From assembly GCA_903881505.1 (NCBI GenBank), contig CAIRTM010000111.1:1-44924 (forward strand): a stretch of DNA of 44,924 bases, in the 5' to 3' direction. Shown here one piece after another: positions 1-44,924 of the stretch. The translations under genes were made by a program, and so were the position numbers. The notes under the pieces are model-generated. The model was not told the origin of the DNA. It saw nothing but the letters and a program-made list of their open reading frames with translations, and did no database searches. The stretch is from an uncultured delta proteobacterium. Its GTDB lineage: Bacteria > Desulfobacterota > WTBG01 > CAIYCZ01 > CAIRTM01. The stretch's first letter is position 1; each line of letters opens with the position of its first letter.

Positions 1-2
1 CC

Positions 3-1010
3 GAAACCGTTACGTCGTACGTTGTTCAGAAACAGCGCTGGGAGTCGGTGCTCTCGGCAGTTGGTTCGCTCGCTGCGGTGCAGGGAGTGACTGTTGCCGC
101 TGAACTTGCCGGCAAGATAGCGCAGATTCCCCTGGAGCCGGGTACCATGGTCAATGAGGGTGATCTGCTTGTACAGCAGGACATATCCGCCGAAACAGCG
201 CAGCTGCGCTCAGCGGATGCCGCACTTGAGCTGGCACGGGTCAATTTCAAGCGCGCCGAGCGGCTGCTCAGTGAGCAGACCTACTCGCGCTCGGAATACG
301 ACAATGCCGAAGCGCAGCTCAAGCAGGCCGCCGCGCAGGTCGATAACATAAAGTCCGCAATCTCCAAAAAAACGATTCGCGCGCCGTTCCGCGGGGCGCT
401 CGGCATACGGCTGGTCAATCTTGGCCAGATGCTCAGCGCCGGCGATGCCATCATATCACTGCAGTCGCTGGACCCGGTGTACGCGAATTTTTCGCTTCCC
501 CAGCAGCAGCTTACCAAGCTTAAACCGGGACTCAAGGTTCGCATCAAGTCCGATGCGGTTCCCGGCACCGAGTTTGAGGGAGAAATAACCGCAATCAACC
601 CCCAGGTCGAAACCTCCACGCGCAACATCATGGTTCAGGCCACCGTTCAGAATCCCGGGCTGGTGCTGAGGCCGGGCATGTTCGTGAACGTAACGGTTGT
701 GCTGCCCGGCGAACAGGATGTTCTGGCTGTACCGGGCACCTCGATCCTTAACGCGCCCTACAGCGATTCCGTGTTCATTATTGAGAAGGCCCCGCAGGAC
801 GGTCCCGCCGAAGTCGGCACTGTCGTCCGGCAGCAGTTCGTCCGCCTGGGCCGGAGGCAGGGCGACTTCGTGTCCGTTTTGGCCGGTCTGGAGGAAGGTG
901 ACACAGTCGTGAGCACGGGCGCCTTCAAGCTGCGCAACGGCATGGCCGTCACTGTTGATAATACCCTGGCGCCTGAGTTCCATACAGAGCCGACCCCCCA
1001 TGACCGTTAA
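3..1010 (+). CDS. RND efflux periplasmic adaptor subunit (membrane fusion protein), 5' end outside window
   Basis: Periplasmic adaptor that links an inner-membrane RND pump to an outer-membrane channel. The reading frame is open from base 3 and reads through the apparent GTG at 48, so the N-terminus (signal peptide and the start of the first strand) lies outside the window. Visible in order are a biotinyl-lipoyl-like half with the pattern AELAGKIAQIPLEPGTMVNEGDLL, an alpha-helical hairpin with heptad-like LxxAxxxLxLARxxFxRAExLL, the second lipoyl half (KKTIRAPFRGALG), a beta-barrel region (LDPVYANFSLPQQQL) and a membrane-proximal domain with the family-typical LRPGMFVNVTVVLP. The RND pump gene follows after 44 bases, which supports one operon. 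No outer-membrane factor gene is present here. The drug or substrate cannot be inferred. Confidence 0.93.
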   Translation, partial: ETVTSYVVQKQRWESVLSAVGSLAAVQGVTVAAELAGKIAQIPLEPGTMVNEGDLLVQQDISAETAQLRSADAALELARVNFKRAERLLSEQTYSRSEYDNAEAQLKQAAAQVDNIKSAISKKTIRAPFRGALGIRLVNLGQMLSAGDAIISLQSLDPVYANFSLPQQQLTKLKPGLKVRIKSDAVPGTEFEGEITAINPQVETSTRNIMVQATVQNPGLVLRPGMFVNVTVVLPGEQDVLAVPGTSILNAPYSDSVFIIEKAPQDGPAEVGTVVRQQFVRLGRRQGDFVSVLAGLEEGDTVVSTGAFKLRNGMAVTVDNTLAPEFHTEPTPHDR

Positions 1011-1054
1011 TCGCAGCGCGGCCGCAGTGGGCCCTGGACTGGCCTGAGGAAACG

Positions 1055-4000
1055 ATGCAATTTACTGACCTATTCATACGCAGGCCGGTACTGGCGCTGG
1101 TGATCAACCTCATCATACTCATTGCCGGTCTGCAGGCCGTCCGCTCGGTTAACGTCCGTCAGTTTCCCCGCACCGAGAACGCTTCGGTCACCGTCAGGAC
1201 GATCTACGTAGGCGCCAACGCCGAACTGGTGCGCGGATTCATAACTACGCCGCTTGAGCGCGCTATCGCCGCCGCCGACGGCATTGACTACATGAAGTCT
1301 GAAAGCAAACAGGGCCTGTCGACCATCACCGTTCGGCTGAAGCTCAATTACGATCCGCTCAAGGCACTGGCCGAGATCAGCACTAAGGTTGACCAGGTTC
1401 GCCAGGACCTGCCTCCTGAGGCTGAAGTTCCAATTATCAACATCGAGTCGGCGGACAGCCAGTTCGCCGCGGCCTATCTCAGTTTTCAGTCCACGATCCT
1501 GGATCAGAACCAGATCACCGACTATCTCATACGCGTTGTGCAGCCGCGCCTGTCATCCATTGAAGGCATGCAGCGCGCTGAAATCCTCGGGGACAGAACG
1601 TTCGCCATGCGCATCTGGCTTCAGCCCGACCGCATGGCAGCCTTCAACATCAGCCCCCTGCAGGTGCGCCAGGTGCTCGCCGCCAATAACTACCTCGCCG
1701 CAGTGGGACAGACCAAGGGCTCGCTCATCCAGGTCAACCTGACGGCCAACACTGACCTGCACACGGTCGATGAGTTCAAGAAGCTGGTCATCCGCGAGAA
1801 AGACGGCTCAATCGTTCGCCTGCAGGACATCGCCCAGATCGCCCTGGGTGCACAAGACTATGATTCCGAGGTCAGGCTGTCGGGCCAGACCGCCGTGTTC
1901 ATGGCCATGTATCCGCTGCCTAACGCCAATACGCTCGACGTCATCGGCCGCGTTCGAGCCGCCATGGCCGACATACAAAAGAACCTGCCCAGCGGAATCG
2001 AGGCCCGCATCGGCTATGACGCCACCAATTACATCAAAAACGCGATACGCGAGGTGCTTACCACCCTGGGCGAAACCCTGGTCATTGTCATCATCGTTAT
2101 TTTCTTCTTCCTTGGCTCCCTTCGATCGGTGGTTATTCCGGTGGTCGCCATTCCGCTGTCGCTCATCGGCGCCGTATTTATGATGCAGGTGTTCGGCTTT
2201 ACAATCAATCTGCTCACGCTGCTGGCCATCGTGCTGTCGGTCGGCATGGTTGTCGACGACGCCATCGTGGTCGTCGAGAACGTGGAGCGGCACCTGAGCG
2301 AAGGCCAGTCGCCCCTGCAGGCTGCGATACTCGGTGCGCGCGAGCTTGTTGGCCCCATCATCGCCATGACCATAACGCTGGCTGCGGTCTATACGCCCAT
2401 CGGCTTTCAGGGCGGCCTTACCGGGGCGCTGTTCAAGGAGTTCGCGTTCACCCTCGCGGGTGCGATTATAATTTCTGGTGTCGTAGCCCTGACCCTGACG
2501 CCCATGATGGCCTCCAAAATGCTCAAGCCCGGGTCGACCGAACAGGGCTTGCCCAGGAAGCTCGCTGCCAACTTCGACTGGATACGAAATGTTTATGGCC
2601 GCGCACTCGACGCGACATTGCGCAACAGGCCAGCGGTCTACATCGTATGGGTCGGGCTCTCACTGGCGGCCATTCCCATGTTCACCATGTCGGCAGCGGA
2701 GCTTGCCCCGATCGAGGATGAGGGGGCGATATTCACGATCCTTGACGCCCCCGCCAACTCATCCCTTGAGCTCACCAGCAATTTCTCGCGGGCAGCCAGT
2801 GCCCTGCTGCAGTCGATGACAGAAACCGACTTTACCTTTGAAGTTATTTTCCCGACAAACGGCTTCGGCGGCCTGATTACCAAGCCGTGGCGCGAGCGCG
2901 AGCGCAGCACGGCCGAAATTCTGGCCGATGTCCAGCGGATGATGAGTACAGTGCCCGGAATGCGTATAATGTCCGTCACGCCCCCGCCGCTCCCGGGCGG
3001 TGGCGACTTTCCGGTTGAGTTCGTCATAACCTCAACGGCCGAACCGGAAGAACTTCTGGTGTTCGCCGAGCAGCTCAAGCTCAAGGCCATGGAAAGCCGC
3101 ATGTTCGCGTTTCCGCCGATCATCGACCTGAAAATAGATCAGCCCCAGAGCGAGCTGATCATTGACCGTGACAAGGTAGCCTACCTCGGACTGAACCTTC
3201 AGCAGGTCGGCGCCGACGTGTCCTCAATGCTCGGAGGCAACTATGTCAACCGCTTCAACATCTCGGGCCGAAGCTACAAGGTCATTCCTCAGATTAAGAG
3301 AACCAGCCGTCTTAACCCCGACCAGCTGCAGAACATCTACATCACCGGCCCTCAGGGGCAGCTTGTTTCACTTGGAACGGTGGCAGAGGTGAAGAATAAG
3401 ACGGTTGCCCGTTCGCTCAACCGTTTTCAACAGCTCAACGCCGTTAAGATAAGCGGTGTTGCCATGCGCCCGCTGGACGAGGCCCTGAAGTTCCTCGAAA
3501 ACGAAGCTGCGAAGATACTCCCGCAAGGCTGCTCCATCGACTACACTGGGGAGTCGCGGCAGCTGCGGACAGAGGGAAAAAAGTTTTTGCCCTCCTTCAT
3601 GCTCGCCATGGTGCTGATCTTCCTGGTCCTTGCCGCCCAGTTTAACAGTTTTCGCGACCCATTCGTCATCCTGACCGGCTCAGTGCCGCTTGCCATGTTC
3701 GGCGCCCTGATTTTCGTGTTCCTCAAGATGCCCGGCCAGAACGTACCGTTTTTCACCAACGGCTGGACGACGACCCTCAACATTTACTCGCAGGTCGGCA
3801 TGGTTACCCTGATAGGACTTGTGGCCAAGAACGGCATCCTGATCGTCGAGTTCGCGAACAAGCTGCAGGAAAGCGGCCTGACTAAAATCGAAGCAATCCG
3901 CGAAGCAGCACGCACGCGCCTGCGTCCGGTACTGATGATCAGCGTCTCGACCATTTCAGGCCATATCGCCCTCACCATGGTGACCGGGCCAGGAGCAGCG

Positions 4001-4138
4001 GCCCGCAATTCGATCGGCCTCGTGCTCGTGGGCGGCATGGCGATCGGCACTGTGTTCACCCTTTTTGTCATACCTTCCATCTACATGCTGATTGCCCGCG
4101 ACCACTCAAAGATCCGGACGGCGCAGCCTGCACACTAG
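1055..4138 (+). CDS. RND efflux transporter permease (HAE1-like, AcrB/MexB type)
   Basis: Proton-driven inner-membrane pump of 1027 residues, the usual size for the hydrophobe/amphiphile efflux RND family. It begins MQFTDLFIRRPVLALVINL, the typical N-terminal amphipathic helix and TM1. The central TM block contains GMVVDDAIVVVENVERHL, whose Asp pair is the proton-relay motif of TM4, and TM10 contains LIGLVAKNGILIVEFAN with the matching Lys. The two large periplasmic porter/docking loops lie at about residues 40-335 and 560-870. The gene lies 44 bases after the adaptor gene and the two are surely cotranscribed. Sequence cannot tell whether the substrate is a drug, a solvent or a cell-envelope compound. 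The start is the first ATG of the conserved N-terminus. Confidence 0.96.
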   Translation: MQFTDLFIRRPVLALVINLIILIAGLQAVRSVNVRQFPRTENASVTVRTIYVGANAELVRGFITTPLERAIAAADGIDYMKSESKQGLSTITVRLKLNYDPLKALAEISTKVDQVRQDLPPEAEVPIINIESADSQFAAAYLSFQSTILDQNQITDYLIRVVQPRLSSIEGMQRAEILGDRTFAMRIWLQPDRMAAFNISPLQVRQVLAANNYLAAVGQTKGSLIQVNLTANTDLHTVDEFKKLVIREKDGSIVRLQDIAQIALGAQDYDSEVRLSGQTAVFMAMYPLPNANTLDVIGRVRAAMADIQKNLPSGIEARIGYDATNYIKNAIREVLTTLGETLVIVIIVIFFFLGSLRSVVIPVVAIPLSLIGAVFMMQVFGFTINLLTLLAIVLSVGMVVDDAIVVVENVERHLSEGQSPLQAAILGARELVGPIIAMTITLAAVYTPIGFQGGLTGALFKEFAFTLAGAIIISGVVALTLTPMMASKMLKPGSTEQGLPRKLAANFDWIRNVYGRALDATLRNRPAVYIVWVGLSLAAIPMFTMSAAELAPIEDEGAIFTILDAPANSSLELTSNFSRAASALLQSMTETDFTFEVIFPTNGFGGLITKPWRERERSTAEILADVQRMMSTVPGMRIMSVTPPPLPGGGDFPVEFVITSTAEPEELLVFAEQLKLKAMESRMFAFPPIIDLKIDQPQSELIIDRDKVAYLGLNLQQVGADVSSMLGGNYVNRFNISGRSYKVIPQIKRTSRLNPDQLQNIYITGPQGQLVSLGTVAEVKNKTVARSLNRFQQLNAVKISGVAMRPLDEALKFLENEAAKILPQGCSIDYTGESRQLRTEGKKFLPSFMLAMVLIFLVLAAQFNSFRDPFVILTGSVPLAMFGALIFVFLKMPGQNVPFFTNGWTTTLNIYSQVGMVTLIGLVAKNGILIVEFANKLQESGLTKIEAIREAARTRLRPVLMISVSTISGHIALTMVTGPGAAARNSIGLVLVGGMAIGTVFTLFVIPSIYMLIARDHSKIRTAQPAH

Positions 4139-4251
4139 CATATCCGAACGGTTCACGCTTTTTTGGGCGCTGTAGTAACAAAAAAATGGAGGGTCAGCCC
4201 GGCCCTTACAAGCTGCTGTGAATCCGGCATCGCATGGCTGTGCAGCTTCTT

Positions 4252-4917
4252 TCAGTCTTTTTTGATATGGTGGGCCATGTGCATACCCATCAGGCGTGCG
4301 ATGTAGACGGCGAGAAATACCTGGCCGGTAACCGCTTCAAGTACGGCCAGCATCTGGACAAGCCGTGTGGCAGGCACGATGTCGCCATATCCGAGGCTGG
4401 CCAGCGTCACGAAACTGAAATAAAACATGTTCGGGCTCTCATGCTCGGCAATGATAAATGAGTCCGGGTGAAGATGGTGCACGCATTGAAATACCAGGCC
4501 CCACAGAAACCCGAGCAGCAGGTAAATACAGATACCTCCCCTGATGCTGTCCCCCGTAACCTTGCCGGATTTGAACAGTTCCAGTAAAAGCTGACGCAGA
4601 AATATAACAAGGGCGATAAATAAGGCTGCATTCGAAGCCGTATTAAGAAGCGGAGCTCTTTCAGGGCTAACATAAATAAAAACTGCGTTTACGAGAAAAA
4701 TGACGATATAGATTCCTGCCGTCAGGTAAAATGTTCGGTTAGAACGAATCAGGGTCCTCAGGATAAAAACCGAGGCAGCCGTAAAACAAAGGCTGATAAA
4801 CGGAAATACACCATGTGTTCCGAGCGGCGGAAACAAGGGGCTTATAACCATCAGCCCGACAAGTGAGTAGAGAAAATAATTGAACCTGTTTTCTGTAAAA
4901 TGATCCTTCATGGCCAC
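4252..4917 (-). CDS. Two-pore-helix type potassium channel family protein (ion_trans_2), about 6 TM
   Basis: A 221-residue membrane protein. Near the C-terminus the segment SFVTLASLGYGDIVPAT holds a canonical K+ selectivity filter (T-x-x-x-GYGD), followed by a final hydrophobic helix (LAVLEAVTGQVFLAVYIARL). Upstream there are about five hydrophobic segments (near residues 12-30, 37-57, 63-84, 92-108 and 127-146), so the pore loop lies between TM5 and TM6. None of the earlier helices has the regularly spaced Arg/Lys of a voltage sensor and there is no C-terminal RCK/TrkA-N domain, so gating is unknown. It stands alone on the minus strand, converging on the RND operon. Potassium selectivity is inferred from the filter. 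Confidence 0.88.
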   Translation of the reverse strand: MAMKDHFTENRFNYFLYSLVGLMVISPLFPPLGTHGVFPFISLCFTAASVFILRTLIRSNRTFYLTAGIYIVIFLVNAVFIYVSPERAPLLNTASNAALFIALVIFLRQLLLELFKSGKVTGDSIRGGICIYLLLGFLWGLVFQCVHHLHPDSFIIAEHESPNMFYFSFVTLASLGYGDIVPATRLVQMLAVLEAVTGQVFLAVYIARLMGMHMAHHIKKD

Positions 4918-5424
4918 AGCTTTCCGGGCGTTTGTCTGCTCATGGTTAGTTGCCGTACGTACCGTATTCGCATGGATTTTTCCTTATATGTGATCTTGGT
5001 TAATATGGGAGCGATAGCCATAATGTAGCATGAAGACCGTAGAACGAACCAGTTTATTTATTAAGTCAATGCGGTGCTGAAGTGTGCCAGATGTTCGGTT
5101 TTAATAGAAACGCTATGCCGGAAAAAAATCGACATGGACGCTGCATACGCATATTTTTTCTATGCATGATGGCCTGCAGTTCCTGGAGACTGCAGCAGTC
5201 TCAGAACATTTCGAAGATACGGCCCCCTTTATCATACACCAGCAGGGAAGTCTGATGCTGACAGACTGCAACCCTTGATAAGGCTGACCTGCGCGGGTGA
5301 AAAGGAGCAATGCATCGAGTGAAAAAAACAGCTGCGCCGGTAGTGGTCAACAACAAAGTGCTGAACCGGCTGCATGTAAGTACTGTACATGAGTGGAAAT
5401 GCGGGGCAGGGGCGGGATACGGGG
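4918..5424. other. Gene-poor stretch between channel and HTH genes, with nested inverted repeats
   Basis: About 500 bases hold no convincing coding region on either strand. The visible structure is a cluster of short perfect inverted repeats: TGCATA (5142-5147) with TATGCA (5161-5166), CTGCAGT (5174-5180) with ACTGCAG (5189-5195), and GAGACTG (5186-5192) with CAGTCTC (5196-5202). The last two overlap and could form mutually exclusive hairpins. A plus-strand AAGGAG at 5302-5307 sits too close to the ATG at 5310 to be a convincing start site. The stretch may carry the promoter of the channel gene, but no clear promoter was found. Confidence 0.5.
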
Positions 5425-5619
5425 TCAGACGGTTTTTCCTTCGGATGCCTGTGCGGCGGTTTTACTGAACATTTCTTCAAGGCATTTTTTGCTGAATCGC
5501 CACTGTCCGCCGACCTTGATTCCGGGGATTTCACCCTCGCCGACCAGTCGGTACAGGGTGCGTTCCTTGATCTGGAGGAATTTTGCGGCGTTGCGAATAT
5601 CCAATATATCGTCAGGCAT
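5425..5619 (-). CDS. Small excisionase-type helix-turn-helix DNA-binding protein
   Basis: A stand-alone HTH protein of 64 residues, MerR-like/excisionase type (the helix_turn_helix_17 style domain). It has the characteristic pattern of this fold: DILDIRNAAKFLQIKERTLYRLV for the two DNA-binding helices, then GEGEIPGIKVGGQWRFSKKCLEE for the wing and the closing helix. I chose the ATG at 5619 because AGGAG (5628-5632) lies 8 bases upstream; an in-frame TTG at 5625 is poorer. The C-terminal tail (SKTAAQASEGKTV) is unstructured. It lies 105 bases downstream of the LysM gene on the same strand and could share its transcript. No integrase or phage gene is nearby, so a housekeeping regulator is likelier than a true excisionase. 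Its target is unknown. Confidence 0.85.
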   Translation of the reverse strand: MPDDILDIRNAAKFLQIKERTLYRLVGEGEIPGIKVGGQWRFSKKCLEEMFSKTAAQASEGKTV

Positions 5620-5730
5620 TTTCAACTCTCCTGATTGAACGGCCCGCTTACAACTTTCGTTTAGACATGAAAAAGTATCGGAAATGCAGAGTGAAACTTT
5701 ACCGTTTTTTGAGGACTTATCTGTATTCGG

Positions 5731-7476
5731 TCAGTATTTAACGATTGCGATGCCCATCTCGCGCAGAAATCCGGAGATCGATTCATTGATGTCGGCGCCG
5801 GTAAGCAGCATACGGCCCTGCGCGGTCTTAACCACATAGCCGGGAACGGTAAGCCGAACATTCTGGGGATCGCTGCCTTCAAAATCGAGCGTTGCCGGCG
5901 GTGGCTGATAATCGGCCCCGCAGAATTTCAGCACGCGGCCTGCAACGGAATCGGGTGTTTCCTCGCCGGGAACTATTTGCAGAAGTTTGAAACCCTGCTG
6001 GGTAATGATGTTTGTGACGCGCCCGGGCAGGCTGTTGAAGTCAATCAGAAGCGTTTTATTGTTGATTATGAACATTCGATCGGCCACAACCTCAAGCGAA
6101 AATCCGCTGTACATATTCTGGAATATATTGGTTTTGTAATCGGTTTTGAAGTCAATGCCCAGCATCCCAAGGATCGTGTCGGTCAGGGCAATGGGAGCTG
6201 CGGCCACATCGCTGTAGGCTGCTGCAGGACGAATGGCGCCTTTCAGCCCGGCCGGGCCTGGCTGCGTTTCAGTTTCAGCGCCGACATCCATGACGTTGAG
6301 GCCTATATTGGACAGGTATGAGCGCAGGGCAGGGTTCATTGAGGGCCTGCCGTTTTTTACAAGGTTCACGACAAAAACATTGCGCAGGCTGCTGTCCCTG
6401 AACACGATCCAGTTGCCGGTCACGCTGAGCTGCACGGCATCGCGGTTGACGGTATAATCAGCGTCTTTTTCAACCTTGTAGAAACCGCACACATCAAGGA
6501 CGCGCCCGATGATTGATTCAATGTCATCACGGGCCTGGACGCTGACAACCTCGGCATTTTTCAAATCGCTTGCAATAACATTGCGCATGTCCTGCGGCAG
6601 GCGTCCGTCGAAATCAAGCACAACTTTCTTGCCACCCGGGAAGTTGAAGGCCGGGAACCGTGTATAATCAAGCCGCATGGCAGCGTTGCTGCCGGGGTTG
6701 ATGACCTCAACGCCGGTCGCATTGTCGGTGCCCTCGAACTGTCGTGTCATGTTTGAGAGCATGTTTTTAATTAAGAGTTCTTCTTCGTTCAGCGGTTCGG
6801 CATCAAATGACATCTCTGGCCGTAGGGCCGCGTAAGCGGATTCAGGCACGCCCGGTTCCGGAAGGGCGCCCTGCGATATGATCTGGCGCATGGCAAAGGC
6901 TTCCCGCGGCACAGTTATCGACTGGCCGGGCTCAATCAGATTGAGGTCTGCGATATCCGGGTTTGCTTCCTGAATCAGGTGTTTCGTGATCCGGTTGAAA
7001 ATTACGGCGTCCGGCAGGCTGAAGCGCGTGCGCAGGATCTGACCGAGGTGCTCGCCTCGTTTGACGGCATGGCGGTAGTCTTGAGTATCGATCATGATGG
7101 TTCGGTTATCGGAACCGTCACCGGGGATATATTTGAAGGGCAGCAGGATGTTCTGGTCGGGGGTCAATACGTTTAAATCAGCAATATCGGGATTAACCGC
7201 GCGGGCGATTTTGCAGAAGAAATTAATGCTGCTGTCGGACATCTTGTACTGCTCGCGCAGAATTTTCCAGAGATGTTCGCCTTTCTGAATGGCATGCTGC
7301 TCGGCGTGGGCCTGCCCTTGGTCGATTTTTTTAACGACGACTGATTTTTTAAATACAAGATGCGGCTCGGGAGCACCCTTGACGTTTTCAGCTGCTGCTG
7401 CGGGCAGGCTGAACAATGCGAGCAATAGACCCGTCATCATGGTGCTCTTTATGGCAGGTTTTTTTATGCGGTCCAT
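5731..7476 (-). CDS. Secreted LysM protein with a duplicated uncharacterised C-terminal domain
   Basis: A 581-residue exported protein. Residues 1-29 form a Sec signal peptide (basic start, MMTGLLLALFSLPAAAA, cleavage near Ala29). Two LysM-like domains follow at about 61-113 and 136-190, each beginning HAxxxGEHLxxIL, containing ANPDIADLN or VNPDIADLN and ending in a hydrophobic LLP/TVP edge. LysM domains bind the glycan of peptidoglycan, so a cell-wall location is inferred. The C-terminal part carries a repeated unit at about 284-398 and 474-581. The shared landmarks are LDFDGRLP/IDFNSLP, then SIIGRVLDVCG/SVAGRVLKFCG with Cys330 and Cys519 in matching places, then an xLxVxGxxV strand and a closing GLNVMDV/GIAIVKY. 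I do not recognise this unit and no known catalytic motif is visible. A DksA-like gene lies upstream and an HTH gene downstream on the same strand. Confidence 0.82.
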   Translation of the reverse strand: MDRIKKPAIKSTMMTGLLLALFSLPAAAAENVKGAPEPHLVFKKSVVVKKIDQGQAHAEQHAIQKGEHLWKILREQYKMSDSSINFFCKIARAVNPDIADLNVLTPDQNILLPFKYIPGDGSDNRTIMIDTQDYRHAVKRGEHLGQILRTRFSLPDAVIFNRITKHLIQEANPDIADLNLIEPGQSITVPREAFAMRQIISQGALPEPGVPESAYAALRPEMSFDAEPLNEEELLIKNMLSNMTRQFEGTDNATGVEVINPGSNAAMRLDYTRFPAFNFPGGKKVVLDFDGRLPQDMRNVIASDLKNAEVVSVQARDDIESIIGRVLDVCGFYKVEKDADYTVNRDAVQLSVTGNWIVFRDSSLRNVFVVNLVKNGRPSMNPALRSYLSNIGLNVMDVGAETETQPGPAGLKGAIRPAAAYSDVAAAPIALTDTILGMLGIDFKTDYKTNIFQNMYSGFSLEVVADRMFIINNKTLLIDFNSLPGRVTNIITQQGFKLLQIVPGEETPDSVAGRVLKFCGADYQPPPATLDFEGSDPQNVRLTVPGYVVKTAQGRMLLTGADINESISGFLREMGIAIVKY

Positions 7477-7634
7477 TCCGGGAGTGTTGTCTATTCGTTT
7501 ACAGTTTCCGGCCCGTTATGAGTGCATGGGCGCTTTTGTAGTGTCGTTGTTGCCATGTAGTCCTTTTCGGTATCAGGGGGCTGGTACAATAGTTTTTTTG
7601 TCAGCCATGTCCGTGCGTTCGCCGGCAGATGCCG

Positions 7635-8069
7635 TCATTCATCATCGTCCAGATAGTCGGCCAGTCCCGGCGTCTGCGGGGGGGGCGTCCCGTGAAACTG
7701 CGTTGTACGGGCATTGCGCTCGTGGGAATTCTGACACGCGATACAGAATACGGCCTCGGGACAGGCATTGAGGCGCGCATTATCGATCTGTTCTCCGCAT
7801 GACTCGCATTTTCCATAATTCCCTTCGCTTATTTTCAGCAGCGCGCTTTCAATCAGATCCAACTCACCGGCCCTGCCGCCGAGAACATGGGCAGTGACGT
7901 GTTTGAGCAGTTCGTCAACCGAGCGGTCGGGGTTATCGTGTACAAGCTCGAAGCTCATCCGTGATTCAGGCTGCCGGTTGCCCTCAAGGTTTTTTTTTAC
8001 CGATTGCAACAGGAGTTTTTTTTTATCAAGAAGCCGGCTGCGAAACTGATCGAACTCGTGAGCATTCAT
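7635..8069 (-). CDS. TraR/DksA-family C4 zinc-finger protein
   Basis: About 144 residues from the ATG at 8069, the preferred start because the family motif begins there (MNAHEFDQFRSRLLDKKKLLL). The frame continues upstream, with other ATGs at 8099 and further, but no ribosome site is strong. A predicted coiled-coil half (residues ~5-85) precedes a zinc finger, CESC-x17-CIAC, as in DksA and TraR proteins, which bind the secondary channel of RNA polymerase and modulate transcription with or without ppGpp. The coiled-coil tip lacks an obvious DxxDxA motif (it reads ELDLIESALLKI), so the classical DksA activity is uncertain. A run of eight C in the coding strand (window 7678-7685) encodes the proline stretch near the C-terminus. 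Confidence 0.87.
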   Translation of the reverse strand: MNAHEFDQFRSRLLDKKKLLLQSVKKNLEGNRQPESRMSFELVHDNPDRSVDELLKHVTAHVLGGRAGELDLIESALLKISEGNYGKCESCGEQIDNARLNACPEAVFCIACQNSHERNARTTQFHGTPPPQTPGLADYLDDDE

Positions 8070-8365
8070 ACCGCATGTTCCGGAATGCTTCGCCTGCATG
8101 CGCAAAGCTTTTTTGTTGTACAGCACAGTATGTAGTAGCATAATCAAGGCGCATGTTCAAAAGAAAAACCATATTTTGCCGCCATGGACTTCATTGCTGG
8201 TTATGGCAGCATATGGCCAGCTGTCCGTTTGATACCGGCTTGTAGCGCACGGTTGCACTGTCGTGAGATTGTTCTTGTATTTTTGCACCTCCTGGGATAC
8301 ATACATATGTGAAGGTAGTTTCTTGAGTATTTCAATTTAACATTCTGATATTCCATTTAAAAATT
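8070..8365. other. Divergent intergenic region between the DksA-like and DUF6178-like genes
   Basis: This region must hold the promoters of two divergent transcripts. On the plus strand a poor TTGCAC (8253-8258) with TTGTAT (8275-8280), 16 bases apart, is the best sigma-70-like candidate. CACCTCCT at 8286-8293 reads as a Shine-Dalgarno core on the minus strand, but no suitable start codon follows it. No coding region or strong hairpin was recognised. Confidence 0.35.
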
Positions 8366-10141
8366 ATGGGTGCGATTGCTATACACATGAGGCCTTCCGG
8401 GGCTGAACTGATGGCCATGTCAGGACCGGATGCTGAAAAGGTTCTCAGTGAGCTTCCCTTTGAAACACAGCTTGCCTGTATCATGCAGGTGCCTTGGAAG
8501 GAGCGTATGCGCGTGATCATGCAGTCGCCCGCAGCACGTGAGCTCGTCCAGTCACTTCCTGCCGAGGAGGTCTTCTGGATGATCAAACAATGCGGAATCG
8601 AGGACTCACTGCCATTGATTGCACGCACAACGCATGACCAGTTTCAATACCTGATTGACCTTGACTGCTGGCAGCACGACCAGCTCGCGCCCGAGGCCTG
8701 CCTTGTCTGGTACCGGATTCTCGGCCGCTGTAATCAGGCCAAGGTTCTCGAATGGTTTAAGCAGGCCGATGACTGCCTGCTGGTTGCCACGCTTAAGCAG
8801 TTTATGCATGTTCATAAAATTGAGGAAGAAAGCGACATTTCCGAAGAATATGACGGCATGCCTCCCTGCACCATCGAGGGCACAAATTTTTTCAGGTTCG
8901 AGTCGGAAGATGCGCAAATCGTGCTGTTGCCGCTTCTGCGTGTGCTGTACAGCCATGATCCGGGTCGTTATCAATCTCTGGTGGAGGGTATTATATGGGA
9001 TCCGCGTTTTGAGGCTGAGGATGAGGCCCTGCACTGGCGGCAAAACCGCACTGCTGAAAACGGCTTTCCCCCGTTCGATGAGGCGATCGGCTTGTATGAA
9101 CGTCTGAACGAATCCGAGCTCAGGCAGCTTGTACCTGCTGTCCCTGACGTTCCGTACCAGGAAGTCCCGCTGCAGGCAACTGAACTGCAGGTACGCTATG
9201 CGCTTGCCGAAAGCAGGCCGCCTGATTTCTTGCGATCGGCCGTGGGGGCGGCCGAAGAGGGCTGCCGCAGCGAATTCGAAAAGCTGCTTATAGCAGCTGC
9301 GAATAAAGTCATGGTTGCCGACTGCCTTGAGGTGCGTGACCTTGACGATGTCCGCCGTGGACTGCGCAAAACAGCAGGGTATATATCCCTGGCGCTAGAG
9401 TTTCTCGGAAACGGCAACCCTGCGGCCGCTGCTGCCCTGCTTGCCCAACGGCATCCACAGGCACTTTTCCGCTACGGGGCACATCTTGTCAGCAGCCTTG
9501 CAGAACGCATGCGCCGCCATTGCGGACGCATATGGACGGCCGAGCCTTCCCGTTTTATATGCTTCTACGGCAGCCCTCTTGCCGATGCCGGTTTGGGCCT
9601 TTCTCGCCGTCGGCCCCTTTTTTACGAAGGGCTGATCGGTCAAGGCAGTCTGTACCGTGATTTTGAAAGCCGTGCAGACATTGAAGCCGCATCGGCTGCA
9701 GTCGACCGTCTGATAGCGGCTGACTGCCTGCTTTTTCAATTTGCCGGGCTGCAGATTGAGCAGATTGATGAAGCCTGCGTGACCGGCGGTGCGGTCAGGG
9801 AAGCATCGGAAATTACAATGCCGGCGCTGCTTGCGACGCTCCTGATTGCCCGCACTTTTGACCAGGACACACGCGTACCGCTGCTCGACGTCGATTCTGT
9901 GCGGACGTTCGCCCTCAGGATGGACGAAATGCACGGCGAACCCGGAACTGGCCTTGATGTGTTCAGTGATCAGGCATGTTGCTGGGCCGCAGGTGCTTTG
10001 GCCCACACGGCATGTAATCCCGCTGCGGTTCGCGAACTGGTACGGGACAGCCTTGCGCCCCTGATCGACATGCTGACAGTCGTCCGCAGCGGCTCGCCCG
10101 ACATTCGCTACCTTTCATCCGTGCTTGTCAGGAACAGCTGA
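8366..10141 (+). CDS. Large conserved protein resembling DUF6178 family
   Basis: A 591-residue soluble-looking protein without a signal peptide or clear membrane helices. The opening region (SGPDAEKVLSELPFETQLACIMQVPWKERMRVIMQSP, then LVQSLPAEEVFWMIKQCG and the segment up to DLDCWQHDQL) resembles the N-terminus of proteins grouped as DUF6178, mostly from deltaproteobacteria. That assignment is from memory of the family pattern, not a search. The early part is made of short helical hairpins of the LP.EE..xM kind, reminiscent of the N-domain of MgtE or FliG-type helical repeats. No catalytic motif stands out. The stop is 6 bases before the next ATG, so translation is probably coupled to the membrane protease gene. 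The start is uncertain: ATGs at 8366, 8387 and 8411 all lack a clear ribosome site. Confidence 0.8.
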   Translation: MGAIAIHMRPSGAELMAMSGPDAEKVLSELPFETQLACIMQVPWKERMRVIMQSPAARELVQSLPAEEVFWMIKQCGIEDSLPLIARTTHDQFQYLIDLDCWQHDQLAPEACLVWYRILGRCNQAKVLEWFKQADDCLLVATLKQFMHVHKIEEESDISEEYDGMPPCTIEGTNFFRFESEDAQIVLLPLLRVLYSHDPGRYQSLVEGIIWDPRFEAEDEALHWRQNRTAENGFPPFDEAIGLYERLNESELRQLVPAVPDVPYQEVPLQATELQVRYALAESRPPDFLRSAVGAAEEGCRSEFEKLLIAAANKVMVADCLEVRDLDDVRRGLRKTAGYISLALEFLGNGNPAAAAALLAQRHPQALFRYGAHLVSSLAERMRRHCGRIWTAEPSRFICFYGSPLADAGLGLSRRRPLFYEGLIGQGSLYRDFESRADIEAASAAVDRLIAADCLLFQFAGLQIEQIDEACVTGGAVREASEITMPALLATLLIARTFDQDTRVPLLDVDSVRTFALRMDEMHGEPGTGLDVFSDQACCWAAGALAHTACNPAAVRELVRDSLAPLIDMLTVVRSGSPDIRYLSSVLVRNS

Positions 10142-10147
10142 GCAGCC

Positions 10148-12001
10148 ATGTATACCGATATATTTATTTTCGCCATCGCTTTTACCACCTTTTCTCTGTA
10201 CACGCCCCAGGAGCCACCCGTGTCGTCACCAGCCCTGGCACTGCTGTGCTGCGGAGCTGCCATGGCCGGTGTATATGTGTTCTGCCGCGTCGTTTTCTTG
10301 CGTTGCGCGCGCGCAATCAATTCTGCGGCCGCAGCCGCTGAACACTACGGCAAAGCCCTCACGGTCGCGAAATTCTGCGCCCTGGGCGCATATTGCGTGC
10401 TCATTATGCTGTGCGGCCTCAAACAGGCGCTGCCCCGGATGGTTTACGGCAGCGAGCTCGCCCTGAACGCCTGCGGCGTTGCCGTGTTTTCTGCATTGCT
10501 GCTGATCGTATGGCTGTGCGCGTTTCCCGCCTACCGCAACTGCTGTGACGCACTGAGCACGCGCGGCGGCTTTACAGCATGGAACGCGCGCCTGAGTTTA
10601 ACGCTGATATTACCCTGGATTTTGTTCGCGGCTTTTCTCGACGGCCTTTCGTTGCTGCCGGCACCGGTGCTTGAATTCCTGAGCGGCAGCAATATCGCTG
10701 CAGGCCTGCTGCTGGCGCTTGTGATCGGTATTATCGGGATTTTTTTCCCCTGGACGGTAGTCAGGCTTTGGGGTTGCACCGATATGCCGCCGGGGCCTGT
10801 CCGGGACCGTATAGAGGATATATGCCGGCGTGCGCGTGTGCGCTGCGCAGGCATATATCTGTGGAACCTTTTCGGCGGTCATACGCTCAGCGCTGGTGTG
10901 CTCGGCTTTGTGCCCGCGTTTCGCTACCTGCTGATCAGTCCTGCGCTGCTTTCCATGCTCGGCGACGATGAGCTGGATGCTGTGATTGCGCATGAGTGCG
11001 GCCATGTGCGCCATCGGCACATGCTTTTCTATCTCATCTTCATTCTTGGTTATGGTTTTTGGTTTACCGCCCTGTATGGACTTTTTCTGCCGGCGCTGCA
11101 TACCAGCGACCGGTTCCTTGACATGACCCTGCGGCCGGACGGCACTTTTGGATTCGCCTACCATGCCCTGATACTCGCTTCCGTGCTTATTTTTTTTCTG
11201 CTGTATTTCAGAATTCTGTTCGGGTACTTTTCCCGCACGTTTGAACGGCAGGCGGACTGCGCCGCGTTACGCCTCACCGGTTCGGCACAGGGCATTGCCG
11301 GTGCGCTTGCTGCAATCTGTTCGAACCCTGCAGCCAGGACAGCACCGAACTGGCATCACTACAGTATTACCGAGCGTATCGCTTTTGTGAATGCATGCGA
11401 ACGCAGTCCGGAGCACGCTGCACGCCATGCGCGCCGCGTGCGAGCTGCCGTTTCGGTTTTCTGTGCGCTGCTGGCCGTGTCGGCCGTATTTCTCTGGATG
11501 GTCCGCAATCAATTGGCTGAACGAAATTCGCTGCACACGCTTTTGTTTGTTGAAAAAATGTCCCAGCGCCGTCCCGATGACGCTGTTCTTCGCTTCCAGC
11601 TCGCCGGGCTGTATTATGAAAAAAAGCTGTTCAGCGAGGCAGAAAAAGAGTATCGTTATTCCATAGCGTTGCGCCCCGATTTTTATGACGCATATAACAA
11701 CCTGGCATGGCTGTATGCCACCTGCGAGCAGCCGAGTATGCGCAATTATCCTGAAGCGCTGCGCCTTTCAAGAATTGCCGTGTCGCTCGCGCCGCACGCA
11801 TATATACTTGACACCCTTGCCGAGTGCCTGTTTGTTAACGGGCTTTACAGACAGGCGGTAATCGCAGCCGAGGAAGCGCTTCGCGCCGCAGAGCCCGAAA
11901 ACCGGTTACATTATGAAAACCAGATTAAAAAATTCAGGGGAGCCCTGCCTGCCGAAGACCCCCCATCGCGCAGTGACAAACAGGGCATTACAGCAGTATA
12001 G
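10148..12001 (+). CDS. Membrane-bound M48-family zinc metalloprotease with C-terminal TPR repeats
   Basis: 617 residues. The N-terminal ~205 residues hold about five hydrophobic segments. The catalytic domain contains HECGH at 282-286 within DAVIAHECGHVRHRHM, the HExxH zinc signature of M48 (HtpX/Ste24-like) peptidases. The likely third ligand is Glu366 in FERQAD, with Asp370 after it. Between them lie two more membrane segments (about 292-316 and 336-358), and another spans about 428-452. The C-terminus (490-605) has two to three TPR-like units (e.g. AVLRFQLAGLYYEKKLFSEAEKEY and DAYNNLAWLYAT), as in BepA-type proteases, which use TPRs for substrate or partner binding. The active site faces an unknown side. 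Coupling to the DUF6178-like gene (6-base gap) suggests joint action, possibly in envelope protein quality control; this is inference. Confidence 0.88.
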   Translation: MYTDIFIFAIAFTTFSLYTPQEPPVSSPALALLCCGAAMAGVYVFCRVVFLRCARAINSAAAAAEHYGKALTVAKFCALGAYCVLIMLCGLKQALPRMVYGSELALNACGVAVFSALLLIVWLCAFPAYRNCCDALSTRGGFTAWNARLSLTLILPWILFAAFLDGLSLLPAPVLEFLSGSNIAAGLLLALVIGIIGIFFPWTVVRLWGCTDMPPGPVRDRIEDICRRARVRCAGIYLWNLFGGHTLSAGVLGFVPAFRYLLISPALLSMLGDDELDAVIAHECGHVRHRHMLFYLIFILGYGFWFTALYGLFLPALHTSDRFLDMTLRPDGTFGFAYHALILASVLIFFLLYFRILFGYFSRTFERQADCAALRLTGSAQGIAGALAAICSNPAARTAPNWHHYSITERIAFVNACERSPEHAARHARRVRAAVSVFCALLAVSAVFLWMVRNQLAERNSLHTLLFVEKMSQRRPDDAVLRFQLAGLYYEKKLFSEAEKEYRYSIALRPDFYDAYNNLAWLYATCEQPSMRNYPEALRLSRIAVSLAPHAYILDTLAECLFVNGLYRQAVIAAEEALRAAEPENRLHYENQIKKFRGALPAEDPPSRSDKQGITAV

Positions 12002-12057
12002 TGCCGCGACCATCTGACGGCGATTGTATCACCGTATAGCACCAGGAGGAACTTTCC

Positions 12058-12387
12058 GTGCCTATCTATGAATACCGCTGTAATGTTTGCGGGAAAAAAT
12101 TTGACTGCGTTACCACGCGTGTTTCTGAAAAAGCCCGGGTCGAATGCCCGGGGTGCGCAAGCGCTGATGCAACCAAGCTGGTTTCCCGCGTGCGCTATGC
12201 CGCAGGCCCGCGCCAGGATGCTCTGGCCTCGAATGCCGAAGCGTCCCTGCTGCGCTCCATGGGAGGCAATGTCAGCGACAGCGTCCGCAAGGAAATCAAA
12301 CAGCTGGCTGATACCGCTTCAAAGCGCGGCAAACGCCGTTTTGAGAGCATGATGGATACCGGCACGTCGGACAGTATCGAATATTAG
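12058..12387 (+). CDS. FmdB-family zinc-ribbon protein
   Basis: A 109-residue protein with the near-invariant family opening MPIYEYRCNVCGKKFD. The zinc ribbon is Cys8-x2-Cys11 and a second pair in VECPGC, separated by about 20 residues, as usual for the FmdB putative regulatory family. The tail (about residues 55-109) is polar and likely flexible. The GTG start at 12058 is supported by AGGAGGA at about 12044-12050. The gene follows the protease gene by 56 bases and may be cotranscribed. FmdB-like proteins were first linked to expression of amide-degradation genes, but members occur very widely and their biochemical role is not established. Confidence 0.9.
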   Translation: MPIYEYRCNVCGKKFDCVTTRVSEKARVECPGCASADATKLVSRVRYAAGPRQDALASNAEASLLRSMGGNVSDSVRKEIKQLADTASKRGKRRFESMMDTGTSDSIEY

Positions 12388-12607
12388 CCCTGCGTTCTGC
12401 AATCCATGGCAGGCCATGAAGCAGCAGTTCACATGCATTGCATGGTTTTGCAAGTTTGACTGACGTCGTGTGCCCGTTCCGGCTGACATCGTGATTCCTG
12501 CTGGACAGCGCCTAAGACGTTGTGTTGACGAACCTGTAAGTGTTCGCATTGAATCCCTGCATGCATATAAAATAATCAACGGACAGCATTGTTTTTTATT
12601 GCCTGGC

Positions 12608-12844
12608 ATGACCATCCAAGAGGTCGTTTCCATAACGGGATCTCCCTGGCGTTACTGTGCCGGCATGAAAAAGCTGTGTCCGACCGGGGCCTGCCGCGTT
12701 TGTCCGGTAAAATGTGCCGGTAGAGAGCGTCATTCCGCTGCATCTCCGCAAGCCGTCCGCCTCTCTGAATGCAATGCGTGCGATGTCCGGCTTGAAAGCA
12801 GTGCCGGCCGTTCGTTCTCGAATAAAGGCAAAAAAAATCGTTGA
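12608..12844 (+). CDS. Doubtful Cys-rich small ORF
   Basis: A possible 78-residue protein from the ATG at 12608 (the frame is open upstream to 12470). It has a notable cysteine run, C-x6-C-x4-C-x2-C-x3-C at about residues 17-36, and a further C-x2-C near the end, which could bind metal. Its codons look like those of neighbouring genes, and a hairpin plus T-run overlaps its stop codon. Against it: there is no ribosome site before 12608, the opposite strand is also open for 96 codons, and I recognise no family. Treat it as hypothetical. Confidence 0.3.
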   Translation: MTIQEVVSITGSPWRYCAGMKKLCPTGACRVCPVKCAGRERHSAASPQAVRLSECNACDVRLESSAGRSFSNKGKKNR

Positions 12845-12863
12845 TCCATGTGACGGTTTTTTT
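12831..12863 (+). terminator. Hairpin with T-run after fmdB / small ORF
   Basis: A seven-A run plus TCGT (12831-12841) can pair with ACGG plus seven T (12853-12863), with one G-U pair and an 11-base loop; more T follow at about 12865-12873. It has the shape of an intrinsic terminator, although the stem is mainly A-U and could work in both directions. It would end transcripts from the M48-fmdB region before the cold-shock gene promoter. Confidence 0.45.
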
Positions 12864-12888
12864 CATTTTTTTTGTGTATGTTTTAGTG

Positions 12889-12917
12889 TTGACAGCATAC
12901 CTGTATTGTGAAACAAT
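12889..12917 (+). promoter_or_regulatory. Putative sigma-70 promoter of the cold-shock gene
   Basis: A perfect TTGACA (12889-12894) is followed 17 bases later by AACAAT (12912-12917), which matches TATAAT at four of six positions. Transcription from about 12924 would give a leader of roughly 130 bases before the cspA-type start at 13057. Long structured leaders are known for E. coli cspA-family mRNAs; whether this one folds in a temperature-dependent way cannot be seen by eye. Confidence 0.45.
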
Positions 12918-13056
12918 CTGCTCGCATCAAAGAAGGTGTGCGAATGCCAGTGCCATGAAATAAACCGAATCCGTACTCAGGAGAATGGCCACACATGACA
13001 ATTGGCAGCAGCGGGGCGTAACAACTGTATTAACACAATGCAAGGAGCAGGTGAGT

Positions 13057-13257
13057 ATGGCAAACGGTAAAGTAAAATGGTTTAATGAAAAAAAAGGGTT
13101 CGGTTTTATCGAGTCGCAGGAGCATGGGGATGTGTTTGTGCATTTCAGCGCCATCCAGGGTGACGGCTTCAAGACCCTTCGCGACGGCGACAGCGTGACC
13201 TTCGAGGTTACCCAGGGCCAGAAAGGTCTGCAAGCTGTTAATGTAAAAACCGTCTAA
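13057..13257 (+). CDS. Cold-shock domain protein (CspA family)
   Basis: A 66-residue single cold-shock domain, the standard length for bacterial Csp proteins, which bind single-stranded RNA/DNA and melt RNA secondary structure. RNP1 (KGFGFI) and RNP2 (DVFVHF) are intact, with the conserved start [16 protein letters not shown] and the end [13 protein letters not shown]. The frame extends upstream to 12985, but the ATG at 13057 is correct: the family begins there and AAGGAG sits 10 bases before it. It appears monocistronic, between a TTGACA-type promoter and a strong terminator. It could be a cold-induced or a constitutive paralogue. Confidence 0.97.
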
Positions 13258-13300
13258 ACAACAGTCCGTTCCGACTGGAAATGGCTGTAACCATATCCCA

Positions 13301-13333
13301 AAAAGACCCGACCTGCCGGCCGGGTCTTTTTTT
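13301..13333 (+). terminator. Rho-independent terminator of the cold-shock gene
   Basis: AAAAGACCCG (13301-13310) pairs perfectly with CGGGTCTTTT (13321-13330). The stem can extend inward by pairs around one mismatch, and the T-run continues to 13333. It starts 43 bases after the stop codon. The A-run on the 5' side makes it potentially bidirectional. Confidence 0.9.
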
Positions 13334-13498
13334 ACGTTAACCCGGGATTGCAAGGATCACCGCGGCTGACGTCAGGGCCCGGGAGAAGCTGCCGCACTTC
13401 TGATGTAACGTTGCCGGGACAGCATCTTATCGTTCGTTGTTCCAGCCCGTCTGGAAAGACTGTTCTCAGCGTAACGTGCCGGTTTAAAGTACAAGACC

Positions 13499-14551
13499 AT
13501 GTTCATGACAAAAGATGAAATCGTCGCAGCATTTGATCCCAATGCCCCGGCATCAGCGCATGCGGGTCTGTTCGGTCTTCCTTTTACATCCGCTCATGCC
13601 GACATTATAATCGTACCGGTTCCATGGGAGGCTACCGTTAGCTTCGGCTCAGGCGCATCACGCGCTCCCGAGGCTGTTCTGGAGGCCTCCGCACAAGTTG
13701 ATCTGCACCACCCTGACTTTCCAGATGCATGGAAATGTGGCTGGTATCTGGATGCATTTCCTGATGACATGGCATCATGCGCAGCCAGAGCACAGGTTCT
13801 TGCCCAGAACGTCATTGCGTGCATGCACAATAGCGGCAATTGTAAACCCGGTTCCGAACTGGTCCGCTCGATTGAAGAGATTAACCGTTTATGCGCCCGC
13901 ATGAACGCATGGGTCTACGAACGCTGTGCGTATTGGAAGAAACAGGGGAAAAAAGTCGGTCTGCTGGGGGGTGACCACAGCATCCCCCTGGGCTGTCTGC
14001 AGCTGCATGCCGAGCAGTATGACGGTTTTGGGGTGTTGCACGTGGATGCCCACCATGACCTGCGAGCCGCCTATGAGGGCTTTACCTATTCGCATGCATC
14101 CATTTTTTACAATGCGCTCGAAACACTTCCTGCCCTCTCAAAGGTCGTGCAGGTCGGCATACGCGATTACTGCCGCAGCGAGCATGACTATGCCCGGGAA
14201 CACCGCAGCCGCATTGATGTGTTTTATGACCGCGACATGCGCAGGCGCCTCTATCGCGGCGAAACCTGGCAGACGCTCTGTCGTGAGATTATCCATTGCC
14301 TGCCGCGCTATGTGCACGTTTCGATCGACATCGACGGCCTTGACCCTGCCTTGTGCCCTAATACCGGCACGCCGGTTCCGGGGGGGCTTGCCTTTGAGGA
14401 GTTGATGTTTTTACTGAATGAACTGCATGAAGCCGGCCGCTGCCTTATCGGGTTTGACCTGTGCGAGGTTGCGCCCGGCACTGACGGCTGGGATGCCAAC
14501 ACCGGTGCCAGGGTGCTTTTTCATCTGTGCTCCCTGGCGTCCGGCCGTTAG
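13499..14551 (+). CDS. Arginase/agmatinase-family (ureohydrolase) enzyme
   Basis: A 350-residue member of the Mn-dependent ureohydrolase family, which hydrolyses guanidino or formimino groups (arginine, agmatine, formiminoglutamate and others). All metal-binding motifs are present: GGDHS (157-161, ligand His160), DAHHD (183-187, ligands Asp183, His185, Asp187) and SIDIDGLDP (275-283, ligands Asp277 and Asp279). The usual PGTGTP loop reads PNTGTP. It is longer than typical agmatinase (~300), with an insertion near residues 70-145 rich in Cys and Trp. The substrate cannot be fixed from sequence; an agmatinase-like role in polyamine synthesis is the usual default. The start is ATG at 13499 or 13505. 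It converges on the PHP gene with an 11-base gap. Confidence 0.9.
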   Translation: MFMTKDEIVAAFDPNAPASAHAGLFGLPFTSAHADIIIVPVPWEATVSFGSGASRAPEAVLEASAQVDLHHPDFPDAWKCGWYLDAFPDDMASCAARAQVLAQNVIACMHNSGNCKPGSELVRSIEEINRLCARMNAWVYERCAYWKKQGKKVGLLGGDHSIPLGCLQLHAEQYDGFGVLHVDAHHDLRAAYEGFTYSHASIFYNALETLPALSKVVQVGIRDYCRSEHDYAREHRSRIDVFYDRDMRRRLYRGETWQTLCREIIHCLPRYVHVSIDIDGLDPALCPNTGTPVPGGLAFEELMFLLNELHEAGRCLIGFDLCEVAPGTDGWDANTGARVLFHLCSLASGR

Positions 14552-14562
14552 GGCGGCAGCTG

Positions 14563-15216
14563 TTATGCCTGCAGTGCACGGGCCGCAAGCGCCCGGCTGT
14601 TTTCGGCCATCACTGTGAAATCTTCCACTTCCAGACCGGCCCCCACGGCAATCCGCTCAGCGCACGAGCGCGATATGAGGTTGTCAGGGGTATGCGTGTC
14701 GGTATTGAGCACCAGCCTGGCTCCATACCGGCGTGCCATCCGAGCCACATGTCCGTTTGACAGGCAGTGTCCCTTGCGGGCTGTGATCTCAAGGCAGACA
14801 CCGCTGCGTGCGGCAATTTCGGCCGTTTCACGGCTAATCAGGCCCGGGTGCGCCAAAATATCAATGCCGCTCTGAACAGCACTCAGGTTGGTACCCTCGG
14901 GAACCGGCTCAACAAGGGTTTCTCCATGTACGATTATCAGACGGGCCCCAAGGTCGCGGCACGCACGCACAAGTGCCGCAATCGAGGCCGGCTGCACATG
15001 CGTGAGCTCGACACCGGCAACGGCATGGATGGACATGGTACGGTTGGCCGCATCACAGGCGGCGATAACCCGTGGAATGACAAAATCGAAGTTGGACTCA
15101 TCAACATGATCGGTCAGTGCAATGGCCTCATAGCCGGCCTGCTGCGCACGCTGTATGAGTTCAGCGGGCAAGAGCTCGCCGTCGCTGAAAAGGCTGTGTG
15201 TATGGAGATCAATCAT
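14563..15216 (-). CDS. PHP-domain phosphoesterase (histidinol-phosphatase-like)
   Basis: A 217-residue PHP-superfamily metallohydrolase. The metal-binding signatures are in order: DLHTHS at the N-terminus (His5, His7), ALTDHVD (Asp36, His37), GVELTH, IIVHGE, ILAHPG and LNTDTHTP. This is the compact PHP form seen in polymerase/histidinol-phosphatase-like hydrolases; the real substrate is unknown. The ATG at 15216 overlaps the miaB stop in an ATGA arrangement, which decides the start against longer in-frame options and implies translational coupling. It is the last gene of the cNMP-miaB-PHP operon. Confidence 0.9.
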   Translation of the reverse strand: MIDLHTHSLFSDGELLPAELIQRAQQAGYEAIALTDHVDESNFDFVIPRVIAACDAANRTMSIHAVAGVELTHVQPASIAALVRACRDLGARLIIVHGETLVEPVPEGTNLSAVQSGIDILAHPGLISRETAEIAARSGVCLEITARKGHCLSNGHVARMARRYGARLVLNTDTHTPDNLISRSCAERIAVGAGLEVEDFTVMAENSRALAARALQA

Positions 15217-16562
15217 AGGTTTTCCTGTTCGTGCAAGAGGGTTCCTGACAGTGAGTGTATGCCGGCTTTGTGTATTAATACCCGTGCTGTCCTGCCCAGC
15301 ATGGAATGCTGCGCAGGGCAATTGACAACCTTGTTTGAGCGTGTACGGCCTGCCAGGCATGCTCCGCTGCGGCTGCTGGGGGTCTCAAAAAGAACTGCCT
15401 GGCTTGTTCCGACCAGGAGCTCGTTGCGCTGTCTGCTGATAGTGCGCTGCAGGGTGTTGAGCTCTTTAAGCCGCTGAACCCTGGTGCTGTATGCAATTTT
15501 ATCTGGCAGGCTGCACGCGCGGGTTCCCGCGCGATCAGTATAATGAAATATAAACAGGTCATCGAATCTGATACGTGCAATTGCTTCGCGGGTGCTCTCG
15601 AAATCGCGTTCGGTCTCACCGGGAAAACCAACAATGATGTCGGATGTTATACTGATATCGGGCCGTGCCGCGCGCAGTTTTTCGATCAGTCGTATATACT
15701 GCCCCCCAGTGTAGCTTCGATTCATGGCCAGCAAAATTCGGTCAGAACCTGATTGCAGGGGGAGGTGAATGTGCTCACAGAGCTTGTCAAGCTTGGCGAA
15801 ACAGTCAATAAGACCGTCGGAGAGATCGCGCGGGTGTGATGTGATAAAGCGGAGCCTTTCAAGGCCTGCAAGCTTATTAAGCCTGTGCAGCAGAGCGTTG
15901 AATGCGATCGGTGGTGAAAGCGTTTTGCCGTAGGAATTGACGTTTTGGCCCAGCAGCGTAATTTCTCGCACTCCGGCGTCGATCAGCTGCCGGGCCTCAT
16001 TAAGCACGTCCTCCGGTGTGCGGCTCCACTCTGGACCTCGCACATAGGGCACGATACAGTAGGTGCAGTAATTGTTGCAGCCCTGCATGATGCTGACAAA
16101 TGCGCCGGTCTGCCCCCGGACGATTACGGAACGCGGCAGACGCGCATACATGGTGCGGGCGGCGTCAGGTTCAACGTCGAGAACGCGTTTTCCTTGAGTC
16201 GCGGCCCGCACAAGAGCGGGAAGGCGGGCAAGCGCCTGCGTACCGTAAATAAGATCGATACAGGAAAATTGTTTAAGCAGTTTGTCGGATTCATGCTGCG
16301 CCAGGCAGCCTCCGACCCCGATTAGAAGCCGGGGATTCGTGAGCTTGAGTTTTTTTAGCCGGCCCAGTTCGCTGTATATTTTATCGGCTGCTTTCTGGCG
16401 CACGCTGCAGGTGTTAAGCAATATAATATCCGCGCTTTCGGCCGATTCTGCAGGCGTGAAGTTGTGCTTTTCAAGCAGTGCGGCAACGCGTCCGGATTCA
16501 TAGGCATTCATCTGACAGCCGAATGTCTTTATGTGGTAGCGTCTGGTTTCGTTCGGGTCCAT
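15213..16562 (-). CDS. miaB: tRNA-2-methylthio-N6-dimethylallyladenosine synthase MiaB
   Basis: A radical-SAM methylthiotransferase that adds the 2-methylthio group to i6A37 of tRNAs reading UNN codons. At 449 residues it matches the family length. The N-terminal UPF0004 domain carries the three Cys of the auxiliary 4Fe-4S cluster (Cys16 in TFGCQMN, Cys52 in NTCSVR, Cys86 in GGCLAQ). The radical-SAM motif is GCNNYCTYCIVPYVRG (Cys162, Cys166, Cys169). A C-terminal TRAM-like region follows from about residue 380. The full TFGCQMN and CNNYCTYC patterns separate MiaB from MtaB and RimO. The gene lies 44 bases after the cNMP-binding gene and overlaps the PHP gene by 4 bases. Confidence 0.96.
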   Translation of the reverse strand: MDPNETRRYHIKTFGCQMNAYESGRVAALLEKHNFTPAESAESADIILLNTCSVRQKAADKIYSELGRLKKLKLTNPRLLIGVGGCLAQHESDKLLKQFSCIDLIYGTQALARLPALVRAATQGKRVLDVEPDAARTMYARLPRSVIVRGQTGAFVSIMQGCNNYCTYCIVPYVRGPEWSRTPEDVLNEARQLIDAGVREITLLGQNVNSYGKTLSPPIAFNALLHRLNKLAGLERLRFITSHPRDLSDGLIDCFAKLDKLCEHIHLPLQSGSDRILLAMNRSYTGGQYIRLIEKLRAARPDISITSDIIVGFPGETERDFESTREAIARIRFDDLFIFHYTDRAGTRACSLPDKIAYSTRVQRLKELNTLQRTISRQRNELLVGTSQAVLFETPSSRSGACLAGRTRSNKVVNCPAQHSMLGRTARVLIHKAGIHSLSGTLLHEQENL

Positions 16563-16606
16563 GTCGGGATATAAGCGGAGGATGCCCTAGGCAGGGCAGT
16601 ATCAAC

Positions 16607-17377
16607 TCACGGTCTATACCGCAGTGCCGGATTGGTCGGCGTCTGCGGAAAGGCTCCAGCAATGGGCTTGTTCGCTTCGCGAAGGCGCGCGGCCAGATTG
16701 TTGATGATAGCAAGAGCGAGATCAGGATAGCGAGCTATATCTTCAGCGATGTTCGCAATTGAAAAAACCTGCACCAGACTGCGGCCCAGCGATGTGACAG
16801 TCGCACCGCGGGGCTGATTAAGCACCGTGCTCACCTCACCGAAAAATTCACCCGGACGCGTAATCATGGCGATTTCTTGCCCCTGTACGGTAACACGCAG
16901 GCCATGTTCTGACTCGATCAGACGGTACATTAGGCTGCCCATTGTGTTTTCGGCGAATAGCACTTCACCGTCCTGGTAGACCTGTTCACGAATCGGAATG
17001 GGACTGTCCAGGGGTATGTTACGTTCGGCCTGTTCAGTGGTCTGATCGAGCTGCCGCATGGCGGAAGTAAAAATCTGTTCGGCTAACGTCGGATGGGTAA
17101 AAAGAATATCACGGATCATTTCCGAACGGTATGCGGCAATCCGGGAGCGGGCAATGGCGCTTGCCGTTGTCGTGTAGGGGCGTTTACGGAAATAATTTTC
17201 CATGCCGAATATATCGCCCGCTGACAGGGTGCGTATGACTTTGGCATGCTGGCTGATCTCCACGCTACCATCGAGAACAACATAAAAAAAATCCTGATGC
17301 GTTCCCTCGGAAACGATAATTTCCATTGGCATATAGTTCTTAATAACAACATCGTATGTTTGCGTTGTCGTTTGCAT
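16607..17377 (-). CDS. Protein with two tandem cyclic-nucleotide-binding-like domains
   Basis: 256 residues. Two cNMP-binding (Crp-type) beta-barrel domains can be read: residues ~5-105 (LDGSVEISQHAKVIRTLSAG, GDIFGMENYF, RSRIAAYRS) and ~120-235 (GSLMYRLIESEHGLRVTVQG, GEFFGEVSTVLNQPRGATVTSLGRS). The second has the FGE-x-n-RGATV phosphate-binding-cassette pattern close to the R.A.. consensus; the first is more diverged (FGMEN...TTTASA). No helix-turn-helix, kinase or other output domain is present. Such proteins often act as partners of other machinery, but the role here is unknown. It heads the operon that continues into miaB. Confidence 0.85.
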   Translation of the reverse strand: MQTTTQTYDVVIKNYMPMEIIVSEGTHQDFFYVVLDGSVEISQHAKVIRTLSAGDIFGMENYFRKRPYTTTASAIARSRIAAYRSEMIRDILFTHPTLAEQIFTSAMRQLDQTTEQAERNIPLDSPIPIREQVYQDGEVLFAENTMGSLMYRLIESEHGLRVTVQGQEIAMITRPGEFFGEVSTVLNQPRGATVTSLGRSLVQVFSIANIAEDIARYPDLALAIINNLAARLREANKPIAGAFPQTPTNPALRYRP

Positions 17378-17838
17378 AGGGGACCTGTTCAGGCTGTTGC
17401 CATGTTACATTCTCGTTCTGTTTCGAACATTAGCGCATGATGTGCCGGGTGTCAATATAACAAAACAGCAGTTCTGCTAGCCTTTTTGGGGATTAATGCC
17501 TCTGCATTGCCGCGGATACGCCCGGTGGCAACCACGCAAGGGATGCATGTGGTGCCATTCATGCTGCCGGATGTGCGTCCGGGCATGCGCTGTCTTCTCT
17601 GCCATTACTCATAATCCGTTCCGTGAAAATATTATTTTTCTGTTGAAAAACAGAAAAAATCGTTATATTAATGACAAATTGTAACAGGAAGTGCCGTAGG
17701 ATTTATTTGCTTAAAGCCGTACAGCCGGACTGCCGATTAAATTTGTGTTGCGCTGACATTGCGCGCCCAAGCAGTTGGACTACAGACTCCGGCATACCGG
17801 GCCAATACAGATGACACCCATGAAAAGGAGTACAGGTA
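17378..17838. other. Divergent control region upstream of the chemotaxis operon
   Basis: 461 bases without a convincing gene, separating the minus-strand cNMP/miaB operon from cheY. It holds the sigma-28-like element at 17712-17739 and a second, sigma-70-like candidate: TTGAAA (17643-17648) with TATATT (17664-17669, spacing 15) or TATTAA (17666-17671, spacing 17). A perfect 10-base-pair A/T-rich hairpin with a GAAA loop (17635-17658) overlaps that second candidate. A ribosome site (AAAGGAG) lies at about 17823-17829. Confidence 0.6.
17712..17739 (+). promoter_or_regulatory. Putative sigma-28 (FliA) promoter of the chemotaxis operon
   Basis: TAAA at 17712-17715 and GCCGATTA at 17732-17739 are separated by 16 bases. 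The enterobacterial flagellar sigma-28 consensus is TAAA, about 15 bases, then GCCGATAA, so the -10 element matches 7 of 8 positions. Transcription would start near 17747 and leave a leader of about 90 bases before cheY. Its location directly upstream of an eight-gene chemotaxis operon makes a chance match unlikely and ties the operon to late flagellar gene control. Confidence 0.7.
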
Positions 17839-18216
17839 ATGGCAGACCTTAACATGAAAATCCTGATAGTCGATGATTTTTCTACCATGCGGCGTATAGT
17901 GCGCAACATTTTGAAACAGCTTTCCTTCAATAATCTTGATGAGGCTGAAGACGGCGACGTTGCGCTCGAAAAATTGAAAAACGGCAACTATGATTTTGTC
18001 ATTACCGACTGGAACATGCCGAATATGACCGGGCTTGATCTGCTGAAGGCGATACGTTCAGACGGCAGGCTTATGAACATACCTGTTCTGCTGATCACTG
18101 CTGAAGCCGAAAAGGAGAACGTCGTGCTGGCCGCGCAGGCAGGAGTGAATGATTACATCGTCAAGCCGTTTACCGGAGAAGTGCTTCAGCAGAAAATTAA
18201 CCGGATTTTTACATAA
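17839..18216 (+). CDS. cheY: Chemotaxis response regulator CheY
   Basis: A single-domain receiver of 125 residues. The acidic pair is in [15 protein letters not shown], the phosphoacceptor Asp in [18 protein letters not shown], Thr in [12 protein letters not shown] and Lys in DYIVKPFTG. The segments [19 protein letters not shown] and [15 protein letters not shown] closely follow enterobacterial CheY, so this is the best candidate for the CheY that binds the flagellar switch. AAGGAG lies 11 bases before the ATG. It is the first gene of the operon; cheA follows after 33 bases. The usual partner phosphatase CheZ is absent, and the cheX-type gene downstream probably removes its phosphate. Confidence 0.96.
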
Positions 18217-18249
18217 TTACCCTGCGTACCGTTCGACAGGTTGCTCAGC

Positions 18250-21200
18250 ATGTCATTTGAACGCCTTTACGCATTACTGGATGCCGCTGTCGGCGAACTC
18301 GTAACCGCCGACTATGACAGCGTTCAGGATGTGATCGCGTTGTGCGGAAGTGTTGAAAAATTGCGCGACGAATCAATCGGTGCCGGCCATCGGCGCATAC
18401 CGCTTGCGCTCAGCCGTTCAATCGAACTCATAAACGCCATAGTGACCGAAGAGGCATGCGACCGTGCCGCTGTTGTCGACACGCTCAATAAAATTTTTTC
18501 CGCAATACAGCATGCCCTGCGGCCGGGCTCCGATCCTGAAAAAGTCCGCCTCCCCAACTGTTTAATGCAGTCCACTGCCGTTTACGGCGTTAACGAGGGC
18601 CCTGCTTCCGACAGTCCTTATTCTCTTCCGGACTATCTCGACCGCGATATTTTTAATGAATTCCTCAGCGATCAGGAAAGTGTATTGGCGCATTTAGAGG
18701 AGCTGTTGCTCAGTCTTGAGCGCAATCGCGAGTCGGAATCGCTTGCCGATCTCAGGCGCCTGTTTCATACACTGAAAGGCGAAGCCGGTGTTTTTGAACT
18801 GCGCCAGGTAGAACGGCTGTGTCATGCCGCAGAAGACCTGATTGACGCCCAGCCCGACAGCATTCCGGTTGACGTGCTTTTTGCGGTCAAAGACTGGCTT
18901 AAGGGATGCTTTGACGCCCTGAAGCTCTCGCTTCCGGTACCTGCTTTTTCTGCCGCCCTCCTGCGTATTCTTTTCCAGGACCCGCTTGTGGATGGATCTG
19001 ACGTACCCGAAACACCTGACACCAGCATATATGCGGGCGCAGAAACAACCGCTAGATTTGAACTCTCTCCTTTTATAGCCCCAGAAATTTTCGATATTTT
19101 CATTGATGAGCAGAAACATGCGCTCGAAAAAATGGAAGATCTGATCAAACTGCTCGAAAACGGACCCGACATGGAGGCGATTACCGGCCTCAAGCGGATA
19201 TTTCATGTGCTTAACGGCGGATCAGGCGTATGCGGCCTTACCGATATTGAGTGGGTGTGCTGTCAGGTTGAAGATGCCATTGAGAAGGATCCCGCTGCTT
19301 TGGATCATGCATGCCTTCTGTCTGTAAAAAACTGGCTTAAGTCTGTATTCGATGCAGTCAAACAGGACCAGCCCTTGCCAGTGCTTGAAGAAACCCTGCT
19401 GGAAACCATCATACCGGCTTGTCTGCACGTTCAACGATCGCCCGCAGCAGGGGTAGCCGTGCCTGACTCATTGTATGAAGACTCAATTTTTAATGAATTT
19501 GTCGATGACCAGCAAACGGTTCCGGCTTCCATAGAAGCTCTGCTTCTCAAGCTTGAACAGCATCCTGATGCTGAAACGCTTGAAGAACTCAAGCGTGTGT
19601 TTCATACACTCAAGAGTGAAGTCAGGGTTTTCGGACTCTCCGACATTGAAACCTTGTGTCACGCGGTCGAAGATCAGCTCGAGACAAAAGGGACGGCTGT
19701 CAGGATCGATACTCTTTTCGGCGTAAAAGATTTTCTGGCCCGCTGTTTCCGCGCACTCATAAGCCGCGCACCGCTTCCGCAGCTGCCGCCGGCAATGCTC
19801 GCCATGCTGACAATCCCTGATATTGATACTGCTGACGGCCGCCTGACAGCCGCGGTCGTATTTGATCCGCTGAAGGGACCAGTGGAATTTAAAATCGAGC
19901 CCCCTGCTGTAGGGCATGGGCAGCATGTTGATCCGCCCGAGCAGCTGTCCGCATCTCTTAATTTATTGAATGCAGATCTTGACCTGCTTTCGGATTTTGT
20001 CTCCGAGGTGAAGGAACATATAGACAATATTGACACGCGCCTGCTTTCACTTGAAAACAATCCCGGTGACAGTGATCTGCTCAACGCTGTTTTTCGTGTT
20101 TTTCATACCATTAAAGGCGCTGCCGGTTTCCTGGCACTTGATGAAATTTCACGTCTGTCACACATTACCGAAAGTCTTCTTGACGGGGCTCGCAAAGGAG
20201 ACATCCTGCTGAGGGGGGTCAGTATTGACGTGGTTTTCGAAGCAGTTGATGAGATGAAAAATCTGGTAGGAACCATTGAAACAGCCATTTCCTCAGGCAC
20301 GGGCACCTATCCTTCAAGCACTACGGTTGATCGTCTTGTTGATAAAATAAAACGGGTGCTTGCGGTGCGTCCCGATCAGGAACGCCGACTGCTGACCCCG
20401 GCTGATACTCAGGCTGCAGCTGGAGATGTGCTGCTTACCCCCCCCCCTGAACGTTTGTCCTCAACACCACGTATGCCTCCGGTTACTGACGTCGGTATCG
20501 ATGCCTCTGTAAAAATCGTTCCGGCAATCAGTTCCGATGCGTCCTCATCCAGTGCCAGCCAAGCAGCCGTTGGCGGCGAAGCGGATGATTTTTTTGAAAT
20601 ACAGGCGGAACCCTATGACGATGAAACCGAACCGGCCGTAATTTCCTCCGAATCGGCGCAACCTGTACAGTATCGGGCAAAAATCAAGGAATCCATCAAG
20701 GTCGACGCTGAAAATCTTGACAAGCTTATCGACGCGATAGGCGAGCTTGTGATTATTGAGGCGATGATACGCCAGGACGGCACCCTGCGAACCGCCGCCT
20801 CATCGAATTTACTGCGCACTATCACGCAGATGGATAAAATTACCCGGGAACTCCAAACGCTCGGCATGTCGCTGCGCATGATACCGATCAAACCGACTTT
20901 TCAAAAAATGGCACGTGTCGTCCGCGATCTTGCCAAAAAAGGATCGAAAAAAATCGAATTTATCACACAGGGCGAGGAAACCATGCTTGATAAAAGCGTG
21001 GTAGACCGCATCGGTGATCCCCTGATTCATCTTGTTCGAAATGCTGTTGACCATGGTATTGAATCATCCCACGATGACCGGCGACGCAACGGGAAAAATC
21101 CGGTCGGCCGTATTTCCCTGAACGCGTTCCACAAAGGCGGGAACATCTATGTTGAAATTCGCGATGACGGCCGCGGTCTCGACCGGGCTGCTATCATTCG

Positions 21201-21867
21201 CAAAGCCGCTGAAAAGGGAATGATCCGTGAAGGTCAACAACTCAGTGAACGCGAGATATATAATTTAATTCTCCTGCCCGGGTTTTCAACCGCTGCTAAA
21301 GTAACCGATGTATCCGGTCGCGGGGTCGGCATGGATGTTGTCAAGCGTACAATTGAAGACTTGCGCGGCACTATCGATATCCATTCCGAACATGGAACTG
21401 GAACGACTATCACATTGCGGCTGCCGCTGACGCTTGCGATTATCGACGGGATGCTGGTCCGCATCGGTACCGAACGCTATATCATACCGACACTCTCGAT
21501 TGTCAAATCGATCCGACCCTGTCCCGAAGATGTCACAACGGTCGTCAACAAGGGCGAAATGGTAGCCGTGCGGGATACGCTGATTCCCCTGCTCAGGCTG
21601 GCCAGGCTCTTTGACATCAGGGACGCTGTTCAGAATATCGAAGACGGCATTGTTATCGTTGTTGAGGACAGCGGAAGAATGACGGGCTTGCTTGTTGATG
21701 AACTTCTGGGACAGCAGTCAACCGTCATCAAGTCACTCGGAGCGCTTAAGGGGATGGCCGGAATTTCAGGCGGTTCTATCATGACAGACGGCAGCGTGGG
21801 CATTATCCTTGATATTGCCGGAGTCGTTAAACTCGCATTCGGGGACAACGCGATTGAACAGGTATAA
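18250..21867 (+). CDS. cheA: Chemotaxis histidine kinase CheA with four HPt domains
   Basis: 1205 residues from the ATG at 18250 (an in-frame TTG at 18241 is less likely), almost twice the usual CheA size. Four HPt-like domains carry His at about 173 (FHTLKGEAG), 319 (FHVLNGGSG), 451 (FHTLKSEVR) and 619 (FHTIKGAAG). The fourth is canonical and the first nearly so; the second and third lack the full TxKG-x-AG surroundings. HPt 1-3 each have the same extension (e.g. LFAVKDWLKGCFDAL) and form a tandem family. A linker of about 130 residues with no clear CheY-binding P2 domain contains a C10 tract (20438-20447). Then come dimerisation (ESIKVDAENLDKLIDAIGELV), the ATPase (HLVRNAVDHGIE, DDGRGLD, GRGVGMDVVKR) and the CheW-like domain (~1062-1200). 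It receives signals from receptors via CheW and phosphorylates CheY and CheB. Confidence 0.96.
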   Translation: MSFERLYALLDAAVGELVTADYDSVQDVIALCGSVEKLRDESIGAGHRRIPLALSRSIELINAIVTEEACDRAAVVDTLNKIFSAIQHALRPGSDPEKVRLPNCLMQSTAVYGVNEGPASDSPYSLPDYLDRDIFNEFLSDQESVLAHLEELLLSLERNRESESLADLRRLFHTLKGEAGVFELRQVERLCHAAEDLIDAQPDSIPVDVLFAVKDWLKGCFDALKLSLPVPAFSAALLRILFQDPLVDGSDVPETPDTSIYAGAETTARFELSPFIAPEIFDIFIDEQKHALEKMEDLIKLLENGPDMEAITGLKRIFHVLNGGSGVCGLTDIEWVCCQVEDAIEKDPAALDHACLLSVKNWLKSVFDAVKQDQPLPVLEETLLETIIPACLHVQRSPAAGVAVPDSLYEDSIFNEFVDDQQTVPASIEALLLKLEQHPDAETLEELKRVFHTLKSEVRVFGLSDIETLCHAVEDQLETKGTAVRIDTLFGVKDFLARCFRALISRAPLPQLPPAMLAMLTIPDIDTADGRLTAAVVFDPLKGPVEFKIEPPAVGHGQHVDPPEQLSASLNLLNADLDLLSDFVSEVKEHIDNIDTRLLSLENNPGDSDLLNAVFRVFHTIKGAAGFLALDEISRLSHITESLLDGARKGDILLRGVSIDVVFEAVDEMKNLVGTIETAISSGTGTYPSSTTVDRLVDKIKRVLAVRPDQERRLLTPADTQAAAGDVLLTPPPERLSSTPRMPPVTDVGIDASVKIVPAISSDASSSSASQAAVGGEADDFFEIQAEPYDDETEPAVISSESAQPVQYRAKIKESIKVDAENLDKLIDAIGELVIIEAMIRQDGTLRTAASSNLLRTITQMDKITRELQTLGMSLRMIPIKPTFQKMARVVRDLAKKGSKKIEFITQGEETMLDKSVVDRIGDPLIHLVRNAVDHGIESSHDDRRRNGKNPVGRISLNAFHKGGNIYVEIRDDGRGLDRAAIIRKAAEKGMIREGQQLSEREIYNLILLPGFSTAAKVTDVSGRGVGMDVVKRTIEDLRGTIDIHSEHGTGTTITLRLPLTLAIIDGMLVRIGTERYIIPTLSIVKSIRPCPEDVTTVVNKGEMVAVRDTLIPLLRLARLFDIRDAVQNIEDGIVIVVEDSGRMTGLLVDELLGQQSTVIKSLGALKGMAGISGGSIMTDGSVGIILDIAGVVKLAFGDNAIEQV

Positions 21868-21919
21868 AGGCTGCACCGGCCTGTTCATGACATAAAAATT
21901 CAACACGGGGGTACATTCG

Positions 21920-22438
21920 ATGACCGATATTAACAGAAACGATGCAGGAGGTCTTTCACGAAAGGAAAAATTCCTGACTTTCAATCTGGCAGGAGAGCAG
22001 TACGGACTTGAAATCCTTAAAGTTCGTGAAATTATCGGCCTCATGAACATAACATCTGTACCGAGAACGCCGGACTTCGTGCGGGGCGTCATCAACCTGC
22101 GCGGCAAAGTCATACCGATTATAGACCTGCGCACCAAGTTTGGCATCGCTGCCATTGAGGATACCGAGCAATCCTGTATAATTGTCGTCGATATCATTGA
22201 AGATCAGAATGCCGTACAAATGGGTATCATTGTCGACAGCGTTTCCGAGGTTCTCGATATTCATGTCAGCGATATAGACGAAGCCCCCCGGTTCAGTGCG
22301 TCTGTTGACACCTCTTTCATCAAAGGAATAGCCAAAACAAAAGGCGGTGTTAAAATTTTGCTCAAAATAGAGGATGTGCTGACAACGGATGAAATCCGGG
22401 GGTTGCCGTCAACAGCCGGAATGGATGCTGATGAATAG
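21920..22438 (+). CDS. cheW: Chemotaxis coupling protein CheW
   Basis: A 172-residue scaffold that docks CheA to receptor signalling tips. The CheW fold is clear: KFLTFNLAGEQYGLEILKVREIIGLMNITSVPRTPDFVRGVINLRGKVIPIIDLR is the diagnostic N-terminal half (the NLRGKV-x-P-x-xDLR loop binds CheA and receptors). It is followed by CIIVVDI and MGIIVDSVSEVLDI. The extra ~30-residue C-terminus (TTDEIRGLPSTAGMDADE) is acidic. It lies 52 bases after cheA and 20 bases before cheR. Confidence 0.96.
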   Translation: MTDINRNDAGGLSRKEKFLTFNLAGEQYGLEILKVREIIGLMNITSVPRTPDFVRGVINLRGKVIPIIDLRTKFGIAAIEDTEQSCIIVVDIIEDQNAVQMGIIVDSVSEVLDIHVSDIDEAPRFSASVDTSFIKGIAKTKGGVKILLKIEDVLTTDEIRGLPSTAGMDADE

Positions 22439-22458
22439 GCCGCCGGTGGGCTTGATTG

Positions 22459-23259
22459 ATGGACAGCGCGACCTTTGAACGCCTGCGTACGATTATATAC
22501 GACAGCAGCGGCATCAGCCTGCGGGAAACCAAAGAGGCTATGGTGTCGGCTCGTATTGCAAAACGCATGCGCGCCCTGGGCTTGGAAACACACGAACAAT
22601 ACCTGCGCGTTCTTGAGCATGACGACGGCGGCGAAACAACTCGGTTTCTTGATGTAATATCGACCAATGTAACCAGTTTTTTCAGGGAAAGTCAGCATTT
22701 CGATTTTTTGCGTGATGTTTTGACGGCGCGACAGAGAAGCGGGATCTCAAAAATCCGCATATGGTCCGCTGCGGCCTCAACAGGTGAAGAAGCGCTTTCG
22801 GCTGCAATGGTCGCATGGGACGTTTTTGGAGCACGGCCGGTTGATTGCAAAATACTGGCGACCGACATTTCCACACGGGCGCTTGTCAAGGCTCAGCAGG
22901 GAATATATGATGAACTTCAGATGGAAAACGTTCCCGAGCAGCTGCGCAGGAGGTTTTTTGTGCGCATGCGCGACGGCAATGTTACGCGGTACCGCGCCTG
23001 CGTCGAACTCATGGGCCGCATCGTCTACCGCCGGCTCAACCTCTCACGTCCGCCTTTTCCCATGCGCGGGCCGCTTGATGTTGTTTTTTGCAGAAACGTT
23101 ATGATATATTTCGACAACGAGGTCAGAAACAGGCTTATTAAAGAAATATACAGACTGTTGCAGCCCGGCGGTTATCTGTTTACCGGACATGCTGAAAGTC
23201 TAAACAGCCTAAAAACCGATTTTGTGTGCATACGGCCAACAATATATCAGAAGCACTAA
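22459..23259 (+). CDS. cheR: Chemoreceptor glutamate methyltransferase CheR
   Basis: A SAM-dependent enzyme that methylates glutamates on chemoreceptors for adaptation; 266 residues from the ATG at 22459. The N-terminal helical domain (FERLRTIIYDSSGISLRETKEAMVSARIAKRMRALG) precedes the Rossmann methyltransferase: RIWSAAASTGEEALSAAMV for SAM binding, KILATDISTRALVKAQQGIY, and DVVFCRNVMIYFDNEVRNRLIKEIYRLLQPGGYLFTGHAESL, all typical of CheR. The usual SAM motif GCSTGEE reads AASTGEE, as it also does in some family members. Receptors are not encoded in the window. Confidence 0.96.
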   Translation: MDSATFERLRTIIYDSSGISLRETKEAMVSARIAKRMRALGLETHEQYLRVLEHDDGGETTRFLDVISTNVTSFFRESQHFDFLRDVLTARQRSGISKIRIWSAAASTGEEALSAAMVAWDVFGARPVDCKILATDISTRALVKAQQGIYDELQMENVPEQLRRRFFVRMRDGNVTRYRACVELMGRIVYRRLNLSRPPFPMRGPLDVVFCRNVMIYFDNEVRNRLIKEIYRLLQPGGYLFTGHAESLNSLKTDFVCIRPTIYQKH

Positions 23260-23299
23260 ACGCCTGCGCCGCTTGAAATTGTCTATCCGGAGAGTCTGA

Positions 23300-23779
23300 G
23301 TGAAAACGATTGTTGTCGGCATATCTGATATGAAGGTATCGAACAGGCCCGATGAGGTTTTGATCACCTATTCGCTGGGATCTTGTTTGGGAGTCATCGT
23401 CTATGATCCTGTGGCGCGTGTTGCAGGGCTGCTGCACAGCATGCTGCCCCTGTCAAAAATTGATACACAGAAAGCCAAAGCCGCGCCATACATGTTTGTC
23501 GATACAGGCATACCTCTGTTGTTCAAGGAAGCCTACTGTCTGGGTGCCGAAAAGCGTAACATGATTGTAAAGGCCGTCGGCTGCTCGTCCCTTCTTGACG
23601 AAAAGGGTTTTTTCAAAATAGGTGAGCGCAATTTTACTGTTTTGCGCAAGCTGTTGTGGAAAAATAATATCCTTATTGAAAAACAGGATATCGGGGGGAG
23701 CTTGTCGCGAACGGCATCCATTATTGTCGCCAGCGGTGAAGTAAGAATCAAATCAGGAGGCCGTGAGTATGCCCTGTAA
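23300..23779 (+). CDS. cheD: Chemoreceptor glutamine deamidase CheD
   Basis: 159 residues. CheD deamidates receptor glutamines and in many bacteria binds and stimulates CheC/CheX-type phosphatases. The catalytic triad region is intact: TYSLGSCLGVIVYDP provides the Thr and the nucleophilic Cys, and AGLLHSMLP the His. The remaining conserved blocks are visible (FVDTGIPLLFKEA, GAEKRNMIVKAVGCSSLLD, FKIGERNFTVLRKLLWKNNILIEKQDIGGSLSRT). The start is GTG at 23300 with GGAGAG 5 bases before it. It lies 40 bases after cheR. Together with the cheX-type gene it forms an adaptation branch absent from E. coli. Confidence 0.95.
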   Translation: MKTIVVGISDMKVSNRPDEVLITYSLGSCLGVIVYDPVARVAGLLHSMLPLSKIDTQKAKAAPYMFVDTGIPLLFKEAYCLGAEKRNMIVKAVGCSSLLDEKGFFKIGERNFTVLRKLLWKNNILIEKQDIGGSLSRTASIIVASGEVRIKSGGREYAL

Positions 23780-23866
23780 GGTGAACGTCCTCAACAATGA
23801 TTCAGTTCTCAAAGGACGCTGATTAGCCTGCGTAACAAATCTGTATGCAATGGAGGCGGTAATACC

Positions 23867-24242
23867 ATGTCATTTAACATACTCATCGTCGATGACTCAC
23901 GTACAATCCGTTCAGTCATTAAAAAAACCTTGTACATAGCCGGCGTGCCGCTCAATGAGGTGTATGAGGCCAGCAACGGACTTGAAGGGCTTCAGTTTAT
24001 GCGTGATAACTGGATTGACCTGTGCTTTGCAGACATCAACATGCCGGTCATGAACGGCATTGAAATGATCGAAAAAATGCTTGAAGACCAGGTGCTGGCG
24101 AAACTGCCGGTCGTCATCGTTTCCACCGAGGGCAGCAAAACACGCATTGAGGAGCTTTTTAAAAAAGGCGTGCGGGCCTATCTGCGCAAGCCCATAACGC
24201 CCGAAATAGTGCGTAATGTCGTCAAGGAGATTCTGGGAGATT

Positions 24243-24253
<11 letters not shown>
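23867..24253 (+). CDS. Second CheY-like single-domain response regulator
   Basis: A 128-residue receiver. The acidic pair is in ILIVDDSRTIRSVI, the phosphoacceptor Asp in LCFADINMPVMNGIEMIEKM, Ser/Thr in VVIVSTEGSKTRIEEL and Lys in AYLRKPITPE. It is less like the switch-binding CheY than the first operon gene, so it may be a phosphate sink or serve another target. A good ribosome site (GGAGG, 9 bases upstream) precedes the ATG. Its 3' end overlaps the next gene by 11 bases, which suggests coupled translation with the phosphatase. Confidence 0.94.
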
Positions 24254-25740
<1,487 letters not shown>

Positions 25741-25789
25741 TCCCTTCATTTCTTTTAAACTCTTTTTCTGAGGCGTGAGCCATCGTACT

Positions 25790-26857
25790 ATGCGTGCCGC
25801 ACCGTTTATAAAACTACCGAATAAGAGCCTTGAAGCGAAGGTTCAGTTCCGGTATGGGCTGCTGATGGCAATCATGATTGCCATCATTTCTGCTGCTGCC
25901 TGCGCTTCCGCTGCGGAATTTTTTCAAAAATCCGGCCCGCTGCTCCACACGTTTGTTGAACTCAAGGCCTATGGTGACAACGAGACAGCTGATGTGCTTG
26001 ACGGGGCGTTCACCGAAATGGAGCGCGTCAATTCTCTGTTGAACAACTACGACCCGTCAAGCGAGGTGTCGGCCCTTAATACCGCATCCTCCCGTCGCTG
26101 GGTTACCATCAGCCCGGATACTTTTGAGGCGTTGAATATTGCTCAGACATACGCCCGGCTGAGCGGCGGGGCTTTTGATTTTACAGTCGGTCCGCTTGTT
26201 TCCCTGTGGGGCTTTAACAAGGATCAGCCCGGGCTTGCCGACGAGGATCCCTCTCAGGCGATGATTAAGGATACAATGCGACTGGTTGACTACCGTGCGC
26301 TGAAGTTCATCCGGCATCAATCGGTAATATCCGGCCGGCTGGAGCACAGCGGCATGAGAATCGATGTCGGTGCTTTTTCAAAAGGGTTTGCAGCTGACAA
26401 AGCCCTGTATTTTCTCCAGCATCATGGCATCACAAGCGCACTTGTCGCTGCCGGGGGAACAATCTGCGCCGTCGGCTCAAAACCCGACGGGCAGCCTTGG
26501 CAGATCGGCATCAGGCACCCACGCAATGACAGCTCGTTTTTGACGGTTGTCGCGTTGCGGGACCAAAGCGTGTCCACCTCAGGCGACTACGAAAAATTTT
26601 ATTATAAAGCCGGTAAGCGCCGCAGCCATATTATAGACCCGCGTACTGGATATCCGGTTACTGCGATTCAGTCGGTTACGGTTATTGCTCCAACCGGTAT
26701 TGCCAGTGATGCGCTTTCAACGTCACTGTTTGTTCTGGGACCTGCTGACGGGATCAGGCTCATCAAGAAACTCCCCGGTTGTGAAGCCCTGATTGTGACA
26801 GCTGATGGCGAAGTGGTCTACACTAACGGGTGGCCTCAAAAAACAATTATTTATTAA
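25790..26857 (+). CDS. apbE: FAD:protein FMN transferase (ApbE family)
   Basis: A periplasmic flavin transferase that attaches FMN to Thr/Ser of target proteins such as NqrB/C or RnfD/G. Starting at ATG 25790 (a GTG at 25775 is possible), there is a hydrophobic export segment (about residues 22-42, GLLMAIMIAIISAAACASAA) that may be a Sec signal or a weak lipobox ending at Cys. Family landmarks: LLNNYDPSSEVSALN, GAFDFTVGPLVSLWGF, DVGAFSKGFAADKAL, AAGGTICAVGSKPDG, SVSTSGDYEKFY, HIIDPRTGYPV and SDALSTSLFVLG. It lies about 50 bases after cheB but has no known functional link to chemotaxis. No flavoprotein target is encoded here. Confidence 0.93.
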   Translation: MRAAPFIKLPNKSLEAKVQFRYGLLMAIMIAIISAAACASAAEFFQKSGPLLHTFVELKAYGDNETADVLDGAFTEMERVNSLLNNYDPSSEVSALNTASSRRWVTISPDTFEALNIAQTYARLSGGAFDFTVGPLVSLWGFNKDQPGLADEDPSQAMIKDTMRLVDYRALKFIRHQSVISGRLEHSGMRIDVGAFSKGFAADKALYFLQHHGITSALVAAGGTICAVGSKPDGQPWQIGIRHPRNDSSFLTVVALRDQSVSTSGDYEKFYYKAGKRRSHIIDPRTGYPVTAIQSVTVIAPTGIASDALSTSLFVLGPADGIRLIKKLPGCEALIVTADGEVVYTNGWPQKTIIY

Positions 26858-26923
26858 TTTTTAAAATCATTATATCCTGGTTGACATGATTATTTCCCTT
26901 ATCGGGCAGCCATCAGTGCGGGT

Positions 26924-27505
26924 TTATGGAGGCTGTGTTTCAACGCCGGTTATTACTATTGACTTGACATACTCGAGGTCCCGTTCGAAATCAAAGTTGC
27001 GCGCATCCCTGCCTGTCCTGCCCCTAATAGAGAGTTTATAGTCGGCCGTGCCTGATGCCGGATCAATGCGCAGTTCCTGCGGCAGCAGGCACTGTGTCTC
27101 AACGGCAGTTCCAGCTGATGTATGCACATACATTTTTTTACCTGCTTCGGTTGTGCGCCATTCAATCCTGTTGATAAAAGCGAGCGGTATACTGAACGGA
27201 ACAAGTGTTACGCCAGCCTGTCCCGCACTATTTAATTTCACTTCGCTCACCATTAACACTTTGCCTGTACGCGTGTAGGTTTCTAAAAAAGCGGTTTCTC
27301 CGCGCTCCTGCCACCAGTAAAGCAGGTGGGTATCGTATATATCGGTTTTAGTATTGTAAACGTCTATAACCTGTGCTTTGATGTACGGAGGGCCTGATGA
27401 TTCCGAACAGGCTGCCGCGCATAGCCATACGATACTCCAAAGACAGGCGGTCCATTGGCCGCGATTCAAAAATGGATTGCGTCCGGTTGGGGTCATCATG
27501 CGCAT
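26924..27505 (-). CDS. Small putative lipoprotein or exported protein, function unknown
   Basis: About 193 residues from the ATG at 27505; ATGs at 27499 and 27496 and a TTG at 27538 are alternatives, and none has a clear ribosome site. A hydrophobic segment WTACLWSIVWLCAAAC is followed by SESSG, which looks like a lipoprotein signal with Cys as the +1 residue, although the -3 position is Ala. The mature part is predicted to be beta-rich and has no motif that I recognise. Near the end there are an LRIDPASGTADYKLSIRGR strand pair and an ExxLEYVKSIVITGV close. It converges on apbE and diverges from the deaminase gene. Confidence 0.65.
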   Translation of the reverse strand: MRMMTPTGRNPFLNRGQWTACLWSIVWLCAAACSESSGPPYIKAQVIDVYNTKTDIYDTHLLYWWQERGETAFLETYTRTGKVLMVSEVKLNSAGQAGVTLVPFSIPLAFINRIEWRTTEAGKKMYVHTSAGTAVETQCLLPQELRIDPASGTADYKLSIRGRTGRDARNFDFERDLEYVKSIVITGVETQPP

Positions 27506-27581
27506 ATAACTATATATCAGCTGAATGATGGTACGCAATCCCCTTTGCCGTCAGGCAGGTGATAGAAGGACTGATGCTTCA

Positions 27582-28625
27582 ATGATTGATATATCCCACA
27601 GGGACACGGTCCAGCCGTTCACATCCATGAAACATTTTCCAAAAATAGATTTACATCGCCATCTTGAGGGCAGCGTTGAGCCTGAAACGCTGCTCACAAT
27701 AGCCAGCAAGTGGGGCGGGAAGCTGCCTGCCTATGAGCTTGAGGCTCTGCGTCCGCATATTCAGATGACCCCTGAGCAGCGAGGGTTTACCGTTTTTTTA
27801 TCTAAGTTTTCAGTCTTCCGTGGATTGTATACCTGCCGAGAGGCGATTGAATACGCTGTCTGCTGTGCCGTACAGGCGGCTGCAGCGGATAATGTCAAAT
27901 ATCTTGAATTGCGGTACAGCCCGTCGCATTTTGCCGCCCAGGGACGCTTCTGTGAGCGCGATGTTGCTCATTGGATACACGTCGCCATGCAGCGCACCGC
28001 ACTCTCGTGCGGTATTATCGTTGTGCCCCTGTTGACAATCAGCCGTGACTATGGATTTGAACTTGCGTCGTCAACCGTAGATATGGCTTTGAGCATGCCG
28101 GACGATTATTTTATGGGACTTGATATCGCCGGCAATGAGCTTGAAAATCCTGCTGATCCGTTTGCCGTACTGTTCGAAAAATTCCGCGCCCGAGGCCGTG
28201 GCCTGTCTATTCATGCGGGAGAGGTGTCTAGCCACGCGCATGTGCGGCAGGCTGTGGTGCAGTTCGGCGCACGACGCATCGGTCACGGCATCAGCGCGGC
28301 CAAGGACCCCAACCTCATGTGCCTGCTGAGAGATCGTGACGTTCTGCTTGAAATATGCCTTACGAGCAATGTACATACCGAAGCGGTACCGTGTATCCGC
28401 GAGCACCCGGTATGCGACCTTGCGCGCAACGGTGTGGCGTGCTGCCTGAATACAGATGACCCGGCTATTTCAGCTATAACGCTGAGTCATGAATATGAAC
28501 TTGCCGTTGCGGAGCTTGGGTGCAGCGAGGCATTTCTGCATGAGATGAACCGCGTCGCGCTCAGGCATGCGTTCCACCCTGATCAGGCCTGGCTTCAAAA
28601 AAAAATCGGGCATTACTGGCAATAG
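27582..28625 (+). CDS. Adenosine deaminase family amidohydrolase
   Basis: A 347-residue zinc hydrolase of the adenosine/adenine deaminase family. The signatures are in order: DLHRHLEGS (zinc ligands His25 and His27), KYLELRYSP, LDIAGNE, SIHAGE (third His and catalytic Glu), RIGHG and LNTDDPAI (fourth ligand Asp). It could act on adenosine, adenine or a modified purine; the sequence does not settle this. The start at ATG 27582 has GAAGGA about 11 bases upstream; a later ATG (27627, MKHFPKIDLH) is also plausible, and upstream in-frame codons are unconvincing. Its 3' end faces rarA with a shared terminator hairpin. Confidence 0.88.
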   Translation: MIDISHRDTVQPFTSMKHFPKIDLHRHLEGSVEPETLLTIASKWGGKLPAYELEALRPHIQMTPEQRGFTVFLSKFSVFRGLYTCREAIEYAVCCAVQAAAADNVKYLELRYSPSHFAAQGRFCERDVAHWIHVAMQRTALSCGIIVVPLLTISRDYGFELASSTVDMALSMPDDYFMGLDIAGNELENPADPFAVLFEKFRARGRGLSIHAGEVSSHAHVRQAVVQFGARRIGHGISAAKDPNLMCLLRDRDVLLEICLTSNVHTEAVPCIREHPVCDLARNGVACCLNTDDPAISAITLSHEYELAVAELGCSEAFLHEMNRVALRHAFHPDQAWLQKKIGHYWQ

Positions 28626-28665
28626 GTTAGAGGGCGTAAAAAAGTATTCCTTGAGGGGCGTGAGA

Positions 28666-28692
28666 CCGCAATCAGGTGCGGCCTTTTTTTTT
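28666..28692 (+). terminator. Putative terminator between the deaminase gene and rarA
   Basis: CCGCA (28666-28670) and TGCGG (28677-28681) form a short stem with a 6-base loop, followed by a run of nine T (28684-28692). It lies 40 bases after the deaminase stop and overlaps the last codons of the oppositely oriented rarA. The stem is short, so confidence is moderate. Confidence 0.5.
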
Positions 28693-29985
28693 GGCAGCGA
28701 TATATTCCAGTCGTTCAGCGATAATTTTTTCATATCCGCGGCCTGAGGGCTGATAAAAACACTCCGTGGCGATTTCGTCGGGGAGAAGTTGCTGATCGGC
28801 AACGGCATCATTGAAATTATGGTCATATTTGTAGCCGCTGCCGTAGCCCAGATCACGCATAAGCCCGGTAGGCGCATTGCGGATATTGAGCGGAACTGGC
28901 AGGGTACCGGTTTTATGGACACAGCGCATTGCCTTCTGCCAGGCAACATACAGGGCATTGCTTTTAGGGGCGGTCGCGAGATAGACAGCCGCCTGCGCAA
29001 GGGCCAGTTCACCCTCAGGGAGACCGATGCAGTGAAAGGCGTCACGGGCATCAAGTGCGATCTGCAAAGCGCGCGGGTCAGCATTCCCAATATCTTCGCT
29101 GGCAAAACGAATCATGCGCCGCGCGATGAATAATGGATCCTCACCGCTCGCGAGCATACGGGCAAGCCAGTACAGAGATGCATCTGCATCGCTGCCGCGC
29201 AGGGACTTGTGAAGGGCTGAAATCAGGTTGTAATGTTCTTCGCCGGTCTTGTCATAGCGCAGCATTTTTTGCTGCATAGCGTTCTCAACGGATGCGCGGC
29301 TTAAGCAGCGCACCCCCGCTTCGTTAGGGCCGGTGAGCATAACGCTTAGTTCCAGTGTGTTCAAGGCTGCGCGTGCATCGCCCTGGCTGTAGTGTGCAAT
29401 GAATGCCAGCAGTTCAGATGCAGCTTCGGGGTGAAAGGCGCCCATACCCCGTTCAGGGTCGGCAAGCGCATGTTCGAGAATGGTTGTGATATCGGTTTCG
29501 CTGAGCTGTTTGAGGACCAGGACTTTGGTTCGCGACAGCAATGGCGATACAACCTCAAATGACGGGTTTTCAGTCGTAGCCCCGACAAGAACAATGTCAC
29601 CGTTTTCAACATGCGGCAGGAATGCATCCTGCTGGGCTTTGTTGAACCGGTGAATTTCATCAATGAAAAGCACAGTGCCGCGGCCCTTGTGCTGACGGAG
29701 TTCTGCTGCAGCCGCAATGACCTGTCGTACATCTTTAACGCCAGCGGTAACGGCACTGAGTGCGGTAAACGCATACCCGGAGGAGGCTGCTATAATATGG
29801 GCAAGAGTTGTTTTCCCGGTGCCTGGAGGACCCCAGAAGATAATCGAATATGGCTCGGCCCGGACTATCATGTGGTGCAGCAGACGGCCAGGTGCTGTCA
29901 GGTGTTCCTGGCCTGTGAATTCGGACAGGCTGCGGGGCCGCATGCGATCGGCAAGCGGTACGTTAAATTTAGGAATTTTTGTCAT
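28672..29985 (-). CDS. rarA: Replication-associated recombination protein RarA (MgsA), AAA+ ATPase
   Basis: A 437-residue AAA+ ATPase related to clamp-loader and Holliday-junction motor proteins, acting at stalled replication forks. It begins with the family signature PLADRMRPRSLSEFTGQEHL. Walker A is GPPGTGKTTLA, Walker B is LFIDEIHRFNKAQQDAFLP, sensor 1 is LVGATTENPSFEV, and GDARAALNTLE is sensor 2. The C-terminal tetramerisation region contains HKSLRGSDADASLYWLARML and ASEDIGNADPRAL, all typical. The length matches the family. It is divergent from trpD and convergent with the deaminase gene. Confidence 0.96.
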   Translation of the reverse strand: MTKIPKFNVPLADRMRPRSLSEFTGQEHLTAPGRLLHHMIVRAEPYSIIFWGPPGTGKTTLAHIIAASSGYAFTALSAVTAGVKDVRQVIAAAAELRQHKGRGTVLFIDEIHRFNKAQQDAFLPHVENGDIVLVGATTENPSFEVVSPLLSRTKVLVLKQLSETDITTILEHALADPERGMGAFHPEAASELLAFIAHYSQGDARAALNTLELSVMLTGPNEAGVRCLSRASVENAMQQKMLRYDKTGEEHYNLISALHKSLRGSDADASLYWLARMLASGEDPLFIARRMIRFASEDIGNADPRALQIALDARDAFHCIGLPEGELALAQAAVYLATAPKSNALYVAWQKAMRCVHKTGTLPVPLNIRNAPTGLMRDLGYGSGYKYDHNFNDAVADQQLLPDEIATECFYQPSGRGYEKIIAERLEYIAAKKKGRT

Positions 29986-30140
29986 GCTCTCATGCCATCA
30001 GCAGTTGAACCTGTAAGCAGAATACGATGAATACAGATTTTGTCAAGCATACCGGATCCGCCGTGAAACGGCAGCAGACTGTAAATTGACCGGCAGGCTT
30101 GTTGAGATAGGATTTTTTATTATATTGCACATGCGGAATA

Positions 30141-30149
30141 TGCTATAGT
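30141..30149 (+). promoter_or_regulatory. Possible extended -10 promoter element for trpDC-folC
   Basis: TG at 30141-30142, one base, then TATAGT (30144-30149, five of six matches to TATAAT) forms an extended -10 element. No good -35 is present. Transcription would begin near 30156, about 55 bases before trpD. No Trp-rich leader peptide or attenuator hairpin was recognised in the leader. Confidence 0.35.
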
Positions 30150-30211
30150 TGCAAGCCTGCGTGCACACTGCCGCATGTGTATTTTTATTAGATGAGGAGA
30201 TTTGCTGCAGT

Positions 30212-31246
30212 ATGTTTAACGAAGCCCTGCAGACGCTGGCCGCCGGATGCAATCTTGATGACGACGTCATGAGTGCATGCATGCATGCGATCATGAGCGG
30301 CAATGCCACCGAAATCCAGATCGCATCGTTTCTCACCGCCTTGTCGATTAAGGGTGAATGTGCGGCTGAAATCGCTGCTGCCGCGCGGGTTATGCTCTCA
30401 AAAGCCGCTTTAATCCCGCTCAAGCGGGATGCGGATGAACAACTGGTGGACATTGTCGGTACCGGCGGCGACATGGCCGGCACATTTAATATCTCGACCG
30501 CTGCTGCGTTTGTTGCCTGCGCTGCCGGATTGCGTATCGCCAAGCACGGCAACAGGGCAGCCACCAGCCGTTGCGGCAGCGCTGATGTGCTTGAAGCGCT
30601 CGGCATTAATATACTGCTTACACCGGAGCATGTCGCCGACTGTATCGAGTCTGCTGGCATCGGTTTTCTGTATGCCCGCACGCTGCATCCAGCAATGCAA
30701 TATGCAGCTTCGGTTCGTGCGCAGATTCCCCTGCCAACAGTATTTAATCTTCTTGGACCCCTCACAAACCCTGCAGGTGCCGATTGTCTTGTCCTGGGCG
30801 TCAACCGGCGCGACCGTACTGAAATGATGGCAACTGTTGCCGGTCTTCTCGGCAGAACGCGTGCACTTGTCGTTCACGGCCTTGACGGACTGGATGAAAT
30901 AAGCATTTGTGCACCCACGCAGATCAGCACATTTGAAAAGGGGAGGGTGACGACGATTATCCTGAATCCCGCAGACCTGGGGATTGAGAACGCCAGGGCA
31001 GAAGATATAGCAGGTGGGGACGCAATCTGCAATGCGGAAATCATACAGGCAGTGTTACAAGGTGAGAAAAGCCCGCGACGTGATATTGTGTGTTTAAACG
31101 CTGCCGCAGCCCTCGTGGCCGCAGGCAGGGCACCCGCATTTGGCCGTGCGTTCGTCCAGGCCTGCGAAGCCGTTGATTCCGGCGCTGCACTCGGGAAACT
31201 GCATCAATTGCAAAAAATTACATCTGGATTTAAGCCTTCAGCATGA
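30212..31246 (+). CDS. trpD: Anthranilate phosphoribosyltransferase TrpD
   Basis: Transfers phosphoribose from PRPP to anthranilate, the second step of tryptophan synthesis. 344 residues, the usual length. PRPP and metal motifs: DIVGTGGDMAGTFNISTAAA, KHGNRAATSRCGSADVLEALG, and NLLGPLTNPA; VVHGLDGLDEIS is the C-terminal Asp/Glu metal site. The ATG at 30212 is preferred over the in-frame upstream codon at 30149 because the family starts at this position and GAGGAG lies about 14 bases before it. The stop overlaps the trpC start (ATGA). Confidence 0.96.
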   Translation: MFNEALQTLAAGCNLDDDVMSACMHAIMSGNATEIQIASFLTALSIKGECAAEIAAAARVMLSKAALIPLKRDADEQLVDIVGTGGDMAGTFNISTAAAFVACAAGLRIAKHGNRAATSRCGSADVLEALGINILLTPEHVADCIESAGIGFLYARTLHPAMQYAASVRAQIPLPTVFNLLGPLTNPAGADCLVLGVNRRDRTEMMATVAGLLGRTRALVVHGLDGLDEISICAPTQISTFEKGRVTTIILNPADLGIENARAEDIAGGDAICNAEIIQAVLQGEKSPRRDIVCLNAAAALVAAGRAPAFGRAFVQACEAVDSGAALGKLHQLQKITSGFKPSA

Positions 31247-32019
31247 TTCTTTCAAAAATTATTGCGCATACCCAACGAGACCTGGCCGTGCGTATGCACA
31301 CAGTCAGCTGTCAGCAACTCATGCAGCAGATAGCCGTGCAGCCGCCCTGCCGTGATTTTGCGGGTGAGCTGAGCCGGCCGGGCACAGTCAATATTATTGC
31401 AGAAGCCAAAAAAGCCTCCCCATCAAAGGGCGTTCTATGCCCGGATTTCGATCCGGTGGCCATTGCGCGCTGCTATGCAGACAACGGCGCCTGTGCCCTA
31501 TCTGTATTGACTGAGAAGCAATTTTTCCAGGGAGATTTACAATACCTCGCACAGATTAGGCGAGCGGTTGACCTGCCGCTGCTCAGAAAGGATTTTATTA
31601 TAGACCCCTACCAAGTGTATGAGGCCCGCGCGGCAGGAGCTGACGCTTTTCTTCTGATTGCCTCAGTGCTTCCGGAAGAAGAACTCAGCTCGCTGATACG
31701 TTTGGGGAGTTCCCTGGGCATGCATGCGCTGGTTGAGGTTCACTCGCAGGAAGAGCTTTCTGTTGCGCTTCATGCAAAATCTCGAATAATAGGCATAAAT
31801 AATCGTAATTTAAATACTTTTTGTACTAATATTGAAACAACGGTTCAGCTGCTGCCACTGATACCTGACGGCATCGTTACGGTCAGTGAAAGCGGCATTG
31901 CAACCCCGGACGACATCAGACGTCTGCGCTCGTGCGGAATTGATGCCTTTCTGATCGGCGAATCGCTCATGCGTGCAACCGACCCCGGGGTCAAGCTATC
32001 TGAACTGCTCAGCGCATAG
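31243..32019 (+). CDS. trpC: Indole-3-glycerol phosphate synthase TrpC
   Basis: Closes the indole ring from CdRP in the tryptophan pathway. A 258-residue single-domain TIM barrel with no TrpF fusion. Catalytic blocks: IIAEAKKASPSKG (first Lys), CALSVLTEKQFFQG, LPLLRKDFIIDPYQVYEARAAGADAFLLI (second Lys and ligand region), LVEVHSQEEL (Glu), GINNRNL, VSESGI and FLIGESLM. The ATG overlaps the trpD stop by 4 bases, so the two are translationally coupled. The next gene is folC rather than trpF. Confidence 0.96.
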   Translation: MILSKIIAHTQRDLAVRMHTVSCQQLMQQIAVQPPCRDFAGELSRPGTVNIIAEAKKASPSKGVLCPDFDPVAIARCYADNGACALSVLTEKQFFQGDLQYLAQIRRAVDLPLLRKDFIIDPYQVYEARAAGADAFLLIASVLPEEELSSLIRLGSSLGMHALVEVHSQEELSVALHAKSRIIGINNRNLNTFCTNIETTVQLLPLIPDGIVTVSESGIATPDDIRRLRSCGIDAFLIGESLMRATDPGVKLSELLSA

Positions 32020-32026
32020 TACTGCG

Positions 32027-33337
32027 ATGGCGAAGGCATCCTATCCGGAAACCGTCAACTGGCTTTTCGGTCTCCAGAAATTCGGCATAAAACTGGGCCT
32101 TCAATCGATTACACGTTTACTTGAACTGCTCGGCAATCCGCATCACCGGCTTCGATTCATTCACATTGCCGGTACCAACGGCAAGGGCTCGACAGCCGCT
32201 TTTTTGCACGCTATATATTGCACGGCCGGCTACCGTCCGGGACTGTACACCTCGCCGCACCTGATCGATTTTTCCGAGCGCATCGTTATAGGCGGACAGC
32301 CCATTGATCGAAGTTCTGTCTGTACCCTCACCAGCCGCCTGCGATCACTCTGCCGCAGCAATCATCTTGACCATGTCAGCTTTTTTGAATTTACAACCGC
32401 GCTTGCAATGATGTATTTCGAGCAAAAAAAAGCCGACCCGGTCATACTGGAAACCGGACTCGGCGGACGCCTTGACGCCACCAACGTCGTAGATCCGCTG
32501 CTCAGCATTATCACCTCTATCAGCCGTGAGCATACCGCACATCTCGGTCCGACACTGACGCATATCTGCCGCGAAAAAGCAGGCATCATCAAAACAGGAC
32601 GGCCCTGCGTGAGCGCGGTGACACGCCCCGGGCCGCGCGACCTCATCCGCGGCGTCTGCACCGGCGCCGGATCGAAACTGCTTGAATACGGCCGCGATTT
32701 TATGATGCGCCGCTGCGGCCGCTGCTACCGCTATCAGGGTCCCGACATCTGCTATAGCGCTGTGAGGCTTTCGCTTGAAGGAAGCCATCAGGCGCGCAAT
32801 GCCGCGCTGGCCATAACCGCAGCCGTCCAACTGCGCTCGCGCGGCCTGCCATGTTCTGATGCCGCCATATGCAGCGGACTGGGTAACTGCTTCTGGCCGG
32901 GTCGCCTTGAAAGCGTAGTCTTCCATGATCGCCGATTTGTGCTCGACGGGGCTCATAACCCGGCCGCCTGGCGGGTGCTTGCCAGAGCGCTTGCAAACAA
33001 ATTCTCCTACCGGCGCCTTGTTCTGATAATCGGTGTCATGCGCGACAAGGATATACGCTCGCTTCGTTTCCTGATCGCACGAGCTCATCGGTGCATTTTT
33101 TTTAAACCCCGCATGGAACGGGCCGCAGGGCGCGACTGTCTTGAAAAATATGCTGTATTTTCAGACAAAAAAAAGGTATTGTGGCGGGAAACAATCGCGC
33201 AGTCCCTGACGGCCGCTGTCGAACATGCCGGGCCCGGCGATCTAATATGCATTACTGGATCACTCTTTACTGTTGGAGAAGCGCGTGAACTTATCTGCTG
33301 CCCCGCACCCGTCAACGGCCGGAGGATCGGACTGTAG
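32027..33337 (+). CDS. folC: Folylpolyglutamate synthase / dihydrofolate synthase FolC
   Basis: An ATP-dependent Mur-type ligase that adds glutamate to folates (and dihydropteroate in bifunctional members). 436 residues from the ATG at 32027; an earlier in-frame start at 31973 would lie within trpC and is rejected. Motifs: P-loop HIAGTNGKGSTAAFLHAI, TSPHLIDFSERI, FFEFTTALAMMYFEQKKAD, LETGLGGRLDATNVVDP, ISREHTAHLGPTLTHICREKAGIIK and DGAHNPAAW. It follows trpC by 7 bases. Folate-dependent one-carbon metabolism does not depend on tryptophan synthesis, so the link is organisational; trp-accD-folC linkage is known in other proteobacteria. Confidence 0.95.
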   Translation: MAKASYPETVNWLFGLQKFGIKLGLQSITRLLELLGNPHHRLRFIHIAGTNGKGSTAAFLHAIYCTAGYRPGLYTSPHLIDFSERIVIGGQPIDRSSVCTLTSRLRSLCRSNHLDHVSFFEFTTALAMMYFEQKKADPVILETGLGGRLDATNVVDPLLSIITSISREHTAHLGPTLTHICREKAGIIKTGRPCVSAVTRPGPRDLIRGVCTGAGSKLLEYGRDFMMRRCGRCYRYQGPDICYSAVRLSLEGSHQARNAALAITAAVQLRSRGLPCSDAAICSGLGNCFWPGRLESVVFHDRRFVLDGAHNPAAWRVLARALANKFSYRRLVLIIGVMRDKDIRSLRFLIARAHRCIFFKPRMERAAGRDCLEKYAVFSDKKKVLWRETIAQSLTAAVEHAGPGDLICITGSLFTVGEARELICCPAPVNGRRIGL

Positions 33338-33414
33338 CATGTGGGTCCCGACCGGGCAGCAATGGCAACCGCAAAAGCTCATATAAACCGCCGATTCAAT
33401 ACCACCTGTATGCC

Positions 33415-35637
33415 ATGGCGCACTTAAAATCTATATTGATCCTTTTCGTTGTAGTAGGTGCCGCTGTAGATGCCTTTGCCGGTCTGTACGAATCCCGGTA
33501 TGACCAGGATCGAGAACTGCCGGTCAATGTAACTGCCGAAAAACTCCAGTATAATGACAGGACCGACATGTTGACAGCTCAGGGTGATGCCTTCATTACC
33601 CAAGGCACGCGCAGCATCAAGGCCGACAAAATTCAGATCAATCTTGCAACCAAGGAAACGGAAGCCCTGGGAAATGTGCTGCTTACCCAGGACGGCGACA
33701 CTATAGCGTGCGAATCATTCACGATCAATCTTGACACGCAGGTCGGCGTTGTCCATCAGGCGAAGATATTTATCAAAAACGAAAACCTGCATATCAACGG
33801 CCGCGATGTACAGAAAACAGGGGCGAACACGTATAAGGTTCACAACGGCACGATTACGACCTGCGATACGGACAATCCGCCGTGGCGCATCGACGCCTCC
33901 GAGATCGACGTGGAGGTTGAAGGCTATGCCGTCGCACGAAATCCGCTGCTCCGTGTAAAAAGCATACCGGTCATGTATCTCCCCGCTGTGGTTGTTCCGG
34001 TCAAGCTGAAACGCCAAACCGGGTTCCTGCTGCCACAGATTGGTTATTCCAACCGGTCAGGAGCCCTCATGGAAAACTCCTTTTTCTGGGCCATTAATAA
34101 TCAGAGCGACGCAACTTTCTGGCTCGACACGGCAACCAGACAGGGTATCGGCTCCGGCCTTGAATACAGGTTAAAACTCGCCGAACAGACCGACGCAAAG
34201 CTGTACGGTTATTTCTATGACGAGACGAACCGCTATCAGGATGACCGCTACCGCAATATCCTTGACCGCGATGAGCAGCGGTACTATGTCAATTTTGAAG
34301 GGCAGCACTATTTCAACAGCGATATGTACCTGAAGTCTGATATCTCGCAGACCTCCGACCGTCAGTTTTATTATGATTACAAATCAGTCGTCAGGCGATC
34401 TCGAGGCGTTATAGACCGCAGCAGTTCACGCAATTACGACAAGCAGGAGTCCACTGTTTTCTTCAATAAAAACTTTGCGGCCTCCAATCTGCTGGTTAAT
34501 ATGAACTGGTACCGCGACCTGCGCAACAGCGACGATGAAGATGTGCGCTACAGCCGCAATGAAACAGTCCAGACACTTCCCCAAGTGCTGTATTCAAGCA
34601 TGCTGCAGCCTGTTTCACATACGCCGCTTTTCTATCAGCTTGAAGCAGGCTATGATAATTTATGGCGGGAAAGCGGACAGCGAAGTCAGCGCATAACCAT
34701 GTACCCGCAGCTTTCAATGCCGATGTTGTTTGGCAGCTGGTTAAAATTAACACCCAGGACCGGTGTGCGAGGCGTTCAGTTCTTTGGTCTTAATCACAGC
34801 GACGACAATGAGCGTACCGGAATTTTCCCGACTGCCAACGTCAACCTTGCCACCAGTTTTGTCCGTGTATTTGATGTGGATGGTAAAAGCCTTAAAAAAA
34901 TACGACACATGATTGAACCGGGCCTTGAATATGAATTTGTTGAAACAGACCGGCAAAGCGATTTTCCTTACTTTGACGATCCTGACGACTATTACCGTCG
35001 CCACTGGGCAGGCTACTATCTGAAAAACCGCTTTACTGCCCTTATGCATGATGCAGCCGGCGAGCTGACCGAACACGAAATCGGGTATGTGAAGGTCGGG
35101 CAGCTATTCAATTTTACCCAGCCGACGCAGGGGCTTTACTATGAAGGTGACCGCACCACGACCTCATCGGACATTTTTAGCGAGTTTCGCCTTGATCTGC
35201 ATCGCAATTTTTACTTCAAAAGCAGTGTCTATTATGATACCTACGACCAGCGCCTGCGCCGTTACAACCTGATGGGACGCCTGCACGGCTCCCGCAAAGA
35301 CTACCTCAGCCTTGAATACCGCTACTGGCGCGAACTCTACGACTATCTTAAGTTCGATACCTATTTCAATATTACGAGCTGGTTGGCTTTATTTGCCAAT
35401 ACCCGCTATGATTTCTACGATTATGATGATAATGATCCACCCGGTCCCCCCGACCCCCCTCATAAAGATAATTACGATGAACTTATAGACTCTGAATTCG
35501 GTATTGAATATCACAGCCAGTGCTGGGGCATTCGCTTCTGGTATGAATCCGACGGCAGCACCCCTGACACACGCTCCGATTCATCAGTTAAAACCATGTT
35601 TTTTATTAAAGGCTTCGGTGATTACAGTATTTGGTGA
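33415..35637 (+). CDS. lptD: LPS-assembly protein LptD
   Basis: An outer-membrane beta-barrel that inserts lipopolysaccharide at the cell surface. 740 residues: a signal peptide at 1-22 (ILILFVVVGAAVDAFAG), a periplasmic beta-jellyroll OstA/LptA-like domain at ~35-200 (VTAEKLQYNDRTDMLTAQGDAFITQG, TKETEALGNVLLTQDGD, a typical pattern) and the LptD barrel from ~210 to the end, where strands rich in Tyr/Trp/Asp alternate and the last residues are GFGDYSIW. Cys residues at ~102 and ~149 in the N-domain and ~703 near the C-terminus could form the interdomain disulphide seen in LptD. A Pro/Asp-rich insert lies at ~677-692. It follows folC after 77 bases. Confidence 0.93.
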   Translation: MAHLKSILILFVVVGAAVDAFAGLYESRYDQDRELPVNVTAEKLQYNDRTDMLTAQGDAFITQGTRSIKADKIQINLATKETEALGNVLLTQDGDTIACESFTINLDTQVGVVHQAKIFIKNENLHINGRDVQKTGANTYKVHNGTITTCDTDNPPWRIDASEIDVEVEGYAVARNPLLRVKSIPVMYLPAVVVPVKLKRQTGFLLPQIGYSNRSGALMENSFFWAINNQSDATFWLDTATRQGIGSGLEYRLKLAEQTDAKLYGYFYDETNRYQDDRYRNILDRDEQRYYVNFEGQHYFNSDMYLKSDISQTSDRQFYYDYKSVVRRSRGVIDRSSSRNYDKQESTVFFNKNFAASNLLVNMNWYRDLRNSDDEDVRYSRNETVQTLPQVLYSSMLQPVSHTPLFYQLEAGYDNLWRESGQRSQRITMYPQLSMPMLFGSWLKLTPRTGVRGVQFFGLNHSDDNERTGIFPTANVNLATSFVRVFDVDGKSLKKIRHMIEPGLEYEFVETDRQSDFPYFDDPDDYYRRHWAGYYLKNRFTALMHDAAGELTEHEIGYVKVGQLFNFTQPTQGLYYEGDRTTTSSDIFSEFRLDLHRNFYFKSSVYYDTYDQRLRRYNLMGRLHGSRKDYLSLEYRYWRELYDYLKFDTYFNITSWLALFANTRYDFYDYDDNDPPGPPDPPHKDNYDELIDSEFGIEYHSQCWGIRFWYESDGSTPDTRSDSSVKTMFFIKGFGDYSIW

Positions 35638-35745
35638 TGCTGCCGCAATCGTTTTAGGGCAATCGCCGGTCATGCCCGGCCGCCGGTACAGAACCTAATG
35701 ACAACTGCATAATCAACAGCACTGACAGATCGGCAAGGAGTACGC

Positions 35746-36666
35746 ATGACTGACAGCAGCGGCAGAGTACTCGTCGTTGACGACAATGAGTTGATTCGCA
35801 GGCTTGCCACCGCACTTCTGGCAAAAAAAAACTATGAAATCGCAACCGCCACGAACGGCATGAGCGCACTGAGCCGCGCTGCTGGATTTGACCCTGACGT
35901 GATTCTGCTCGACGTCATGATGCCCGAAATGGATGGTTTTGAGTGCTGCCGCCGCTTGAAGGCCCATGCCGCAACCAGGGATATCCCGGTTGTGATGGTT
36001 TCGAGCAATACTGACGCGATTGATAAAATCAAGGGACTCGAAACAGGAGCTGCCGATTATATAGTTAAACCCTTTGATTACGGGGAACTTCTCGCCCGCG
36101 TGGCCACGCAGGTTAAGATGAAGCGCCTGCTTGATGAGCTTGAAAAAAAAAATGAGCTACTTCAGGAAATGGTCAAGAAGGACAGCCTTACGAATCTGTA
36201 CAATCACCGCTATTTTCATGAGCGGCTCAGTGATGAATTCAGCCTGTGCCGCGGGCGACAGGAGGCGCTGAGCTGCCTTGTATGTGATATCGATCATTTC
36301 AAAAACATCAACGACACCTTCGGGCATCAGGCCGGCGATACAATTCTCCAGTCGCTGGCATCGGTTTTTCGCGAACTTCTCCGCCGAGACGATGTTGCTG
36401 GCCGCTACGGCGGCGAGGAATTTGCGTTTATCCTGCCGCGCACAGGCACCGATGAAGCTGCCGTTCAGGCTGAACAGATCCGTTGTCAGGTCGAAAAAAC
36501 CCACTTTAATTTCAGCGGAACAGCAGTAAACGTTACCGTCAGCGTAGGCGGCGCATGCTATCCTGCTGTGCATGCCCAAACCTCCAGCGAGCTTATCAGG
36601 CTGGCTGATAATGCTCTGTATGCCGCTAAACAGCGCGGCAGAAATACCGTTGTTATCGCACCGTGA
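35746..36666 (+). CDS. Response regulator with GGDEF diguanylate cyclase output (PleD-like)
   Basis: 306 residues. The receiver (1-125) has [18 protein letters not shown], phosphoacceptor Asp in [17 protein letters not shown], and Lys in [12 protein letters not shown] short coiled-coil linker (about 125-145, [15 protein letters not shown]) joins it to the GGDEF domain (from ~145), which starts [16 protein letters not shown]. The active motif RYGGEEF is intact, preceded by the RxxD inhibitory site (RRDD five residues upstream), so it should make c-di-GMP and be subject to product inhibition. AAGGAG lies 5 bases before the ATG. The hybrid kinase gene follows immediately and is its obvious candidate partner. 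Confidence 0.94.
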
Positions 36667-36682
36667 TAGCGCAGGTTCTGCA

Positions 36683-41239
<4,557 letters not shown>

Positions 41240-41869
41240 CTATGCTTCGTTGCTCCAGCTGTGTCTGCCGGGCAGATGAACAAAAACACAGCCTCCGTGT
41301 TCGGTCACGGTAATATCTGTGTCATAGAGCTCAATACGATAGAATGTTTAATAATATAGCGTCACAAGGCGTCCCCCTGTAAAAGCTGAAATTGAAGCGG
41401 TTCAGGTATGCCGGGTTGGGGCCGAGTTGTCGGTAATTACGTCAAACAGAGCCTGTTCGGGCCACCCGAGCGTGCCGTCAGTTGTCCGTTTGTGGATTTG
41501 ATTGCATCCGATCGCGAGCAGGTCAATACGCTCGACTGAATATACATACACGCTAACCGCCGAAAGCACGGCGGCCTGATAGCCCGAGCCGGTACCTATT
41601 TCAAGCACTCTGTCGCCGGTTCCAACCCTCAGCAGTTCAGTCATCAGGGCGACGATGTAAAGCTGCGATATGGTCTGCCCGCAACCGGTTGGCAGCGGTG
41701 CGTCACGGTATGCGCCGTGGCGTTGTGCACCCGGAAAAATGATCTCACGTGGCACTGTCCGCATTGCCTGCACAACAGCGTTGCCCTTCATACCCCGCAC
41801 CTGAAACTGCTCTACCACCATGCGTGCGCGCAGGTGTGCGGAATCGATATCAGGGGAAGGGTAGGGCAT
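41240..41869 (-). pseudogene. pcm: Decayed protein-L-isoaspartate O-methyltransferase (pcm)
   Basis: The first 155 codons (41869 to 41402) still read as Pcm: MVVEQFQVRGMKGNAVVQAMRTVPRE, AYRDAPLPTGCGQTISQLYIVALM, the SAM motif RVLEIGTGSGYQAAVL, then SVERI. After that about 14 residues are missing before DGTLGWPEQALFDVI. A TGA stop at 41404-41402 ends the frame where GAP-IPEPLL should be. Beyond it, in the same frame, GGRLV (the loop after the LxPGGRLV helix) and, past a TAA at 41350-41348, VFVHLPGRHSW can still be read; these match the Pcm C-terminus (FVPLIGKHGW-like). The frame finally ends with TAG at 41242-41240. Two nonsense changes and an in-frame deletion make activity unlikely. It follows eno by 3 bases. 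Confidence 0.82.
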
Positions 41870-41872
41870 CGC

Positions 41873-44655
<2,783 letters not shown>

Positions 44656-44924
44656 ACAGCCTCCTTAATAAAAAATTATATTGTCTAAATACTACAAACG
44701 TATCCCAGCATGTTTCACATTGATGCGAACGGGTCACACAGCCGACCATACGCATGCTTCATACGTTAAGCATGGTGCTATAGTAAAGTAATAGCCTCAA
44801 ATAATCAACACTCAACCCGTTATTTTAACGAGAGTTTTACAAAAAAATTTTATCAAAGTTCCCTGAAACGCAAAGATTTTTTTCCACACGCAGAATGTCT
44901 GATAATATATATTATGTAAACCAA
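44656..44924. other. Region upstream of htrA reaching the window edge
   Basis: No coding region was recognised. On the minus strand TATAAT reads at 44680-44675, just before the htrA ribosome site. It lacks a good -35 and would give an extremely short leader, so the real promoter may lie further upstream. No heat-shock (sigma-32) or RpoE-type promoter was convincing. A TA-rich stretch at 44901-44915 is unremarkable. Confidence 0.3.

Follow-up and report, generated by a model that had tools for sequence, protein, structure and literature searches.

CheA kinases with several HPt domains are already known. According to Berry et al. (2023, PMC10782961), every flagellar CheA of class F4 has three Hpt domains, and more than 90% of multi-Hpt CheAs carry a C-terminal receiver domain. 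ChpA of Pseudomonas aeruginosa and other multi-HPt CheAs of the Tfp/ACF class have a series of HPt domains preceding a single kinase core, no P2 domain, and some HPt domains that deviate at key positions (PMC10782961, PMC12632253). More than half of CheAs are devoid of P2, and Berry et al. (2023) cite work in E. coli in which an overexpressed HPt made good the missing P2 (PMC10782961).

In the present study we analysed a CheA with four HPt domains, encoded within a 44,924-nucleotide stretch of DNA of an uncultured delta proteobacterium (hereafter, the window). This protein shares the above features of ChpA, but it has no C-terminal receiver domain, and its operon, flagellin-linked in relatives, encodes an E. 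coli-like CheY together with CheX and CheD. It resembles the class F4 proteins in being a multi-HPt CheA, putatively of a flagellar class; however, the F4 proteins have three Hpts, whereas the number of HPts in the family described here varies from two to four and its host genus shows no flagellar markers. A sequence-only reading of the window had contrasted this CheA with the pilus-type ChpA; multi-HPt proteins do exist in that class, but the contrast was too sharp, given the three Hpts of the F4 CheAs (PMC10782961). With the canonical CheAs of E. coli and Thermotoga maritima the window CheA shares the P3-P4-P5 order and an HPt domain (HPt4) matching the structures 1tqg and 1i5n; it differs from them in having three extra HPts (N-units 1–3) and an N-domain, and in having no P2. 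It is further set apart by the change in copy number among close relatives, which provides a natural series of one, two and three N-units in near-identical operons, suited to testing HPt number and the roles of individual units.

Gene and domain architecture of the window CheA

The cheA gene extends on the + strand from an ATG at position 18250 to a stop codon at 21867 (1205 aa); a TTG is present three codons upstream of the ATG. A Pfam search of the protein identified four HPt stretches (PF01627), followed by H-kinase_dim, HATPase_c and CheW domains, i.e. the order of a CheA histidine kinase, and gave no match to P2/CheY-binding or Response_reg profiles. In the whole-genome search the four HPts scored, in order, 51.3, 37.8, 44.8 and 55.6 bits (E values 3e-13, 5e-9, 4e-11 and 1.5e-14), all above the curated PF01627 cut-off of 24.6 bits, and each contains a phosphoacceptor His (aa 173, 319, 452 and 619). 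The four HPts proposed from the sequence were thus recovered, with three of their His residues correctly placed and the third found at 452 instead of about 451. The features of the gene and of its operon are as follows:

17839..18216, +, CheY1, E. coli-like response regulator (Response_reg, E 2.6e-31)
18250..21867, +, CheA with four HPt domains, 1205 aa (Pfam, genome search)
18250..18549, +, N-domain, aa 1–100, four-helical and lacking a His, conserved across the family, fold weakly similar to P1
18625..18954, +, N-unit 1, HPt, aa 126–235, His173 (51.3 bits)
19057..19395, +, N-unit 2, HPt, aa 270–382, His319, Asn+3, Cys+19 (37.8 bits)
19462..19791, +, N-unit 3, HPt, aa 405–514, His452, Ser+4, Arg+7 (44.8 bits)
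19966..20295, +, HPt4, the canonical P1, aa 573–682, His619 (55.6 bits, P1 clade, 1tqg match)
20296..20688, +, linker without recognisable P2, fast evolving (40% identical between congeners)
20689..20871, +, dimerisation domain, P3 (H-kinase_dim, E 4.7e-12)
21016..21432, +, ATP-binding kinase domain, P4 (HATPase_c, E 1.3e-16)
21448..21831, +, CheW-like domain, P5 (CheW, E 3.4e-22)
21920..22438, +, CheW (Pfam)
22456..23259, +, CheR (Pfam)
23300..23779, +, CheD (Pfam)
23867..24253, +, CheY2, conserved in relatives (Pfam)
24216..24704, +, CheX phosphatase (Pfam)
24712..25740, +, CheB (Pfam)

The four-HPt architecture is almost certainly real. The genomes are metagenome-derived drafts, a circumstance in which an assembly or annotation artefact might be suspected, but this explanation retains practically no probability and is refuted by the congener G001, in which the search for the same architecture in related genomes revealed an equivalent 1205-aa frame with the same four HPts (77% identity).

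An AlphaFold2 model of residues 1–715 (seven sequences, mean pLDDT 71) consists of four bundles, each of four long helices, with the phosphoacceptor His located in helix 2 in every case; its overall pTM is low (0.28) and it does not fix the placement of the bundles relative to one another. In a Foldseek search the model matched the P1 structures of CheA in the PDB (1tqg, TMt 0.93; 1i5n, 0.86–0.90), with HPt4 matching 1tqg. A second motif, previously described as an extension shared by the first three units, fits N-units 1 and 3 and, loosely, N-unit 2 (VKNWLKSVFDAV). As a separate added element it had to be rejected, since in the AlphaFold2 model it forms helix 4 of the respective HPt bundles (aa 207–225, 353–371 and 486–504). 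The N-domain was also considered as a fifth HPt and discarded, for it has no sequence support, no His and a fold only weakly similar to P1 (best E 0.17, TM ~0.6); this conserved four-helix region is possibly a degenerate HPt.

Relationships and copy number of the N-units

The similarity of the units was assessed by local alignment against 500 shuffles. The z scores obtained within the group of N-units (33 for units 1 and 2, 47 for units 1 and 3, 31 for units 2 and 3) were higher than those of the same units compared with HPt4 (11–23). In the HPt-domain tree (n=35) the N-units were placed on one side and the P1 domains on the other, with support of 100/100 each (99/97 in another tree); HPt4, the ordinary P1, belongs to the second of these branches, which is the older one. 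In the kinase-core tree all CheAs with N-units formed one clade (99/95). Because the two types of HPt separate and the kinases carrying N-units share one core clade, this sample indicates a single gain of the N-unit followed by amplification.

Analysis of the related genomes revealed (i) the same four HPts in both species of the genus, (ii) two N-units plus P1 in G003, and (iii) a single N-unit plus P1 in each of four genomes (G002, G004, G005 and G006). The trees point to an old accessory HPt which was amplified in tandem and reached three copies in this genus. The earlier view of units 1–3 as a tandem family that arose within the gene lineage is thus upheld by the alignments, the trees and the relatives with one, two or three copies. 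Orthologues with fewer HPts, which had been named as potential evidence against this view, do occur, but the tree indicates a gain of copies rather than unrelated helical filler. Units 1 and 3 of the genus are sisters in the HPt tree (95/92), and the stem of unit 2 is long (1.56 changes per column, as against a between-species path of 0.19). A single clade of the three N-units of the genus was neither recovered nor rejected (AU p 0.27), and the duplication seen in G003 may share its origin with those of this genus or be separate from them.

The named relatives mostly bear Deltaproteobacteria or Thermodesulfobacteriota MAG labels. When the N-unit profile was applied to 395 genomes of the phylum, strong matches outside this CheA family were noted in four of them (G170, G019, G286 and G048), a count obtained by inspection of scores, in which the weaker matches resemble ordinary P1.

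A distant case is provided by the CheA of MAG CSMAG_3047 (L055:4121-6262), which is labelled as Desulfobacteraceae. This protein resembles the window CheA in the layout of N-domain and N-unit and in its kinase core, which falls inside the N-unit clade; it differs in having no P1, a single N-unit being its sole HPt, and its 9-kb contig yielded neither a P1 nor an HPt encoded separately. Since the other members of the clade have P1, this domain was probably lost from the L055 protein, and since only the N-unit is left, such a unit can probably serve as the sole phosphoacceptor. L055 would thus represent an accessory HPt kept after loss of the normal P1.

Two further CheAs were recorded. A che operon of the same type, including a CheA with an N-unit and P1, is present in a Fibrobacter sp.-labelled MAG (L056:2236-10746); the core of this CheA groups with the Desulfobacteraceae-labelled one, which may reflect gene transfer or a mislabelled bin. 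The genome of the window encodes a second CheA (contig C23, L160:2474-5227), located directly downstream of an MCP gene and showing the usual multi-HPt layout, with two HPts and a C-terminal receiver domain.

Residues surrounding the phosphoacceptor His and selection on the units

The roles of P1 residues follow those of His45, Lys48, His64 and Glu67 of T. maritima CheA. Counting from the phosphoacceptor His, canonical P1 domains contain Lys+3, Gly+4, His+19 and Glu+22, and all four residues are retained in N-unit 1. N-unit 2 has Asn+3 in place of Lys and Cys+19 in place of the second His in both species. N-unit 3 retains Lys, His and Glu and has Arg+7 in both species, whereas its Ser+4 is confined to the window species, the congener G001 having Gly. 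Across seven relatives the phosphoacceptor His is present in every unit, as the sequence-only reading had stated for the window, and Lys+3 and His+19 occur in all units except unit 2. A gradual decay of the motif from unit 1 to unit 3, claimed in the same reading, is contradicted by the residue table and by G001: the unit in which two residues around the His were lost is unit 2, and Ser+4 of unit 3 is specific to one species.

Selection was estimated with the Nei-Gojobori method by comparing the window species with G001; dS values were near or above 1, which makes the ratios rough. The units gave dN of 0.08–0.16 and dS of 1.05–1.28, and the linkers dN of 0.18–0.57. The approximate dN/dS of units 1, 2 and 3 was 0.08, 0.06 and 0.15, respectively (unit 3 having the fastest dN), and that of P1 was 0.02, compared with 0.13–0.34 for those linkers with a finite estimate. 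Purifying selection thus acts on every HPt unit in this comparison of two species. Unit 2 changed most and then became conserved: only 2 of the 36 residues of its core differ between the species.

Genomic context and the flagellum

CheY1 has E. coli CheY as its best PDB match, aligned without gaps. The protein keeps the catalytic residues and is under strong purifying selection (93% identity between the two species, dN/dS about 0.035). It also retains the positions that contact FliM.

In G003–G006 the gene order is CheY1-CheA-(CheW)-CheR-CheD-CheY2-CheX-CheB. In all four genomes the operon is linked to flagellar genes: it lies beside at least one of the cNMP-binding, MiaB and PHP genes, followed by a flagellin gene (Pfam), which is adjoined by a FliD-like gene (judged from sequence only). 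The window retains the cNMP-binding, MiaB and PHP genes near the operon, but the flagellin block of the relatives is absent from it. Other differences and neighbours include a gene of ~280 aa between CheD and CheY2 in G003/G005 (L162:5202-6050 and L164:14458-15297), absent from the window, and a 581-aa ORF of the window (5731-7476, - strand) for which Pfam gave no match at 1e-5.

Neither draft assembly of the genus (G000, 97% complete; G001, 100%) gave a match to FlhA, flagellin, FliM/N or rod proteins, whereas all of these were found in G003, G004 and G006, with rod genes on 2–4 contigs each. G005 yielded flagellin and one rod gene only, and no flagellar markers were found in G002 (76% complete). 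Their absence from G000 and G001 and presence in G003, G004 and G006 indicate that the flagellum was likely lost in this genus. The operon appears to be flagellar by ancestry only, inherited from a flagellated ancestor; its previous designation as a flagellar-type cluster fits this ancestry, as shown by the flagellin linkage in four relatives, but not its present function, given the lack of markers in the genus. If the flagellum is truly gone, selection has maintained a flagellar signalling operon for a different task. Such an operon does not persist in every lineage that has lost its flagellum, since G007 and G010, also without flagellar markers, gave no match to the window CheA at E 1e-30. 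A relationship between unit number and flagellum loss was considered and proved not clean, as the flagellated G003 has two N-units and the marker-less G002 has one.

A flagellum is probably not what the operon controls in this genus. Each of the 11 genomes of the order encodes PilT-family proteins, and eight MCP matches were found in G000; thus, receptors exist, and type IV pili may be a candidate output. A broader scenario, which we regard as speculative and rather less probable than its opposite, is that a che operon of flagellar lineage persisted after the flagellum had been lost and came to serve a different output. N-unit amplification and the rapid change and subsequent fixation of unit 2 would have been part of this rewiring, the CheA moving independently toward the multi-HPt layout that is usual in pilus-type and other non-flagellar systems. 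The conserved FliM-contact surface of CheY1, however, is more in keeping with a flagellar motor than with a different target.

Possible roles of the additional HPt domains

The phosphate flow that we infer begins with the kinase domain, which would phosphorylate P1 as well as, at a minimum, N-units 1 and 3. In a kinase devoid of P2, the tethered N-units would multiply the phosphodonor sites near CheY1, CheY2 and CheB, and unit 2 may be a specialised site (for docking, or for retrieving phosphate from a receiver) and not a direct substrate of the kinase. This added phosphodonor capacity with a specialised unit 2 is the reading we favour, although we give it somewhat less than an even chance; it is preferred because the receiver set is constant, CheX is present and P2 is absent. 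Three copies are not accounted for by the missing P2 in itself, since the relatives with one N-unit also lack it, and normal phosphorylation of unit 2, which is conceivable, would speak against the proposal.

A division of labour, in which each HPt prefers a different receiver (CheY1, CheY2, CheB or one encoded elsewhere in the genome) and thereby widens the outputs, is a less probable but still appreciable alternative. It would agree with the divergence of the units and the conserved residues peculiar to unit 2, as well as with the response regulator with GGDEF encoded in the window outside the che operon (35746-36666), a possible further receiver; the same idea has been discussed for ChpA (PMC12632253). 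However, CheY1, CheY2 and CheB form an identical set in relatives with one or two N-units, so copy number is not tied to receiver number, which weakens the earlier suggestion that the extra domains serve different CheYs. The loss from unit 2 of the Lys and the second His that lie near the phosphoacceptor in P1 domains, with the phosphoacceptor itself kept, would also suit a buffer or relay, i.e. at least one N-unit taking phosphate back and smoothing or delaying the signal, as has been proposed for the reverse flow of ChpA. We consider this unlikely: there is no receiver domain in cis, as opposed to more than 90% of multi-HPt CheAs (PMC10782961), and with the CheX phosphatase present a phosphate sink is not obviously needed.

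The remaining explanations assign little or no importance to phosphorylation of the copies. Slightly less likely again than a buffer is that the units are helical modules which bind partners or set distances in the array. ChpA does include HPt domains that are not phosphorylated (PMC12632253) and helix 4 of the N-units is conserved, but against this explanation stand the retention of the His in all units of the seven relatives and of Lys+3 and His+19 in all units but unit 2, and the L055 protein, which has an N-unit only. Neutral duplication, with copies born of recombination, tolerated and now decaying, could be read from Ser+4, Arg+7 and the fast dN of unit 3; it is nevertheless very improbable in view of the low dN/dS of the units (about 0.06–0.15), the retention of all phosphoacceptor His residues, and the near-identity of the unit 2 core at dS above 1.
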